A stretch of DNA of 64,000 nt from Sphingobium yanoikuyae. GTDB taxonomy: Bacteria > Pseudomonadota > Alphaproteobacteria > Sphingomonadales > Sphingomonadaceae. Positions 1-64,000 of the stretch are shown here, piece after piece (positions within the stretch are counted from its first letter, which is position 1; each line of letters opens with the position of its first letter). The position numbers and the translations under genes are program-made. Under the pieces are notes generated by a model. It was not told where the DNA came from. It worked only from the letters and a program-made list of their open reading frames with translations, and did no database searches. The stretch is taken from the NCBI RefSeq assembly GCF_013001025.1, contig NZ_CP053021.1, forward strand, positions 3,128,001 through 3,192,000, read 5' to 3'.

Positions 1-760
1 TGGTCTCCGCGATCGCCTTGGCCGGGCTCAGGCCCTTGGGGCAGACGTTCGCGCAGTTCATGATGGTGTGGCAGCGATAGAGGCGGAAGGGATCTTCCAG
101 CTCGTCGAGGCGCTCGCCGGTGAACTCGTCGCGGCTGTCGGCCAGCCAGCGATAGGCCTGCAGCAGGATCGCCGGGCCCAGGAACTTGTCGCTGTTCCAC
201 CAGTAGCTGGGGCAGCTAGTCGAGCAGCAGGCGCACAGGATGCACTCATAAAGACCATCCAGCTTCTCGCGATCGGCAGGCGACTGCAGCCGCTCCTTGC
301 CGCTCGGCGCCGGGCTGACGGTTTGCAGCCAGGGCTTGATGCTGTTGTACTGGGCGTAGAAGTGGGTGAAGTCCGGCACCAGATCCTTGATGACGTCCAT
401 GTGCGGCAGCGGCGTGATCTGCACCTGCTTGCCGGCGCACTCGTCGATCGCGGTGGTGCAGGCCAGGCCGTTCTTGCCGTTCATGTTCATCGAACAGGAA
501 CCGCAAATGCCTTCGCGGCACGAACGGCGGAAGGTCAGGGTCGAGTCATACTCGTTCTTGATCTTCAGCAGCGCGTCGAGAACCATCGGGCCGCAATTGT
601 CGAGATCGATCTCGAACGTGTCGTAGCGCGGATTCTCGCCCGAGTCCGGATCGTAGCGATAGACCTTGAAGCTGCGGACATTGGTCGCGCCCTCGGGCGC
701 CTTGTGGGTCACGCCCTTGCCGCTGATCTTGCTGTTCTTGGGCAAAGCAAATTCGGCCAT
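1..760 (-). CDS. sdhB: Succinate dehydrogenase iron-sulfur subunit (3' end cut by window edge)
   Basis: Iron-sulfur subunit of succinate dehydrogenase (complex II), which carries electrons from SdhA to the membrane quinone site. The ATG is at 760 and 253 codons are visible with no stop, so only about 7-10 residues are missing against the usual ~260. The plant-type [2Fe-2S] cysteines are in CREGICGSC, and the [4Fe-4S]/[3Fe-4S] cysteines are in [12 protein letters not shown] and CANVCP near the end. The rest of the sdh operon must lie outside the window: sdhA would normally be upstream, but the 278 bp before this ATG hold no gene, so sdhB either starts its own transcript or the sdh genes are split. 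Identification is very secure. Confidence 0.97.
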
Positions 761-1038
761 CGCTCGTCGAGCCTCTTCGTCGATGTCTGTCTGATGGGGG
801 TCCGCATAACGAAAAATCTGCAAAGGTCCAGCACTGAGACCATGTTTCTGCCCCGGCGGGCCTTGTTGCAAATCGATTGCAAATAATCATTGCCGAAGAG
901 GGGCTTCGGCTTGCGTCCCGCGCCAGCCACGCTAGAGCGACCTCGTTTCGCTCCCCCCTCGCATTGCGACGCGGGGCGAAGTAAAGCAAACGCAGGTCAT
1001 GCCCCTGCGGCGGCGAATATCTGTGGGGACCGCCTTCA

Positions 1039-2118
1039 TTGCCGATCGACATCGCCTTTCTTGCCATCGCCGAAGCGCAGCAGGTGTTTCACTGGCTGCC
1101 GGCCGCCCTTGAACTGGGCAAGCGCGCGGATGTGCGCGTCCATATACTCTCGCCCTCGCGCCTTATTCTCGATCTGGTCGCCAGCTATGATCCCGAAGGA
1201 CGGCTCGACCTCATCAAGCTGCGCCGCCCTTCGACCAAGCCCGATTCCCTGTTCCGCCTGCCCTCGCGGCTGGCGACGCTGCTGCTCAACTATCGTGCCA
1301 TCGCCCGCTTCCCGACCCTGGTGACGACGGAGATTACCAGCGCCTGGCTGAAACGGGTGCCCGGCTTTGCCACCCGCCTGATCCTGATCAAGCATGGCGC
1401 GGGCGACCGGGCTGGCGGCTACAAGCAGCGCCACGCCGATTTCGACCTGACCATCGTCGCGGGCGAGAAGGACCGGCGGCGGATGATCGAATATGGCCTT
1501 TGCACCGACGCCAATTGTCTGGTCGGCGGCTATGCCAAGTTCGAACTGCGCGCGCCGCGCCGCCCCTTGTTCGACGATGACAAGCCTGTGCTGCTCTACA
1601 ATCCGCATTTCGACCCGGAGCTGTCTTCCTGGGTCAGGCACGGGCCGCAGGTCATGGCCGCACTCGAAGCGCTGCAGGGCTGGAACATCATCATCGCGCC
1701 GCATGTGAAGCTCGCCCGCCGCGTCCCGCCGATCCACAGCGACAGGCCGCATATCCGTGTCGACATGGGCAGCCGCCACTCGATCGACATGAGCTACACG
1801 ACCAGCGCCGACGCCTATCTGGGCGACGTGTCGAGCCAGGTTTACGAGTTTCTGCTCACCCCCCGCCCCTGCATCTTCCTCAACCTCGACCATCATGACT
1901 GGCGCGAGGATCAGGCCTTCGCCCATTGGCGTCTGGGCCAGGTGATCGACCGCGCGGATGCGCTTCAGGGCGCGCTCGATCGGGCAGCAGACTTGCAACC
2001 GGGCCTGGTTGCTGCTCAGGAAGCGGCAATGCAGGATAGTATCGATCTTTCTCCGGTCCCCGCCTCGCAGCGGCAGGCCGCCCTCATCCTCGATTTTGCG
2101 CAGAAGGCACAGGCATGA
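1039..2118 (+). CDS. CDP-glycerol glycerophosphotransferase-like (GT-B-like) protein
   Basis: 359-residue soluble protein that resembles the CDP-glycerol:glycerophosphotransferase/TagB-type GT-B family. Such enzymes transfer phospho-alcohol or sugar units to lipid-linked or glycan acceptors. The likely start is TTG at 1039, with GGGGA about 8 nt upstream; no better ATG is in frame. Landmarks are a central KHGAGD (about residue 118), YNPHFDPE before the second half, a conserved APH and the late DVSSQVYEFLL segment, where this family keeps its nucleotide-binding Ser/Glu. The stop overlaps the next ATG (ATGA), so it is translationally coupled to the CDP-alcohol phosphatidyltransferase. The family assignment is from recall of fold and motif; substrate is unknown. 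Confidence 0.65.
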   Translation: MPIDIAFLAIAEAQQVFHWLPAALELGKRADVRVHILSPSRLILDLVASYDPEGRLDLIKLRRPSTKPDSLFRLPSRLATLLLNYRAIARFPTLVTTEITSAWLKRVPGFATRLILIKHGAGDRAGGYKQRHADFDLTIVAGEKDRRRMIEYGLCTDANCLVGGYAKFELRAPRRPLFDDDKPVLLYNPHFDPELSSWVRHGPQVMAALEALQGWNIIIAPHVKLARRVPPIHSDRPHIRVDMGSRHSIDMSYTTSADAYLGDVSSQVYEFLLTPRPCIFLNLDHHDWREDQAFAHWRLGQVIDRADALQGALDRAADLQPGLVAAQEAAMQDSIDLSPVPASQRQAALILDFAQKAQA

Positions 2119-3218
2119 TGCAGACGATCAGCACCACCCTCGGCCCGGTTCGCCTGCTCGGCGAGAACGCGACCCCGATCTGGGGCATGTCCAACGCCGA
2201 ACGCAATCGCCGCATGGCGGAAAGCGCGGCCAAGAATGGCAGCACGCTGGCGCCGGGCCATGAACTGGTCTTCAACCTCGCCTATGCCTTCGACCCGCTG
2301 CTGCTGCGGCTGGTGCTGGAAACGCCCGGCACGATGTTCGCCTGGGCCGGCCAGCCAATCGTCGGCCAGGTGCCCGCGGGCAGCGACCCGATGCAGGCCA
2401 GCGGCCTCATCGACCTGTCGGACGGACGCAAGCTCTACAATCGCCAGCTGCGCAAGCTGGAACAGCCGATGGTGCGCGAACTGGTGCCCCAGACCCGCAA
2501 GGCGATCGAGCGGCAAAGCTATTTCGGCGCCTATAAGGGCGTGACCGACCTGCTGACCAAATATCTCTGGCCCGAACTGGCGCTGATCCTGACGCGCATC
2601 GCCGCGCAGCTGAAGATGACGCCGAACATGGTGTCGGTGATCGGCGTGACGCTCTGCCTCGTCGCCACCTTCCTGTTCGCCAAGGGGCTGTTCTGGACCG
2701 GCTTCCTGTGCGGCTTCATCTTCATGGTGCTCGACACGGTGGACGGCAAGCTCGCCCGCTGCACCATCACCTCGTCCAAATGGGGCAATGTGATCGACCA
2801 TGGCGTCGACCTGGTCCACCCGCCCTTCTGGTGGTATTTCTGGGGCGTGGGCCTCACCTATTGGGGGCTGGGCCTGTCGGCCGGCACCTTCACCTTCATC
2901 ATGACCGCCGTGATCGCGGGCTATATCCTCCAGCGCCTGATCGAAGGGATGTTCCTCAAGGACTTCAAGATGGACATCCATGTCTGGCGTCCGTTCGACA
3001 GCCAGTTCCGCCTGATCACCGCCCGCCGCAACCCGAACATGGTGATCCTGTTCGTGGCGCTGCTGTTCGGCCGGCCCGACATCGGCCTGATCGCGCTTGC
3101 CTGGTGGACCATCCTCTCGCTGGTCGTCCATGCGGTGCGTCTGGCGCAGGCCTATATCGTCCACCGCTCCGGCCGGCCGATCGTCAGCTGGATGGACGAA
3201 GCGGAAGCCACCGCATGA
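2115..3218 (+). CDS. CDP-alcohol phosphatidyltransferase family membrane protein with N-terminal extension
   Basis: Integral membrane enzyme that joins the alcohol phosphate of a CDP-activated donor to an acceptor alcohol. The family signature DxxDGxxAR(8x)GxxxDxxxD is perfect: D207, D210, G211, A214, R215, G224, D228 and D232 of 367. Hydrophobic segments follow from about residue 170. About 140 residues precede the catalytic domain and are not needed for catalysis. The segment leading into it (LRKLEQPM ... ITRIAAQLKMTPN) is reminiscent of di-myo-inositol-phosphate-phosphate synthases, whose N terminus is a nucleotidyltransferase; here no such active site is visible. ATGA overlaps join it to both neighbours. 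A second ATG at 2118 could also serve as start. Confidence 0.85.
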   Translation: MMQTISTTLGPVRLLGENATPIWGMSNAERNRRMAESAAKNGSTLAPGHELVFNLAYAFDPLLLRLVLETPGTMFAWAGQPIVGQVPAGSDPMQASGLIDLSDGRKLYNRQLRKLEQPMVRELVPQTRKAIERQSYFGAYKGVTDLLTKYLWPELALILTRIAAQLKMTPNMVSVIGVTLCLVATFLFAKGLFWTGFLCGFIFMVLDTVDGKLARCTITSSKWGNVIDHGVDLVHPPFWWYFWGVGLTYWGLGLSAGTFTFIMTAVIAGYILQRLIEGMFLKDFKMDIHVWRPFDSQFRLITARRNPNMVILFVALLFGRPDIGLIALAWWTILSLVVHAVRLAQAYIVHRSGRPIVSWMDEAEATA

Positions 3219-3646
3219 ACGCCACCATCGCGAAATTCGGCTGGCCGGCGACGCTGGTCGCCGAATTCGACCATTGGGTCGTGCTGCTGCGCCCGGCCCA
3301 GCCGACGCTGGGATCGCTGGTGCTGGCGGCCAAGAGCGACGCGACCGCGTTCGGCGATCTGCCCGGTGACGCCCATGCAGAACTCAAGGCCGTCACCGCT
3401 GCGATCGAGGCCGCGCTGACCCGCGCGGTGAACTATGCCAAGATCAACTATCTGATGCTGATGATGGTCGACCCGCATGTCCATTTCCATGTCATCCCCC
3501 GCTATGAGGGCGAACGCAGCGCCGCCGGCCTGACCATTGCCGACGCCGGCTGGCCGGGCCAGCCCGACCTTGGCAGCGCGGTCAAGATTGACAGCGAAGC
3601 TGACACGGCGCTGCGCGATTGGCTGAAGGGGCATTTCGCCCTCTGA
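3215..3646 (+). CDS. HIT family protein (histidine-triad nucleotide hydrolase/transferase)
   Basis: 143-residue HIT-superfamily protein. The histidine triad is HVHFHVIPR, with H88, H90 and H92; the last is the usual nucleophile. HIT proteins hydrolyse dinucleoside polyphosphates or nucleoside phospho-compounds, or transfer nucleotidyl groups. The start overlaps the stop of the phosphatidyltransferase (ATGA), making it the third gene of a tight operon. It could recycle the nucleotide product or control the CDP-activated donor pool of that pathway (inference). Full length for the FHIT-like branch. Confidence 0.88.
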   Translation: MNATIAKFGWPATLVAEFDHWVVLLRPAQPTLGSLVLAAKSDATAFGDLPGDAHAELKAVTAAIEAALTRAVNYAKINYLMLMMVDPHVHFHVIPRYEGERSAAGLTIADAGWPGQPDLGSAVKIDSEADTALRDWLKGHFAL

Positions 3647-3670
3647 TCGGACGGATCGGGGCCAGCCGGA

Positions 3671-4696
3671 TCAGGGCCGGAAGGTCAGGCTCAGCACGAA
3701 GCGGTTGGATTCCTGCCCCAGATTATATTCGGCCTGCATCGCCCAATGGCTGGACAGTTCCAGATTGGCGCCGGCGATGCCGGCCCAGGGGCGGCGGCTC
3801 GACAGGTCGACCTTGTAGCGCAGGCCGACACCATCGCCGTCCTCGAACAACGGGCCGCTGCGCACCAGCCCCGACACGGTGACATCCATGTCGAAATAAT
3901 TAGCGCCGACATAGGGTGTCAGGATCGTGTCGCCGCCCAGCGAGAAGCGCGGCCCCGCCCGTGCCGCGATGTTGGTCATCTGCATGTCGGACCGGTCCTT
4001 CTTCGCCACGCTGATCGTCTTGGCGAGGGACAGGGCGGCAAACCAGCTGTTGCTGCCATAACCCAGGATGCTGCCGAAGGTGAAGGAGGTGTTGTCGACA
4101 TCCGCCTTGAAGGGCAGCTGGCTATGACCGCAGGGCTTGGCCGGGCGACAGAAAGGGAAAGGCACGAAGGCATCGAGATCGATGTCGACGCCGACATCGA
4201 CATGCCCCTTCACCTTGCCGATGCCGGCAAACAGGTTGAGGAAGGGAAACAGCCAGACATCCGCCTTGAACTCGCTGTTGCTGGTCCGGCTTTCCATCTC
4301 CGTCGTGGTGACGAAGGGCACCTGTAGCAGCGACGCGCCTTCGGGCGGATCCTCGCCCTTGGCAATGGCAACTGCCAGGTTCCGGCTGTTCATATGCTGG
4401 ACATTGTGGATCAGCATGCCGCTGGCGCCCAGCGCGCGCTGGATATGATAGCCGCGCTCGATCGCCGCGCGTCCGCCGATCGGCAGCAGCGGATATGTCC
4501 TGCGCTCGGGCGGGGGTTCCACCGCCCCTTCTGCGGGCGCAACGGGCATCGGCGTGTCGGCCGTCCCGCTGACGGGATCGGCGCTGGTCGCAACCTGGGT
4601 AATTATCGGGACGGGCGGCACTTCTTCTGCGCGGGCATGGCCCGCCACACCCAGCGTCATGACCGATAGCAGCGTCACTCCTCGCATCGCCATCAT
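3671..4696 (-). CDS. Predicted outer membrane beta-barrel protein
   Basis: 341 residues from the chosen ATG at 4696; the frame is open further upstream but lacks a signal there. The N terminus (MMAMRGVTLLSVMTLGVAGH) is a signal peptide ending near AHARAEE. A proline-rich stretch follows, then alternating aromatic/glycine segments ending in LVLSLTF typical of beta-barrels. A CRPAKPC pair could form a disulfide. GGGGGA lies ahead of the ATG. It is convergent with the operon at 1039-3646 and divergent from the barrel gene that begins at 4865. I do not recognise a named family; outer membrane location is inferred. Confidence 0.6.
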   Translation of the reverse strand: MMAMRGVTLLSVMTLGVAGHARAEEVPPVPIITQVATSADPVSGTADTPMPVAPAEGAVEPPPERRTYPLLPIGGRAAIERGYHIQRALGASGMLIHNVQHMNSRNLAVAIAKGEDPPEGASLLQVPFVTTTEMESRTSNSEFKADVWLFPFLNLFAGIGKVKGHVDVGVDIDLDAFVPFPFCRPAKPCGHSQLPFKADVDNTSFTFGSILGYGSNSWFAALSLAKTISVAKKDRSDMQMTNIAARAGPRFSLGGDTILTPYVGANYFDMDVTVSGLVRSGPLFEDGDGVGLRYKVDLSSRRPWAGIAGANLELSSHWAMQAEYNLGQESNRFVLSLTFRP

Positions 4697-4864
4697 TCCC
4701 TGTCCCCCGGCCCCGCGCCCTGCTCCTTCGGGCCGGGCAGACAATATGCGGGAAAGGCGCTTGCCTGGCTTCTGGGTAATTTCCCCCTTTTGCCTGCACA
4801 TTTCCCCCGATGGTGCCGCCCCCGCCTTCCTCTAGGCTGGTCCGATATGACAGGGAGACATGGC

Positions 4865-6043
4865 GTGCGACACGCGCTGGCCGGCCCAAGCCTGATGATG
4901 TGCCTGGGCATGGCCCTTCCCGCCGCTGCCCAGAACAGCCCATCGCGCGAGATCATGGATCAGGCGCAAAGCGTCCAGGCCGGCGAACCGGAACCCGCGC
5001 CCGATGCCGCCCTGCCCCCGCCCAGCACCAAGCCGGATCTGGTAATCGCGCCGATCCCGCTGTCCAATCCGGCGATGGGCACCGGCCTCGCCGGTGCGGC
5101 CGTGCTCTATTATAATCCCAACGGATCGTCCCGCCCCTGGGTCAGCGGCTTTGGCGGCGGCTACACTAGCACCGATAGCTGGGGCCTGGGCGCGTCGCAC
5201 AATATGACGCTGGCCGACGACCGTCTGCGCTTCCAGGGCTGGGCCGGCTATGGCATCGCCAATCTGCGCTTCTATGGCATCGGCGCCAATGCCGGCGCGT
5301 CCAACCTGTCGATCAAGCTGCGCGACAAGGCCTTCGCCGCCATGGTCGACACCCAATATCAGATCTTCAGCAAGGGCTTCCTGCGCCACCTTTCCTTCGG
5401 CGCGCGCCTCTATTATCTCGACATGAACGCCCGCGTTTCGCTGCCGCTGCCCAATCATCCGAACCTGACACCGCCCGCGATCGAGCGGCACAGCCAGATT
5501 GCGATGCTCGGCCCCTCCTTCACGTTCGACAGCCGCAACAATCCGGTCGATCCGCGCAAGGGCGTCTACACCACCGGTTCACTGACCTATGGCGCCGACT
5601 GGCTGGGCAGCGACTTCACCCATCACAAGCTGCAGATTGCGGGCAATGGCTATTTCCCGCTGGGGCGCGAGACCGTGCTGGTGGTGCGCAAGACGCTGTG
5701 CGAGGCGTCGGACGGCGCGCCCTATTATGACCTGTGCCTCTATGGCCAGAATGGCGACCTGCGCGGCTATGAAACCGGCCGCTATCGCGACCGGGCCAGT
5801 TGGGCGCTGCAGGGCGAGGTGCGCCAGCATCTGTTCGGCAAGATCGGCATGGTCGCCTTCGGCGGCATCGGCGGCATTGCGCGCAGCGGCAAGGATATCT
5901 GGAAACATACCAAGATGCTGCCGGCCGGCGGTTTCGGCCTGCGCTATCTCGCCTCGAAGGAGGCCAATGTGAATCTGCGGGCCGACATTGCCTGGGGCAA
6001 GGACGGCGCCGCCTTCTATTTCGGAATCGGCGAAGCCTTCTAG
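4865..6043 (+). CDS. Omp85-type surface antigen (BamA/TamA-like barrel domain protein)
   Basis: 392 residues resembling the bacterial surface antigen (D15) barrel domain of the Omp85 superfamily, without POTRA domains. Glycine/aromatic beta-strands run throughout, with the stretch FDSRNNPVDPRKG and a closing FYFGIGEAF ending in Phe. I prefer GTG at 4865: AGGGAG sits 7 nt upstream and the product then begins with a clean signal peptide (RHALAGPSLMMCLGMALPAA/AQN). An in-frame ATG at 4847 would add six residues but has a poorer ribosome site. Without POTRA domains it is probably not a foldase; a porin-like or small secretion role is possible. Confidence 0.7.
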   Translation: MRHALAGPSLMMCLGMALPAAAQNSPSREIMDQAQSVQAGEPEPAPDAALPPPSTKPDLVIAPIPLSNPAMGTGLAGAAVLYYNPNGSSRPWVSGFGGGYTSTDSWGLGASHNMTLADDRLRFQGWAGYGIANLRFYGIGANAGASNLSIKLRDKAFAAMVDTQYQIFSKGFLRHLSFGARLYYLDMNARVSLPLPNHPNLTPPAIERHSQIAMLGPSFTFDSRNNPVDPRKGVYTTGSLTYGADWLGSDFTHHKLQIAGNGYFPLGRETVLVVRKTLCEASDGAPYYDLCLYGQNGDLRGYETGRYRDRASWALQGEVRQHLFGKIGMVAFGGIGGIARSGKDIWKHTKMLPAGGFGLRYLASKEANVNLRADIAWGKDGAAFYFGIGEAF

Positions 6044-6087
6044 GTCGGATAGACAGATCAGACGGTCGGCAAACGACCAGAAGCGGA

Positions 6088-6226
6088 CATTCCTCCCCGG
6101 CACGGGGAGGTGGTAGCGCGAAGCGCTGACGGAGGGGTAGGTGCCTCTTAGCGCTGCGCTATCCGGCCTGTGCCCCTCCACCACTCGCTACGCGAGCGGT
6201 CCCCCTCCCCGTGACGGGGAGGAATG
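6088..6226. repeat. Imperfect inverted-repeat element, family A
   Basis: The outer ends are near-perfect inverted copies of about 26 bp, each itself a small hairpin (CTCCCCG-CACGGGGAG type). The inner parts are also partly inverted (GGAGGGG blocks and GCGAAGCGC/CGCTACGCGAGCG hairpins). It occupies the whole space between two convergent genes and does not encode a protein. This is the type of palindromic interspersed element found in sphingomonad chromosomes; it may also act as a bidirectional terminator. Confidence 0.7.
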
Positions 6227-6286
6227 TCTTGCTCCCACCCATTCCGGCCATTTGGCAACCGCCGAATTGGCTACGCAACCCGGCGC

Positions 6287-7057
6287 TCACGCGCCGTAGC
6301 GCCCTTCTTCCACCCATTTCTCGGTGAGCGCATTGGCGGCATCGACATCCTGCGGGAAGTCGACTTCCTGCCACTCCAGCCCCTCGATCGACACGGTGCC
6401 GACCCGGTTACCCTTGGCGATGATGTCGATCGCGCGCAGATACCAGCGGGCGACGCCTTCGGGCGTGCGCATCATCTGGTCGACCTGGTTACGGAAGATC
6501 GCCGGCCCTTCGCCCACGAACGCCAGCATGCCGATCGATTCGGCATTGGTGTCGGGCGGCAGCAGCCGCTTGCCGATATGGTGCAGGCGGCCGCTTTCGT
6601 CCCGGTTCACCTTCATGTCGTCATCGTCATAGTCGCCGTCGGGCTTCACATCGACGGTGACGGTGATCGCGTCCTTCGCGCCCGTGACCAGCTTCGCCAC
6701 GATCTCGTCCGATACGATGGTGTCGCCGTTCAGGATGATGAAGTCCTGGTCCATCTCCTCGCGCGCGATCCAGCAACTGCCCAGATTGTCGGCGACCTGG
6801 AAGAAGGGGTTGAACAGCGTGCGGATGCGCGCGCCGGTCTCGCGATAGAGCTGCAGCGCATGATCCTCGACCCGCTCGGTGCGGAAGCCGGTGACGACGA
6901 CGATGTCGGTTACGCCATTGGCGACCAGCGCGGCGATCTGCCAGCTGATCAGGGTGCGGCCGTTGAAGTCGATCATGCACTTGGGCACGTCACGGGTCAG
7001 CGGCAGCAGGCGCGAACCCTGGCCGGCGGAGAGGATGATGGCTTTCTTGATGGTCAT
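6287..7057 (-). CDS. Nucleotidyltransferase (sugar-/choline-/inositol-phosphate nucleotidyltransferase-like)
   Basis: 256-residue NTP transferase that would activate a phosphorylated sugar or alcohol as an NDP derivative. The N-terminal loop LSAGQGSRLLPLT and the lysine in DVPKCMI bind NTP; ILNGDT supplies the metal-binding aspartate. Its size and the missing C-terminal left-handed beta-helix fit LicC or CTP:inositol-1-phosphate cytidylyltransferase types better than RmlA or GlmU. It lies divergently from the flippase gene and near a CDP-alcohol phosphatidyltransferase, which suggests CTP as donor. Substrate is inferred, not shown. Confidence 0.8.
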   Translation of the reverse strand: MTIKKAIILSAGQGSRLLPLTRDVPKCMIDFNGRTLISWQIAALVANGVTDIVVVTGFRTERVEDHALQLYRETGARIRTLFNPFFQVADNLGSCWIAREEMDQDFIILNGDTIVSDEIVAKLVTGAKDAITVTVDVKPDGDYDDDDMKVNRDESGRLHHIGKRLLPPDTNAESIGMLAFVGEGPAIFRNQVDQMMRTPEGVARWYLRAIDIIAKGNRVGTVSIEGLEWQEVDFPQDVDAANALTEKWVEEGRYGA

Positions 7058-7183
7058 GCCCGCGCTTTAGAGCGATTTCGCAGCGCAGGGAAGAGAAGGA
7101 CGCATTTGCGCAATGCGCCGCCCTTCCCTAGATAGACGCCCGCCAGCAACAAACGGCGTGTCACGCGAAAGGCTCCTGTTCCG

Positions 7184-8530
7184 GTGAAGTTGAAGCGCGC
7201 AAAGGGTAGCAGCGCACAGGATGGCTTTGCCCGTATCCTGGCCAATACCGGCTGGCTGCTGGGCGGCAAGGGCGTGGGCGCGGTGCTGAGCCTTGCCTAT
7301 CTCGCCATCGTCACCCGCACGCTGGGCGTCGCCGATTTCGGCCGCTTCGCGCTGGTGCTGAGCGCCGCAAACGTGATCAAGACGCTGGTGTCCTTTGACA
7401 GCTGGCAGATCGTCGTGCGCTATGGCCAGCCGCATCTGGCGGACGGCAACGGCAATGCGCTCAACCGGGTGCTGCGCTTCTGCATCCTGATCGATCTCGC
7501 CTCGGCCGTGGCCGGCGGCCTGATCGCCGCGATCATCATCCTCGCCTTCGGCAACCAGCTGCAACTGGGGCCCGGCATGGGGCTTCAGGCCTGGCTGTTC
7601 TGCATGGTGATGATGATCACCATCCGATCCTCCCCCACCGGCATATTGCGCCTGTTCGACCGGTTCGATTCGGCCGCCGTCGCCGAAACCATGATCCCGG
7701 TCGGACGGATGATCGGCGCGGGCCTGGCCCTGGCGCTCATGCCCGGCATCACCGGCTTCCTGATCGCCTGGGGCAGCGCCGAACTGCTGTGCGCGGCGGC
7801 CTATTGGTATCTTGCCCTGCGCGAAGGCAAGGGTCGGCTCGGCAGCTGGACCGCCGGACGGGCACTTGATGCGCGCCAGGAAAATCCCGGCATCGTCGGC
7901 TTCCTGACCGCCACCAACCTGCAGACCAGCCTGTCCGCCATGGGACAGCAGGTCGCGGTGCTGGTCGTCGGCCTGTTCGTCGGGCCGGTGGGCGCGGGCC
8001 TCTATCGCCTCGCCAACCAGCTCGCCCAGTCGCTGACCAAGATTTCCAGCCTGCTCTCGCGCAGCATCTTCGTCGAACTGTCGCGCACCCAGTCCAGCCA
8101 TGGCGTGGATGCGCTGCGGTCCCTGTTCCGCCGCACCAACCGGCTGGCGCTGATCGCCGGCGCCATCATCATCGCGCTGATCCTGACCATCGGCCATCCG
8201 CTGCTGGGCCTGATCGCGGGCAAGGAATTCCTGCCCGCCTATCCGCTGCTGATGCTGCTGGGCGTGTCGGCCTGTATCGACCTGGTCGGCGTCAGCTATC
8301 GCCCGCTGCTGATGGCGACCGACCGTGCCGGCCTGTCGCTGCGCATCACCTTTGCCTCCACCCTGCTGCTGTTGGGGATGCAGGCGGTGCTGCTGCCGAT
8401 GAATGGCACGATCGGCGCGGCGATCGCCAATATCGTCGCCTCGATCGCCGGCTTCCTGATGATGGGACTTGCCACCCGCCATGCGCTGGCGCTGCGCGAT
8501 ACGCTGCCGCCGAAGCCCGACGCGAACTGA
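7184..8530 (+). CDS. Wzx-like polysaccharide/lipid flippase (MATE/MOP superfamily)
   Basis: 448-residue membrane protein with about 12-14 predicted transmembrane segments. The N-terminal pattern (GWLLGGKGVGAVLSLAYLAI, then TRTLGVADFGRFAL) is typical of polysaccharide-biosynthesis flippases in the MOP superfamily, which move lipid-linked saccharides across the inner membrane. The start is GTG at 7184 with GAAAGG upstream. It is divergent from the nucleotidyltransferase at 6287 and shares a 126 bp spacer, so one promoter region serves both. The context suggests export of a surface glycan or lipid built by the neighbouring enzymes. Confidence 0.85.
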   Translation: MKLKRAKGSSAQDGFARILANTGWLLGGKGVGAVLSLAYLAIVTRTLGVADFGRFALVLSAANVIKTLVSFDSWQIVVRYGQPHLADGNGNALNRVLRFCILIDLASAVAGGLIAAIIILAFGNQLQLGPGMGLQAWLFCMVMMITIRSSPTGILRLFDRFDSAAVAETMIPVGRMIGAGLALALMPGITGFLIAWGSAELLCAAAYWYLALREGKGRLGSWTAGRALDARQENPGIVGFLTATNLQTSLSAMGQQVAVLVVGLFVGPVGAGLYRLANQLAQSLTKISSLLSRSIFVELSRTQSSHGVDALRSLFRRTNRLALIAGAIIIALILTIGHPLLGLIAGKEFLPAYPLLMLLGVSACIDLVGVSYRPLLMATDRAGLSLRITFASTLLLLGMQAVLLPMNGTIGAAIANIVASIAGFLMMGLATRHALALRDTLPPKPDAN

Positions 8531-8625
8531 GCGACACCAGCGCGCCATCCCTGGATCGAGGGGGGAGAGGAACGACGCACTGGTGCCGCGCCCGGTTCAG
8601 CCTGATGAGACCGGGCTAGGGAAAT

Positions 8626-8988
8626 TCAATAATATTTGAAGGCCGTTACCACCCCATTCTGGGTGCTGCACTTGAACGTCTTCTTGACCGTCTTCTGCTT
8701 GCCATCCTTGTCGATCACGACATTGACCAGCGCGCGCACAGCGCCGCGGCTGTCGCTTTTCTTGTCGGTATCCTCGACCTCGCGCAGGGTGACGTCGATC
8801 ACGCCCTTCTTCGCGCCCTGGGCCTTGGCTTCGTTCAGGCAGGCCGCGACCGATACGTCGCGGGAATCGCCGCTGACCGGAGTGACCGGCGTCGGCGCCG
8901 GCGGCGGGGGAGCCGCTTCGGGCGCTGTCTGTGCCATCAGGACGAGGGTGGCGGGCAACAAAGTCGCCAGGGGCAGAATCTTGCGCAT
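8626..8988 (-). CDS. Small exported protein of unknown function
   Basis: 120 residues with a signal peptide (MRKILPLATLLPATLVLMAQ), then a Pro/Ala-rich spacer and a ~75-residue domain with two cysteines (C49 region ACLNEAKAQG and C109 region TFKCSTQNG) that could pair in the periplasm. It ends FKYY. I recognise no family. It lies between the flippase and the second nucleotidyltransferase, pointing away from the flippase, and has a normal RBS-like GGGAGCACCC before ATG 8988. Confidence 0.6.
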   Translation of the reverse strand: MRKILPLATLLPATLVLMAQTAPEAAPPPPAPTPVTPVSGDSRDVSVAACLNEAKAQGAKKGVIDVTLREVEDTDKKSDSRGAVRALVNVVIDKDGKQKTVKKTFKCSTQNGVVTAFKYY

Positions 8989-9093
8989 GCGGGTGCTCCC
9001 TTCATCGGGCCCATCAGCCGGGTCCGATTGTTTCTAGCATGCAGCCACAGCGCGCGGCATCGGGAATAACCCGATAGGGAAACGCCCCGCCCC

Positions 9094-9885
9094 TTAGCGC
9101 GCGAGGATGGATTCGATCAGCACGATGTCGTCGGGCTTGTCGGCATCGATGCAGGCCTCCGCCTGGTCCATCGCCACCAGCCGCGCGGTCAGGCCGAACC
9201 GCCGCCCCACCCGCGCAATGCCGCCGCGCAGGGTTAGGATGCGCAGCAGCGCGCCGACCAGTGCCAGCGGACCGAAGGCGGACAGGATCTTCCACCCCTT
9301 CTTCCGGTCCTGCTCGACATCCTGCCACAGCGCGATCACCGGCCGTGCCCTGGCGCTGCCGAACCAGAAGATGTTCGCGCCCGACCACCAGCCGTCGCGG
9401 AACTTGAGCCAGGTGCGGCGCGACTGCGGATAGTGAGCCAGCAGGGTCGTCTTCTCGACCATGGCGACGGCGATGTCGGCGCCCGTAGCCTCCGCCACGA
9501 ACTGGTCCAGCATCGCCGCGTCGAGCAGCACATGGTCCGCCGTCGTCATCAGCAGCGGGAAAGGCAGGTCCGCCTTCTCCATCAGTTCCAGCAGCGAGGA
9601 GGCGATGCCCTTGCCGCCGCGCTCGAACCGCACGCGCGGATCGTTTGCCAGCCAGGCGGTGGCCGGATCATCGACAAAATATTCGGGATTCTGCGTCAGC
9701 ACCACCAGCTGGCCGATCGCCGGATGGGCGAGCAAGGCGCGCGCCGGGCGGTTGATCATCGGTTCCCCCGCGACCGGCACCAGCGGCTTGACCGGCACGC
9801 CAGCAGCGGTGGCGAGCGGATCGGCGATCGGCCGCGCGCCTGCCAGCAGGATCGCGGTGATGGTGGCGGGATGGGAGGATGTCAT
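9094..9885 (-). CDS. MobA-like NTP transferase domain protein
   Basis: 263-residue nucleotidyltransferase of the MobA-like/NTP_transf_3 type. Features are the N-terminal ITAILLAGARP loop, KPLVPVAGEPMI with the nucleotide-contacting lysine, and TTADHVLLD, where the metal-binding aspartate normally sits. The C-terminal half contains a hydrophobic stretch (FGPLALVGALLRILTLRGG) that might touch the membrane. It is the second nucleotidyltransferase within 3 kb. Together with the one at 6287 it suggests two activated precursors for one surface molecule. It is not molybdenum-cofactor MobA: no mo-genes are nearby and the C-terminal part differs. Confidence 0.75.
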   Translation of the reverse strand: MTSSHPATITAILLAGARPIADPLATAAGVPVKPLVPVAGEPMINRPARALLAHPAIGQLVVLTQNPEYFVDDPATAWLANDPRVRFERGGKGIASSLLELMEKADLPFPLLMTTADHVLLDAAMLDQFVAEATGADIAVAMVEKTTLLAHYPQSRRTWLKFRDGWWSGANIFWFGSARARPVIALWQDVEQDRKKGWKILSAFGPLALVGALLRILTLRGGIARVGRRFGLTARLVAMDQAEACIDADKPDDIVLIESILAR

Positions 9886-9925
9886 GCCCGCTCGTTAGCC
9901 GAGCGAGCCACCGCCGCAAAGCCGC

Positions 9926-11410
9926 TTATTTCCCCGCAGCAGCCGGCGCGGCTGCGGCTGGCTTGGCCGCCGCCACCTCATGCGTGCCGACCTTCAGCCC
10001 CTTGAGCTGGGCCAGGCGCGCGCGGAAGGCGGCCAGATTGCTGCCGGTCAGCTGCGCCGTCGTGGTGAACTTCACCGACAGCGGATTGACCACCTGGCCA
10101 TTACGATACAGCTCATAATGGAGGTGCGGACCAGTCGACAGGCCGCTGGAGCCGACATAGCCGATCACCTGGCCGCGCCGCACCCGCTGGCCCGGCACCG
10201 CCGCGATCCGGCTCATATGGGCATAGCCGGTGGCCAGGCCCCCGCCATGGGAAATGCGGACATAATTGCCATGTCCGCCATGACGGCCGGCAAAGGCGAT
10301 CACGCCGTCGGTCACGGCATAGATGGGCGATCCATAGCGCGCGCCGAAATCGATGCCGGCATGCATGCGGGTATAGCCCAGGATCGGATGGCGGCGCATG
10401 CCGAAGCCCGACGTCATGCGGGCGCCGTCGACCGGCGCGCCCAGCACGCCGCGCTTTTCGCCCACGCCCGATGCCTCGAACCATTCGGTGCGGCCCTCGC
10501 TGGTCCATTTCAGCATGTCGACCGCCTTGCCCCGCGCCCGGCGGAAACCGGCATAGAGCAGCTCGCCCACCTCGACATCGCCGGTTTCGGCGCGATGATA
10601 TTCGGTGATGATGTCATAGCGGTCGCCTGCGCCGATCGATCCCAGATCGACCTGCTTGGCGATCACCCGCAGGAAGGCCTGCACCGCCTTGGGCGGCGCA
10701 CCAGCGGCGCGGGCCGAACGATAGATGCTGTCGCCGACCACGCCCTGGATGCGCAGCGGGGTATTGTCGACGCGAATGGGCACGCGCGTCACCTGCAGCA
10801 CGCCGCCGACCCGGTTGAGTTCGACCGCCAGGTCGAGCCGCGCGCGGAAATTGAGCTTGTCGAGCGGCCGGGGCGACGTGCGGCTGGCACGGCGGCCCAG
10901 GATGATGTCGAGCCGGGTGCCCGGCTTCACGCCTGCGCCGATATCGCCGCCAACCATGCTGGTCACGGTCGCGACATCGCCGCTGCTGACCCCGGCACGC
11001 GACAAGGCGCGGGCCAGCGTGTCGCTGCTGCCGATCTGGGCATTGAGTTCGATCTGCGGCCGTTCGGGCGTTTCCTTGAGGGGCTGCACCGCATCGGTCG
11101 CGCCCATCCGCCGGCCACTGTCCGCGCCCAGCGCCAGCGGCGTGATCATCTGGCTGCGCACCTCGTCATATTGGGCGGGCGCCAGTAGCGGTTCGGGCGC
11201 GCCGGGCACCGGCTGGAAACCGGGCGAGAGATAGAGGGCGGTGGCGCACAGGCCAAAACAGGTGGCAAGGCCGCGAAACCAGGTGAGGCTGCCAACATTC
11301 TGCCCCAGGTCCGGGACGAGGTTGACGTCCTCCGCCCAGTCGCGAAGGCGCGTGCGCCAGTCGCGCGGCGCCGCCGGTCGCTGCAGGCTGTCCGCCAGCC
11401 ATAGCGACAT
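9926..11410 (-). CDS. M23 family metallopeptidase (LytM-type cell-wall endopeptidase)
   Basis: 494 residues from ATG 11410, with AGGG upstream; the frame continues to a TTG at 11464. A short cytoplasmic part is followed by one transmembrane segment (about residues 44-62) and a periplasmic region carrying opacity-associated-protein-A-like/LysM-like sequence. The C-terminal M23 domain has HAGIDFGA (zinc His and Asp), the GYAHMS motif and the catalytic/zinc HLHYE, all intact. Such enzymes cut peptidoglycan cross-links or activate amidases. The C terminus ends in an Ala/Lys/Pro-rich tail. It is divergent from the helicase gene over a 285 bp gap. Confidence 0.9.
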   Translation of the reverse strand: MSLWLADSLQRPAAPRDWRTRLRDWAEDVNLVPDLGQNVGSLTWFRGLATCFGLCATALYLSPGFQPVPGAPEPLLAPAQYDEVRSQMITPLALGADSGRRMGATDAVQPLKETPERPQIELNAQIGSSDTLARALSRAGVSSGDVATVTSMVGGDIGAGVKPGTRLDIILGRRASRTSPRPLDKLNFRARLDLAVELNRVGGVLQVTRVPIRVDNTPLRIQGVVGDSIYRSARAAGAPPKAVQAFLRVIAKQVDLGSIGAGDRYDIITEYHRAETGDVEVGELLYAGFRRARGKAVDMLKWTSEGRTEWFEASGVGEKRGVLGAPVDGARMTSGFGMRRHPILGYTRMHAGIDFGARYGSPIYAVTDGVIAFAGRHGGHGNYVRISHGGGLATGYAHMSRIAAVPGQRVRRGQVIGYVGSSGLSTGPHLHYELYRNGQVVNPLSVKFTTTAQLTGSNLAAFRARLAQLKGLKVGTHEVAAAKPAAAAPAAAGK

Positions 11411-11695
11411 GGACGCGCCACCCTGCTGAAAACCCGACTGATTATCCTGGAACAAAAGCCGCAACCCCCGGGGTGCTTTTTATCGCATCGCCAACGCAAT
11501 GGTCCCCGCGCCATGCGTCGGACCGCACCCTTGTGAACGCGCAGGGTTAAAGTCAATTTAAGACGCCGTCATGACCCGCGCCGCTGCGACGAAACGTGCC
11601 CATGGCCGGGCAGAGTCCCGTTAACCAAGGGAACATCGGGCCGATCGCGCAAAGTCCTTGCCCTGCCCGCCATCCTGCACGACATAGGCCCCATC

Positions 11696-14641
11696 ATGGC
11701 CCAGTTCGCCCGTTCGCCCGTCACCGCTGTGCTGGGCCCCACCAATACCGGCAAGACCCATCTCGCCGTCGAGCGCATGTGCGGCCATTCGAGCGGCATG
11801 ATGGGCTTTCCGCTGCGCCTGCTGGCGCGCGAAGTCTATGACCGCGTCGTCGCGATCAAGGGCGCGCAGCAGGTCGCCCTCATCACCGGTGAGGAAAAGA
11901 TCGTGCCGCCGGGCGCGCGCTATTTCCTCTGCACCGCCGAATCCATGCCCATCAGTGGCGGCAGGGAAGCCGCCGCCATGACCGGCGGCCTCAGCGATTT
12001 CGCCTTTGTCGCGCTGGACGAGGCGCAACTGGGCGCCGATCCCGAGCGCGGCCATATCTTCACCGACCGCATCCTTCGCGCTCGCGGCCGCGAAGAAACG
12101 ATGATCCTGGGCTCCGCCAGCATCGCGAAGACGGTGAAAAGCCTCGTCCCCGAAGTCGAGATCATCGGCCGGCCGCGCTTTTCCACCCTCTCCTATGCCG
12201 GCGCCAAGAAGCTGTCGCGCCTGCCCCGCCGTTCCGCCATCGTCGCCTTCTCGGCCGAAGAAGTCTATGCCGTGGCGGAAATGCTGCGTCGCTTCCGGGG
12301 TGGCGCGGCCGTCGTCATGGGCGCCCTGTCGCCCCGCACCCGCAACGCCCAGGTGCAGATGTTCCTCAATGGCGATGTCGATTATCTGGTCGCCACCGAC
12401 GCGATCGGCATGGGCCTCAACCTCGACGTCGCCCATGTCGCCTTCGCCTCGCTGCGCAAGTTCGATGGCCGCCGATCGCGCCGACTGACGGTCGCCGAAA
12501 TGGCGCAGATCGCCGGCCGCGCCGGGCGCCATCACAAGGACGGCACCTTCGGCAGTCTGGGGTCAGAGGATGGCGATGCCGCCTTCACGCCGGAAGAGAT
12601 AGAGGCGATCGAGGCGCATCGCTTCCCCTCCGTCGACCAGCTTTTCTGGCGCGACGGCGCCCCGCGCACTGACAGCATCGATCATCTCATCATCGATCTG
12701 GAGGCGCGGCCCGACCGCCCGGAACTGCGCGCCGCGCCGCAGGCGGTCGACCTGGCCGTGCTGCGCCGCATGGCCGAAGACCCGGAAGTTCAGACCCGTG
12801 TCCGCTCCAAGCGCGATGTCGAACGGCTCTGGGCCGCCTGTGGCCTGCCCGATTTCCAGAAGCTGGGCGCGGAACATCATGCCCGCACCGTGGCGCGCAT
12901 CTGGCGCTTCATCGCCGGCAATGGTTCGGGCTTTGGCGGCCATATTCCACGTGACTGGTTTGCCCAGCAGATCGCCCGCCTCGATTCGGTCCAGGGCGAT
13001 ATCGACACCTTGTCGGGCCGGATCGCCGCCGCGCGCACCTGGTCCTATATCGCCCATCGTCCCGACTGGCTGGCCAATCCGGTGGAGATGGCGGAACGCA
13101 CGCGCATGCTGGAAGAAAAACTGTCCGATGCGCTGCATGCGGCCCTGACGCAGCGTTTCGTGGACCGACGCACCTCAGTTCTGCTAAGGGATATTGGACA
13201 GAATGCGAGCAATCTGCCGGTCACGGTCCACCCGGATGGGACGGTCTGCGTCGATGGCGAGACGATCGGGCGACTTGACGGATTTCGTTTCTCAGTCGAT
13301 CCCGCTACGCGACTCCAGGACAGAAAGCTGTTGCTGGCGGCGGCGGAAAGGCGCCTTGGAAAGGTATTACGAGTGAAGGCTGACGAATTGATGAGCGCTG
13401 CGGATACGGATTTCGCGCTCATGGACGATGCGGGACAGACGCCGGGCATCGCCTGGCAGGGAACCCCGGTCGCAACGCTGATGGCGGGCGCAGGCCTGCT
13501 CGCGCCCGAAATCCGGCTCGATCGCGCGCTCGCCGCGCTGGGCCCGGATGTGCAGAAGCAGGTCACCACCCGTCTGGCGACCTGGTTCGAGGCGCAGAAG
13601 CAGAAGCATCTGCTGCCACTGGTCAAGATGAGCGAAAGCGCTGCCGATCCGGCCGTGCCCGCCGTCGTCCGCGCGGTCTTCGCCCAGCTGGCCGATGCCG
13701 GTGGCGTCGCGCCGCGACTCGACCTTGATTCGGCGCTCGGCCATCTCGACAAGGATCAGCGCCATCTGCTGCGCCGCGCCGGCATCGATATCGGCGTGCT
13801 CGACCTCTATCACCCCGGCCTGTTGAAGCCGGGCGCGGCGCGCTGGCGTGCGGCGCTGCAGGCGGCGCGCATCGGCAAGCCCTGCCTGCCGCTGCCCCAG
13901 CCGGGCCTGACCCTGATCCCGACCGGCGACAAGCCGCAGGAAATGGGCGCCCGCATTGCGGGCTTCCGCAGCTTTGGCCCGCAAATGCTGCGCATCGACA
14001 TGGCCGAGCGCATGGCCCGCACCGCGCATGAAACGATCGCGAAGAACGAGCCGTTCAGCGCGCTCAGCCCGCAGATCGTGTCGCTGGGCCTGAGCGAAGA
14101 AGCCTTCCTGCAGCTGATGCGCGCCGCCGGCTTCCGCCCGATCGATCCGGTGCCGACCCCGGCGCCCGTCGCCGAGGCACCGGCCGAAGCCGCGCCCGCC
14201 GTGGAAGGCACGGAAGTGGTGGAAGTAACGGACGCTGCGCCTGAAGCCGCAGTGGAAGCCGTTGCCGAGGCCCCCGTCGAAGCGGACGCGGAGACGCCTG
14301 CCGAAGCGGCAACCGAACCCCCGGCCGAAGCGCCCGTGGCCGCCACCGGCGCCAACTGGGTGTTCAAGGGTCGGCAGAAGGGCCGCCCGCAGGGCGATCG
14401 TGGCCCGCGCGGTCCCCGCCGCGATCAGCAGCAGCGCCCCGAGGGCAAGTTTGCCGGCAAGAGCGACAATCGCGGCGAAGGTCGTGGCGATAACCGTGGC
14501 AAGGGCGGCGATCGCGGCCCGCGCAAGGGTGGCGATCGCGACGATAATCGCGCGCCGCGCGCTACTCCCGCCAGCCACAAGGCGGCGACCAGCAACCATG
14601 CCTTCGCCGGCCTGGCCGAACTGCTGGGGCGCAATGGCTGA
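11696..14641 (+). CDS. Suv3-like DEAD/DExH RNA helicase with basic C-terminal tail
   Basis: 981-residue superfamily 2 helicase related to mitochondrial SUV3 and its alphaproteobacterial homologues. Walker A is GPTNTGKT at 14-21, motif II is DEAQ at 108-111, and motif VI is QIAGRAGRH. A Suv3-like C-terminal region follows. Residues from about 830 are low complexity: first an Ala/Glu/Pro-rich stretch, then an Arg/Gly/Asp-rich, RGG-like tail that probably binds RNA. A short segment around 13140-13400 has less GC-biased codons than its flanks. It overlaps the S4-domain gene by 8 bp. Likely role: RNA unwinding in decay or ribosome assembly. Confidence 0.9.
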   Translation: MAQFARSPVTAVLGPTNTGKTHLAVERMCGHSSGMMGFPLRLLAREVYDRVVAIKGAQQVALITGEEKIVPPGARYFLCTAESMPISGGREAAAMTGGLSDFAFVALDEAQLGADPERGHIFTDRILRARGREETMILGSASIAKTVKSLVPEVEIIGRPRFSTLSYAGAKKLSRLPRRSAIVAFSAEEVYAVAEMLRRFRGGAAVVMGALSPRTRNAQVQMFLNGDVDYLVATDAIGMGLNLDVAHVAFASLRKFDGRRSRRLTVAEMAQIAGRAGRHHKDGTFGSLGSEDGDAAFTPEEIEAIEAHRFPSVDQLFWRDGAPRTDSIDHLIIDLEARPDRPELRAAPQAVDLAVLRRMAEDPEVQTRVRSKRDVERLWAACGLPDFQKLGAEHHARTVARIWRFIAGNGSGFGGHIPRDWFAQQIARLDSVQGDIDTLSGRIAAARTWSYIAHRPDWLANPVEMAERTRMLEEKLSDALHAALTQRFVDRRTSVLLRDIGQNASNLPVTVHPDGTVCVDGETIGRLDGFRFSVDPATRLQDRKLLLAAAERRLGKVLRVKADELMSAADTDFALMDDAGQTPGIAWQGTPVATLMAGAGLLAPEIRLDRALAALGPDVQKQVTTRLATWFEAQKQKHLLPLVKMSESAADPAVPAVVRAVFAQLADAGGVAPRLDLDSALGHLDKDQRHLLRRAGIDIGVLDLYHPGLLKPGAARWRAALQAARIGKPCLPLPQPGLTLIPTGDKPQEMGARIAGFRSFGPQMLRIDMAERMARTAHETIAKNEPFSALSPQIVSLGLSEEAFLQLMRAAGFRPIDPVPTPAPVAEAPAEAAPAVEGTEVVEVTDAAPEAAVEAVAEAPVEADAETPAEAATEPPAEAPVAATGANWVFKGRQKGRPQGDRGPRGPRRDQQQRPEGKFAGKSDNRGEGRGDNRGKGGDRGPRKGGDRDDNRAPRATPASHKAATSNHAFAGLAELLGRNG

Positions 14642-14957
14642 CCCCAAGGGGGCCATGACAATGCCGGGGACGGGGCCAGGGACGGGCCTCGGCCCGTCCC
14701 TGCGCATCGACAAATATCTGTGGTTCGCGCGCCTGTCGAAAAGCCGATCGACCGCGCAGAAGCTGGCCGAGGACGGCCATATTCGCCTCAACGGCCGGCG
14801 CATCGACCGGTCCCATGCGCCGGTGCGCGCCGGCGACCTCATCACCTTTCCCCACGCCGCCGGCGTCCGCGTCGTCCGCGTGATCCAGTTGCCCACCCGG
14901 CGCGGCCCCGCGCCCGAGGCGCAGGCCTGCTATGAGGAATTGACGGTCGGCAGCTAA
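14634..14957 (+). CDS. S4-domain RNA-binding protein (HslR-like)
   Basis: 107 residues if the ATG at 14634 is used. The S4 domain begins at LRIDKYLWFARLSKSRS and includes GHIRLNGRRIDRSHAPVRAGD, as in the heat-shock ribosome-rescue factor HslR. The first ~22 residues are Gly/Pro-rich and not part of the domain, so ATG 14655 or a non-ATG start nearer the domain is possible. A perfect 12-bp hairpin lies in exactly this stretch. Overlap with the helicase gene implies coupled expression and a shared role on RNA or ribosomes. Confidence 0.88.
   Translation: MADPKGAMTMPGTGPGTGLGPSLRIDKYLWFARLSKSRSTAQKLAEDGHIRLNGRRIDRSHAPVRAGDLITFPHAAGVRVVRVIQLPTRRGPAPEAQACYEELTVGS
14677..14702 (+). other. Perfect 12-bp stem-loop inside the 5' end of the S4-domain gene
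   Basis: CAGGGACGGGCC and GGCCCGTCCCTG are exact inverted copies separated by only TC, so the effective loop is about four bases. The hairpin lies immediately before the first codon of the recognisable S4 domain and just after the helicase stop. No T-run follows, so it is not a standard terminator. It could hide or expose a translation start. Confidence 0.6.
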
Positions 14958-14978
14958 ACTTGCCGCCGATCGCCTAGT

Positions 14979-15770
14979 TCAGAACCGGTAGGCGAGCGCC
15001 AGAAAGCCGTTCGGCCGCGTCGCATGCTCGACCAGCGGACTGTCCTTGACCCGGCCGAGCAGGCTGGTCGCCCCGACCGATCCGGTCACGCTCCAGCGGC
15101 TGTCGAGCCGATAGACGATGTTGAGCAGCGCCGAGACATCCTTGAACCCTGCCTTGCCGCGATATTGGTCCAGTCCGGACGCTGCGGCCTCGCGCGCATT
15201 CACCCCGAAATAGCCATCCATATGCTTGCCGTCGGCAAAGCTGGTGGCGATCGAGGGGGTGATGATGACCTTCGGATTGAGGATGACAGGATAGGAGAGG
15301 CTGGCGTCAGCAATGAAGCCGCCGGTGCTGCCGGTAATGCCCTGCGTCGCACCCAGCGTCGCCACCACGCCGCCGCCGGTCAGATTGGCGAACACGCGGC
15401 CACCCACGCCCCAGGACAACCGATCGACGCCCGTGGGCACGTCGCGCCGCCGATAGCCGGGCATCGGCGTGACACCCGCGCCGATGGTCAGCGCCCGGTC
15501 ATCGACCAGATTGAGCCCCACGCCATTGCGGAAATTGGCGAAGAAGCGCCCCTCGACAATGTCGATCGCGGGCAGCGGCAGCACGCGATAATCGTCGGCG
15601 CCCTGATAGACTGGCGTCACCGCCGCACCCAGGCCGATGACGATCCGGTCCTTGCTCGGCTGCCCCACCGACTGGCGCGAACTGCTGAGATCCTGCGCCT
15701 TGACTGCCACCTGCGCGGCTGCGCCCATGGCGAGGAGCGTCATGCTCCATCGGGCTATCGTCGATTTCAT
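14979..15770 (-). CDS. MipA/OmpV family outer membrane protein
   Basis: 263 residues from ATG 15770 (AGGG nine bases upstream); the frame is open to 15938 but that extension makes no signal peptide. MKSTIARWSMTLLAMGAAAQ is the signal peptide. The mature part shows the MipA/OmpV pattern: GLGAAVTPVYQGADDYRVLP near the start, glycine-rich strands, and a terminal NGFLALAYRF ending in Phe. MipA-family proteins are outer membrane scaffolds or porin-like barrels. It is convergent with the S4 gene. Confidence 0.88.
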   Translation of the reverse strand: MKSTIARWSMTLLAMGAAAQVAVKAQDLSSSRQSVGQPSKDRIVIGLGAAVTPVYQGADDYRVLPLPAIDIVEGRFFANFRNGVGLNLVDDRALTIGAGVTPMPGYRRRDVPTGVDRLSWGVGGRVFANLTGGGVVATLGATQGITGSTGGFIADASLSYPVILNPKVIITPSIATSFADGKHMDGYFGVNAREAAASGLDQYRGKAGFKDVSALLNIVYRLDSRWSVTGSVGATSLLGRVKDSPLVEHATRPNGFLALAYRF

Positions 15771-15971
15771 TATGCAAATCCCTGTCGAAACGGCCGTCCG
15801 AAGATCAACCAGCCCCCATGCCGGCGCACGGGCATCCATGGCCCGGCACAGTAATTTCCCGTCAATATACTGTAAATACAGCACAATGTTTCCGGACAAT
15901 GTCCGGCATCGGCCCGACGCAGGAAGGTCACAACTCATCCTGCATATTTGTTCGGCCGATCGACCAGATGG

Positions 15972-16922
15972 TCAGAACTGGTCGGCGATGTCCATCAGGC
16001 CCAGCAGCTTGCGCGGCGCGATCTGGCGCCAGCTGGCGTGGAGACGATCGGCGATATGATCCCAGTCGGTATCGCCCAGGTCCAGGCGGATGCCGACCCA
16101 GTCATTGCCGAAATAGGCGGGGGGATAATAGCGGGCCGGGTCGGCTTCGATCAGGGTCGCCTGCTCTTCCGGCGCGGTGGTCTTCACCAGCACGGCGATG
16201 ATGCCGTCGCCATGATGGTCGCGCGTGAAATAGGCGAATTTCTTGCCCTTGACGATGCCGAAGCAGGGCATGCCATGCGACACGATCTCGTCCGCCTGCG
16301 GCAGCGCCAGCGCGGCCTCGCGCACCTTGTTCAGCAGCCAGTCGGGCTGGCGCTCACGGGTGACGAAATCGGCGAGCGTACGCGAATAGAGCTGATGTTC
16401 GGCGATCAGGATGCGCCCGGCCAGGCTGTCGGCCGTGTCGCCGGGCAGGATCGCCACCGGGGTCTGGCCCAGCACCGGGCCATCGTCCAGTTCGGCGGTG
16501 ACGATATGGACCGAACAGCCGGCATGGCTGTCGCCCGCGTCGATCGCGCGCTGATGGGTGTCGAGGCCCTTGTACTTGGGCAGCAGGCTGGGATGGATGT
16601 TGAGCATCCGGTCTTCCCAGCCGGACACGAATTCGGGCGACAGAAGCCGCATATAGCCGGCCAGCGCGACATATTGGACGCCCGCGGCACGCAGCTGCGC
16701 GTCGATCACCGCGTCGAACTCCGCGCGCTTCATGCCCTTGTGGCTCTGGCCGAAGGTGGCGATGCCTTCGGCCGCGGCGAGCGCCAGGCCGGGCGCGTCC
16801 GGATCATTGGCGGCGACCAGCACGATCTCGAACGGACAGTCCTGCGCCTTCGCCGCGTAGAGCAAAGCCGCCATGTTCGAGCCGCGACCGGAAATCAGGA
16901 CGCCGATCTTTGCTTTGGTCAT
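15972..16922 (-). CDS. purN: Phosphoribosylglycinamide formyltransferase fused to an MmcQ/YjbR-like domain
   Basis: 316 residues, about 110-120 more than a usual PurN. Residues 1-190 are GAR transformylase: ISGRGSNM phosphate loop, catalytic N/H/D in LNIHPSLLPKYKG and the ELDDGPVLGQ loop. This is step 3 of purine synthesis (formyl-THF donor). Residues ~195-312 match the MmcQ/YjbR (CyaY-like fold) family: KFAYFTRDHHGDG, then WVGIRLD and a final SWRQIAPRKLL. The two are in one uninterrupted frame. purM lies just upstream with the same orientation, separated by an inverted-repeat element. The role of the added domain is unknown. Confidence 0.93.
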   Translation of the reverse strand: MTKAKIGVLISGRGSNMAALLYAAKAQDCPFEIVLVAANDPDAPGLALAAAEGIATFGQSHKGMKRAEFDAVIDAQLRAAGVQYVALAGYMRLLSPEFVSGWEDRMLNIHPSLLPKYKGLDTHQRAIDAGDSHAGCSVHIVTAELDDGPVLGQTPVAILPGDTADSLAGRILIAEHQLYSRTLADFVTRERQPDWLLNKVREAALALPQADEIVSHGMPCFGIVKGKKFAYFTRDHHGDGIIAVLVKTTAPEEQATLIEADPARYYPPAYFGNDWVGIRLDLGDTDWDHIADRLHASWRQIAPRKLLGLMDIADQF

Positions 16923-16927
16923 AGGGT

Positions 16928-17025
16928 CTCCCCTCCCGCTGGCGGGAGGGGTCGGGGGAGGGCCTGTCTTAAAGGCGATCCCCTGGAAAACCCTCCCCTA
17001 ACCCCTCCCGCAGGCGGGAGGGGGA
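16928..17025. repeat. Imperfect inverted-repeat element, family B
   Basis: The arms are 16930-16962 and 16991-17025 and are almost exact inverted copies. Each arm holds its own hairpin (CCCCTCCCGC..GCGGGAGGGG) followed by GGGGGAGGG or CCCTCCCC. The element fills the purM-purN spacer, so any transcript through it would form a large structure. It is different in sequence from the elements at 6088 and 18197. Confidence 0.75.
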
Positions 17026-17038
17026 TTGGTGGTGCTTG

Positions 17039-18133
17039 TCAGCCCAGATGCGTGGCCGACCAGTCGGCCTTGGCGCTCCAGGTTTCGGCGCTGCCCTTGA
17101 CGGTGCAGCCCTTGTCGCCTTCGCTGACGGTGCCGACGCGGAACACGGTTTCGCCCGCATCCTCCAGCGCCTGGGTGACGCCCACAACATGCGCCTCGTC
17201 CACCGCCAGGATCATGCCGATGCCGCAGTTGAAGGTGCGCGCCATTTCTTCCGGCTCGATATTGCCCTGCGCCTGGAGGAAGGCCATCAGGCGCGGCTGT
17301 TCCCAGGCGTCGGCGTCGACCGTGGCATGGGTGCCTTCGGGCAGGACGCGCGGGATATTTTCCAGCAGGCCGCCGCCGGTGATGTGGGCCAGCGCATTGA
17401 TCATGCCGGCGCGGACCAGCGGCAGCAGGCTCTTCACGTAGATCTTCGTGGGCGCCATCAGCGCGTCGATCAGCAGAACTTCATTGTCGAAGAGGGCCGG
17501 GCGATCGAGCTTCCAGCCCTTGTCGGCGGCAAGGCGGCGGACCAGCGAGAAACCGTTGGAGTGGACGCCCGAGGAGGCGAGGCCGATCAGCACGTCGCCG
17601 GCCTTCACCTTGTTGCCGGTCAGCGCCTTGGAGCGTTCCACCGCGCCGACGCAGAAGCCGGCCAGATCATAGTCGCCATCGCTGTACATGCCGGGCATTT
17701 CGGCGGTCTCACCACCGATCAGCGCGCAGCCGGCCTGGCGGCAACCCTCGGCGATGCCGGCGATGACGCGCTCGGCGACGCCCGACTCCAGCTTGCCAGT
17801 GGCATAATAGTCTAGGAAGAAGAGCGGCTCGGCGCCCTGCACGATCAGGTCATTGGCGCACATGGCAACGAGGTCGATGCCCACGCCGTCATGGCGGTCA
17901 TGGTCGATCGCCAGCTTCAGCTTGGTGCCGACGCCATCATTGGCCGCGACCAGCAACGGGTCGTCATAGCCCGCCGCCTTCAGGTCGAAAAAGCCACCGA
18001 AACCGCCCAGTTCGGCGTCCGCGCCGGGGCGACGGGTGGCCTTGGCCAGGGGGGCGATGGCACGGACAAGGGCGTTGCCCGCGGCGATGTCGACGCCAGC
18101 CTTGGCGTAGCTGTAGGATTCGTTGTCGCTCAT
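17039..18133 (-). CDS. purM: Phosphoribosylformylglycinamidine cyclo-ligase
   Basis: 364-residue AIR synthetase, step 5 of purine synthesis; ATP-dependent ring closure of FGAM. It has the N-terminal [16 protein letters not shown], the glycine loop GGFGGFFD, the conserved [10 protein letters not shown] and [19 protein letters not shown], plus the later [11 protein letters not shown] and [13 protein letters not shown] motifs. Full length. It reads away from the DUF2066 gene, the arrangement seen in many proteobacteria around hda, and runs towards purN. Confidence 0.97.
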
Positions 18134-18196
18134 GAGGCTGCGCTCTACGTTCGAAACGGTCCGATGTCGAGTTTTGCGCGGCCATTGCCTCTATAT

Positions 18197-18295
18197 CCCG
18201 TTCGCCCTGAGCGAAGTCGAAGGGCATCGCCGAACGGAGCGAGGCGCCTTCGCTTAGCTCAGGTGAAGGCTTCGACTTCGCTCAGCCCGAACGGG
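18197..18295. repeat. Imperfect inverted-repeat element, family C
   Basis: Left arm 18197-18223 and right arm 18269-18295 are inverted copies with about 25 of 27 matches; the core is CGAAGTCGAAG / CTTCGACTTCG with a CCCGTTCG end. The family is familiar from sphingomonad genomes, where translation of it gives spurious peptides containing FDFAQGE or RPERSRR. It sits in the divergent purM/DUF2066 promoter region, so it may influence both. Confidence 0.75.
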
Positions 18296-18352
18296 GAAGG
18301 TCGTGCAGGTTCGCGCTTGGCATGCGGGGCAAATCTCGCCAAAAGGACGCCC

Positions 18353-19648
18353 GTGATCCTTGCCAAGACTCTTCCCAAGACCCTGCGGCGCCTGTCGTTT
18401 CCGCCAGCGCTTGCTCTCCATGCCCTGTCCCGGCCGGCGCAGATCGCCGGCGCGGTGGGAATCGGCCTGGTCGGCGCTGCGCTGTTCGCCCAGATGGAAG
18501 GCGAACGCGGCGTCCCGCCGATCGCCAGCGGCGGCGATTATGAGGTGCGCGGCGTGAAGGTCGACGTCCAGGCCGGCAGCGCCGACGCGGCCCGCTATGC
18601 CGGCTGGCGGCTGGCCCAGCGCCAGGCGTGGAAGATGCTGTGGACCCGCACCCATGGCGGAACGGGCGTGCCCAGCCTGTCCGATTCGCAGCTCGAAGCC
18701 ATGATATCGGGCATCGAGGTCGAATATGAACAGGCCGGCCCCGGTCGCTATGTCGCGACGCTCGGCATCTTGTTCGACCGCGCGCGTACCGGCCAGTTGC
18801 TGGGCGTTTCCGGCAATGTGATGCGCTCGCCGCCGCTGCTGGTGATCCCGGTCATGTGGGACGGCGGATCGGCCGTGTCCTATGAACGGGTCAATGAATG
18901 GCAGAAGGCCTGGGCGCGTTATCGCACCGGCGACAGCGCGATCGACTATGTCCGGGTCGCGGGCTCGGTCGCCGACCCGGTATTGCTCAACGCCGGCCAG
19001 ACCGGGCGGCGCGGCCGCCTGTGGTGGCGCGTGCTGCTCGACCAATATGGCGCGGCCGATGTGGTGATCCCGATGGTGCGGCTCGACCGGCAATGGCCCG
19101 GCGGCCCGGTGACGGCAAATTTCACCGCCCGCTACGGTCCCGACAACAGCCTGATCGGCAATTTCGCGCTGCGCGCCTCGAACGACAGCGGCATCCCGCA
19201 GATGCTGGATGAGGGCGCGCGCCGGATCGACGAACTCTATATCCGCGCGCTCAATGACGGACGCCTGCGGCCCGATCCGTCACTGATCATCGAGGAACCG
19301 GTCGATCCGAGCGCGCTGGCGATCGAGAATGCGACCGAGGCGCCGATCGAGGCGGTCGACATGCCGCTGCCGACGGCCGGCGCCAGCGTCGCCAGCTTCG
19401 CGATCCAGTTCGACACGCCCGACGTCGGATCGGTCACCGCTGGCGAATCGGCCTTGCGTAGCATTCCGGGCGTCCGCTCGGCCGCGACCAGCAGCCTGGC
19501 GCTGGGGGGCACGTCGGTGATGCAGGTCAGCTTCGAAGGCACGGCCGACGCGCTGCGCACCGGATTGCAGGCGCGCGGCTACAGCGTGGCGGTATCGGGC
19601 AACACCATGCGCATCTCGCGCCGGCAGGCGCCCGCAGGACAGCCATGA
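18353..19648 (+). CDS. DUF2066-like protein of the purM-hdaA locus
   Basis: 431 residues from GTG 18353, which has AAGGA six bases upstream; the long open frame before it is translated repeat. The N terminus has one hydrophobic stretch (QIAGAVGIGLVGAALFAQ, about residues 29-47), so it is exported or membrane-anchored. The next part (ARYAGWRLAQRQAWKMLW) resembles DUF2066 proteins, which lie between purM and hda in other proteobacteria as well. The C-terminal ~80 residues form a separate small domain. It ends in ATGA overlap with hdaA. Function is unknown. Confidence 0.75.
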   Translation: MILAKTLPKTLRRLSFPPALALHALSRPAQIAGAVGIGLVGAALFAQMEGERGVPPIASGGDYEVRGVKVDVQAGSADAARYAGWRLAQRQAWKMLWTRTHGGTGVPSLSDSQLEAMISGIEVEYEQAGPGRYVATLGILFDRARTGQLLGVSGNVMRSPPLLVIPVMWDGGSAVSYERVNEWQKAWARYRTGDSAIDYVRVAGSVADPVLLNAGQTGRRGRLWWRVLLDQYGAADVVIPMVRLDRQWPGGPVTANFTARYGPDNSLIGNFALRASNDSGIPQMLDEGARRIDELYIRALNDGRLRPDPSLIIEEPVDPSALAIENATEAPIEAVDMPLPTAGASVASFAIQFDTPDVGSVTAGESALRSIPGVRSAATSSLALGGTSVMQVSFEGTADALRTGLQARGYSVAVSGNTMRISRRQAPAGQP

Positions 19649-20277
19649 GCCAGATCAGCCTGCCCTTCGAATGGCAGGGCCAGGGCGAGGAGTTTCTGGT
19701 GAGCGAGGCCAATCAACTGGCCGTTGCCCATCTAGAACGCTGGCGCAACTGGCCCGTGTCCGTGACCGTGCTGACCGGCCCGCCGCTGTCGGGCCGTTCG
19801 GCGCTGGGCCGCCAGTTCGTCGCGATGAGCGGCGGCAGCGTGATCGACGATGCCGAGGGGCAGGACGAGCATATGCTGTTCCATGCCTGGAACGAGGCGC
19901 AGACCGAGCATCGCCCGCTGCTGATGATCGGCCGCACGTCCCCGCTGCGCTGGACGGTGGCGCTGCCCGACCTGCGATCGCGGCTGGCCGGATCGCCCCA
20001 TGTCGCGATCGAGGAACCAGACGAGGCGCTGGCGCTGGCGCTGATCGAGCGGCGGCTGGGCGCGTCGGGCGCCAGCTTCGCGCCGGACCTTGCCCCCTGG
20101 CTGCTCCGGCGGATCGAGCGCAGCTATGGCGCGATTGCGGCGGTGACGGCGCTGCTGGATGAGGCATCGCTGTCATCTGGACGTAAGATTTCGGTCGCAC
20201 TGGCGAAAGAGGCCCTGCAATCTGCAGGAATCTTGCCTATAGTCCCGCCCGATCCCACCAACGACCAGCGCGAGTAA
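19645..20277 (+). CDS. hdaA: DnaA-related regulatory protein HdaA (Hda family)
   Basis: 210-residue AAA+ relative of DnaA that, with the DNA sliding clamp, promotes DnaA-ATP hydrolysis and limits re-initiation of replication. The N-terminal QISLPF matches the clamp-binding motif of Hda proteins. The P-loop is GPPLSGRS at 45-52, where the usual lysine is Arg, so nucleotide binding may differ. The length (~210-230) fits the family. It overlaps the DUF2066 gene by 4 bp and ppk1 follows after 3 bp. Confidence 0.87.
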   Translation: MSQISLPFEWQGQGEEFLVSEANQLAVAHLERWRNWPVSVTVLTGPPLSGRSALGRQFVAMSGGSVIDDAEGQDEHMLFHAWNEAQTEHRPLLMIGRTSPLRWTVALPDLRSRLAGSPHVAIEEPDEALALALIERRLGASGASFAPDLAPWLLRRIERSYGAIAAVTALLDEASLSSGRKISVALAKEALQSAGILPIVPPDPTNDQRE

Positions 20278-20280
20278 TCC

Positions 20281-22419
20281 GTGGCCGAAGCCGATCCCAT
20301 CGCCAGCCTTTCGCCCGCGGGCGAGCGCTATTTCAACCGCGAGCTTTCCTGGCTGGCCTTCAACCAGCGGGTGCTGGAAGAGGCGATGAACCGGGCCCAC
20401 CCACTGCTCGAACGGCTCCGCTTCCTGTCGATTTCGGGCGCCAATCTCGACGAATTCTTCTCCGTCCGCGTTGCCGGACTCAAGGGCCAGCAATTGCAGG
20501 ATGTCGACCTGCGGTCGGCCGACGGCCTGACGCCGGCGCAGCAGCTCGGCGCGATCACCGAAACTACGGCCAGCCTGATGCGCGCCCAGCAGAAGGTCTG
20601 GGGCGCGCTGCATGGCGAACTGGTGCAGGTCGGGATCGAGGTGATCGGTCCGTCCGCGGAAATGGATGCCGGCTGCGCCCAATGGCTGCGCGAACATTTC
20701 CTGACCCAGATCTTCCCGATCCTGACCCCCCAGGCGCTGGACCCGGCACATCCCTTTCCCTTCATCCCCAATCAGGGCCTGTCGATCGTCTTCGATCTGG
20801 AGCGCCTGTCGGACAAGCAGCCGATCCGCGAACTGGTGATGATCCCCTCCTCGCTCGCCCGCTTCGTGCGCATTCCGGGCGAACCGATGCGATACATGGC
20901 GCTGGAGGCAGTGATCCGCCGCTTCTCGGCCGATCTCTTCCCCGGCTATCGCGTCCGCAACAGCGGCGTGTTCCGCATCATCCGCGACAGCGACATCGAG
21001 ATCGAGGAAGAGGCGGAGGATCTGGTCCGCTATTTCCGCAGCGCCATCAAGCGCCGCCGCCGCGGCCGCGTGATACGCATGGAGATAGAGGAACGCATCC
21101 CCGAACCGGTCGAGGAAATGCTCCAGGACATGCTCCAGGGCCATGAGGCGATCGTGGTCGAAGTCGAGGGCTTCATCGGCATCGGTGACCTGTCCGGCAT
21201 CGTCGATGCCGACCGCCCCGACCTCAAGTTCGAACCCTATGCGCCGCGCTTTCCAGAGCGCATCCGCGAATATGGCGGCGACTGTTTCGCCGCGATCCGC
21301 GCCAAGGACATCGTCGTCCATCATCCCTATGAGGCGTTCGACGTCGTCATCTCCTTCCTGAAGCAGGCCGCGTCCGACCCGGACGTGGTCGCGATCAAGC
21401 AGACCCTCTACCGCGCGGGCAAGCAGTCGGCGATCATCCGCGCCCTGATCGACGCGGCCGAGGCCGGCAAATCGGTGACCGCCGTGGTCGAGCTGAAGGC
21501 GCGTTTCGACGAGGAACAGAATCTGATGTGGGCCGACGCGCTGGAACGCGCGGGCGTCCAAGTCGTCTATGGCTTCATCGACTGGAAGACCCATGCCAAG
21601 GTCTCGATGGTGGTGCGGCGCGAGGGCGACCAGTTCCGCAGCTACTGCCATTTCGGCACCGGCAACTATCACCCCATCACCGCGCGCATCTATACCGATC
21701 TCAGCTTCTTCACGGCTGACCCCGCCTATAGCCGCGATGCTGCCGCGCTGTTCAACTACATCACCGGCTATGTCGAGCCGCAGCGGCTGGAAAAGCTGGT
21801 CATGTCGCCCCGCGACCTGCGCGACACGCTGTGTGCCTGCATCGATGCGGAGATCGACCATGTCCGCGCCGGCCGGCCCGGCACCATCTGGGCCAAGATG
21901 AACAGCCTGGTCGACCCGGCGATCATCGAGAAACTCTATGCCGCCAGCAATGCCGGGGTGCAGATCGACCTGATCGTGCGCGGCATCTGTTGCTTGCGTC
22001 CGGGCGTTCCGGGCATGTCGGAAAATATCCGGGTGAAGTCGGTCGTCGGCCGTTTCCTGGAACATAGCCGCATCACCGTCTTCGGCAATGGCAAGGCGCT
22101 GCCGAATAACGGCGCGAAGGTCTATATCAGCTCGGCCGACTGGATGCCGCGCAACTTCGACCGCCGCGTCGAATTTCTGGCACCGGTCGAAAATCCCACC
22201 GTCCATGACCAGATTCTCGACCAGGTGATGGTCGCCAATCTGATCGACACCGAACAGAGCTGGGTGCTGGACCGCGACGGCCATTATACCCGGCTGGAGC
22301 CGGGCGACCGGCCGTTCAACCTGCACCGCTATTTCATGACCAACCCGTCGCTGTCCGGGCGCGGCGCAGCGCAGGAGCATGGCGCGGTGCCGACCCTGCG
22401 CCTGCGTGGCCGGGCCTGA
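20281..22419 (+). CDS. ppk1: Polyphosphate kinase 1
   Basis: 712 residues; reversibly polymerises the gamma-phosphate of ATP to polyphosphate. The GTG start lies 3 nt after hdaA. Domain order is as in E. coli PPK: N domain (RYFNRELSWLAFNQRVLEEA), head domain, then two phospholipase-D-like catalytic domains. The autophosphorylated histidine is in WKTHAKVSMVV, followed by the CHFGTGNYHP motif. The second catalytic-domain signatures (IRGICCLRPGVPG, ISSADWMPRNFDRRVE) are intact. The ppx gene begins 7 bp after its stop. Confidence 0.97.
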   Translation: MAEADPIASLSPAGERYFNRELSWLAFNQRVLEEAMNRAHPLLERLRFLSISGANLDEFFSVRVAGLKGQQLQDVDLRSADGLTPAQQLGAITETTASLMRAQQKVWGALHGELVQVGIEVIGPSAEMDAGCAQWLREHFLTQIFPILTPQALDPAHPFPFIPNQGLSIVFDLERLSDKQPIRELVMIPSSLARFVRIPGEPMRYMALEAVIRRFSADLFPGYRVRNSGVFRIIRDSDIEIEEEAEDLVRYFRSAIKRRRRGRVIRMEIEERIPEPVEEMLQDMLQGHEAIVVEVEGFIGIGDLSGIVDADRPDLKFEPYAPRFPERIREYGGDCFAAIRAKDIVVHHPYEAFDVVISFLKQAASDPDVVAIKQTLYRAGKQSAIIRALIDAAEAGKSVTAVVELKARFDEEQNLMWADALERAGVQVVYGFIDWKTHAKVSMVVRREGDQFRSYCHFGTGNYHPITARIYTDLSFFTADPAYSRDAAALFNYITGYVEPQRLEKLVMSPRDLRDTLCACIDAEIDHVRAGRPGTIWAKMNSLVDPAIIEKLYAASNAGVQIDLIVRGICCLRPGVPGMSENIRVKSVVGRFLEHSRITVFGNGKALPNNGAKVYISSADWMPRNFDRRVEFLAPVENPTVHDQILDQVMVANLIDTEQSWVLDRDGHYTRLEPGDRPFNLHRYFMTNPSLSGRGAAQEHGAVPTLRLRGRA

Positions 22420-22426
22420 TCGCGCG

Positions 22427-23950
22427 ATGAACTCGATGCTCAGCCGCGTGCGCGCCATGGCGGAGACCATGGCAACCTCGCCCGAACCCGCTACCGCACG
22501 CTCGGCGATCATCGACATCGGCTCCAACAGCGTCCGCCTGGTCGTCTATGACGGGCCGCGCCGCATCCCCTTCATCCTGTTCAATGAAAAGGTGATGGCG
22601 GGCCTCGGCGCTTCGCTGGCCAAGACCGGTGCGATCGAACCGGAGGCGATGGAACGCGGCCTGCGCGCCATCGGCCGCTTCGCCCATCTGTGCCGGGACA
22701 TGCGCGTCACCGACATACGCTGCGTGGCGACGGCCGCCGTGCGCGACGCCACCAATGGCGCCGAGTTCATCACCCGTGCCAAGGCGATGGGCCTGACAGT
22801 CGAACTGCTGTCGGGCGCGCAGGAGGCGATCGGCGCCGCCATGGGCGTCTTGTCGGGCATTCCCGATGCCGACGGCATTGTCGGCGACCTGGGTGGTGGC
22901 AGCCTGGAACTGGCCCGCGTGCGCAAGGGCGCGGTCGAACAGACCATCTCGCTGCCGCTGGGCGTGCTGCGCCTGCCACAGATCCGGGCCAAGGGGCCGC
23001 GTGCGCTTGATCGCTGCGTCGCCAAGATGCTGGAAAAGGCCGGCTGGCAGGCGGAACCGGACCTGCCCTTCTATCTCGTCGGCGGCTCCTGGCGCTCGCT
23101 CGCCCGCTTCGACATGCAGCTCACCCATTTCCCGCTACCGGTGGTGCATCAATATGAGATGAGCGCGGCCCGTGCCGAACAGCTCACCCGCATCATCTCC
23201 CATGTCGACAAGGGCCGGCTGAAGCAGATCCCGGCGATGACCGGATCGCGCGTGCCGACCCTGCCGGATGCCGCCGCGCTGCTGTCGGTGGTCGTGCGCC
23301 AGCTCAAGTCCAGCCGGATGATCGTGTCGGCCTATGGCCTGCGCGAAGGGCTGCTCTACGAAAATCTGCCCGACGATATCCGCGCCCATGATCCGTTGCT
23401 GGTCGCTGCCGAGGCGGAGGGCGAGGCGCAGGCCCGCTTCCGCGGTCATGGTGACCGCATCGACCGCTGGATCGCGCCGCTTTTCCCCGACGATGACAAG
23501 GATGCCCGCCGCATCCGCCGCGCCGCCTGCCTGCTGGCCGATGTCAGCTGGCGCGCCAATCCCGATTTCCGCGCCGAACGCGGCGTCGAAATCGCCCTGC
23601 ACAGCAATTGGGTCGGCATCACCGCTGCCGAGCGGGCGATGCTGGGCCAGGCGCTGCACACCCATTTCGGCGGCGATGTCGGCACCCTGCCCAACCTCGA
23701 CCGCATGGCCGGCCCCGACGCGCTGCGCCGCGCCGCACTCTGGGGCCTCGCCATCCGCCTGGCCCAGCGCCTGTCGGGCGGCGTCGAAGGCCCGCTCGCC
23801 ATTTCCCATCTGGAACGGCATGGCGACCGCATCGACCTCCACCTGCGCGACGAGGATGCCGATCTCTACGGCGAAGCGGTCGAACGCCGGCTGCGCAACC
23901 TCGCCCAGGCCATGGGCCTCAAATATCAGCTGCTCGGCGGACAGGGCTAG
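22427..23950 (+). CDS. ppx: Ppx/GppA exopolyphosphatase
   Basis: 507 residues of the ASKHA-fold Ppx/GppA family, which removes terminal phosphate from polyphosphate or converts pppGpp. The N-terminal phosphate loop is IDIGSNSVRLVVYD and the second is DLGGGSLELA. The region after residue ~320 is an HD-like C-terminal domain. ATG 22427 is chosen; an in-frame ATG at 22457 is also possible. Placement directly after ppk1 makes a synthesis/degradation pair for polyphosphate. Confidence 0.94.
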   Translation: MNSMLSRVRAMAETMATSPEPATARSAIIDIGSNSVRLVVYDGPRRIPFILFNEKVMAGLGASLAKTGAIEPEAMERGLRAIGRFAHLCRDMRVTDIRCVATAAVRDATNGAEFITRAKAMGLTVELLSGAQEAIGAAMGVLSGIPDADGIVGDLGGGSLELARVRKGAVEQTISLPLGVLRLPQIRAKGPRALDRCVAKMLEKAGWQAEPDLPFYLVGGSWRSLARFDMQLTHFPLPVVHQYEMSAARAEQLTRIISHVDKGRLKQIPAMTGSRVPTLPDAAALLSVVVRQLKSSRMIVSAYGLREGLLYENLPDDIRAHDPLLVAAEAEGEAQARFRGHGDRIDRWIAPLFPDDDKDARRIRRAACLLADVSWRANPDFRAERGVEIALHSNWVGITAAERAMLGQALHTHFGGDVGTLPNLDRMAGPDALRRAALWGLAIRLAQRLSGGVEGPLAISHLERHGDRIDLHLRDEDADLYGEAVERRLRNLAQAMGLKYQLLGGQG

Positions 23951-23971
23951 GCCGACACCGGCCGCGCCTGG

Positions 23972-24169
23972 TCAGGAAAGCGCGATCGCTTCCCGCACCA
24001 CCAGCACCGGCACGCCATCGCGCACAGGATAGGCCAGGCCCGCCGCGTCCGACACCAGCGCCTGGCGCGCGCCGTCCCAGCGCAGCGGCGTGCGCGTCAC
24101 CGGGCAGACCAGCTTGGCCAGCAGCCAGGGGTCGATCGAGGCTATCTCTTCGCTCATAATCTCGCTCAT
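23972..24169 (-). CDS. Trm112 family protein
   Basis: 65 residues with the Trm112/YcaR pattern: DPWLLAKLVCPVTRTPLRWD, then LAYPVRDGVPVLVVREA. Only one of the usual zinc-type cysteines (C22) is kept, as in many proteobacterial members. Family members partner with or stabilise methyltransferases. The gene overlaps the LON-domain gene (24166) by 4 bp and is translationally coupled to it. Confidence 0.88.
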   Translation of the reverse strand: MSEIMSEEIASIDPWLLAKLVCPVTRTPLRWDGARQALVSDAAGLAYPVRDGVPVLVVREAIALS

Positions 24170-24777
24170 TGCATCGTCGCGCCGCCGTCGCGCTCGGCGC
24201 GGCCGACAATCTGCATCAACTGGATGATCCGGTCGGCCCGCTCGCTCAGCGTGTCGGCCTCCAGCAGCGTCTGCTTGGCCGCCGGGTCGAACGGCGCGAT
24301 CTGGGCGATGCCGTTGACCAGCGCCATGTCGTCCAGCCGCGACACCGCCGTCCAGTCGACCGCATAGCCCAGCGCATCGGCAAAGCGGCGCGATTCCTGC
24401 TCCAGCGCCGCGCGCTCGACCAGATGCAGCACCTCATCCTCCGGCGCCTGCTCGACCTCCGCCTCGATCTGGCGGAACAGGGTCGACACTTCCAGCTCGC
24501 GCACCAGCCGGAACCGGGCCAGCCCGGTCAGGATGATGTTGAACCGGCCATCGTCCAGCGCCTCGATATGGCTGATCCGCCCCAGGCAGCCGACGTCGAA
24601 CAGCGGCGGCTTCTGCCCCTCGCTGCGCGGCTGGATCATGCCGATGCGCCGGTCGCGCGCCGACGCATCCTGCACCAGCGCGCGATAGCGTGGCTCGAAG
24701 ATATGCAGCGGCAGCTCCATGCCCGGCAGCAGCAGCGCGCCGGACAAGGGAAAGATCGAGATGCGCGCGCGGTTCAC
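24166..24777 (-). CDS. LON peptidase substrate-binding domain protein (no protease domain)
   Basis: 203 residues starting at GTG 24777, with AAGGA upstream. It begins with the hallmark ISIFPLSGALLLPGMELPLHIFEPRYRALV of the LON N-terminal (PUA-like) domain, then GRISHIEALDDGRFNIILTG. There is no AAA or peptidase region, as in the stand-alone family of Proteobacteria. Situated between cnoX-like and Trm112 genes, all minus strand. Confidence 0.9.
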   Translation of the reverse strand: MNRARISIFPLSGALLLPGMELPLHIFEPRYRALVQDASARDRRIGMIQPRSEGQKPPLFDVGCLGRISHIEALDDGRFNIILTGLARFRLVRELEVSTLFRQIEAEVEQAPEDEVLHLVERAALEQESRRFADALGYAVDWTAVSRLDDMALVNGIAQIAPFDPAAKQTLLEADTLSERADRIIQLMQIVGRAERDGGATMQ

Positions 24778-24792
24778 CGGCTCACCGATCCT

Positions 24793-25704
24793 TTAGGAAA
24801 ACAGAATCTGCGACAGCTTGCGGCGCTGCGCCGACACCCACGGATCTTCCAGCCCGACCGCCTCGAACAGCGTCAGCAGCTGCGTACGCGCGGCGCCGTC
24901 ATTCCAGGCCCGGTCGCGGCGCACGATCTCCAGCAGCTGCTCGGCCGCGCCATCCCGGTCGCCATTGCCCATCAGCCCGGTCGCCAGTTCGAAGCGCGCT
25001 TCATGATCGTCACCATCGGCCGCCAGCCGCGCCTCGACCCCCGACAGGTCGGCCACGGGCTTGGCATTGCGGGCCAGCGCCAGCGCTGCCTTGGCGCGCT
25101 CGATCGCCTGGTCCTTCTGCATCTCGGCGGGCAGTTCGGCGAGCAGCGCATCAGCCTCGTCCAGCTGCCCCAGCGCCACCAGCGCGCGCAGCAGGCCGCT
25201 CAGCACTTCGGCATTGTCCGGCGCGATGTCGGCAATCTGCTGGAACACCGACAGGGCACGCTCCGCCTCGCCACCGGCCAGCATCTCCTCGCCCATCGCG
25301 ATCAGCGGCGCGATCTCCTGCGCCTGCGCCTTCTCGTCCGATTCGATCGGCAACTGGCTGAGCAGCTGGTCGAGATATTGCTTCAACTGCCCCTCGGTCC
25401 GCGCCTGGCTCAGGTCCGCGACCGGCTGGCCCTGGAACACGGCATAGACGGTCGGGATCGATTGGACGCGGAACTGGCTGGCGATGAAGCCATTTTCATC
25501 GACATTCACCTTCACCAGCTTGACGCCCTTGCTGGCATAGTCGGCGCACACCTTCTCGATCACCGGCGCCAGCTGCTTGCACGGGCCGCACCATTCGGCC
25601 CAGAAGTCGACGATCACCAGGCTCGTGCGCGAAGGCTCCACCACATCCTGGCGAAACGCCTCCACGGCCGCCTTGTCGGCCTCGCTCAGTCCCAGGGTCG
25701 CCAC
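24793..25704 (-). CDS. cnoX: CnoX/YbbN-like thioredoxin with TPR-like C terminus
   Basis: 303 residues from GTG 25704 (AGGAG seven bases upstream). N-terminal thioredoxin fold with FWAEWCGPCKQ (C39, C42), so the active CxxC is retained, unlike E. coli CnoX. From about residue 130 come tetratricopeptide-like helices (VFQQIADIAPDNAEVL, LDEADALLAELP). Such proteins pass clients to chaperones under oxidative stress. First gene of the three-gene run to Trm112. The name cnoX is by family analogy. Confidence 0.87.
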   Translation of the reverse strand: MATLGLSEADKAAVEAFRQDVVEPSRTSLVIVDFWAEWCGPCKQLAPVIEKVCADYASKGVKLVKVNVDENGFIASQFRVQSIPTVYAVFQGQPVADLSQARTEGQLKQYLDQLLSQLPIESDEKAQAQEIAPLIAMGEEMLAGGEAERALSVFQQIADIAPDNAEVLSGLLRALVALGQLDEADALLAELPAEMQKDQAIERAKAALALARNAKPVADLSGVEARLAADGDDHEARFELATGLMGNGDRDGAAEQLLEIVRRDRAWNDGAARTQLLTLFEAVGLEDPWVSAQRRKLSQILFS

Positions 25705-25800
25705 GCTTCATTCTCCTGCAATGCGGTTAGTCGCCGCCGTCATACAGCGCCTTATGTGGGGCGTCACCCCTGCTGGACAAGTCGGGGCGCGCGCGCCGCC

Positions 25801-26238
25801 TTACAGGAAATATTTGAGCCGGATCGCCTGCCGCACCGGCGCGCCGCTCACTACGAACTCGGCCGACCGGAAGCTGGGCGCGCCAAAGCGGAGCACCGGA
25901 TTGCGCGAAAAGCCCACCCCCTCGCGCGGAATGCCGGCAAAGGTATCCAGCTTGCCATTGCCATTTTCGTCATGGATGATCGCGATCGCATAGTCGCCCG
26001 GCGCCAGATTGCCGAGCGGGATGGCATTGCCCGTCGTCGCCACGATCAGGTGGCGCTTGTCGGGATCCTTGCTGCAATCGGGGAAATAATCGGCCGATCG
26101 CGCCACGCAGATCAGGATGCGCCCCTTGGCCGATCGCAGCCCCTCGGCCGTCATGCTGATCGGCTGGGCCAGGTCCACCGGCGCCGCCCCCGCCAGTCCG
26201 ATCAACGCCACCACCGCAAATAGCACCCGACCGATCAC
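25801..26238 (-). CDS. DUF2141 domain exported protein
   Basis: 145 residues from GTG 26238; GGAAGGAA lies just upstream. A signal peptide (IGRVLFAVVALIGLAGAA) precedes the DUF2141 domain, recognisable by HDENGNGKLDTFAGIPREGVGFSRN split over a short span and cysteines C49/C61. The start overlaps the stop of the upstream fatty acid hydroxylase gene (GTGA), implying coupled expression. The function of DUF2141 is unknown; an envelope location is likely. Confidence 0.85.
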   Translation of the reverse strand: MIGRVLFAVVALIGLAGAAPVDLAQPISMTAEGLRSAKGRILICVARSADYFPDCSKDPDKRHLIVATTGNAIPLGNLAPGDYAIAIIHDENGNGKLDTFAGIPREGVGFSRNPVLRFGAPSFRSAEFVVSGAPVRQAIRLKYFL

Positions 26239-26975
26239 GCCTGTTCCTTCCTCAAATCGCCCCGAAATTCGCCCAGCCCCCGGTCGGTGCCGCACAGCCG
26301 GTCCCAGACGCGAAAATAGAGGCCATAATTGCACCGATATTGCTCATGATGCCGCTGATGATGGCTGGCGGTGATCAGCCAGCGGCCGATCGGCCCGCGC
26401 ACCATCCAGCGCGGAAACATCTCCCATCCCATATGGTTGGACACGCCCATGATCGTCATGATCGACAGCACCACGCCCAGCGCGCCGACATGGATCGGGA
26501 TCAGGAAGACCAAAGCCGGGATCACCACCGCCCCGGTCAGCGCCTCCCACGGATGAAAGCTCATCGCCGCCCAGGCGGTCGGTGGCCGGCTCGCATGATG
26601 GACGGCATGGGCGATGCGGAACAGCCGGGGCACGTGCATCCACCGGTGCGTCCAGTAAAACCATGTGTCATGCGCGGCGAGATAGAGCAGCACCGACACC
26701 GGCAGATACCAGAGCGGATAGCGGCCGACATCCTCATAGATGCGCGTCCACCCCCGCGCCTGCCAGCCCCAGGCGACGACACCGGCGGGAATGCCATAGA
26801 TCGCCGCCGACGCCAGCGACCAGCCAATCTCCCGCCCGATCTGCCGCCCCTGCCCGCGATAGAGGCCCGGCTGCCGCAGCCTTGTCGCCAGCGCGAAACC
26901 GCCACTGGCAATCAGATAGCGCACCCCGACGATCAGCGTCATCGCCAGCGCGGACAAGAGGATCGCAGCGACCAT
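26235..26975 (-). CDS. Sterol desaturase/fatty acid hydroxylase family membrane protein
   Basis: 246-residue di-iron membrane oxygenase of the fatty acid hydroxylase superfamily. The histidine boxes are HDTWFYWTHRWMH (102-114), HAVHH (124-127 region), a single H141, and HHQRHH (205-210). Several transmembrane segments surround them. Members hydroxylate or desaturate lipids, carotenoids or sterols. In a sphingomonad, a sphingolipid or carotenoid substrate is plausible but not shown. It is coupled to the exported DUF2141 protein. Confidence 0.87.
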   Translation of the reverse strand: MVAAILLSALAMTLIVGVRYLIASGGFALATRLRQPGLYRGQGRQIGREIGWSLASAAIYGIPAGVVAWGWQARGWTRIYEDVGRYPLWYLPVSVLLYLAAHDTWFYWTHRWMHVPRLFRIAHAVHHASRPPTAWAAMSFHPWEALTGAVVIPALVFLIPIHVGALGVVLSIMTIMGVSNHMGWEMFPRWMVRGPIGRWLITASHHQRHHEQYRCNYGLYFRVWDRLCGTDRGLGEFRGDLRKEQA

Positions 26976-27105
26976 GGCGGGGCTATAGCGGCGATTGCGG
27001 GGGAGCGGAAGCGGAGGGGGAAACGGTTGGGCAGCGCCTGTTGGACATTAATTAGTGGCGTCAGACAGCCCCAAAGCGATCGCCTAATCCAGTGGTGACG
27101 GCTAA

Positions 27106-29094
27106 CTAGCCGGGTGCATTCGCGATAGCTTCAAAAACGGTTGGCAGCGCGACGGGGCAGAAAGGCGTGTGCTCTGATAACACATGCTCGATTACTGCTT
27201 TCACAAGTTCGCCTCTACCTCGATTCTTCCATTTGTTTAGTATCGGAAATTTTTCGGCGAGAGCAGCTTCAAGGGTATGGTCGTCGGCTTCAAGGTACGC
27301 GCGAAGAACGTTCCCTTTTGCTCCACCAAGGTAGGAGACTTCGACGCGATCTGTCTCATTGGGGAACACTTCCATCTGAATCGCATCGATCAGCCGTTGA
27401 AGCTCTAAAGGTCTAAGGCTCGGCGCTCCCGTGAAACGGTCGATGTCCTGAAGCCCTTCGGGAAGGCGTCGCTCCTTCATCAAAAGTAGAGCCACTAGAA
27501 GTGGGTCAAGAAGAACGTTCTCAATGCCATTTCGCTCACCGCCAGCCACGACCTTGATCCGATTTGTAGAAACCGCCTCCCCGTCCCAATCGATAATGCC
27601 GAAGATCGATGAGTTGCCAAGGCTGGCTAGGCGATCAACCGTCTGCTTGACGATAGTGCAGCCCGCATTGATTTCACCGTTGTCTTTGTCGCGCAATCCC
27701 GTCGACAGAAAGTTTAATTCGCGTTCGCATCGAGCGTGCGCCTTAATGAGTGCGTAAACACTTTCATAGATCGCGGCATCGGTATCGCTTTCCGCGAAAA
27801 CCTGCCTACGACCGGAATAGTTTATCGAAAGTGTCGGAACACCAAAGGTTAGCCTGTTGAGGGCATCTTGCTTGGAAATTTTGGTTAGCCCTGAGTGCCC
27901 ATCCCTCATCTCAAACAAAGATTCATCGGGAGCGAGAGCGACAGTGGTGGGCGAGTGCGTCGTTATAATGCAATGAAGACCTTGCGCTTCAACCAAACCA
28001 TGCTGGATCGCCCCAAGCCACCTATTAACCATTTCAGGATGAAGCGAAGCGTCCATCTCGTCCAACAACAGAATTTGCGGCCGTGACACCGACATGAAGT
28101 GCTCATCGTAATGGAATGAAGAGACTGCAAATTGCAGCAATACTTTCTCACCAGATGAGAGGTTTTGCGGGCTTACAACATCGCCCGTCCCTACCTTTTT
28201 GAGATTTACAGTGACTGGATCGAAATTAAAAAGGCTCGGTGGAGTGACTTCGTAAGGCAATGCGAACGCAGCGAGCGTCTCGTTTATTTGATCCCATGGC
28301 GGGCTACCAAAACTCGCTACAAAACCCTCTTCACTCATAGCGGTTTCTGTACCGCGCTCGGCGTCGCTCATTCGTAGCAGTCGGTTCTGGACAAGAGCGT
28401 CACGATATTTGCCGAACAAGAGCGGCAGATTAGTCGAGAACTGATCCGTATTGCCCCATGGCGCGAATAGCTTCATCTGCATCGTGTTCACATGCAAAGG
28501 TGGGATACCCAATTTCGCTGCGACCCGCTGCGCGACCGCCTGCATCTGCGCCGGCTGCATCCCCGGATTGCGTTGCATCATGCGTTGCGCCCCCTGATCG
28601 GGCGTTATCAACGCTCGCTCCGCTGCCACGAAAATAGCTTCGATCGGACTGGCATCCGCTTTGCCTAGCCTATGGGCGACCTCCTTTGCTCCAAGTCGCC
28701 AGACATCTTCTCCCGGCTGTAATATTTCCGAGAGCCGGTGATTTGCAGCTTCATCAAGCGACGCGCGCTGCGCAGCCAATAGGTTCAGCCGCGTTTGCTC
28801 GAAATTGCCCATCATGATCGACACGGGGTCGCCCCCGCCTTGCGCAGTGCTATAGGCTTGACCCAGGTCGAGTGCTCGACCATCCTGACCAAGAAGTTTT
28901 ATGAGCGGTTTGGCGTTACCATTAGGATCGGGCTGTGTTGCGACCACCGAATTAGCAACGCGACCACTAGCAATTGCCTGCAACAGATGACTCTTGCCGC
29001 TGCCATTAAGTCCAACAATCACCGTAAATGGGGGAATCTCTATATCGGGAAACGCCGATAAAGATAAATGCGGTTGCTTGAACGAAAGCTGCAC
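27106..29094 (-). CDS. ABC-type AAA ATPase with C-terminal TOPRIM/DUF4435-like domain (OLD/PARIS-like)
   Basis: 662 residues; GTG start with GAGGA eight to nine bases upstream. ATPase part: Walker A GLNGSGKS (28-35), ABC signature LSSGEK (312-317), Walker B ILLLDE (341-346) with DASLHPE, and the switch H380 in ITTHSPTT. The C-terminal part starts at about 425: FAESDTDA with E435, then GIIDWDG with D502 and D504, and NGIENVLLDP (523-531), which follow the order of TOPRIM/DUF4435 catalytic residues. OLD nucleases and PARIS proteins share this plan and act in anti-phage defence. Base and codon use are clearly less GC-rich than the neighbours, with TTA, ATA and AGA codons. No partner gene is adjacent. 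Confidence 0.85.
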   Translation of the reverse strand: MQLSFKQPHLSLSAFPDIEIPPFTVIVGLNGSGKSHLLQAIASGRVANSVVATQPDPNGNAKPLIKLLGQDGRALDLGQAYSTAQGGGDPVSIMMGNFEQTRLNLLAAQRASLDEAANHRLSEILQPGEDVWRLGAKEVAHRLGKADASPIEAIFVAAERALITPDQGAQRMMQRNPGMQPAQMQAVAQRVAAKLGIPPLHVNTMQMKLFAPWGNTDQFSTNLPLLFGKYRDALVQNRLLRMSDAERGTETAMSEEGFVASFGSPPWDQINETLAAFALPYEVTPPSLFNFDPVTVNLKKVGTGDVVSPQNLSSGEKVLLQFAVSSFHYDEHFMSVSRPQILLLDEMDASLHPEMVNRWLGAIQHGLVEAQGLHCIITTHSPTTVALAPDESLFEMRDGHSGLTKISKQDALNRLTFGVPTLSINYSGRRQVFAESDTDAAIYESVYALIKAHARCERELNFLSTGLRDKDNGEINAGCTIVKQTVDRLASLGNSSIFGIIDWDGEAVSTNRIKVVAGGERNGIENVLLDPLLVALLLMKERRLPEGLQDIDRFTGAPSLRPLELQRLIDAIQMEVFPNETDRVEVSYLGGAKGNVLRAYLEADDHTLEAALAEKFPILNKWKNRGRGELVKAVIEHVLSEHTPFCPVALPTVFEAIANAPG

Positions 29095-29561
29095 TCAACG
29101 AATCCTCAACTTAGAATTTTACCGTATTTTTACAGCAAGCATTGATGAGAGAAAGCTTCTTTGGTTACGTTGCGCCACAGCGGACATGTTACCGGGTGTG
29201 AATGGCCTCTTTTCTAAATTGACCACATTAAAACTGTCAGTCCGCAGTCAGCTCAATCCACCTCCGCTTTCCTACTCGCGCAATCTCTGATCTATCCTCC
29301 GCGATGGAGCAGCCGCGATCCCGCCCCTGCGCGCGCACCGATGCGCCGCCACCCCCGCAACCCAACAGGCGCGTCACCGTGCCCCTGGTGTCGCGTCGCC
29401 ATGACCCGGATGTGATCCAACAGGCGCGTCGGCGGCGCGTGGCAGGCGCGAAAAGGCCGCAAAACGCCGATAACGTCGCGTCACGACACTGTGAACTTCG
29501 CACCGTGACCCTGGAGCGACCCAGGCGTGACCCTGAAACCGCCCTTTATCGGGCGCGGCGG
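29095..29561. other. 467-bp gene-free stretch beside the AAA-TOPRIM gene
   Basis: No convincing gene on either strand. The first ~200 bp are AT-rich and continue the composition of the AAA-TOPRIM gene, so they probably hold its promoter (29100-29240, read on the minus strand). The remaining part returns to high GC and contains short repeated words: GCGTCAC, GTGACCC and the 14-mer noted separately. This may be the junction between an inserted segment and the old chromosome. Confidence 0.55.
29362..29430. repeat. Two direct copies of a 14-bp word
   Basis: CCAACAGGCGCGTC occurs at 29362-29375 and 29417-29430, a 55-bp period. Related TGACCC words follow at 29402, 29504 and 29528. The function is unknown; it could be a binding-site pair or a relic of recombination at the island edge. 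Confidence 0.55.
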
Positions 29562-30452
29562 TCAGGTGCGGGGGCGGGCTTGGCGGTAGCTGCCCAGCAC
29601 GCGCACCCATTTGGTGTGGAATTCCAGCTCGGCGAGCGCGCGGTCGACCGCCGGGTCACCCGGCATCCCTTCGATATCGCAATAGAATTCGGTCGCGGCA
29701 AAGCTGGCGCCGCGCTGGTAGCTTTCCAGCTTGGTCATGTTGACGCCATTGGTCGCAAAGCCGCCCATCGCCTTGTAGAGCGCGGCCGGGATATTCTTCA
29801 CCTCGAACAGGAAGGTGGTCATGACCGGGCCGACGCCAGCCGCCGGCGCCTTGGGCTCGCGCGCCAGCACCAGGAAGCGGGTCATATTGTCGTCGCTATC
29901 CTCGATATTCTCGGCGATCAGGCGCAGGCCATAGATTTCGGCGGCCAGATAGGGGGCGATCGCTCCCTCGCCCGGCGCCCGCGTCTCCGCCACCAGCGCG
30001 GCGGCGCCGGCGGTGTCGGCATAGGCGACCGGCTGGATGCCGCGCTCGCGCAGATAATGGCGGCACTGGCCCAGCGCCTGCGGATGGCTGATCGCGCTCT
30101 TCACCGGCACCGTGTCGGGCGCCATCAGGCAGTGGCGGATGCGCAGGAAATATTCGTCGACGATGTGCAGCCCGGATTCGGGCAGCAGGAAATGCATGTC
30201 GGCGACGCGGCCGTGCAGGCTGTTCTCGATCGGAATGATCGCCCGGGCGGCAAGGCCACCCCGCACAGCGTCGATCGCATCCTCGAACGCAAAGCAGGGC
30301 AGCGGCACGCAATCGGGGGCGTAGCCAAGCGCGGCCAGGTGCGAATTGGCACCGGGCGCGCCCTGATAGGCGACGGCGCGCGCCGGATCGGCAGCGGCCT
30401 TTTGCGACATGTCGGCGACCAGCGCGCGAGCGGGGGCGGGATAATTTTCCAT
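29562..30452 (-). CDS. pheA: Prephenate dehydratase
   Basis: 296 residues from ATG 30452; the frame is open to 30539 but that extension is not conserved-looking. Catalytic domain: AYQGAPGANSHLAAL, PIENSLHGRV and the DNMTRFLVLA motif (TRF) needed for decarboxylation/dehydration of prephenate to phenylpyruvate. The C-terminal ACT domain (GFATNGVNMTKLESYQR) binds phenylalanine for feedback control. There is no chorismate mutase domain, as is usual in Alphaproteobacteria. It is divergent from the cytochrome c gene, a frequent alphaproteobacterial arrangement. Confidence 0.96.
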   Translation of the reverse strand: MENYPAPARALVADMSQKAAADPARAVAYQGAPGANSHLAALGYAPDCVPLPCFAFEDAIDAVRGGLAARAIIPIENSLHGRVADMHFLLPESGLHIVDEYFLRIRHCLMAPDTVPVKSAISHPQALGQCRHYLRERGIQPVAYADTAGAAALVAETRAPGEGAIAPYLAAEIYGLRLIAENIEDSDDNMTRFLVLAREPKAPAAGVGPVMTTFLFEVKNIPAALYKAMGGFATNGVNMTKLESYQRGASFAATEFYCDIEGMPGDPAVDRALAELEFHTKWVRVLGSYRQARPRT

Positions 30453-30624
30453 GCTTGCCTGCGCGCTTAGGCAGTTGGGGGATCGCGCGCAAGCATCGGC
30501 GGGGCGGCACCGCTCGAAAAGCGCCACGGCGGGTTGCACCCCGGCCTATCCCCCATTATGGCAAGTGCTTAAGTGGGGGAGCGCACGACAGCCTCCATAA
30601 CAAAGATGCGAGGGAAATCTGCGG

Positions 30625-31251
30625 ATGGGCGATCGATTCAACACCGTTGCAGGGTGGGCGTTGTTTGCAGGCATCATCGCGCTAGGTGGCGCGATCGTCA
30701 GTTCCAAATATTTCCACGATGAACGGCCCGAAAAGATGGGCTATGCGATCGAGGGCGTCGAGGTGGAAGGCGAAGGCGGCGGCGACAGCGGCCCCGGCCT
30801 CAACACCCTGCTTGCCAGCGCGGATGTCGCGGCCGGCGAGAAGGTGTTCGCGAAATGCGCCGCCTGTCACACCGTCAACCAGGGCGGCGCCAACGGCATC
30901 GGCCCCAATCTCTATGCCACCGTCGGCGAAGGCATCGGCCAGGGCAAGGGCGGCTTCGCCTTCTCCGAAGCGCTCAAGAGCAAGGGCGGCGAATGGAGCT
31001 TCGACAATCTCGACCATTGGCTGAAGAGCCCGCGTGAATTTGCCCCCGGCACCAAGATGACCTTTGCCGGCCTCTCCAACCCGGCCGATCGCGCCAACCT
31101 GATCGCCTGGCTGAACACGCAGGGGTCCAACCTCCCCCTGCCCGCCGCCGATGCCGCGCCCGCTGCGGCCGACAATGCAGCCCCGGCCGAAGGCGGCGAC
31201 AATGCTGCCGCCAACGCGACCGAAGCCCCGGCCGAGAACGCGGCGCAGTAA
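30625..31251 (+). CDS. Membrane-anchored cytochrome c (CycM/c552-like)
   Basis: 208 residues. An uncleaved N-terminal anchor (about 9-26) leads to a periplasmic class I cytochrome c with heme motif CAACH (C78, C81, H82) and the sixth-ligand methionine in GTKMTFAG. The order and anchor fit CycM-type cytochromes that carry electrons from the bc1 complex to terminal oxidases. The last ~45 residues are an unusual Ala/Pro/Glu/Asn-rich tail. AGGGA lies ten bases before ATG 30625. Confidence 0.93.
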   Translation: MGDRFNTVAGWALFAGIIALGGAIVSSKYFHDERPEKMGYAIEGVEVEGEGGGDSGPGLNTLLASADVAAGEKVFAKCAACHTVNQGGANGIGPNLYATVGEGIGQGKGGFAFSEALKSKGGEWSFDNLDHWLKSPREFAPGTKMTFAGLSNPADRANLIAWLNTQGSNLPLPAADAAPAAADNAAPAEGGDNAAANATEAPAENAAQ

Positions 31252-31258
31252 ATTTCTG

Positions 31259-31287
31259 GAAGGGCGCGGCCGGTGGCGGCGCCCTTC
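31259..31287. terminator. Stem-loop between convergent genes (cytochrome c / kinase)
   Basis: GAAGGGCGC pairs with GCGCCCTTC across an 11-nt loop. It lies between the two stop codons and could end both transcripts. The T-run is weak on both strands. Confidence 0.5.
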
Positions 31288-31289
31288 TC

Positions 31290-32096
31290 CTATCGGCTGC
31301 GAACCGCCGTCGCGCCGCGCTGGGCATCCAGCGCCACGACCAGATCGGCCCGCGCCGGCATTTCCGCCAATATATGCCGGGTCAGCCGCTCATAATGCTG
31401 GATGAAGCGGGCGACCTGCGCATCGTTCATCACCGCACTGCCGCCGCCGGGCGCGCGCAATGCCGCCTCCTGCTGCGTCCGCCAGCCCTGCACCACGTCG
31501 AACCCCGGCGCCGCCAGCAGCGCCAGCGCATCGATCCGCCCGAACAGCGCCTGATACTCGCCCGCCAGCGCATCATTGACGAAGCGCCGCCAGCGCCCGT
31601 CGCCATCCTCGTCCCGCTCCAGCGCATTGACCGGAACATCCAGGCCACCTGCCGCCTGCGCCCACGCGCCCACGCACCAGCCCTCCAGGATCAGCAGCCG
31701 CAGCCCTGCCTCGGCCTGCGGCCACGCGTTTTCAGGCAAGCGATCATCCACCGCCTTGTCGAACCGCGGCAAGCACGCCGCCCGCCCCGCCGCCAGCGCA
31801 TCCAGCACCCGCAAGCCCAGCGCGACATCATGCGTCCCCGGCACGCCCCGTGTCCGCAGCAGCGGATGCACAGTCCCGGCGAGCACTTCCCGCTCAGCCT
31901 TCTTCAGATACAGATCATCGATCGACAGGATCGCGCTCGCCACGCCCCGCGCGCCCATGCGCGCCTGCAGCGCCTGCGCCAATGTGCTCTTGCCGCTGCC
32001 CTGCGCCCCGCACAGGCCCAGCACGGCCAGGCCGTCCTTCTCTTCCAGCAGGCGCAGCGCCAGGCGATCGACCGCATCGAGCGCCGTCGCCGCCAC
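31290..32096 (-). CDS. P-loop kinase resembling D-glycerate 3-kinase (GLYK family)
   Basis: 268 residues from GTG 32096, two bases after the stop of the upstream CNNM gene. P-loop is GAQGSGKST; the substrate/metal region is ILSIDDLYLKKAERE and the later RGVPGTHD and LILEGWCVGA match plant-type glycerate kinase and related phosphoribulokinase/uridine kinase-fold enzymes. Glycerate kinase would feed 3-phosphoglycerate into glycolysis. Substrate specificity is inferred from family. Confidence 0.78.
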   Translation of the reverse strand: MAATALDAVDRLALRLLEEKDGLAVLGLCGAQGSGKSTLAQALQARMGARGVASAILSIDDLYLKKAEREVLAGTVHPLLRTRGVPGTHDVALGLRVLDALAAGRAACLPRFDKAVDDRLPENAWPQAEAGLRLLILEGWCVGAWAQAAGGLDVPVNALERDEDGDGRWRRFVNDALAGEYQALFGRIDALALLAAPGFDVVQGWRTQQEAALRAPGGGSAVMNDAQVARFIQHYERLTRHILAEMPARADLVVALDAQRGATAVRSR

Positions 32097-32098
32097 GG

Positions 32099-33415
32099 TC
32101 AGAGCTGCGCGACCAGCAGCTTGTCGATCTTGCGTCCGTCCATGTCGACAATCTCGAAGCGCCAGCCCTGATCCTCGGCATAGTCGCCGACTTCCGGCAG
32201 GCGCTTGAGCAGCCACAGCACATGGCCCGCGACCGTCGCATAATCGCGGTCCTCGGACAGGTTGATGTCGATCTTCTCGGCCAGCTGGTCGATCGGCATC
32301 TGCCCCGACACCAGCAGACTCCCATCCTCGCGCTCGACGATGTCAGGCTCGTCATAGACGTCGCGGTCGGATGCGAAATGGCCGGCGATGGCGGACAGCA
32401 GGTCGGCCGGGGTCACGATCCCCTCGAAATGCCCATATTCGTCATGCACCATCACCATCGGCACGTCGGACTTGCGCAGCACTTCCAGCGCATCCATCGC
32501 GTCGACCTGATCGGGCACGACCTCCGCCTTGCGCAGCAGCGCCTCGATATTCAGCGCCTCGCCCCGGAATAGCGCGGTCATGATGTCGCGCGCCTGGACG
32601 ATGCCGATAATGTCCTCCACCGATCCACGCCCCACCGGCAGGCGGGTATGCGGCGTTTCCAGCAGGCGCAGGCGTACTGTTTCCTCGTCGGCGTTGATGT
32701 CGATCCAGTCGACATCCATGCGCTGGGTCATCACCTCGCGCACCGGCCGGTCGGCCAGCCGCACCACGCCGGATATGATCGCCCGCTCGCTTTCCTCGAT
32801 GATGCCCGACCGGCTCGCCTCGGCGACGATCAGATGCAGTTCCTCCACCGTGACATGATGTTCGGATTCGCGGTCCAGCCCCAGCAGCTTGAAGATGAGG
32901 CCGCTCGACTTGTCGAGCACCCACACCACCGGCGCGGTCAGCTTGGCCAGATACAGCATCGGCGTCGCCACCAGCACCGCGATCGGCTCGGGCTGACGCA
33001 GCGCGAACTGCTTGGGCACCAGTTCGCCGATGATCAGCGAGGCATAGGTGGTGAGGCCGATGACCAGCGCAAAACCCAGATTTTCGGCCATATTGGGCGA
33101 CAGGCCCAGCGCCGCCAGCCGCTCGCCGGTCGGCCCGCCAAGGCTGGCGCCCGAATAGGCGCCCGAAATGATGCCGATCAGGGTGATGCCGATCTGCACC
33201 GTCGACAGGAACTTGCCGGGGTCCGCCGCCAGCTGCAACGCCGACTTGGCGCCGCGCTTGCCCGCCTTCTCCATCGCCTGCAGCCGTGGCTTGCGCGCGG
33301 ACACGATGGCCAGCTCCGACATCGCGAAGACGCCGTTCAGCGCGACCAGCGCCAGGATGATGATGAGGTCTACCCAGGGGAAGGGCGTCGGAGCGGGAGG
33401 GGGGATCGTGGCCAT
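32099..33415 (-). CDS. CNNM/CorC (hemolysin TlyC-like) membrane protein with CBS domains
   Basis: 438 residues. N-terminal DUF21/CNNM transmembrane domain (about 15-200; NGVFAMSELAIV, IGELVPKQFA), two CBS domains (about 215-340; RLADRPVREVMTQRMDV and SDVPMVMVHDEYGHFEGIVT) and a C-terminal CorC_HlyC transporter-associated domain (350-438). Members are linked to Mg/Co efflux; hemolysin is an old name. It heads a two-gene run with the glycerate kinase-like gene. Confidence 0.92.
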   Translation of the reverse strand: MATIPPPAPTPFPWVDLIIILALVALNGVFAMSELAIVSARKPRLQAMEKAGKRGAKSALQLAADPGKFLSTVQIGITLIGIISGAYSGASLGGPTGERLAALGLSPNMAENLGFALVIGLTTYASLIIGELVPKQFALRQPEPIAVLVATPMLYLAKLTAPVVWVLDKSSGLIFKLLGLDRESEHHVTVEELHLIVAEASRSGIIEESERAIISGVVRLADRPVREVMTQRMDVDWIDINADEETVRLRLLETPHTRLPVGRGSVEDIIGIVQARDIMTALFRGEALNIEALLRKAEVVPDQVDAMDALEVLRKSDVPMVMVHDEYGHFEGIVTPADLLSAIAGHFASDRDVYDEPDIVEREDGSLLVSGQMPIDQLAEKIDINLSEDRDYATVAGHVLWLLKRLPEVGDYAEDQGWRFEIVDMDGRKIDKLLVAQL

Positions 33416-33562
33416 GGTGGTCCCCTCCCCTATAACCTTTATTCTTTCGTTTTCACAACCATCCCATCATCGCCCGTTCAGTTCACTTGTGGAACAATCC
33501 ATCGCCTGGGTTATTAGGGATGCATCCATCCATGCGGATGCCAAGGACAAGGGAATAGAAGA

Positions 33563-34243
33563 ATGAGGATTTCGCACCGGATCATGATGGCGGCCGGCCT
33601 GGCCGCGATGCTGACCACCACGGCCTGCACCACCGACCCGGAAACCGGGCAGAAGCGCATGTCGAAGGCGGCGATCGGCGGCATCGGCGGCGCGCTGGGC
33701 GGCTATCTGCTGGGCGATCTGGTCGGCGGCCGGCATGACCGCACCGAAAAGATCCTGGGCGCCGGCATCGGCGCGATCGCGGGCGCCGGCATCGGCTCCT
33801 ATATGGACGAACAGGAGCGCAAGCTGCGCCAGCAGACCGCCGGCAGCGGCGTCGACGTGATCCGCCAGGGCGACGACCTGCTGCTGCGCATGCCCTCGGG
33901 CATCACCTTCGCCTTCAACGACGCCAGCGTCCAGCCGCAGTTCCGCCCCACGCTGGACGAGGTGTCCTCGATCCTGTCGCAATATCCCAAGACCTATATC
34001 GACGTATATGGTCACACCGACAGCGACGGGTCGGACGCCTATAACCAGACGCTGTCGGAACGCCGCGCCCAGTCGGTCGCTGGCTATCTGACCAGCCATG
34101 GTGTCCAGTCGGCCCGCATCGCCACGCGCGGCTTTGGCGAAACCCAGCCGATCGCGTCGAATGCGACCGAGGAAGGCAAGGCCGCCAACCGTCGCGTCGA
34201 AATCAAGATCTCGCCCGTCACCGAATCCGACGTGCGCAGCTGA
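33563..34243 (+). CDS. OmpA-family lipoprotein (YiaD-like)
   Basis: 226 residues. Lipoprotein signal with lipobox LTTTAC (Cys near 22). Two glycine-zipper segments (AIGGIGGALGGYLLGDLVGG and ILGAGIGAIAGAGIGSY) probably sit in a membrane. The C-terminal OmpA domain (about 105-220) has IDVYGHTDSDGSDAYNQTLS and the Arg/Asp pair positions that bind peptidoglycan. It tethers outer membrane to cell wall. Divergent from the CNNM gene. Confidence 0.93.
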   Translation: MRISHRIMMAAGLAAMLTTTACTTDPETGQKRMSKAAIGGIGGALGGYLLGDLVGGRHDRTEKILGAGIGAIAGAGIGSYMDEQERKLRQQTAGSGVDVIRQGDDLLLRMPSGITFAFNDASVQPQFRPTLDEVSSILSQYPKTYIDVYGHTDSDGSDAYNQTLSERRAQSVAGYLTSHGVQSARIATRGFGETQPIASNATEEGKAANRRVEIKISPVTESDVRS

Positions 34244-34250
34244 GGATGGC

Positions 34251-34276
34251 TCGGGCCGCTCGAACGGGCGGCCCGA
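34251..34276 (+). terminator. Stem-loop after the OmpA-family gene
   Basis: TCGGGCCGC pairs with GCGGCCCGA across an 8-nt loop, 8 bp after the stop codon. The stem is perfect but no T-run follows, so Rho-independent termination is uncertain. Confidence 0.4.
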
Positions 34277-34403
34277 CCGACCATCTGCGCTGCCGACAGC
34301 ACAAAACCGCCCCTACGCGCCCGTCAACATTATCCTCATTGACCTTCGCGCGCGCCGGGCATAGCAGGGCCGCCGCTGTCGCAACCCAAAGAGTGCCCTG
34401 ACA

Positions 34404-34742
34404 ATGACCTATGTCGTGACCGACAACTGCATCCGCTGCAAATATATGGATTGCGTCGAGGTCTGCCCCGTGGACTGTTTCTACGAGGGCGAGAACATGC
34501 TGGTCATCAATCCCAACGAGTGCATCGACTGCGGCGTGTGCGAACCGGAATGCCCGGCGGAGGCGATCCTGCCAGACACCGAGAACGGCCTCGAAAAGTG
34601 GCTGGAACTCAACACCAAATATTCGGCCGAATGGCCCAACATCACGGTCAAGGGCGAGGCCCCGGCTGACGCCGACGCGATGAGCGGCGTAGAGAACAAG
34701 CTGGAGCAGTTCTTCTCGCCCGAACCCGGCGAGGGCAGCTGA
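34404..34742 (+). CDS. fdxA: Ferredoxin FdxA (7Fe type)
   Basis: 112 residues, usual length for alphaproteobacterial FdxA. Cysteine clusters: [18 protein letters not shown] for the mixed [3Fe-4S]/[4Fe-4S] set and [16 protein letters not shown] for the second. Cytosolic one-electron carrier. It is followed by a terminator and then carD, a pairing common in Alphaproteobacteria. Confidence 0.96.
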
Positions 34743-34788
34743 TCGATATTATCCTGCGCCATCAAGGCACAGCGTCCCATTTTGTGCC

Positions 34789-34826
34789 GCACCCCCAGAC
34801 TTTGTGTCCGGGGGTGGCAATTTTGT
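34789..34826 (+). terminator. Rho-independent terminator of fdxA
   Basis: The stem CACCCCCAGAC / GTCCGGGGGTG (one mismatch, short loop TTTGT) is followed by GCAATTTTGTT. It lies 47 bp after the fdxA stop and separates fdxA from carD. Confidence 0.7.
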
Positions 34827-34852
34827 TACGAATCTGCTAAATAGCGCCCAGC

Positions 34853-34876
34853 GGACGAACATGGTCGCGTTCGTCC
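34853..34876 (+). other. 8-bp inverted repeat upstream of carD
   Basis: GGACGAAC and GTTCGTCC are perfect inverted copies separated by 8 nt, 113 bp before the carD start. It may be an operator or a leader hairpin. There is no T-run after it. Confidence 0.4.
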
Positions 34877-34988
34877 TGGAGTATTCGCATCATGTCTTGA
34901 CGGTGACGCCGCGGACTTTCCCCGACTCGTGCCCCTGCTGCACCTGCCCCGCGACGGCCCGTTCCCCGGTTGAATAGAAAGGTTTCAA

Positions 34989-35516
34989 ATGGCTGCCAAG
35001 GCGCTGTCCTTTGACGTTGGTGATTATGTCGTTTACCCCAAGCACGGCGTGGGCCGTGTGATCGAACTCCAAAAGGAGCAGATCGCGGGCATGGAACTGG
35101 AGCTGTATGTGCTCCGTTTCGAAAAGGAGCGCATGACGCTGCGCGTTCCCACCAACAAGGCCGAAGGCGTCGGCATGCGCAAGCTGTCCTCCAACAAGAC
35201 GCTGGAGGAATCGATGGAAACCCTGAAGGGCAAGCCCAAGGTCAAGCGCACCATGTGGTCGCGCCGCGCCCAGGAATATGAAGCGAAGATCAATTCGGGC
35301 GACCTGGTGTCGATCGCAGAAGTGACCCGCGACCTGTTCCGTGCCGACGACCAGCCCGAGCAGAGCTATTCCGAGCGCCAGATCTTCGAGGCCGCTTCCA
35401 GCCGCCTCGCCCGCGAACTCGCCGCGATGGAAGAGACCGACGAGCCCACTGCGCTGCAGAAGATCCTGCGCATCCTCAATGAGGCCGCGCCGAAATATGC
35501 CAAGGTCGAAGGTTGA
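34989..35516 (+). CDS. carD: CarD family transcriptional regulator
   Basis: 175 residues. The N-terminal RNA-polymerase-interacting Tudor-like domain begins FDVGDYVVYPKHGVGRVIELQKE; the helical C-terminal DNA-binding domain includes the conserved tryptophan in TMWSRRAQEYEAKI. CarD binds the RNA polymerase beta subunit and stabilises open promoter complexes, especially at rRNA and housekeeping promoters. Preceded by a 160-bp leader, followed by a strong terminator. Confidence 0.95.
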   Translation: MAAKALSFDVGDYVVYPKHGVGRVIELQKEQIAGMELELYVLRFEKERMTLRVPTNKAEGVGMRKLSSNKTLEESMETLKGKPKVKRTMWSRRAQEYEAKINSGDLVSIAEVTRDLFRADDQPEQSYSERQIFEAASSRLARELAAMEETDEPTALQKILRILNEAAPKYAKVEG

Positions 35517-35546
35517 TCGCTTCGCCCGAACAGGCTGAAACATGAT

Positions 35547-35577
35547 GAAGGGCGCCCTCCCAGAGGGCGCCCTTCTT
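35547..35577 (+). terminator. Strong terminator after carD
   Basis: A perfect 13-bp stem (GAAGGGCGCCCTC / GAGGGCGCCCTTC) with a CCA loop, followed by TT. It lies about 30 bp beyond the carD stop. Confidence 0.8.
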
Positions 35578-35661
35578 CGTTACGGCAGGGCCATTGCGGG
35601 AATCCCGCCCTCGTCCGTTGACTCCCCCGAACCGTTCTTCAGGACGCATAGGGGAATAGCC

Positions 35662-36819
35662 ATGACCGACCAGAATGACGCGCAGCAGGATCTGATCCAG
35701 CGCGGCTATTCGCGCCGCGACGCCGCCCGCATATTGGGCGTGCTGGGCGCGGGCGTGGCGGTCGCCACCGCCGGCACCCCGGTCTGGGCGCAGCGCAATG
35801 ACGGCCCCGAAGAAGGCAATTTCCCCAAGGTGCGGATCGGCTCCAACGAATGCTGGACCGGCCCCTTCCCCGTCGCCCAGGCCGCCGCGGCGAAGATCGT
35901 CTCACACGCCAATTTCTATCACCCCGGCACCGAAGTCACCGACTTCAAGAAGACGCTCGCGACCATCGAGGGCGTGCCGGTCGACCATGTCCTGCCCTGG
36001 CCAGGGTCCAGCGACCCGCTCTCGCGCATCGTCGTCGCCTTCTGCTCGCCGCAAAAGGGGCTGGTGACCGCCGATGTCAGCTATGAACAGCCCTGGGGCA
36101 CGGCGGAATGGGCCGGCGCCAAGGTGACGAAGGTGCCGCTGACGCCCGATTATCGCCACGACGTGAAGGCGATGCTGGCTGCCAATCCGGACGCCGGCCT
36201 CTATTATATCTGCTCGCCCAACAACCCTACCGGCACGCTGACGCCGGTGGCCGACATCGAATGGCTGGTCGCCAACAAGCCGGCCGGATCGATCGTCCTG
36301 GTGGACGAGGCCTATCTCCATTTCTCGCACGGCCAGTCGGCCGCGCCGCTGGTTGCGCAGGGCAAGGACGTGATCGTGCTGCGCACCTTCTCCAAGCTGT
36401 TCGGCATGGCCGGCATGCGGCTGGGCGCCACCATCGCGCGGCCGGACCTGCATGCCAGGATGATGCGCTATGACGGCAAGCGCATGTCGACCAACCTGCC
36501 CCTGCCTTCGGTCGTGTGCGGCACCGTGGCGCTGACGCAGAAGGCGCTGATCGAGCAGCGCCGGGCCGAGATGATCGCGGCGCGCGACTTCACCTTCGCC
36601 CATCTCACCAAGCGCGGGGTCAAGTTCATTCCGTCCGACGCCAACATGTTCATGGTCGACTGGGGCAAGCCGGCGGCCGGCGTGCAGGCCCAGTTCCTGG
36701 CGGCGGGTGTCGGCATCGGCCGCAACTGGGCGCCCTGGCCCACCATGTCGCGCGTCACCGTCGGCTCCATGGCCGACATGCAGGCCTTCTGCGCTGCGCT
36801 CGACAAGATCATGGTCTGA
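35662..36819 (+). CDS. Tat-exported HisC-like PLP-dependent aminotransferase
   Basis: 385 residues from ATG 35662 (AGGGGA upstream). N terminus: twin-arginine motif YSRRDAARIL (R18, R19), hydrophobic core GVLGAGVAVATAG and a VWA/Q cleavage site near 43, so a Tat signal peptide. The rest is a fold-type I aminotransferase like histidinol-phosphate aminotransferase: YICSPNNPTG, DEAYLHFS and the PLP-lysine motif RTFSKLFGMAGMRLG. Cofactor is inserted before Tat export, consistent with a folded periplasmic enzyme. The real histidine-pathway hisC is presumably elsewhere. Substrate unknown. Confidence 0.88.
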   Translation: MTDQNDAQQDLIQRGYSRRDAARILGVLGAGVAVATAGTPVWAQRNDGPEEGNFPKVRIGSNECWTGPFPVAQAAAAKIVSHANFYHPGTEVTDFKKTLATIEGVPVDHVLPWPGSSDPLSRIVVAFCSPQKGLVTADVSYEQPWGTAEWAGAKVTKVPLTPDYRHDVKAMLAANPDAGLYYICSPNNPTGTLTPVADIEWLVANKPAGSIVLVDEAYLHFSHGQSAAPLVAQGKDVIVLRTFSKLFGMAGMRLGATIARPDLHARMMRYDGKRMSTNLPLPSVVCGTVALTQKALIEQRRAEMIAARDFTFAHLTKRGVKFIPSDANMFMVDWGKPAAGVQAQFLAAGVGIGRNWAPWPTMSRVTVGSMADMQAFCAALDKIMV

Positions 36820-36820
36820 A

Positions 36821-36854
36821 AAAGGACCGGCTTCGCTGTGGAAGCCGGCCCTTT
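36821..36854. terminator. Bidirectional terminator
   Basis: AAAGG-CCGGCTTC pairs with GAAGCCGG-CCTTT over a 6-nt loop; one unpaired base in each arm. On the minus strand it ends in TTTTT. It lies between the convergent aminotransferase and small membrane protein genes. Confidence 0.75.
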
Positions 36855-36857
36855 GGA

Positions 36858-37103
36858 TCAATTGCCCTTCACGCTGTCGGCGGCATCCTTGGCGGCGTCG
36901 CCGACATCGCTTGCGGCCTGACCGACCTGGCTCGCCGCGCTCGACACGGCATCATCCTTGCGGGTCTGGCTGCTGATCAGGAAGAAGGCGGCAACCGCCA
37001 CCACCACGACCAGCAACAGGATCGCGATGGTCGTGCCACCGCCGCCGCTGCGCTTTTCGATGATGGTCGTCGTGGGCGCCGGGCGTTCCTGATAATCTGC
37101 CAT
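36858..37103 (-). CDS. Small single-pass membrane protein
   Basis: 81 residues from ATG 37103, which has AGGAGAG seven bases before it. A short charged N terminus (ADYQERPAPTTTIIEKRSGGGG) precedes one strong transmembrane helix (TIAILLLVVVVAVAAFFLI) and a ~35-residue Ala/Ser/Asp-rich amphipathic tail with SSAASQVGQAASDVGDAAKDA repeats. The tail looks like a coiled or LEA-like helix. No family recognised; homologues of this layout are common in sphingomonads. Confidence 0.7.
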   Translation of the reverse strand: MADYQERPAPTTTIIEKRSGGGGTTIAILLLVVVVAVAAFFLISSQTRKDDAVSSAASQVGQAASDVGDAAKDAADSVKGN

Positions 37104-37184
37104 ATAGTCTCTCCTCTTTGTCACCCCATGGGGGCAACAATGCCGGAGAGCGGGCAAAGGTTTCAGCCGCCCCGCTGGCCCGCC

Positions 37185-37688
37185 TTACTCGCCGGTCGGG
37201 ACGAAAGCGCCCTTGGCGCGGTCCTTGACCACCTTGTCGGCGCGGAACACCGATCCGCTCATGGTGATGTAGACGCCCGGTTCGGCGACCTGCGCGGTGG
37301 CAAAGGCCATGCCAAGGTTGAAGCTCGCGTCGCTCTCACCAAAGCGCGCCGGCGCCAGCGCGCCGACCAGCACCACGGTCTTGCCGGGAATGTCCTGCAA
37401 CAGCTTGGCCGTCTCGGTCATGGTGTCGGTGCCATGAGTGATGACGATATGCTTCTCGCGCGCGGCGGCAACGCGGGCGGCGATCAGCGCACGATCCGTG
37501 TCGTCCAGTTCCAGGCTGTCCTTGCGGGTGATTTCCTCGATGCGGAAGGGCCGCTTGACCCGTGCCACCTGCAACAGCTTGGCCATCACCGTCTCGCCGA
37601 CCTGATAGTCGGACAGGGCGTCGAAATAGACCTTGTCGATCGTGCCACCGGTGGTGAGCAGCAGGATGGGGGTTTCGGGGGACAGCAT
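37185..37688 (-). CDS. Asparaginase N-terminal-domain protein (single domain)
   Basis: 167 residues, half the ~330 of type I/II asparaginases. Both catalytic threonine motifs of the N-terminal domain are present: LLTTGGTIDKVYF and VITHGTDTMTETAKLL. The C-terminal domain, which helps close the active site in the dimer, is absent. A normal stop and start and no frame remnants downstream argue that it is a real short family, not a broken gene. Hydrolytic activity is uncertain. It is followed by the small membrane protein gene; proC lies upstream in the same orientation. Confidence 0.82.
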   Translation of the reverse strand: MLSPETPILLLTTGGTIDKVYFDALSDYQVGETVMAKLLQVARVKRPFRIEEITRKDSLELDDTDRALIAARVAAAREKHIVITHGTDTMTETAKLLQDIPGKTVVLVGALAPARFGESDASFNLGMAFATAQVAEPGVYITMSGSVFRADKVVKDRAKGAFVPTGE

Positions 37689-37750
37689 GAACGGACTCCG
37701 TATATCGATCGCGCCCCCTTAACGGATAATGGCGCGGACCGGAACCGTCC

Positions 37751-38566
37751 CTATTCGCCCCGCGCCATCGCCGCACCCCGGTCGCGCGCGGCGACCAGCG
37801 TGTCGGTCAGAAGGTCGAGCAGGCGATTGTCGGCGTCCAGCACATTGAGGCCCTGGCGCGTCATGCCGCCGGGGCTGGCGACCTGATCCGCCAGGGTCGC
37901 CGGGCTGACGCTGGCGCGCGCGGCCATGTTCGCCGATCCCTGCACCGTGGCCAGCGCCATGCGTGCGGCCTGATCGGCGGGAATGCCCAGCGCCTCGCCG
38001 GCGCGCGACAGCGCATCGATGAAGCGGAACAGGAAGGCCGGGCCGCAGCCCGACAGGGCCGTCACCTGATTGAACAGGGCTTCGCCCCCCATCCATTCGG
38101 CCAGACCCAGCGGCGCGATCAGCGCGGCGATGTCGGCCTTGGCTACCGCATCCGTCGCCGCATCGGTGCAGAGCGCCACCACGCCTTCGCCCAGCCCGAC
38201 CGGCAGATTGGGCATGGCGCAGACGACATCGCGCGGCGCCGGGAAATGGCGACGCAGATCGGCAATCGGCGTGCCGGCCAGGATCGACACCAGCCGCGTT
38301 TCCGCCGTCAGCAGCGGCGCAAGCCCCGCCGCCACGTCGGCAATCTGATAGGGCTTCATGCCCAGCAGCACGGTGGTGCCGGCCGGCAGCGCGTCGGGAT
38401 AGGCGGTAACGACGGTCACGCCCTGCGCCACCGGCTTGCCGCTCGGCCGCAGCACGGTGACGCGGGCGGGATCGAGGCCGCAGGCCAGCCAGCGGGTCAG
38501 GATCTGCCCGGCCATGTTGCCGCAGCCGACAAGGAAAAGATGTTCGGGCCAGCAGGCAATGGTCAT
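37751..38566 (-). CDS. proC: Pyrroline-5-carboxylate reductase
   Basis: 271 residues from ATG 38566. N-terminal NADP-binding GCGNMAGQIL, then MPNLPVGLGEGVV and the C-terminal dimer/active-site signature ALSGCGPAFLFRFIDAL with VASPGGMTRQGL. It makes proline from pyrroline-5-carboxylate. The start is only 2 bp after the YbjN gene stop. Chosen start fits the normal family N terminus; the longer frame upstream belongs to the YbjN gene region. Confidence 0.95.
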   Translation of the reverse strand: MTIACWPEHLFLVGCGNMAGQILTRWLACGLDPARVTVLRPSGKPVAQGVTVVTAYPDALPAGTTVLLGMKPYQIADVAAGLAPLLTAETRLVSILAGTPIADLRRHFPAPRDVVCAMPNLPVGLGEGVVALCTDAATDAVAKADIAALIAPLGLAEWMGGEALFNQVTALSGCGPAFLFRFIDALSRAGEALGIPADQAARMALATVQGSANMAARASVSPATLADQVASPGGMTRQGLNVLDADNRLLDLLTDTLVAARDRGAAMARGE

Positions 38567-38568
38567 GG

Positions 38569-39075
38569 TCAGGCTTCGCCGCGGGTTTCGATCAGGCTCG
38601 CGCTGATCGCCTCGCTCGGGCTCTTGCCGCCCCACAGGACGAACTGGAACACCGGATAGAAACGCTCGCACTCGTCGATCGCAGTCTCGATCAGCACCTG
38701 CGCCTGGTCCAGCGTCAGCGTGCCACCCTGCCCCAGCAAGGCGCCATGGCGGAACAGGATGATGCCGCTCGACGACCACAGTTCGAAATGGCCGAGCCAG
38801 AGCTGTTCGTTGATCAGGCCCAGCGTCTCGTAGATGACGGCGCGCTTGTCGTCATTGACGCGGATGTCGGGCAGCGCGAGAAGCTGCAGCACCTGATCCT
38901 CATCGCGCCAGATGCCGCGCAGCTCATATTGCGCCCACGACCCTTGGGTGCTCGCGACGATCTCGTCCTCGCCGACCTGCTCATAGCTCCAGCCATGCGC
39001 CTCGTAAAAGGCCGCCAGCATGTCGATCGGCGCGGCCTCATGGCCGCCATTCTCAAATTCGTCGCTATCCATCAT
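38569..39075 (-). CDS. YbjN domain protein
   Basis: 168 residues. YbjN-like segment LAAFYEAHGWSYEQVGEDEI, then a type III secretion chaperone-like alpha/beta fold and ILFRHGALLG. YbjN proteins are putative regulators or chaperones of unknown mechanism. First gene of a YbjN-proC pair. Two tandem ATG codons begin the gene (39075 and 39072). Confidence 0.88.
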   Translation of the reverse strand: MMDSDEFENGGHEAAPIDMLAAFYEAHGWSYEQVGEDEIVASTQGSWAQYELRGIWRDEDQVLQLLALPDIRVNDDKRAVIYETLGLINEQLWLGHFELWSSSGIILFRHGALLGQGGTLTLDQAQVLIETAIDECERFYPVFQFVLWGGKSPSEAISASLIETRGEA

Positions 39076-39117
39076 CGGCGCGCCTTTATCACCGCAAGCG
39101 GCGAAAGGACAGGGCGC

Positions 39118-39429
39118 TTACTCGGCGCCCGCATCCTTATCCACAGCTTTCGTCTTGGCGGCGCGCACGGTCTTGGTGACCGGCTCGGGCGCCTTGCCTT
39201 CCAGCGCGTCGAGGCGGGCCTTGAGCAGTTCGACTTCCTCGCGCGCGGCGGCCGCCATCGCCTTGACCGCGTCAAATTCCTCGCGGCTGACGAAGTCGAC
39301 GCCGCCGATCCATTCCTTGGCGCGTTCGCGCGCATTGGATTCGAACTCGCGGGTCATGCCCGCGACCGTGCCGGCAGCGCCGTTCACCAGCTTGGCCAGG
39401 TCGTCGAAAAAGCGGTTCTCGCTCTGCAT
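39118..39429 (-). CDS. ubiK: Ubiquinone biosynthesis accessory factor UbiK
   Basis: 103 residues of the UbiK/BMFP family. N-terminal NRFFDDLAKLVNGAAGTVAGM amphipathic helix, a coiled-coil (VSREEFDAVKAMAAAAREEVELLKARLDALE) and a Lys/Ala-rich tail. UbiK helps assemble the aerobic ubiquinone complex with UbiJ. Single gene between YbjN and tspO, all minus strand. Confidence 0.88.
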   Translation of the reverse strand: MQSENRFFDDLAKLVNGAAGTVAGMTREFESNARERAKEWIGGVDFVSREEFDAVKAMAAAAREEVELLKARLDALEGKAPEPVTKTVRAAKTKAVDKDAGAE

Positions 39430-39469
39430 GATCGTCTATCCTCGTATCAGGCGCGTGGATGCGCCGAAA

Positions 39470-40018
39470 TCATATCTGGGTCTGGAGTGCCGGCGCGACA
39501 AGCCTGTGCGCATCCGGGTTCAGGCGGCCGACCTCATAGTTGAGGTAGGAGGCAAAGACCAGCCAGACCAGATAGGGCAACATCAACGCACCGGCAAAAG
39601 GACGGATCCGCCAGAACAGGGCGGTGGTGAGCGCCACCAGCAGCGCCAGCACAAGGATCAGCCCCAGCGCCGCACCGACCTGATGCGCGCGAAAGAAGAG
39701 CGGCGACCAGGCAAGGTTGAGCGCCAGTTGCACCAGGAACAGCGCGACCGCCGCTCCCCGCCCCCTGGCCCCGCGCGCATGCAGCACGATCGCGAAGGCC
39801 AGCGCCATCAGTATATAGAGGATCGTCCAGGCGACGGCGAAGGCCCAACCCGGCGGCATCAGCGCCGGCAGGTTGAGCGAGGCGAACCAGCGATTGCCAA
39901 AACCGCTATTGGCAAGCCTGCCCGACAGGAAGCCGAGAAAGACGATCGCGGGCACCGTGACCAACGCCCAGCGCAGATAGGCAAGACGCAACTGACCCTG
40001 GGACGCGATCTCGTTCAT
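39470..40018 (-). CDS. tspO: TspO/MBR family tryptophan-rich sensory protein
   Basis: 182 residues from ATG 40018; the frame begins at a TTG at 40024. Five transmembrane helices; hallmark LPALMPPGWAFAVAWTILYILM, WSPLFF and PYLVWLVFASYLNYEV with the conserved W and NYE. TspO proteins bind porphyrins and modulate photosynthetic or stress gene expression. It follows the RND pump genes in the same orientation, 18 bp from the pump stop. Confidence 0.93.
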   Translation of the reverse strand: MNEIASQGQLRLAYLRWALVTVPAIVFLGFLSGRLANSGFGNRWFASLNLPALMPPGWAFAVAWTILYILMALAFAIVLHARGARGRGAAVALFLVQLALNLAWSPLFFRAHQVGAALGLILVLALLVALTTALFWRIRPFAGALMLPYLVWLVFASYLNYEVGRLNPDAHRLVAPALQTQI

Positions 40019-40036
40019 CGGCAACGCAGCTCCAAG

Positions 40037-43000
40037 CTATTCGGCGGGTTCGGGCGAATCCTTGAGCGCCGAATCCAGTTTGCGACCAACGGTTTGCGGA
40101 GAAACCGTGCGCTTGGCAACGCGCGAATAGAAAATGGGAATGAGGAACAGGGTGATGAGCGTCGCCAGGCTGACCCCGAACACGATCACCACGCCGATCG
40201 AATGGCGCGCCGCCGCACCGGCCCCGCCGCGCAGCACCAGTGGCACGGCGCCGATGACGGTCGCGATCGACGTCATCAGGATCGGGCGCAGACGCCGCTT
40301 GGCCGCCTCGCGGATCGCCTCGGCAATCTCCATCCCCTCGTCGCGCAACTGGTTGGCGAACTCGACGATCAGGATCCCGTTCTTGGCCGCCAGGCCGACC
40401 AGCATGACGATGCCGATCTGGCTGTAGAGGTTGATCGACCCGCCGGTGATCGCCAGGCCCAGCGCGCCGCCCGCCACCGCCAGCGGCACCGTCGCGATGA
40501 TGACGCCGGGATGGATGAAGCTTTCGAACTGGGCCGCGAGCAACAGATAGACGATCAGGATGGTGAGGCCGAAGACGATCCAGATCGACCCGCCAGTCTC
40601 ACGCAGCGACTGGCTTTCGCCACGATAGCCGATCGCCAGCACCTCGGGCGACTGGCGCGCCTGATCCTCCAGGAAGGCCAGCCCCTGCCCCAGCGACGTC
40701 CCCGGCGCCAGCGCGGCGGTCAGGGTGATGGCGCGCAGCTTGTTATAGCGGTTGAGCTGACGCGGGCCGGCCACTTCGCGCACGGTCACGACCGCCGACA
40801 GCGGCACCAGCACGCCACTGCGGCTGCGCACCTGGATACGTTCCAGATCAGCGAGCGTCTGGCGCCCGTCCCGCTCCGCCTGCACCAGCACGCGATATTC
40901 CTCGCCGCGGTCGACATAGGTGGTGACCCGGCGCGAACCGAGCAGGCTCTGCAGCGCCTGGCTGACATCGTTCACCGACACGCCCAGGTCGCCGGCGCGC
41001 TGCAGATCGGTTTCGATCCGCATCTGCGGCTTGGTTTCCTTATAATCGCTGTCGAGGTTGATGAGGCCCGGATAGCTCGCCGCCGCCAGCATGATGCGGT
41101 CGCGCGCCGCCACCAGCCCTTCATAGGTGGAGCCGGCCAGCACGATATTGACCGGCAGGCCGCGACCACGGCCCAGGCCCGATCGCGGCGCCGCATTGCC
41201 GCGCACGCCCGGCTGATCGGCGATCACCTTGTTGATGATGGTCGCGACTTCCGCCGTGGTGATGGTGCGGTCTTCCCACGGCCGCAGGAAGGCGATGACA
41301 TTGCCGTTATTGTAATCGTCGGTGGTGCCGAAGCCGCCGGGGGTGCGGATCACCAGATTCTGCAGCGTGCCATCCTTGCGCAGGAAGGCGAGATCATTCT
41401 CGATCTTCTGCATATAGGCCATCATCCGGTCGAAGCCGGTGCCTTCGGGCGCGTTGACATTGGCCTCGACCACGCCGGTATCCTCGGCCGGGGCCAGTTC
41501 GGCCGGCAGGCGGGTGAAGAGGAAGAAGGCGACGCCCAGGAAGATCGCGACGCCCAGCAGCGGCATCAGAGGTTTCTTCAAGGTCCAGTCGAGCCAGCGG
41601 CCATAGCCATGCTCGATCCGCTGGAAGCGATCATCGACCCAGCGCGCCAGCCGGCCACGCTCGGCATTCTTGAGCAGCTTGGAGCAGAGCATCGGCGCGA
41701 GGCTCAAGGAGATGAAGCCCGAAAAGCCGATCGCCGCGATCATTGCAATGGCGAGTTCACGGAACAACAGGCCGGTCTGGCCGGCCAGGAACATGACCGG
41801 CACGAACACGGCGCAGACGACCAGCGTGGTCGAGATAATGGCAAAGCCCACCTGCCGCGTGCCGAGATAGGCGGCGACCAGCGGATCTTCGCCCTGTTCG
41901 ACGCGGTGATAGACATTTTCCAGCACCACGATCGCGTCGTCGACCACCAGGCCGATGGCGAGGACGAAGGCGAGCAGGGTCAGCAGGTTGATCGACAGGC
42001 CGAGCAGCCACATCACCGCGCAGGTGGCGAGCAGGCAGATCGGCACCGTCACGGCCGGCACGATCGTCGCGCGCACCGATCCCAGGAACAGGAAGATGAC
42101 GAGGATGACGAGCAGCGCCGCTTCGATCAGCGTGTCATAGACATTGTCGATCGCGCGTTCGATGAACAGGGATTCGTCGGTACCGATCGCCACCTTCATG
42201 CCCTTGGGCAGGGTCGGCTCCAACTCCTTGATCAGCGCCTTGGCCTTCTGCGCCACTTCCAGCGTGTTGGCGCCCGACTGGCGGATGATGCCGATGCCGA
42301 TCGCCGTGCCCTGGTTGGAACGGAAGCTGCTATAGGGGTTTTCGGCCCCTTCCTCGATCCGGGCGACATCGCCCAGCTTCACCTGATAGCCATCCTCGCC
42401 CCGGCCCACGACCAGCTGCGCGAACTGGTCCGGCGTGGCGAAGGGCCGCTCGACGCGCAGCGTCTGGTTCTGGTCCTTCGATTCAAAACGGCCGGCGGGC
42501 AGCTCGACATTCTGGGTGCGCAGCGCTGCCTCGACATCGGCCGGTGTCAGGCCGAAGGCGGCCAGCTTTTCCGCGTTGAACCAGATACGGGTCGACGGAC
42601 GCGCCTCGCCGCCGATGGTGACGCGGGCGACGCCGTCGATCGCGGCGAAGCGGTCGGCAATGTTGCGGTCGAGATAGTCGCTGATCTGGATCGGCGACCA
42701 GCCGGGGCGCGAGAAGGCGAGGAACAGGATCGATCGCGCGTCGGAATCGACCTTGCGGATCTCGGGCGCCAGCGCGTCCTCGGGCAGATCCTGCGTCACC
42801 GACCCGACACGGTCGCGCACGTCATTGGCGGCGCTGTCGATGTCGCGCGAGGGATCGAACTCGATATTGATGTTGGACGTGCCGTCCTGCGAGGTCGAGG
42901 TGATGGTCTGGATGCCCTGCACGCCCGCGACCGCATCCTCGATCTGCTGGGTGATGCGGGTTTCCACCACCGACGCGGCGGCGCCGGTATAGGTCGTCTC

Positions 43001-43141
43001 GACCGAGACGATCGGCGGATCGGTATCGGGATATTCGCGGACCGACAGGCTGAAATAGCCGACCAGGCCAACGATGCACATCAGCACCGCGACCACCGCC
43101 GCAAAGACCGGCCGGCGGACCGAGAGATCGGACAGCTGCAT
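40037..43141 (-). CDS. RND efflux transporter permease (AcrB/MdtC family)
   Basis: 1034 residues, full length for hydrophobe/amphiphile efflux RND pumps. Start ATG 43141; N terminus is LSDLSVRRPVFAAVVAVLMC. Twelve transmembrane segments in two halves; the proton-relay aspartates are in AIGLVVDDAIVVLENVYH (TM4). The porter domain signature GEARPSTRIWFN is seen. The start overlaps the end of the adaptor gene by a few bases, so it forms an adaptor-pump operon. No outer membrane channel gene is adjacent; it probably shares a TolC. Confidence 0.95.
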   Translation of the reverse strand: MQLSDLSVRRPVFAAVVAVLMCIVGLVGYFSLSVREYPDTDPPIVSVETTYTGAAASVVETRITQQIEDAVAGVQGIQTITSTSQDGTSNINIEFDPSRDIDSAANDVRDRVGSVTQDLPEDALAPEIRKVDSDARSILFLAFSRPGWSPIQISDYLDRNIADRFAAIDGVARVTIGGEARPSTRIWFNAEKLAAFGLTPADVEAALRTQNVELPAGRFESKDQNQTLRVERPFATPDQFAQLVVGRGEDGYQVKLGDVARIEEGAENPYSSFRSNQGTAIGIGIIRQSGANTLEVAQKAKALIKELEPTLPKGMKVAIGTDESLFIERAIDNVYDTLIEAALLVILVIFLFLGSVRATIVPAVTVPICLLATCAVMWLLGLSINLLTLLAFVLAIGLVVDDAIVVLENVYHRVEQGEDPLVAAYLGTRQVGFAIISTTLVVCAVFVPVMFLAGQTGLLFRELAIAMIAAIGFSGFISLSLAPMLCSKLLKNAERGRLARWVDDRFQRIEHGYGRWLDWTLKKPLMPLLGVAIFLGVAFFLFTRLPAELAPAEDTGVVEANVNAPEGTGFDRMMAYMQKIENDLAFLRKDGTLQNLVIRTPGGFGTTDDYNNGNVIAFLRPWEDRTITTAEVATIINKVIADQPGVRGNAAPRSGLGRGRGLPVNIVLAGSTYEGLVAARDRIMLAAASYPGLINLDSDYKETKPQMRIETDLQRAGDLGVSVNDVSQALQSLLGSRRVTTYVDRGEEYRVLVQAERDGRQTLADLERIQVRSRSGVLVPLSAVVTVREVAGPRQLNRYNKLRAITLTAALAPGTSLGQGLAFLEDQARQSPEVLAIGYRGESQSLRETGGSIWIVFGLTILIVYLLLAAQFESFIHPGVIIATVPLAVAGGALGLAITGGSINLYSQIGIVMLVGLAAKNGILIVEFANQLRDEGMEIAEAIREAAKRRLRPILMTSIATVIGAVPLVLRGGAGAAARHSIGVVIVFGVSLATLITLFLIPIFYSRVAKRTVSPQTVGRKLDSALKDSPEPAE

Positions 43142-43145
43142 CGGC

Positions 43146-44210
43146 TTAGCCGGCGGCCTTGGCGGCCTTGCCGCCCTTGTCGTCATCACCCTTCTTGTCG
43201 CCGGCCAGGCGCACCGGCGCGCCATCGGTCAGCTTCACCACGCCCTCGGTCACGATCTGCTGGCCGGCCTTCACGCCGCCCAAAATCTCGACCAGGCCGT
43301 TCTGGCGGATGCCGGTTTCGACCTTGGTCCGCTTGGCGGTGCGACCGTCCAGCACGAAGACGAAACGCTCGTCGCCATCGCCGATCACGGCCAGTTCGGG
43401 CACGCCCAGCGACTGGCGCTCGCGCGAGAAGACGCTGACCGTCAGCAGCATGCCGGGCTTCAGCGCCTTGTCGGGATTGGGCATGATCGCGCGGACCCGC
43501 ACGGCGCGCGTGGCGGGATCAATCACCGGGTCGATCGTTGCGATCGTGCCATTGAACGGCCGGTCGGGCCAGGCGGCGGACAGTGCCTTGATCGGCATGC
43601 CCTCGCGGATCATCGACAGCCGCGTCTCGGGCACGGTGAAGTCCAGCTTGATCCGCGAAATGTCGCTCACCGTGGCGATCGCGGTGCCGGCGGTGATGAC
43701 CGCGCCGGGCGAGACCGTGCGCAGCGAGACCCAACCGCTGAACGGCGCACGAATGGTGCGGTCGCCGATGCCGGCACGGGCGAGGTCGGCATTGGCGCGA
43801 GCGCTGCTGGCGAGCGCGATCTGCTGCTCGACCGTGGCGCCGGTGGCAAAGCCGCGCGACTTGAGCGCCTGGATGCGCTTCAACTGCTGATCGGCCTGCA
43901 GCGCGGTCGCCTCGGCGGCGGCCAGCTCGGCCTTTTCCTGGCCCACGGCCATGCGGGCGATCACCTGCCCCTTGGACACGAAACCGCCATCGGTGAAGTT
44001 CAGCACGTCGATCCGCTCGGTCACCGGCGCGGACAATATCACCTGCTCATTGGCGAGCGCGGTGCCGACCGCCTCGACATTGTCGGTGAAGCGGGTGGGC
44101 GCAATCGCCACCGCCTCCACCAGCGCCGGCGGGCGAGCTTTCTTTTCCTTCTCCCCGCCGCAACCGGCAAGACAAAGGGCAACGAGAATGACAGGCAGGG
44201 TCGAGCGCAT
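43146..44210 (-). CDS. RND periplasmic adaptor (membrane fusion) lipoprotein
   Basis: 354 residues. Lipoprotein signal MRSTLPVILVALCLAGC with lipobox LAGC. Barrel-sandwich hybrid (lipoyl-like) around FVSKGQVIARMAV and IRAPFSGWVSLRTVSPGAVI, a coiled-coil hairpin between, then beta-barrel and membrane-proximal domains (IDPVIDPATRAVRVRA). It bridges the pump to an outer membrane channel. C terminus is Lys/Gly-rich. Translationally linked to the permease. Confidence 0.94.
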   Translation of the reverse strand: MRSTLPVILVALCLAGCGGEKEKKARPPALVEAVAIAPTRFTDNVEAVGTALANEQVILSAPVTERIDVLNFTDGGFVSKGQVIARMAVGQEKAELAAAEATALQADQQLKRIQALKSRGFATGATVEQQIALASSARANADLARAGIGDRTIRAPFSGWVSLRTVSPGAVITAGTAIATVSDISRIKLDFTVPETRLSMIREGMPIKALSAAWPDRPFNGTIATIDPVIDPATRAVRVRAIMPNPDKALKPGMLLTVSVFSRERQSLGVPELAVIGDGDERFVFVLDGRTAKRTKVETGIRQNGLVEILGGVKAGQQIVTEGVVKLTDGAPVRLAGDKKGDDDKGGKAAKAAG

Positions 44211-44298
44211 GACGAGGGGCTAACGGGCCTTTGTGACGGACACAACCGCATGGAATGTGTCAAAATGTATCGCAGGGCGGGTAACGAAGCTGGCGCGA

Positions 44299-45036
44299 TT
44301 ATCCGCCAAGCCGCGCGTGAATCAGAAATTCGACATTGCCTTGTGGCCCGGTGATCGGACTGGTCGTGATTCCAAGCACTTCCCAGCCCTTCTCACGGAC
44401 CCAGGCAGCGACTTCGTCGCAGACGCGCTGGTGGATGGCAGGATCGCGCACCACCCCGCCCTTGCCCACTTCCTCGCGCCCTGCCTCGAACTGCGGCTTG
44501 ATGAGCGCGACCATCTGCGCGCCGGGCCGGGCGAAGCCGATCGGTTTTTCCAGCACCTTGGCCAGGCTGATGAAGCTGGCGTCGCACACGATGATGTCGA
44601 CCGGCTCGGTTATGTGGGCGTCGGTCAGGATACGCGCGCTGGTCTGCTCATGGACGATGACGCGATCATCGGAGCGCAGCTTCCACGCAAGCTGGTTGGT
44701 GCCGCTGTCGACGGCATAGACCTTTGCCGCGCCCTTGGTCAGCAGCACGTCGGTAAAGCCGCCGGTCGAGCTGCCGACGTCGATCGCGACGAAACCGGTG
44801 ACGTCGATGCCATATTCATCGATCGCATGGGCAAGCTTGATGCCGCCGCGCGAGACCCAGGGATGGTCGCGCCCGCGCACGTCCAGTTCGGCGTCGGCCG
44901 CCACCTGCTGCCCCGCCTTCTCCACCTTCTTGTCGCCCAGATAGACCAGGCCGGCGAGGATCAGCGCCTGCGCCCGCGCGCGGCTTTCGGCGAGGCCATT
45001 GTCGACGAGCAACTGGTCGGCACGAATCTTGGCCAT
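44299..45036 (-). CDS. tlyA: TlyA family rRNA methyltransferase (S4 + FtsJ domains)
   Basis: 245 residues. N-terminal S4 domain (RADQLLVDNGLAESRARAQAL) and a Rossmann methyltransferase domain with SAM loop AIDVGSSTGGFTDVLL. The catalytic K-D-K-E set is suggested by RGGIKLAHA, VDIIVCDASFIS, ALIKPQFEAG and NVEFLIHAR. Mycobacterial TlyA 2'-O-methylates 16S and 23S rRNA (capreomycin sensitivity). Its start overlaps the DsbD-like gene stop. Confidence 0.93.
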   Translation of the reverse strand: MAKIRADQLLVDNGLAESRARAQALILAGLVYLGDKKVEKAGQQVAADAELDVRGRDHPWVSRGGIKLAHAIDEYGIDVTGFVAIDVGSSTGGFTDVLLTKGAAKVYAVDSGTNQLAWKLRSDDRVIVHEQTSARILTDAHITEPVDIIVCDASFISLAKVLEKPIGFARPGAQMVALIKPQFEAGREEVGKGGVVRDPAIHQRVCDEVAAWVREKGWEVLGITTSPITGPQGNVEFLIHARLGG

Positions 45037-47078
45037 CAGCGCACCAGTCCGGTGAGGGTCGACGGGGTCAGTAGCTGCGGCAATGTCTGGGCCTCCTTGC
45101 CCGGTGCGTACCAGAGGTAGAGCGGCACGCCCGAACGGCTCTGCGCTTCGAGGAAGCGGGTAATCGCCGGATCGGCATTGGTCCAGTCGCCCATCATGAC
45201 GGTGACGCCCGCCTTCTCGAACGCCGCGCGCACCTCCGCCCGCTCGATCGCGGCGGCCTCATTGGCCTTGCAGGTCAGGCACCAGTCGGCGGTGAAATAG
45301 AGAAAGACCGGCTTGTTCGCGGCGCGCAGCCCATCGAGCTTTTCCGCGTCGAAGGCGACGACGTTGCCTTCATCCTGATGTTGGAGGCGAGGGTCGGCAT
45401 AGGGCACCGAGGCTATGGCAACAACGCAGATCAGGGCAGCGCCAACCAGCCATGTCATGCCGCCCTTTTTTCCGGATCGCTGCCTTTCGCCATAGAATGC
45501 CAACGCACCGCCGAACACCAGCACGGCGAAGAAACCAATGCTCAAGCCCTCCAAGCCCCGCTGCCGCCACAACAGCCAAGCAAGGCCCAAGGCTGTCAGG
45601 AACATCGGGATCGACAGGATACGCTGCAAGCGGCCCATCCACGCACCAGGACGTGGCAGGCGATTGCGCAAAGCCGGCAGATAAGCGAGCAACAGGAAGG
45701 GCAGCGCCAGACCAAGGCCAAGGCCGGCAAAAATCGCCAGTGCCGCGCCCAGGGGCAGCACCAGCGCCGTGCCCATCGCCGCGCCCATGAACGGCCCGGT
45801 GCAGGGCGTCGCAACGAAGGCGACCAGCGCGCCGGTCCAGAAGGCACCGGCCGCGCCTTGCTGGCGGGTCAATCGATCGCCACCACCAAAAGCGGGCAGG
45901 TCGAACAGACCGGCAAGATTGAGCGCTATGGCCGTCACGAGCAGAAGCAACAGGATGATAATCTCGGGCCGTTGCAACTGGAACGCCCAGCCCAGCGCCG
46001 CGCCACCAGCACGAAGTCCGAGCAAAAGACCGCCCAAAGCCAGACAGGCGACGATCACGCCAAGGGTGTAAGCCAGCGCCTCGCGACGCGCCGCCCGCTC
46101 GTCGCCGCCCGCCTTGGCCAGGCTCAGTGCCTTCAACCCCAGGATCGGGAAGACGCAGGGCATGACGTTGAGCAGCAGCCCGCCCAATATCGCCCCGCCC
46201 AGCGCCAGCAGGACCGTGTCCGCCAGCCCCTTGGACGCGATCGCCGCGACCTCGCCGGGCTTGGCGCTCAGCAGGAAGCCGACATGGTCGCCGGTGCGCA
46301 GCACCGCCTGCGCAGCGCCGCCCTTGAAACCCTCGCCCGCCTCCGTCTCGACCAGCAGCCGGTCGCCCTCGCGGCTGACCTTCTGCGCGGCGGCGAAGCG
46401 GGCCAGCCCGTCGCTCAACGGGAAGAGGTGAACCTCGCGCGCCTGCGCATCGGCCGGGAACGGCACCGACAGGCGCAGCTTGCCGTCGACGATCTGATAG
46501 GTAGCCTCGCTGCCCAGCGGCCGGGGCAGATGGCCGCGCCAGCCATCGAAGCGGGCCTGCATCGCCGGCACGGCCTTGCCGTCGCCCGCGACCAGTTCCA
46601 GCGCCAGTTCACCGCTTTCGGGCACACAGATCTTGTCGGTGCAGGCCAGCCATTCCGCCTTCACCCGGACCGGCAGGCGGGTGCCGGCCGCCACGTCCGG
46701 CGCGACGCTCAGATTGGCGAGCACCGCATAGGGGCCTTCATAGACATGGTTCATCAGGCCCGAAATCAGCAGCGTCTCGGGCACCGGATAGCGCAGCGCG
46801 CCGATCGTCACGCCCTTGGGCAGGGTCCAGGTAACGGTCATGCCCAGGCCCGCGTCGCCCGGATTTTCCCAATAGCCGTGCCAGCCCTTTTCCGGCCTCA
46901 TGGCAAAGGCGATGGTCGTCCCCTTGCCGGGCGCGGGCACCGCACTTTCGGCCATCAGTTGCGCGGCGATATGCGCCGGGCCGCCGCCAAAAGCGCCCTG
47001 AGCCTGTACCGCCGGCGATGCGATCGACAGCCCTGCCAGCATGGCGAGCGTCATGAATATGACTTGAAAAATCCGCAT
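45036..47078 (-). CDS. DsbD/ScsB-type thiol:disulfide interchange protein
   Basis: 680 residues. Signal peptide, N-terminal DsbD-like (ScsB) beta-domain with KICVPESG (single Cys pair region CTDKIC), a central CcdA-like membrane domain with the paired motifs MPCVFPILGLKALSL and TPCTGPFMGAAMG, and a C-terminal thioredoxin domain FTADWCLTCKANE (C600, C603). It passes cytoplasmic reducing power to periplasmic proteins. Likely partner for DsbC/DsbG-like or copper-stress oxidoreductases. Overlaps tlyA by one base. Confidence 0.93.
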   Translation of the reverse strand: MRIFQVIFMTLAMLAGLSIASPAVQAQGAFGGGPAHIAAQLMAESAVPAPGKGTTIAFAMRPEKGWHGYWENPGDAGLGMTVTWTLPKGVTIGALRYPVPETLLISGLMNHVYEGPYAVLANLSVAPDVAAGTRLPVRVKAEWLACTDKICVPESGELALELVAGDGKAVPAMQARFDGWRGHLPRPLGSEATYQIVDGKLRLSVPFPADAQAREVHLFPLSDGLARFAAAQKVSREGDRLLVETEAGEGFKGGAAQAVLRTGDHVGFLLSAKPGEVAAIASKGLADTVLLALGGAILGGLLLNVMPCVFPILGLKALSLAKAGGDERAARREALAYTLGVIVACLALGGLLLGLRAGGAALGWAFQLQRPEIIILLLLLVTAIALNLAGLFDLPAFGGGDRLTRQQGAAGAFWTGALVAFVATPCTGPFMGAAMGTALVLPLGAALAIFAGLGLGLALPFLLLAYLPALRNRLPRPGAWMGRLQRILSIPMFLTALGLAWLLWRQRGLEGLSIGFFAVLVFGGALAFYGERQRSGKKGGMTWLVGAALICVVAIASVPYADPRLQHQDEGNVVAFDAEKLDGLRAANKPVFLYFTADWCLTCKANEAAAIERAEVRAAFEKAGVTVMMGDWTNADPAITRFLEAQSRSGVPLYLWYAPGKEAQTLPQLLTPSTLTGLVR

Positions 47079-47154
47079 CGGGCCTCTGGTCGCGTGGATG
47101 CAAGGGGGCTAGGTCGCTCCCTATCCGCCGTCAAGGCATGAGAAGGTACCCATA

Positions 47155-48834
47155 ATGTTGAAACACGTCGCCGCTGCCCTGTTGCTCGCCACTGCCATGC
47201 CCGTCGTGGCGCAGAGCCCCGCGCCTGCTGCCGCTCCTGCGCCAGCCGCCAGCAGCATTGCCGCGACGCCGCCCAAGCTGATCGTCGCCATCTCGGTCGA
47301 CCAGTTTTCGGCCGACCTGTTCAGCGAATATCGCCAATATTATACCGGCGGCCTCAAGCGCCTGACCAGCGAAGGCGCGGTCTTCCCGCGCGGCTATCAG
47401 AGCCATGCCGCGACCGAGACCTGCCCCGGCCATTCGACCATCCTGACCGGCAGTCGCCCGTCGCGCACCGGCATCATCGCCAATAACTGGTTCGACCTCG
47501 ACGCCAAGCGCGAGGACAAGAATCTCTATTGCGCCGAGGATGAGAGCCAGCCGGGCAGCAGCAGCGACAAATATGAAGCCTCGCCCCTGCACCTCAAGGT
47601 GCCGACGCTGGGCGGCCGGATGAAGGCGGCCAATCCCGCCACCCGCGTCGTGTCGGTCGCCGGCAAGGACCGCGCCGCGATCATGATGGGCGGCGCGACC
47701 GCCGATCAGGTCTGGTGGCTCGGCGGGCCGCAGGGCTATGTCAGCTACAAGGGCGTCGCCCCCACCCCGCTCGTCACCCAGGTCAACCAGGCCTTTGCCC
47801 AGCGCCTCGCCCAGCCCAACCCCGGCTTCGAGCTGCCCGCCCAGTGCGTGTCGAAGGATTTTCCGGTCCAGGCCGGCAACCGCACCGTGGGCACCGGCCG
47901 CTTCGCGCGTGACGCGGGCGACTATAAGGGCTTCCGCATTTCGCCCGAGCAGGATGCGATGACCCTCGCCTTCGCCGCCGCTGCGATCGAGAGCATGCAG
48001 CTGGGCAAGCAGGCGCAGACCGACATCATCTCGATCGGCCTGTCGGCGACCGACTATGTCGGCCACACCTTCGGCACCGAAGGCACCGAAAGCTGCATCC
48101 AGGTCGACCGGCTCGACACCGAACTCGGCGCCTTCTTCGACAAGCTCGACAAGGACGGCATCGACTATGTCGTGGTGCTGACCGCCGACCATGGCGGCCA
48201 TGACCTGCCCGAACGCCACCGCATGAACGCGATGCCGATGGAACAGCGGGTCGACATGGCGCTGACGCCCAAGGCGCTCAACGCCACCATCGCCGAGAAG
48301 GCCGGCCTGCCCGGCAAGAAGGTGATCTGGAGCGACGGCCCGTCGGGCGACATCTATTATGACAAGGGCCTGACCGCCGCGCAGCGCGCCAGGGTCGAAA
48401 CCGAAGCGCTCAAATATCTGCGCGCCCATCCGCAGGTGCAGACCGTCTTCACCAAGGCGGAAATCGCCGCCACCCCCTCGCCCTCGGGTCCGCCCGAAAG
48501 CTGGAGCCTGATCCAGGAAGCGCGCGCCAGCTTCTACCCCAGCCGCTCGGGCGACCTGCTGCTGCTGCTCAAGCCGCGCGTCATGTCGATCCCCGAACAG
48601 GCAGTGATGGGGTCTGTCGCCACCCATGGTTCGCCGTGGGATACGGACCGCCGCGTGCCGATCCTGTTCTGGCGCAAGGGCATGCAGCATTTCGAACAGC
48701 CGCTGGGCGTCGAGACGGTGGACATCCTCCCCAGCCTCGCCGCGCTGATCAAGCTGCCCGTGCCCAAGGACCAGATTGACGGCCGCTGCCTCGATCTGGT
48801 CGCCGGCAAGGACGACAGCTGCGCCGGGCAATAA
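47155..48834 (+). CDS. phoK: Secreted alkaline phosphatase PhoK
   Basis: 559 residues, exactly the length of Sphingomonas sp. BSAR-1 PhoK. Signal peptide ends near VVAQ (20). Every residue known from the PhoK structure falls at the same number here: zinc/metal ligands D49, T89 (the phosphorylated Thr, in ATETCPGHS), D300, H304, D345, H346 and H491, plus K171 and R173 at the phosphate site. It is a highly active periplasmic/extracellular phosphomonoesterase. AAGG ahead of ATG 47155. Single gene, convergent with the acetyltransferase. Confidence 0.95.
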   Translation: MLKHVAAALLLATAMPVVAQSPAPAAAPAPAASSIAATPPKLIVAISVDQFSADLFSEYRQYYTGGLKRLTSEGAVFPRGYQSHAATETCPGHSTILTGSRPSRTGIIANNWFDLDAKREDKNLYCAEDESQPGSSSDKYEASPLHLKVPTLGGRMKAANPATRVVSVAGKDRAAIMMGGATADQVWWLGGPQGYVSYKGVAPTPLVTQVNQAFAQRLAQPNPGFELPAQCVSKDFPVQAGNRTVGTGRFARDAGDYKGFRISPEQDAMTLAFAAAAIESMQLGKQAQTDIISIGLSATDYVGHTFGTEGTESCIQVDRLDTELGAFFDKLDKDGIDYVVVLTADHGGHDLPERHRMNAMPMEQRVDMALTPKALNATIAEKAGLPGKKVIWSDGPSGDIYYDKGLTAAQRARVETEALKYLRAHPQVQTVFTKAEIAATPSPSGPPESWSLIQEARASFYPSRSGDLLLLLKPRVMSIPEQAVMGSVATHGSPWDTDRRVPILFWRKGMQHFEQPLGVETVDILPSLAALIKLPVPKDQIDGRCLDLVAGKDDSCAGQ

Positions 48835-48843
48835 GCCCTTGCC

Positions 48844-48873
48844 GATCCTCCCCCCGTCAAAAGGGGGAGGATC
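48844..48873. terminator. Bidirectional terminator phoK / serine acetyltransferase
   Basis: GATCCTCCCCC pairs exactly with GGGGGAGGATC over an 8-nt loop. It overlaps the last base pairs of the acetyltransferase stop and ends 39 bp after phoK. Confidence 0.75.
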
Positions 48874-49873
48874 AGATATTCTCGCCAATCCCGTCCGTGC
48901 TTTCCAGCAGGGCATGAACTCGGTGCGGGGCCGACACCTCGACCCGGCTGGTCACTTCATGCCGGGCCTTGGCCTGGCGCACATTACTGTCGGCCGGCAC
49001 GCTTTCGGTCAGCCAGACATTGCCGCCGATGACCGATCGGCTGCCGATGATGATCCGGCCCAGCACCGTCGCGCCGGCATAGATGACGACATCATCCTCG
49101 ATGATCGGATGGCGCGGCTGCGCCTTTTCGAGCGCCCCCTTCTCGTCCGAGGGGAAGCTGCGCGCGCCCAGCGTCACGCCCTGATAGAGCCGCACCCGAT
49201 CGCCGACGATCGCCGTCTCGCCGATGACGACGCCGGTGCCATGGTCGATGAAGAAGCCGTGGCCGATGCGCGCGCCGGGATGGATGTCGATGCCGGTATG
49301 GGAATGGGCGATCTCGGAAATGATCCGCGCCACCAGCGGCGCGCCCAGTTCATAGAGGCGATGCGCGAGCCGATGATGGATGATCGCCAGCATCGATGGG
49401 TAGCAGATCAGCACCTCGTCCACGCTGCGTGCGGCCGGATCGCCCAGGAAGGCTGCCTCGACATCGCTGTCGAGCAGGGTGCGCAGCGCCGGCAGGCTGT
49501 GCGCGAACTCGCCAATGATCCGCGCCGCCGCCGCGTCGACTGCGGCAATCGGGTCATCCTTCATCGCATAGATGAGTTCGAGCCGGATCTGGCCATAGAG
49601 GCGGCTGAGCACGGTCTGCAGCGTCTCGGCGACATAGGCGTCCTCATTATGCAGCCGCACGAAGCTCGGCCCCAGCCGCAGCGGGAACAGCGCGCCGCAC
49701 AGCGCGCCGGTGATCTTTACCAGATTGGCGCGCGACGGGAATCCTTCGGCGCCATATTCGGCATGATGCTGCTGTTCCTGCCGCCAGCGACTGCGCGCGG
49801 CGGCCAGGTCCGTGACCAGCCGGTCCAGATCCCAATAGCCCACGCCTTCACCCTGCATATCGCCGTCCGCCAT
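48872..49873 (-). CDS. cysE: Serine O-acetyltransferase (EpsC-type)
   Basis: 333 residues from ATG 49873 (GAGG eight bases upstream); a TTG at 49900 and ATG at 49858 are alternatives. Helical N-terminal half, then left-handed beta-helix of hexapeptide repeats (IDIHPGARIGHGFFIDHGTG, VVIGETAIVG, VIYAGATVLGRIIIG). The conserved HxxxxDxH-type residues of SAT (HTGIDIHP, DHGT) are present. It makes O-acetylserine for cysteine synthesis. The long N-terminal part fits the EpsC subfamily rather than E. coli CysE. Confidence 0.9.
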   Translation of the reverse strand: MADGDMQGEGVGYWDLDRLVTDLAAARSRWRQEQQHHAEYGAEGFPSRANLVKITGALCGALFPLRLGPSFVRLHNEDAYVAETLQTVLSRLYGQIRLELIYAMKDDPIAAVDAAAARIIGEFAHSLPALRTLLDSDVEAAFLGDPAARSVDEVLICYPSMLAIIHHRLAHRLYELGAPLVARIISEIAHSHTGIDIHPGARIGHGFFIDHGTGVVIGETAIVGDRVRLYQGVTLGARSFPSDEKGALEKAQPRHPIIEDDVVIYAGATVLGRIIIGSRSVIGGNVWLTESVPADSNVRQAKARHEVTSRVEVSAPHRVHALLESTDGIGENI

Positions 49874-49988
49874 TCCCTGCGCCTCTTGTCCGATGGGCAA
49901 CCGGAATAACCCGCGTCTGCGCGCCAGGATAAACGAGTTTTGCTTGGGGGTAGCGAGATTCTCTTTGCCGAACGCGCCGGGAGGCCGA

Positions 49989-51323
49989 TCAGACCTTGGC
50001 TTCCGGCCTGTTCAGATAGAGACAGATTTCGACGCGCAGCCCGCCCTCGGGCCGGTTGGCGAGGGTCAGGCGGCCGCCCTCCTGCTCGACCGTCTTGGCG
50101 ACGATGGCCAGGCCCAGCCCCATGCCGCGCGTGTTGCGCTGGCGCGCGGTGTCGAGCCGGTGGAAGGGTTTCAGCACCTCCTCCAGCCGGTCGCGCGGAA
50201 TGCCGGGGCCATCATCATCGACGCGGATCAGCACCTCATTATCGTGCCGCGCCACGCTGACCCGCGCACGCACCCCATAATGGAGCGCATTCTCGATCAG
50301 GTTGCGTACAGCGCGGCGCAGCGACAGCGGGCGGACCTCCATTTCCAGATGATCCGGCCCGTCATAGATCACATCGTCGCCATGATCCTGGAAGGCGTCC
50401 ACCACCGTCGCGATCGTGACCGCTACGTCGATCCGCACCGCCGGCTCCGGATTCTTCTCGCCGCCCAGAAAGGCCAGCACGGACTCGATCATCTCGCCCA
50501 TCTCGGCCAGATCCTCGCCCATCGCCTCGCGAATTTCGGGGTCGTCCACCGCTTCCAGCCGCAATTGCAGCCGCGCGAGCGGCGTGCGCATATCGTGGCC
50601 GACCGCCGCCAGCGTCTCGGTCCGCTCGTTGATCAGGCGATGGATGCGGGTCTGCATCGCGTTGAAGGCGCGGATCAGGTTGCGCACATCATTGGTGCCC
50701 GCTTCCGCCACCGCCACCTGCTGGGCCAGGCCGATCCGCTTGGTCGCATGCGTGAGGTCACGCAGCGGCGCCAGGGTCCGCCGGATCAGCACGCCACCGG
50801 CGATCAGCAGCGCCAGCACGGGGATCAGCGCCAGGCCGAAGCGACCGAAGGTGAAGGCCCATTTGCCGCCGCTATGGTGCATGCCGAAATAGAGCCAGCT
50901 GCCGTCCGCCAGCTGCAGCCCGCCATTGATCTGCGAGGAACGGCCGGGTGAATTGAGCCGCAGCCACAACCGCGATTCATGCAGGCTGGGTTCCCAGTCG
51001 ACGATCTGCTGCCGCATCCGCGCCAGTTCGGGCGACAGCGGCGGTGGCGGCGGCGCGGCCAGCGTCCAGTGGATGTCATAGCGGTCGGTGGTCAGCTGCG
51101 CGCTGACCCCGCCGCGCTGGCTGACCGGCGCCTTGGCCACCAGCTTGCGCGCGATCACCAGATGCTCGGCCAGGCGGCGCGCCTCGTCATCCTGCAGCGA
51201 CAAATGGCTGGCGCGCTCATAGATGAGCGTGCCGACCACGAATTCCAGCAGGACGGTCAGCAGCAATATGCCAAAGATGCGGCCGACCAGCCCGAGCGAC
51301 CGGCTGAACCGCTGTCGTCTCAA
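49989..51323 (-). CDS. EnvZ-like sensor histidine kinase
   Basis: 444 residues; starts TTG at 51323 within the response-regulator stop (TTGA), so strictly coupled. Two transmembrane segments (about 13-33 and 165-182) flank a ~130-residue periplasmic sensor with the proline stretch AAPPPPPLS. HAMP, then phosphoacceptor box AAVGHDMRTPL and HATPase with NLIENALHYG, VDDDGPGIP and GMGLGLAIV. Signals to the OmpR-type regulator upstream. Confidence 0.93.
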   Translation of the reverse strand: MRRQRFSRSLGLVGRIFGILLLTVLLEFVVGTLIYERASHLSLQDDEARRLAEHLVIARKLVAKAPVSQRGGVSAQLTTDRYDIHWTLAAPPPPPLSPELARMRQQIVDWEPSLHESRLWLRLNSPGRSSQINGGLQLADGSWLYFGMHHSGGKWAFTFGRFGLALIPVLALLIAGGVLIRRTLAPLRDLTHATKRIGLAQQVAVAEAGTNDVRNLIRAFNAMQTRIHRLINERTETLAAVGHDMRTPLARLQLRLEAVDDPEIREAMGEDLAEMGEMIESVLAFLGGEKNPEPAVRIDVAVTIATVVDAFQDHGDDVIYDGPDHLEMEVRPLSLRRAVRNLIENALHYGVRARVSVARHDNEVLIRVDDDGPGIPRDRLEEVLKPFHRLDTARQRNTRGMGLGLAIVAKTVEQEGGRLTLANRPEGGLRVEICLYLNRPEAKV

Positions 51324-52030
51324 GCGCGCGCGACTTCCGCGTTGAACATGTAGCCGACGCCGCGCACCGTGGTGATCGGCGCGGGCCGGTCCTCGGTCGA
51401 CAGCTTGCGGCGCAGGCGGCTGACCAGCACGTCGATGCTGCGGTCGCTACTGTCGCCCATGCGGGTGCGCGACAATTCGATCAGCCGCTCGCGCGCGATC
51501 ACCCGCTGCGGATGGCTGAGGAAGCTGCCCAGCAGGTCGAACTCGGCACCGGTCAGGTCGACGATCGCGCCGGTCGGCGACCGCAGTTCACGACGCGGGA
51601 AGTTGACGATCCAGCCGTCGAAGCGCGCTTCATTCTCGCGCTGCTCGTCCGGGCCACGCTCCACGCCGACGCGGCGCAGGATGGCCCGGATACGGGCGAT
51701 CAGCTCGCGCGTGCCAAAGGGCTTGGGCAGATAATCGTCGGCGCCCAGTTCCAGCCCGACGATACGGTCGGTCTCGCTGCCCTTGGCGCTGATGAAGATG
51801 ATGGGCACGTCGCTCTTGCGACGGATCTGGCGGCACAGGTCGATGCCGTTGGTGCCGGGCAGCATGACGTCCAGAACGACCAAGTCGACCGGGCCGGCAT
51901 CGAAGGCCACCCACATTTCCGGACCGGACGAGGCCGGACGGACCTGATAGCCATGTTCCTGCAACGCGCGCGCCGTCAGCGTGCGGAGCGGCGGATCGTC
52001 TTCGACAAGGATGATCGAGGGGGCGGTCAT
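51320..52030 (-). CDS. OmpR-family response regulator (canonical)
   Basis: 236 residues from ATG 52030; the longer frame is not conserved in start. The receiver has the full phosphorylation set: E10, D11, phospho-Asp D54 (VVLDVMLPG), switch S81 and K103 (LPKP). The C-terminal winged-helix DNA-binding domain contains LTGAEFDLLGSFLSHPQRVI and RSIDVLVSRLRRKL. Partner of the histidine kinase at 49989. It closely resembles the regulator at 55740 in the same window. Confidence 0.93.
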   Translation of the reverse strand: MTAPSIILVEDDPPLRTLTARALQEHGYQVRPASSGPEMWVAFDAGPVDLVVLDVMLPGTNGIDLCRQIRRKSDVPIIFISAKGSETDRIVGLELGADDYLPKPFGTRELIARIRAILRRVGVERGPDEQRENEARFDGWIVNFPRRELRSPTGAIVDLTGAEFDLLGSFLSHPQRVIARERLIELSRTRMGDSSDRSIDVLVSRLRRKLSTEDRPAPITTVRGVGYMFNAEVARA

Positions 52031-52224
52031 GCGCGGAGCAACATCAGGCTGTTCATGATGTTGGGAGATAAGCAGCGACCGGTGGAGGGTCAACCGCAGC
52101 TTGCTGCCGAAACAGTTGACGGGGGCCACAGCAACAATTTGTCACGCCGGCGACAGCTCGGCACAAGATAAGGCCCGGAAATACAGCAGATCGGGCCCGC
52201 GCGAACGGGCCCGATCCGTAAAGA

Positions 52225-53067
52225 TCAGAAAGCGGCCGAGATCGAGAAGACGACCGTGCTGCGCGCGATCGACTTGCCGAAATTATCGCCGTCCGCGACC
52301 TGGAAGTTGGGACGCAGATAATTTTCCTCGACGCGGGCAATGTCGGTGTCGACATAGGCGATGCTCAGCGTCAGCGGCGTGCCCGGCACGGCCAGGTCGG
52401 CACCGACCAGCCAGTCGAGATATTTGCCGGTCGGCGCGACCGACGTGCCGTTCGGGCCCAGGCCGCTATTGCCGTTCGACCAGCCCAGATGCGCCTTCAG
52501 GCTGACCGGGGTGTTCGGGATCGCACCGCTGACATCGCCCCAGATGTAGAAATTATCTTCCTTGTCACCCGGCTTGTAGATGGTGCAATCGGCGTCGCTG
52601 CACCACTTGCCCAGCGCTTCCTGCTTGGGGGCATAGGCCACGCCGAGCAGACCCTTGACCGGGCCGACCTGGCTCGACAGCTTCACATAGGGTTCGGCGA
52701 AGTCGGTCTTGTCGGCGCCCGACGGGTACATGTACCAGGTCAGGCCGAGGTCCAGCGTCGCGCCGCTGTCGCCCAGAGGAATGGCATAGCCTGCGAACAG
52801 GTCCAGTTCCATGTTGGCGCCGCCAAAGGTGCCCCAGCCCGACAGGTTGGAACCCCAGGTGCCGACATAGACGCCGCTTTCATGGGTTGCGGTCAGGCCG
52901 CCCTGGATCGCCATGCCGCGATCGGACTGCGAAACACCACGGAAGCGATAATCGGAAACCAGGCCGACGCTGCCGGTCACGGTGACCGGGCCTGCGGGTT
53001 CTTCCTGGGCGAAGGCCGGCGCACTCGACATCAGAGCCAGAGCGGCACAAGCGATTTGATACTTCAT
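52225..53067 (-). CDS. TorF family putative porin
   Basis: 280 residues from ATG 53067 (AGGGGA six bases upstream; two further ATGs lie before). Signal peptide MKYQIACAALALMSSAPAFA. The TorF (Gcw_chp) pattern GSVGLVSDYRFRGVSQSD begins the barrel; the C terminus is VVFSISAAF with final Phe. Cys pair in KWCSDADCTIY. It lies downstream of the two-component genes but with its own leader; it might be regulated by them (inference). Confidence 0.9.
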   Translation of the reverse strand: MKYQIACAALALMSSAPAFAQEEPAGPVTVTGSVGLVSDYRFRGVSQSDRGMAIQGGLTATHESGVYVGTWGSNLSGWGTFGGANMELDLFAGYAIPLGDSGATLDLGLTWYMYPSGADKTDFAEPYVKLSSQVGPVKGLLGVAYAPKQEALGKWCSDADCTIYKPGDKEDNFYIWGDVSGAIPNTPVSLKAHLGWSNGNSGLGPNGTSVAPTGKYLDWLVGADLAVPGTPLTLSIAYVDTDIARVEENYLRPNFQVADGDNFGKSIARSTVVFSISAAF

Positions 53068-53305
53068 GAACATTCCCCTTTTACGAAAGAATGTTCCGTC
53101 CTGCATCCGCGGCCCGAAGATCTGTTGGAATATCGTCTTCCGTACCGGCGGATGACTACTCGACTATTCTCGCCAGCCCTCGGCGCAAACCTCTATCTTC
53201 GCATCTGCACAAGGGAAGAGAGGCTCTGTGATATAGCGATCACGGTTCTTTTCTAATTGCCACCGATATTGTTTCTATTTGATGTCCGAATTGCATCTGA
53301 ACATG

Positions 53306-53340
53306 AAAAAGCCGCCACATCCGGGGATGCGGCGGCTTTT
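53306..53340 (-). terminator. Terminator of the SulP gene
   Basis: A 16-bp stem with one mismatch (AAAAGCCGCCaCATCC / GGATGcGGCGGCTTTT, loop GG). On the minus strand it is followed by TTTTTC, matching a Rho-independent terminator 19 bp beyond the SulP stop. Confidence 0.75.
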
Positions 53341-53358
53341 CTGTCATGCAGGCCTGCG

Positions 53359-54855
53359 TCAGGCGACGAGCTGGCGCATCCGTCCGGTCGCGCCGAACAG
53401 CTCCACCTTGGCGCCCGCGCCGGTGCGGCGATCGGCCCATTCGCGCACCATTTCGGCGCAGGTATGGTCGATATGGGTCAGGCGCTCGACATTGAGGATG
53501 ACCAGCTGCCCCGCCGGCACCGATTCCAGCTTGGCCGACAGCTTGGGCAGGCTCAGGAAGCTCGCCGTGCCGTGCAGCGCCACTTCATGCGCATCGCCGC
53601 GACTGGCTTCCTCGACGCCCAGGCGCAGGCGGCTGGCATGGGGGATCAGTTCGATCAGCGACAGGCCGATGCCCACCAGCACGCCGGTCAGCAGGTCGGT
53701 CGCGACGACGCAGATCAGCGTCGCGGCCCACACGATCGCCGGCAGCGGACCATAGAGGTGGAACAGATGCTTGACGTGCGACAGGCTGACGAGGCGGAAA
53801 CCGGTCACGACCAGGATGCCGGCCAGCGCCGCCATCGGCACTTCGCGCAGCAGCCAGGGCAGCAGGGCGACGAAGCCCAGGATCCACGCGCCATGCAGGA
53901 TCGCCGACAGGCGGGTCTTGGCGCCGGCCTGGACGTTGGCGGACGAGCGGACGATGACGCCGGTCATCGGCAGCGCGCCAGCAACGCCGCAGAGCAGGTT
54001 GCCCACGCCCTGCGCGCTCAGTTCGCGGTTGTAATTGGTGCGCACGCCATCATGCATGCGGTCGACCGCCGCGGCCGACAGCAGAGTCTCGGCACTGGCG
54101 ATGAAGGCGATGGCAATGGCGGTGGTGATGATGGTCGGGCTCATCAGCTGCGCCAGCAGGCCCTGTTCGGGCAGGCTGATGGCGGACAGGATCGATTCCG
54201 GCACGACAACACGGGCGACCGGCAGGCCGAGCGCGAAGGCGACCAGCGTCGCGGAGACCACGCCGACCAGCGCACCGGGCACCAACTTCATCGATGCGGG
54301 GCGGAACTTCTCCCAGCCCAGCATCGCGCCGATGGTGACCAGGCCGACAGCGAAGGCGGTGGCCGCATCCTGATTGGTCAGGCCCAGAATCTGGCCCGGC
54401 ATCGCGATCAGATTGTGCAGGCCGCTCGACAGCGGCTTGTCATCGAACAGCACATGGAACTGGCCGACGACGATCAGCACGCCGATGCCCGCCAGCATGC
54501 CATGCACGACCGCCGGCGAAATGGCGCGGAACCAGCCGCCGACCTTCAGCAGGCCGGCGACGATCTGGATCGCGCCTGCCAGGATCAGGATGGGGCCAAG
54601 GGCGGACAGCCCCTGTTCCCGCACGATTTCGAAGACGATGACCGCAAGACCGGCCGCCGGACCGCTGACCTGCAGCGGCGAACCCGCCAGCAGGCCGACG
54701 ACCAGGCCGCCGATGATGCCGGTGATCAGGCCTTTTTCCGGCGGCACGCCGGAGGCAATGGCGATGCCCATGCACAGCGGCATGGCCACCAGGAACACGA
54801 CGATCGACGCCGTGAAGTCGCGGCTGAACGTGCCGCCGGAAAAGGCCTTCAACAT
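53359..54855 (-). CDS. SulP-family anion transporter (bicarbonate/sulfate) with STAS domain
   Basis: 498 residues. Membrane core with 14-segment SulP/SLC26 pattern (MPLCMGIAIASGVPPEKGLITG, GNLLCGVAGALPMTGVIVRSSANVQAGAKTR in pieces) and a C-terminal STAS domain from about 410 (AGQLVILNVERLTHIDHTCAEM). The preceding carbonic anhydrase gene, 3 bp upstream, makes bicarbonate the likely substrate. Terminator follows the stop. Confidence 0.93.
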   Translation of the reverse strand: MLKAFSGGTFSRDFTASIVVFLVAMPLCMGIAIASGVPPEKGLITGIIGGLVVGLLAGSPLQVSGPAAGLAVIVFEIVREQGLSALGPILILAGAIQIVAGLLKVGGWFRAISPAVVHGMLAGIGVLIVVGQFHVLFDDKPLSSGLHNLIAMPGQILGLTNQDAATAFAVGLVTIGAMLGWEKFRPASMKLVPGALVGVVSATLVAFALGLPVARVVVPESILSAISLPEQGLLAQLMSPTIITTAIAIAFIASAETLLSAAAVDRMHDGVRTNYNRELSAQGVGNLLCGVAGALPMTGVIVRSSANVQAGAKTRLSAILHGAWILGFVALLPWLLREVPMAALAGILVVTGFRLVSLSHVKHLFHLYGPLPAIVWAATLICVVATDLLTGVLVGIGLSLIELIPHASRLRLGVEEASRGDAHEVALHGTASFLSLPKLSAKLESVPAGQLVILNVERLTHIDHTCAEMVREWADRRTGAGAKVELFGATGRMRQLVA

Positions 54856-54858
54856 GAT

Positions 54859-55566
54859 TTACTCCGCAGCTTGTGCGATGAGCGATTCGCCGGCCAGGCG
54901 ACGCCCATGCGGCAGCGCCACGGGCAGCTTCTGCCCTTCGCGCAGCACCGAGAAACGGCCGGTTTCGCCGTCCAGACCCAGGACCTGGCCGGCATGGATG
55001 TCGACATACCAGCCATGCAGGGCGATCTCGCCGCGGGCGATGCCCGACGCGACCGACGGATGGGTGCGCAGGTGCGACAGCTGTACGACGACATTTTCCA
55101 GCGCCATGTTGCGCAGCTTTTCGGCGGCATCCAGGTCGGCAGGATAGGATTCGCGGCACAGCTTCTGCGCGGCATGACTGTGGCGCAGCCAGGCGGCGAC
55201 ATTGGGCATGCCGGTCAGGTCGGCGTCGGTGGCCAGCGCCTTCATCGCGCCGCAGTCGCTGTGACCGCACACGATGATGTCGCGCACGCCCAGCACCATC
55301 ACGGCATATTCGACCGTGGCGGTCACGCCGCCCAGCTGGCTGTCATGCGGCGGCACGATGTTGCCGGCGTTGCGGCAGACGAACAGGTCGCCCGGCTGGG
55401 CCTGCATGATGTGCTCGGGAACGATGCGCGAGTCGGCGCAGGAGATCATCAGCGCCTTGGGGCTCTGACCATGGCTGGCCAACTGATTGTAGAGCGTGCT
55501 TTCGTTCGGGAAGACCTTGGTCTCGAAACTGAATACACGACCGATAAGCTCGTTCATGGCTTTCAT
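54859..55566 (-). CDS. Beta-class carbonic anhydrase
   Basis: 235 residues. Zinc ligands C43 (ISCADSRIVP; D45-R47 dyad), H102 and C105 (CGHSDCGAMK); clade motif FVCRNAGNIVPP. Interconverts CO2 and bicarbonate in the cytosol, feeding or draining the SulP carrier encoded immediately downstream (3 bp gap). Two ATG codons (55566 and 55557) are possible starts. Confidence 0.95.
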   Translation of the reverse strand: MKAMNELIGRVFSFETKVFPNESTLYNQLASHGQSPKALMISCADSRIVPEHIMQAQPGDLFVCRNAGNIVPPHDSQLGGVTATVEYAVMVLGVRDIIVCGHSDCGAMKALATDADLTGMPNVAAWLRHSHAAQKLCRESYPADLDAAEKLRNMALENVVVQLSHLRTHPSVASGIARGEIALHGWYVDIHAGQVLGLDGETGRFSVLREGQKLPVALPHGRRLAGESLIAQAAE

Positions 55567-55739
55567 CCTCTTATTACTATTGCGTTGCCGGTCAGGGGGC
55601 GGACCGGCCTAGCTTGCAAAATACGCAGCAGATTTTGCTGCGGCGCAGCGGAATTGTTAAAAATCATGTCTGGGATGCAAAGCGCCCGACAGGCGCGCCA
55701 AATGGCGGAAAACCGCCATCAGCGCGTCTTTTCGGGAGG

Positions 55740-56450
55740 TCAGCGCCGGTCGACGACCGCGCTGAACATGTATCCGACGCCACGAACAGTCACGATCGCG
55801 GCAGGCCGCCCCTCATGGGACAGCTTGCGCCGCAACCGGCTGATCAGCACGTCGACACTGCGGTCGGACGAGGGCGCGTCGCGCACGCCCGCCAGTTCCA
55901 TCAGCCGCGCACGGGCAATCACCGCCTGGGCATGATCCAGCAATACGGCGAGCAGCGAAAATTCCGCTGCCGTCAATTCGACCAGCGCGCCGGCCGGGTC
56001 GGTCACTTCGCGCCGGGCGAAATCGACTACCCAGTCGTCGAAGCGCGCCTGGGTCTGACGCCGCAGGCCCAGCGCCCGCTCGCTGCGCCCGCGCCGCAGC
56101 ACGGCGCGCAGCCGCGCCGCCAGTTCGCGGGTCGAATAGGGTTTGGCCATGTAATCGTCGGCGCCCAGCTCCAGGCCGACCACCCGGTCGACCTCGCTGC
56201 TGTCGGCGCCGACCAGGATGATCGGCACGTCGCTACGCTCGCGCACGTCACGGCACAGGTCCATGCCGTCCGGCCCGCGCAGTCCCGCATCCAGCACGAC
56301 CGCGCCGACCGGCATCCGGTCCATGGCACTGAATATATCGCTCGACGAGGCCGCAGGCAGAGCGCGAAACCCGCTCTGCTCCAGGAATTCGCGCACCTTG
56401 TGCCGCAAATCCTGCTGCGTCTCGGCGACCAGTATCAGCGGTGGACTCAT
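55740..56450 (-). CDS. Atypical OmpR-family response regulator
   Basis: 236 residues, the same length as the canonical regulator at 51320. The DNA-binding domain is intact (LTAAEFSLLAVLLDHAQAVI, RSVDVLISRLRRKL). In the receiver, the phosphoacceptor D54 and K103 remain, but the acidic pair is E10/T11 instead of E10/D11, the residue after D54 loop is R58 instead of Pro, and the Thr/Ser switch is G81. No histidine kinase gene is adjacent. It begins inside the stop of the exported 145-residue protein gene, so the two are co-expressed. It lies upstream of the carbonic anhydrase-SulP pair. Confidence 0.88.
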   Translation of the reverse strand: MSPPLILVAETQQDLRHKVREFLEQSGFRALPAASSSDIFSAMDRMPVGAVVLDAGLRGPDGMDLCRDVRERSDVPIILVGADSSEVDRVVGLELGADDYMAKPYSTRELAARLRAVLRRGRSERALGLRRQTQARFDDWVVDFARREVTDPAGALVELTAAEFSLLAVLLDHAQAVIARARLMELAGVRDAPSSDRSVDVLISRLRRKLSHEGRPAAIVTVRGVGYMFSAVVDRR

Positions 56451-56887
56451 CAGCCCTTCACGGTCAGCGCGCGTACGCTGTCCAGTTCATTCACCAGCAC
56501 GGCACGGTCCTGCTGCGCGACCGACACGGCCTCGGCATTGCGGGCGCTGGCATAGCGGGCGACCTCTGCGTCCACCTGGCTGCGGGCAGCGGCGCAGGTG
56601 CCGGCATAGCTGCCCGACAGCGGGGCGAAGCGATGGACCGCCTTGCCGAAGGCCGGCACCGACTGGCCCTGGGCCGCGACGGCGCGGTCGACGCGCACAT
56701 CAGCCTGCCAGCGGCAGACCGGGATGGCGTTGCGATTGCCGAAGCGCGGCTCGACCTGGGTGAAGCGCACCGACGATGCGGTGTGATAGCTGGCTGTATA
56801 GGCCTGGGCGCCGTGGGTCAGTTCGGCGCTGTGGATCGGGGTGGACGAAGCGGCGAGCGCCGCGACACTGGCAAGGATCGGCAACAT
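56450..56887 (-). CDS. Small exported protein of unknown function
   Basis: 145 residues from ATG 56887 (AAGGGAAG seven bases upstream). Signal peptide MLPILASVAALAASSTPIHS. Two cysteines (CRWQADVRVD region and GTCAAARSQ) probably form a disulfide. The C-terminal half is helical and charged. No family recognised with certainty; it has some look of the UrcA-type small secreted proteins. It is translationally coupled to the atypical response regulator, so the two may belong to one pathway. Confidence 0.7.
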   Translation of the reverse strand: MLPILASVAALAASSTPIHSAELTHGAQAYTASYHTASSVRFTQVEPRFGNRNAIPVCRWQADVRVDRAVAAQGQSVPAFGKAVHRFAPLSGSYAGTCAAARSQVDAEVARYASARNAEAVSVAQQDRAVLVNELDSVRALTVKG

Positions 56888-57013
56888 GGGTGGCTTCCCT
56901 TCGAAACAGACAATATCCAGCAATAAGCGGGATCCTTCCGACGGGTTTAGGCAGGGAGAATGTCTCCCCAATATGCCGAACGTTACAAATTATTGCTGTG
57001 TCGCAGCATGCCG

Positions 57014-57538
57014 TCAAGCGACCCCTGCGATCACCGGACTGGCCTGAAGCGGTCGCGCCACCCCCGACAGGGCCTCGATCAGCCCAGAAAGCCACAGCGC
57101 ATCGGCCACGGCGCGGTGCCGCGCGGTATGCAGCGCATCGGCATGGGCCATGGCGGCCGTGATCCGCGGCTCGTCCGCGCCCCATTCATCCAGCAACAAT
57201 GAGACATGATCGATCGCGAACGGCGCCACCACGGCCTGCGTATCGGCCAGCGTCTGCAGCCAATATTGGTCGATCACACTGTCGGCGACCACGCGGCAGC
57301 CGGCCACTGCGGCCGCCAGCTGCGCCAGCACCAGGTCCGCCGGCTCGCCCTCCGCCTCGATCCGGGCGCGCGACAGGCCGTGCAGCGCCTCGGCTTCGGC
57401 GGTCCAGTCCCAGCCGGCCCAGGCTGCATGCGGTCGAATGATCCAGCTGCGGGCAATGCCGCCGCCCGCTATGCCCACTTCGATCGGGAAGGATCGTCCG
57501 TGCCGGGGCAGGCACGACGCCTCGAAATCGATCGCCAT
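57014..57538 (-). CDS. DEDDh-type 3'-5' exonuclease (DnaQ-like)
   Basis: 174 residues from ATG 57538; a TTG nine bases further up is an alternative. Exonuclease motif I is AIDFEAS (D4, E6), followed by motif II around ADSVIDQYWL and motif III HRAVADALWL (H and D). These are the four metal-binding acids and the general-base histidine of the DnaQ/RNase T superfamily. Substrate (DNA repair or RNA trimming) is unknown. Stands alone, minus strand. Confidence 0.85.
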   Translation of the reverse strand: MAIDFEASCLPRHGRSFPIEVGIAGGGIARSWIIRPHAAWAGWDWTAEAEALHGLSRARIEAEGEPADLVLAQLAAAVAGCRVVADSVIDQYWLQTLADTQAVVAPFAIDHVSLLLDEWGADEPRITAAMAHADALHTARHRAVADALWLSGLIEALSGVARPLQASPVIAGVA

Positions 57539-57800
57539 GATGGTCAAAGGCTCTCTCCGAATAATTCCACGTCCGCCCCATTTTTGGGTCTGGCCGTCCA
57601 CGTCTGATACGCCCCTGTCTCCTCCAACTATGTCAGGCCGATGTCATTGGCCATCAGGATTTTCGGAAAAGATGCGAACCGACCGTCCGGTGCGACCGGT
57701 GCGACCATCGCACCGGATTTCAACCGCCTATGGCCAGCGGCTTGCATTGCCGCTACCCCGTCACGATGACGGACGGACGACTGCGGGACGCGAACGACTG

Positions 57801-58487
57801 ATGTGGGTGTTGCTGGGCATCGCCCTGATCGTCGCGGGCTTCGTGCTGCGCTTCAATCCGCTGCTGGTGATCCTCGCCTCGGCCATCGCCACCGGCCTTG
57901 CCGCCGGGCTCGATCCGCTCACCATCCTCGCCGCCTTTGGCAAGGCGTTCAACGACTCGCGCTATGTCTCGGTCGTCTGGGTGGTGCTGCCGGTGATCGG
58001 CCTGCTCGAAGCGCATGGGCTTCAGGAACGGGCACGCGGCCTCATCGACCGGATGCGTGGCGCCACCACCGGCCGCTTCCTCCTATTCTATCTTGTCGCC
58101 CGCCAGATTTCGGCCGCCATGGGCCTGATCTCGGTCGCCGGCCATGCCCAGACCGTGCGCCCGCTGGTCGCCCCGATCGCCGAAGCCGCGGCCGAGAAAC
58201 AGGCCGGTGCACTGGATGAAGAACAGCGCGACGAGATCAAGGCCTGGGCCGCTGCGACCGACAATGTCGGCGTCTTCTTTGGCGAGGATATCTTCCTCGC
58301 CATCGGGTCGATCCTGCTGATCAAGGGGCTGCTGGAGCAATATGGCATCTTGCTCGAACCGCTCCAGCTGTCGGTCTGGGCGATCCCGACCGCGATCGCC
58401 GCGCTGCTGATCCACGGCTTTCGCCTGTGGCGGCTCGACCGCCGGCTGAACGCGCAGGGTGCCAAGGAAGCGGAGGACGCCGCATGA
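57801..58487 (+). CDS. DUF969 membrane protein (transporter subunit)
   Basis: 228 residues, mostly hydrophobic with about six membrane helices (WVLLGIALIVAGFVLRFNPL at start). Hallmarks of DUF969: the conserved DSRYVSVVWVVLPVIGLLE and GHAQTVRPLVAPIAEAAAE. It pairs with the DUF979 gene (ATGA overlap). From memory, this pair has been associated with 5-oxoproline transport; the substrate here is unproved. Confidence 0.9.
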   Translation: MWVLLGIALIVAGFVLRFNPLLVILASAIATGLAAGLDPLTILAAFGKAFNDSRYVSVVWVVLPVIGLLEAHGLQERARGLIDRMRGATTGRFLLFYLVARQISAAMGLISVAGHAQTVRPLVAPIAEAAAEKQAGALDEEQRDEIKAWAAATDNVGVFFGEDIFLAIGSILLIKGLLEQYGILLEPLQLSVWAIPTAIAALLIHGFRLWRLDRRLNAQGAKEAEDAA

Positions 58488-59422
58488 TCACGCTCCACTG
58501 GGTCTATGCGCTGATGGGCGCGGTGTTCGCCGGCTATGCGCTGCTCGGCGCCGCCGATCGCAGCAACCCGCGCAGCTTCACCACCGCCGCCTTCTGGGCA
58601 CTGCTCGCGCTCAGCATGTGGGCGGGCGATCGGATTGGCGACATCGGCAATGGCGTCCTGGTCCTCGGCCTCGTCGCCATTGCCGGCTTCAAGGGGCTGG
58701 GACGCGGCAGCGGCGGCGTGCCGCTGGAAGAGCGGCAGGCGCGGGCCGATCGCCATGGCAATGGCCTGTTCGCCATCGCCCTGGTCATCCCCGTCACCGC
58801 GCTGGCCGGCACTTTCCTGTTCAAGGCGTTCCCCGCCTGGATCGATCCCAAGCAGACCACGCTCATCTCGCTGGCACTCGGCGTCCTGATCGCGCTCGCC
58901 ATCGGCTGCACCTGGCTGCGCGCCCGGCCGATCGTCGCCCTGCAACAGGGGCGGCAGTTGATGGACTCGGTCGGCTGGGTGGGCATATTGCCGCAGATGC
59001 TCGCCAGCCTCGGCGCGGTGTTCGCGCTGGCCGGCGTCGGCGATGTCGTCGGCGGCATCGTCCGCCTCGCCATTCCCGATGGCAGCCTGCTCGGCGCGGT
59101 GATCGCTTATGGCCTGGGCATGGCGCTCTTCACCATCGTCATGGGCAATGCCTTTGCCGCCTTCCCGGTGATGACCGCGGCGATCGGCATCCCGCTGCTG
59201 ATCCACCAATATCATGGCGATCCGGCGATCATCTGCGCGATCGGCATGCTCGCGGGCTTTTGCGGCACATTGCTGACGCCGATGGCCGCCAATTTCAACC
59301 TCCTCCCCGCCGCGCTGCTGCAGCTCAAGGATGAATATGGCGTGATCCGCCGCCAAGTCGGCACCGCCCTCCCCCTGCTCTGCGTCAACATCCTCCTGAT
59401 CTATTGGCTGGCCTTCCGATGA
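58484..59422 (+). CDS. DUF979 membrane protein (transporter subunit)
   Basis: 312 residues with about nine to ten membrane helices. DUF979 signatures: GNGVLVLGLVAIAGFKGLG, MDSVGWVGILPQMLASLGAVF and GTLLTPMAANFNLLPAALLQLKDEYGVIR in short pieces. It overlaps both neighbours by 4 bp and forms a two-subunit carrier with the DUF969 protein. Confidence 0.9.
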   Translation: MITLHWVYALMGAVFAGYALLGAADRSNPRSFTTAAFWALLALSMWAGDRIGDIGNGVLVLGLVAIAGFKGLGRGSGGVPLEERQARADRHGNGLFAIALVIPVTALAGTFLFKAFPAWIDPKQTTLISLALGVLIALAIGCTWLRARPIVALQQGRQLMDSVGWVGILPQMLASLGAVFALAGVGDVVGGIVRLAIPDGSLLGAVIAYGLGMALFTIVMGNAFAAFPVMTAAIGIPLLIHQYHGDPAIICAIGMLAGFCGTLLTPMAANFNLLPAALLQLKDEYGVIRRQVGTALPLLCVNILLIYWLAFR

Positions 59423-60408
59423 CCCGACTTTCCCAAGACATTGCCGACCGTTTCGCTGCCCTCACCCTGTCCCATCTGGGGCGGCAATATCCCTACAAGA
59501 TGGACCTGACCTATCAGGGGCCGGAGGATGCGCGCATCCCGGCGGAGCATCATCCGATCTTCCATGGCAGCTATGACTGGCACAGTTGCGTCCATGGCTG
59601 GTGGCAGGTAATGCGCCTGCGCCGCCTCTACCCCGCCATGGCCCAGGCCGATGCGATCCGCGCCCGCGCCGACATGATGCTGGTGCCGGACAAGGTCGCG
59701 GGCGAACGGGCCTTCCTCACCCGCCCGACCGCCGGCGGGTTCGAACGCCCCTATGGCTGGGCCTGGCTGCTCGCCCTTCATGCCGAACTCGCCCGGCAGG
59801 ACGGCCCCTGGGCCGCCGCGATCGAACCGCTGGCGCTCGACTTCGCCGCGCGCTTCCACGCCTTCCTGCCGAAAATGACCTATCCGCTGCGCGTCGGCAC
59901 CCATTTCAACAGCAGCTTCGCGCTGATCCACGCTTATGACTGGGCCGAGAACCGCGATCCCGCGCTCCAGGCACTGATCCGCGAGCGCGCCCTTGCCTGG
60001 TTCGGGCAGGACCGCGCCTGCCAGGCCTGGGAACCGGGTGGCGACGAGTTTCTCTCCTCGGCGCTCACCGAAGCGCTGCTGATGAGCCGGCTGCTCGCGC
60101 GCGATGAATTTGCCGACTGGTTCGGCGCCTTCCTGCCCGATCTTCTGACCGGCCAGCCGGCGACCCTGTTCACCCCGGCCACCGTGTCGGATCGCAGCGA
60201 CGGCAAGATCGCCCATCTCGACGGCCTGAACCTCAGCCGTGCCTGGTGCTGGCGCGGCATCGCCGCCGCGCTGGGCGCCGACGCCCCGATCGCGCCGATC
60301 GCCGAGCAGGCGGCCCTCGTCCATCTCGACGCCGCGCTCCCCCATATAGCCGGCGACTATATGGGGGAACATTGGCTGTCCAGCTTCGCGCTGCTGGCGC
60401 TGGAGTAA
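59419..60408 (+). CDS. DUF2891 cytosolic protein
   Basis: 329 residues, no signal peptide or membrane segments. Recognised by HPIFHGSYDWHSCVHGWWQVMRL in short pieces, RPYGWAWLLALHAELA, THFNSSFALIHAYDWA and EPGGDEFLSSAL. The helical alpha/alpha-toroid look and clustered His/Trp/Asp suggest a hydrolase- or epimerase-like carbohydrate fold (inference). ATGA overlap with DUF979. The trio DUF969-DUF979-DUF2891 is recurrent in bacteria and probably handles one imported compound. Confidence 0.88.
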   Translation: MTRLSQDIADRFAALTLSHLGRQYPYKMDLTYQGPEDARIPAEHHPIFHGSYDWHSCVHGWWQVMRLRRLYPAMAQADAIRARADMMLVPDKVAGERAFLTRPTAGGFERPYGWAWLLALHAELARQDGPWAAAIEPLALDFAARFHAFLPKMTYPLRVGTHFNSSFALIHAYDWAENRDPALQALIRERALAWFGQDRACQAWEPGGDEFLSSALTEALLMSRLLARDEFADWFGAFLPDLLTGQPATLFTPATVSDRSDGKIAHLDGLNLSRAWCWRGIAAALGADAPIAPIAEQAALVHLDAALPHIAGDYMGEHWLSSFALLALE

Positions 60409-60416
60409 CCCCCGCC

Positions 60417-61592
60417 TCAGGGCATGTTGGCGAGCAGCAGCTTCATATGTGCCGTCGGCGTGGTCGTACGCGACTGGAGACGGAACATATAGTCATAGGC
60501 CCACCAGGCGCCGCCGCCCCAGGCGGTCCAGCCCAGCACCGCCGACGACGTCTTCAGACGGCGCAGCATGTCGGGATATTCCTTCGCGCATTGCGGCTGG
60601 CCCGACGCGCCAATCTCGCCGAAGAGCAGCTTCACCTTGTATTTCTCGGCCCAGGTCAGCGCCGCATTCACGCGCTGGCCGGCCTTGACCTCGCACTTGT
60701 CGGTGGTGCCGGTCGACCAGGCATCCAGATATTGATGCACTTCAAACGCGTAATTCTTGCCGGGATCGACGAACTTCACCGCCTGCGCCGCATTGCCCGA
60801 ACTCACCCAATTATGCGCCCCGGTCCAGGCCGTGCCGGGGATCAGCAGCTTGTTGCTGATCTTCTGGGCGCGGATACCCTTGGTCACCTGCCCGGCAATG
60901 GCCCACCATTGCGCCGCCGTCTGGCGATTGGGCTCGTTCATCAGGCCGATCCAGACCTTGGGGTTGGACCGATAATCCTCCATGATCTTGACCCAGGCAT
61001 TGGTCAGCGCCGTCGTCGCCAGCGTGCCGCTGCCGACCAAGGCCGCAGAGCCCTTCACCTGGCGCGCACCATAATTATGCATGTCCAGGATCACCGTCAG
61101 GCCCAGCGCATTGGCCTGGGTCACCACCGACTTCAGTGCCTTGCGATCGACCTCCGACAAGGGGCCGTAGAGATTGGGCTGCAACCGTTCCCAGCGGAAC
61201 GGCACGCGCAGCAGCTTGAAGCCCTGCGCCGCATAGCTGCGCATTTCCGCCGTGCTGGGATAGATATAGTTTGTGCCCAGCTTGCCACCGGTGCCGCCAA
61301 ATTCGCCGCCAGAGATATTGATGCCCGGCAGCACCTTGGACCTGCTGGTCGCCGTAGCCGCCGGCACGGCGGCCGCTGCCGCCGCAGCATAGGCCTGCGC
61401 CGCCGTCGTGGTCGGCACCGTCGCGCTGGTGCCAGTGCTGGCGGCTGACGCAGAACTGGACGATGACGGGATGGTGATCACCCGTGCGTCCGGCGCATCC
61501 GCCTCGCCCCCCGATAGTGTAACGGCCGCAAGAACACCCGTCGCGGCCAGCGCAACCACAGCGGCGGCAACGCCGCCCCCCATCTTCTTCAT
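60417..61592 (-). CDS. Glycoside hydrolase family 5 (cellulase-like)
   Basis: 391 residues. Uncleaved or signal N terminus (GGGVAAAVVALAATGVLAAVT), an Ser/Thr/Ala-rich linker (42-85) and a GH5 catalytic domain. The acid/base is E220 (GLMNEPN), the nucleophile E326 (LLFGEIGAS); supporting His/Asn at DMHNYGAR and H286 (EVHQYLDA). It would cut beta-1,4-glucans or related polysaccharides outside the cytoplasm. Nearly convergent with the DUF2891 gene (8 bp gap). Confidence 0.9.
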   Translation of the reverse strand: MKKMGGGVAAAVVALAATGVLAAVTLSGGEADAPDARVITIPSSSSSASAASTGTSATVPTTTAAQAYAAAAAAAVPAATATSRSKVLPGINISGGEFGGTGGKLGTNYIYPSTAEMRSYAAQGFKLLRVPFRWERLQPNLYGPLSEVDRKALKSVVTQANALGLTVILDMHNYGARQVKGSAALVGSGTLATTALTNAWVKIMEDYRSNPKVWIGLMNEPNRQTAAQWWAIAGQVTKGIRAQKISNKLLIPGTAWTGAHNWVSSGNAAQAVKFVDPGKNYAFEVHQYLDAWSTGTTDKCEVKAGQRVNAALTWAEKYKVKLLFGEIGASGQPQCAKEYPDMLRRLKTSSAVLGWTAWGGGAWWAYDYMFRLQSRTTTPTAHMKLLLANMP

Positions 61593-61807
61593 GAATTGCC
61601 TACCCTGTCAGACCCAAAAGGAGGCGGGCCCTTAGCTAGCCTAGTTAGACAATGTCTTCACCCGGTTGCGGGATTTGGTTAAGCCTCCGACAGGCTGTTC
61701 CAATAATGCGCCATATGGGTTTTCCCTTAGGCAAAACTCCCGATCCGCTAAGGAAGACGGGGGCAGACCATCGTTCTCATGACCGCAAAATCAAGCCGGC
61801 ATATTTG

Positions 61808-61842
61808 ACCCGGATAAATATCATTTGCCAATATATCCGGGT
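61808..61842 (+). promoter_or_regulatory. Inverted repeat in the GIY-YIG gene leader
   Basis: ACCCGGATA (61808-61816) and TATCCGGGT (61834-61842) are exact inverted copies 17 nt apart in an AT-rich stretch, 17 bp before the ATG at 61860. It may be an operator or an mRNA hairpin that masks the ribosome site. Purely pattern-based. Confidence 0.4.
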
Positions 61843-61859
61843 AATATTAAAGTCCCCTC

Positions 61860-62195
61860 ATGACCGAAGAGGAAAAGTGGGCCGCGATCGCCGCCTACAG
61901 GGAGCAGAAAGTCGAAAGCGGCATCTATGCCCTATCTTGCCTACCCTCTGGCCAGCGCTGGGTCGGCAGCGCGCTCAATCTCGCCACGATCCGCAACCGG
62001 CTCTGGTTCACCCTGCGACTGGGCCATGATCGGCACCCTGGCCTGCAGGACGCCTGGAATGCCCATGGCGAAGACGGCTTCGACTTCGAGATTCTCGAAC
62101 GACTGAAAGCGGATGATCTCGGCGCCGGCCGCGACCGCCGGTTGAAGGAGCGCCTGCTCCAATGGGCGGAAGAGTTGCAGGCGACGCGGATCTGA
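61860..62195 (+). CDS. Small GIY-YIG nuclease family protein
   Basis: 111 residues; a single GIY-YIG domain. GIY at 21-23, the second element is WVGS (34-37, replacing YIG), Arg45 in IRNRLWF as the likely catalytic arginine, and a Glu in FDFEILERL as the metal ligand. GIY-YIG enzymes cut one DNA strand. It stands alone with AT-rich upstream DNA. Small single-domain members may act in repair or in mobile elements; host role unknown. Confidence 0.85.
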   Translation: MTEEEKWAAIAAYREQKVESGIYALSCLPSGQRWVGSALNLATIRNRLWFTLRLGHDRHPGLQDAWNAHGEDGFDFEILERLKADDLGAGRDRRLKERLLQWAEELQATRI

Positions 62196-62214
62196 CCGAG
62201 CCGCCCGCCCTGTT

Positions 62215-63501
62215 TCAGCTTGCGACTGCCAGCAGCTTGGCACTCATCGCCGGCCATTCGCTCATGTCCCATCCTTCGGGCGTCTCGCGGGTAATGATCT
62301 GATCCGCGCCGAAGCAATTGCCGAGGTCAATATCCTCGCTCTTCTCGAACGCCCGGTCGGAGAGCGAATAGAAGGGGCGGACCTTGGGCAGGGTCAGGTC
62401 ATCGGGATTCTGCTCGACCACGATCGCCAGCCGGTGCGATCGCAGCCGCACCAGCGACCCGATCGGATAGATGCCGACCGCGCGCTGGAACGCCTGAAAG
62501 ATTTCCGCGTCGAACAGCGCGCCGCCATCCTCGTCGATCTTCAGCAAGGCGCGCGACGGGTCTTCGCCACTGCGGTGCAAGCGATTGGACGTCATGGCGT
62601 CATAGCTGTCGCAGATCGCGGCCATGCGCGCGAACATGCCGATCTGCTCGCCGGCCAGGCCATTGGGATAGCCGCTGCCGTCCAGCCGCTCATGATGGTT
62701 GAGGCACACGTCCAGCACTTCCGCCGGCATTTCGCCGCCCAGGGTCAGGAATTCATGCGCCAGCGTGGTGTGGCTCTTGACCACGTCCCACTCCTCCGGC
62801 GTCAGCGGCGCATCCTTGTCCCACACTTCCTGCGGCACATGGGCCATGCCCATGTCCATCAGCAGGCCGGCCAGGCCAGCCTTGCGGATATCCTCGGGCG
62901 ACAGGTGCATCTGCTGGGCAAGGCCGATCATCAGCGCGCAGACCGACAGCGCATGCTGATACAGATATTCGCCGCTATTCTTCATCCGCGTGATCGCCAT
63001 GAAGGCATGCGGGTTGCGCTGCACGGAGCTGGAAATCTCGTCGACCATGGTTTCCAGCTTGGCCGCCTTCACCGCCTTGCCCAGCCGCACATCCTCATAG
63101 AGCTTGCGCATGGTGCGACCCGACTTGCGCGCCAGCCGCTGGGCATGGACCATCTCGGCGCGGATCGGCAGCTTGTCCTTGGACAGCGGATCGAAGGGAC
63201 GGTCGACCGGCTGGGGCGCGGCGCGGCGCACGATCGTCGGCCCGGCGCGACCGAACACCCGTTCGCGCGGCTCGGCCATCTGCACCACGCGGGATGGCAC
63301 CGGCTGGGCCGGGGCCACATCCGCACCGCGCGACACGTCGATCGTCACCCACTCGACCTTGCTGGCATGCAGGTCCGCCAGTTGCTCGGGATCGTCGAGC
63401 AGCATCTTGCGTTTCCAGAAGGGGTGGGAAAACCACGACCCGTCCAGCTTGTGCAAGAACATCCCCAGTTTCACGTCCTGGGTGCGGATTTTTTTCAACA
63501 T
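62215..63501 (-). CDS. DUF3391 + HD-GYP domain protein with altered HD motif
   Basis: 428 residues. N-terminal DUF3391-like region (1-130; KKIRTQDVKLGMFLHKLDG), then an HD-GYP domain (about 150-345). H183, H244, the HHE (269-271) and GYP (277-279) motifs are present. The core HD motif (usually HDIGK) reads MDMGM here: M215-D216 and M219. Canonical HD-GYP proteins degrade cyclic-di-GMP; this one may bind without cutting, or cut poorly. Single gene. Confidence 0.85.
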   Translation of the reverse strand: MLKKIRTQDVKLGMFLHKLDGSWFSHPFWKRKMLLDDPEQLADLHASKVEWVTIDVSRGADVAPAQPVPSRVVQMAEPRERVFGRAGPTIVRRAAPQPVDRPFDPLSKDKLPIRAEMVHAQRLARKSGRTMRKLYEDVRLGKAVKAAKLETMVDEISSSVQRNPHAFMAITRMKNSGEYLYQHALSVCALMIGLAQQMHLSPEDIRKAGLAGLLMDMGMAHVPQEVWDKDAPLTPEEWDVVKSHTTLAHEFLTLGGEMPAEVLDVCLNHHERLDGSGYPNGLAGEQIGMFARMAAICDSYDAMTSNRLHRSGEDPSRALLKIDEDGGALFDAEIFQAFQRAVGIYPIGSLVRLRSHRLAIVVEQNPDDLTLPKVRPFYSLSDRAFEKSEDIDLGNCFGADQIITRETPEGWDMSEWPAMSAKLLAVAS

Positions 63502-63749
63502 TTATACGGCCCCGTAGTCCCCGCTTTCATTTCGCAGGTCGTGCCTTTCCAAAAGGTTAAGACACATGATCCCGGCAGCAAAAGGGCCGCATCGTTTCAC
63601 CGCATAAACGCGCGCCAACTGCTTGAAAGTCGTCAATTCTCTTCCTGGTTGCGGGAGACGGCACCTCGCGCCGGCCAATGATGTCGATGCGCCTACCGCA
63701 ACCGGCCGTTTTCGCTTATCCTCCTGCGGTCCGGACAGGGAGGCGATCG

Positions 63750-64000
63750 ATGCGCGTGATGGTGCTTGTGAAGGCGACGCAGGACAGCGAGGCAGGCGGC
63801 CCGCCCGACCCGGAGATGATGGCGGCGATGGGCCGCTTCAACGACGAACTGGAAGCGGCCGGCATATTGCGCATGGCCGACGGCCTGCTCCCCTCTTCCC
63901 ATGGCAAGCGTATCGCCTTCGACGGCACCGATCGCCGCGTCATCGACGGCCCCTTTCCCCAGGTCGGCGAACTGGTCGCCGGCTTCTGGCTGTGGGAGGT
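63750..64000 (+). CDS. YciI/DGPF domain protein (3' end outside window)
   Basis: At least 83 residues visible, no stop before the edge. Starts MRVMVLVKATQDSEAG with GGGAGG six bases before ATG 63750, then FNDELEAAGILRMADGLLPS and DRRVIDGPF, as in the YCII-related (DGPFAETKE) family, often encoded beside ECF sigma factors. An ECF sigma gene could follow beyond the window (inference). Confidence 0.85.
   Translation, partial: MRVMVLVKATQDSEAGGPPDPEMMAAMGRFNDELEAAGILRMADGLLPSSHGKRIAFDGTDRRVIDGPFPQVGELVAGFWLWE

Follow-up and report, generated by a model that had tools for sequence, protein, structure and literature searches.

What is a single gene of deviant composition doing between two chromosomal genes of Sphingobium yanoikuyae, and could it be an anti-phage system? 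The gene lies in a window of 64,000 nucleotides (contig NZ_CP053021.1), by which we mean the whole stretch of DNA that was analysed, and all coordinates are counted from its first letter. A preliminary description of the window had proposed a single-gene defence candidate, either a variant of PARIS or OLD or a new type. Here, we consider the protein, the distribution of its relatives and the chromosomal site in which the gene resides.

Gene and encoded protein

The open reading frame of 662 residues named in the preliminary description is present on the reverse strand (27106-29094) with a GTG start, and the AF2 model of the whole protein reaches a pLDDT of 90.2. The nucleotide motifs of an ABC ATPase are intact, as had been stated. 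They comprise the Walker A motif or P-loop GLNGSGKS (residues 28-35; 28990-29013), the ABC signature LSSGE (residues 312-316; 28147-28161), the Walker B motif ILLLDEMD (residues 341-348; 28051-28074) and the H-loop THSPTT (residues 379-384; 27943-27960), all on the reverse strand. An alignment of 96 rows shows no variation at residues G28, G33, K34, S313, G315, D345, E346 and H380. The C-terminal domain, classed as an AriB/DUF4435-type TOPRIM (residues 418-662; 27109-27843, same strand), carries the previously noted E435 (27790-27792), D502-W503-D504 (27583-27591) and IEN motif (residues 524-526; 27517-27525). The glutamate and both aspartates are kept in all 63 aligned rows and N526 in 61 of them. 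These rows are the window protein and 62 locus ORFs reaching profile position 600, out of 75 matching loci, and a few are duplicates of one locus.

The composition of the gene sets it apart. Mean GC of the window is 65.6%, and every 1-kb interval below 59% GC begins within 26751-28751 (step of 250 bp across the whole window). The gene has a GC content of 0.527 and a GC3 of 0.54, against a GC3 of 0.80-0.92 in ten compared genes of the window, and its codon-similarity index is 0.26 compared to 0.61-0.83 in the same ten genes. The earlier observation of lower GC and different codon use is borne out at this level of comparison. A search of the window for tRNA genes found none.

Nature of the C-terminal domain

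Searches of the whole protein against Pfam, NCBIfam, PADLOC and PHROGs returned matches mostly to the ATPase part. AAA_21 (64.3 bits, cut-off 27) and AAA_15 (34.9 bits, cut-off 32.1) exceed their Pfam cut-offs. DUF4435 (PF14491) is absent from the nine Pfam families matching the protein at E<=10, and the OLD-type TOPRIM (PF20469) has no match in it. DUF4435 is matched by 11 of 49 C-terminal relatives (E<=0.1), and OLD-like_TOPRIM by a single one, at 0.089. Among PADLOC profiles, AriA scores 67.6 bits, ATPase-Toprim_I-B of type I-B retrons 65.6, mad3 62.4 and AbiLi 56.4. The fused AriAB profile (PDLC02981) ranks below these four at 52.3 bits with a collinear match (304-540 to 302-533); the published 20-bit fusion threshold belongs to its authors' own fusion profile, which is a different one (PMC9122126). 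The profile PDLC02982 is not among the best 25 PADLOC matches listed for the window protein, nor was it found at E<=1e-8 in four relatives with full match lists, and it matches 2 of 49 C termini of relatives (E<=0.1). A fusion that does fit PDLC02982, at 365 bits, is just 559 residues long (L233).

Fold searches with the whole model were swamped by ATPase heads, and the C terminus was therefore folded separately. With Foldseek, this domain had no match in the PDB at E<=0.001, the best being OLD at 0.026, and the C-terminal profile had no relevant match among PDB sequences. VIA-align on the Foldseek candidates placed AriB about 3 Z above OLD, in two entries. The ATPase half is about equally similar to AriA, PtuA and the heads of SMC proteins. 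The order of E, D-x-D and IEN is that of DUF4435 proteins. According to the model, the effector domain has an AriB-like TOPRIM fold with an acidic triad. The proposed TOPRIM/DUF4435 identity is partly supported, by the AriB-nearest predicted fold, the motif order and the profile matches of relatives, but not by a DUF4435 match in the protein itself.

A variable slot beside prephenate dehydratase

The gene occupies a variable slot (27021-29265, without strand) between a fatty acid hydroxylase gene on the left (PF04116; 26235-26975, reverse strand) and a prephenate dehydratase gene on the right (PF00800; 29562-30539, reverse strand). Three related genomes (G226, G219 and G215) align to the window on both sides at 92.6-97.1%, stop at 27019-27020 and resume at 29264-29267; a fourth, G247, shares the slot. 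Each has its own cargo. G226 carries a 569-residue protein with an Mrr_cat nuclease (PADLOC type IV, 7e-67). G219 carries a GmrSD_N/DUF262 protein (PADLOC NsnA 4e-55, PD-T4-2_A 8e-36) and a HEPN ORF (Pfam 1e-16, no PADLOC match) apparently truncated by an insertion sequence. The cargo of G215 is a TIR ORF (TIR-TM 1e-68, 150 of 293 positions), apparently interrupted by an insertion sequence. In G247, an AriA-like ATPase (1.7e-36; best PDB match AriA, 6.8e-14) is accompanied by an AriB/DUF4435 protein (3.4e-7; Pfam 1.4e-5, slightly below cut-off), a pair that its sequence matches identify as two-gene PARIS. Five close genomes hence hold five different defence-type cargoes between common borders (L126, L127, L128 and L133 besides the window). 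No integrase was noticed among the listed slot ORFs, and two slots contain insertion-sequence transposases.

The right flank is found in nearly the entire genus, with a prephenate dehydratase gene in 93 of 94 genomes. We examined the slot at 85 loci, the host genome and 84 others; nine genomes were left out, since G278 had no match, the slot of G254 lay beyond its contig, G223 was 60% complete and the copies in the other six were more distant. The fatty acid hydroxylase gene adjoins prephenate dehydratase in 59 of the 85, with a gap of 33-205 bp (median 79) in 54 and of 2.6-3.3 kb in five. The remaining 26 have no such neighbour within the stretch examined, which in some ends with the contig. 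Prephenate dehydratase is 98-100% identical among the five loaded genomes and the next best is at 94%, so that by this marker the five appear to be nearest relatives. Between the window and the four other loaded genomes, identity amounts to 94-99% over the 3 kb on the left side of the slot, drops to 89-95% for the bin containing the border element described below and is 96-99% over the 1 kb that follows. With constant core flanks, cargo that varies among relatives and defence-type genes within, the slot fits the description of a defence hotspot. The best support for a defence role of the gene comes from this slot, hence from outside the coordinates of the gene itself.

Distribution of relatives

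Relatives are sporadic. The family survey gave a match in 24 of 199 genomes, and solely the host genome and G155 were far above the generic ATPase background. Six of 61 genomes of the genus had a match, with real relatives in the host genome, G206 (40% identity) and G215 (33%) and weak partial matches in the other three. Relatives occur in at least 29 loci among public genomes, on 45 contigs of IMG/VR, a deliberately chosen virus collection, and on four plasmids; none was found in 50,697 phage records. G215 combines the TIR cargo in its slot with its relative elsewhere, and apparently the same locus is present as a virus contig in IMG/VR (L131, L087).

On a Croceicoccus plasmid (NZ_CP019604.1, L240), a relative with 37% identity follows a type I restriction-modification cluster that includes a Fic gene as well as an IS5 transposase, a position that would suit a system induced by anti-restriction. 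Another plasmid relative sits between two TIR genes with an integrase close by. The other two have no adjoining restriction or other defence gene in their incomplete gene tables, and toxin-antitoxin genes lie about 6-9 kb off. No family of neighbouring genes is shared by more than 7 of the 75 loci, based on mechanically called ORFs and with a bias arising because many loci stem from the virus collection. Small groups of prophage-like loci do have a common adjacent gene (e.g., L111, L114, L115, L118). Recurring neighbour families are mostly phage-like, methyltransferase-like or integrase-like, as read from their sequences. Conserved presence in relatives, as expected of a housekeeping gene, was not seen.

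A dispersed element at the slot border

The right border of the slot is a copy of a dispersed element of about 254 bp (29266-29502, forward strand), with the 5' end CTTTCCTACTC. The host genome has 15 matches, each other loaded genome 19-21 and eight other congeners tested 0-3; 40 candidates per genome were scored, and matches exceed copies where one copy yields two. A 254-position profile built from nine host copies finds the element, sometimes partial, at all 52 other sites considered (12 in the host genome, 20 in G226, 20 in G247), which were picked from element matches, so that this result gives extent rather than frequency (L221-L232, L248-L287). On plasmids, a single record matched in part (55%, at 72% identity; Sphingobium sp. 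V4). A literature search for such a dispersed repeat found nothing relevant among the top results. Rfam gave no match up to an E of 1 over 26900-29700 and the predicted fold is unremarkable (z of -1.6), for which reasons a role as RNA was dropped.

The slot is included among 14 comparable orthologous sites. Synteny breaks at the 5' end of the element in nine, at the 3' end in one and unclearly in one, and it is continuous through the element in all pairs at three. At one of the nine 5' breaks the far flank could not be located, and the variable part is below 0.7 kb at two. With the slot excluded, 138 block ends lie between -5000 and +5500 relative to the element. Of these, 30 fall at -50 to +10 of the 5' end and 4 no more than 30 bp from the 3' end, with 0.66 expected per 50-bp bin; each pair was taken in both directions and these counts should be halved. 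Variable contents at other element sites measure 0.2-2 kb, or about 5 kb where the order of genes suggests inversion, with GC of 0.52-0.68, and the neighbours of the 12 other host sites are mostly ordinary-looking. Another variable slot adjoins an element copy at L230 (6444-7322). Its content differs among the host genome, G226, G219 and G247, and that of the host genome recurs with 97% identity at another locus of G215 (C7, 249262-250394; L244). Short similar stretches around GGTCGCTTCC recur upstream of several element 5' ends (e.g., L222, L230, L232) and are perhaps a second small repeat family. At L232, L260 and L284, carotenoid-type genes, named by reading, fill about 4-5 kb beside the element 5' end and are oriented oppositely in the host genome compared to G226 and G247, an arrangement suggestive of an inversion adjoining the element.

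We considered an integron cassette array and rejected it. The integron integrase TIGR02249 is above cut-off in one of five clade genomes (G219, contig C2) and not in the host genome, and weak matches also occur in 14 of 14 control genomes; IntI-driven exchange is therefore not supported across the clade. A speculative and rather doubtful proposal is that the element serves as the fixed border of a clade-specific, integrase-poor cassette exchange. New DNA would repeatedly be set against its 5' end genome-wide, and selection would keep single anti-phage systems beside prephenate dehydratase. The ATPase-TOPRIM gene would then be one such cassette, fused, PARIS-like and activating without release of the nuclease. 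A plain alternative would be a merely well conserved element, with adjoining intergenic DNA turning over fast.

Discussion

We suggest that the gene is probably a horizontally acquired single-gene anti-phage system, in which an ABC ATPase and a TOPRIM domain form a divergent fused AriA-AriB-like protein with an effector fold closest to AriB of PARIS. This reading builds on the anatomy, the predicted fold, the conserved acids, the sporadic distribution and a slot otherwise occupied by defence-type cargo; activity, trigger, substrate and outcome are inferred. Points that count against it are the missing DUF4435 match, the four PADLOC profiles that outscore AriAB, OLD as the best Foldseek match of the C terminus, the similarity of the ATPase half to PtuA and SMC heads, the lack of matches in the phage records and the two plasmid relatives with no adjoining defence gene. 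The preliminary proposal is retained as a divergent PARIS-like fusion, though one lacking a Pfam DUF4435 match.

A DNA nuclease of the OLD family (class 2 or GajA-like) would have the same layout, as OLD and GajA of Gabija also join an ABC ATPase and a TOPRIM in one chain, and would nick or degrade DNA rather than tRNA. The higher structural score of AriB and the scarcity of OLD-like_TOPRIM relative to DUF4435 among relatives make this unlikely. Layout and profile similarity also recall the effector of type I-B retrons, which requires a reverse transcriptase and msDNA; the ATPase-Toprim_I-B profile matches nine relatives at 54-83 bits in addition to the window protein. However, neither the host genome nor any of 25 virus records that contain relatives has a match to RVT_1; these records may be fragments. 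RVT_1 genes lie on a different contig from the relative in G215, and more than 900 kb from it or on other contigs in G206. Without a reverse transcriptase at the locus, the retron reading is largely refuted and extremely improbable.

A chromosomal repair or housekeeping ATPase of the RecF/SMC kind could account for the SMC_N match below cut-off, the weak RecF matches and the structural resemblance to SMC heads. Such a role is contradicted by the foreign base composition, by the different systems that fill the slot in relatives and by the fact that just 3 of 61 genomes of the genus have real relatives, and we rejected it as very improbable. That the gene merely resides in the slot and has no role in defence, for instance as a selfish gene, deserves more weight and yet seems improbable. 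Other element-side slots carry small unknown ORFs, a ParDE-like pair and ordinary- or metabolic-looking genes (named by reading of sequences), and because of these contents slot cargo is not always defence. The other four occupants of this very slot are defence-type, however, and the catalytic residues are invariant across distant relatives.

Under the preferred reading of a fused PARIS-like system, the protein might work much like its two-gene counterpart. In two-gene PARIS, AriB is sequestered by an AriA hexamer and set free upon a phage trigger, whereupon its two-metal TOPRIM site cleaves tRNA (PMC12409363). The trigger of PARIS is a phage anti-restriction protein. ATP-bound ATPase heads of the window protein might oligomerise and keep the TOPRIM nuclease inactive until a phage-made trigger acts on the ATPase and changes its conformation. 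The TOPRIM site (E435, D502, D504 and Mg2+) would then cleave a nucleic acid that the cell cannot do without, most probably tRNA by analogy with AriB, which would arrest growth and halt that of the phage. As sensor and nuclease form one chain, simple release of the effector as in two-gene PARIS is not expected, and activation would proceed by rearrangement inside the oligomer. A fused form of PARIS, AriAB, has been published (Rousset 2022, PMC9122126) and is likewise a one-gene fusion; it is the Pfam DUF4435 match that the window protein lacks. A 2023 review considered it unclear whether AriAB forms an OLD class of its own or works in another way (PMC10568477). AbiL and MADS also pair an ABC ATPase with a TOPRIM (PMC12409363), and the window protein resembles AbiL and mad3 in its ATPase profile but is a single chain with no second gene seen.

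Core-gene defence hotspots have been described for Escherichia coli, with fixed core flanks, variable defence cargo and often unclear mobility (PMC10121019), and for Pseudomonas aeruginosa (PMC10250203). The slot beside prephenate dehydratase shares fixed core flanks and variable defence cargo with them, but holds one system per slot and has a clade-specific dispersed element as one border. Literature searches for a Sphingobium defence hotspot and for Sphingomonas with PARIS found no matching report among the top results. The clade-specific border repeat merits a study of its own. Together with the slot, it may make it tractable to explain how defence genes on the chromosome are exchanged when no mobility genes accompany them. 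The putative two-gene PARIS of G247 and the fused PARIS-like gene of the host genome, in the same slot of one clade, provide a natural matched pair for testing how the fused form operates.
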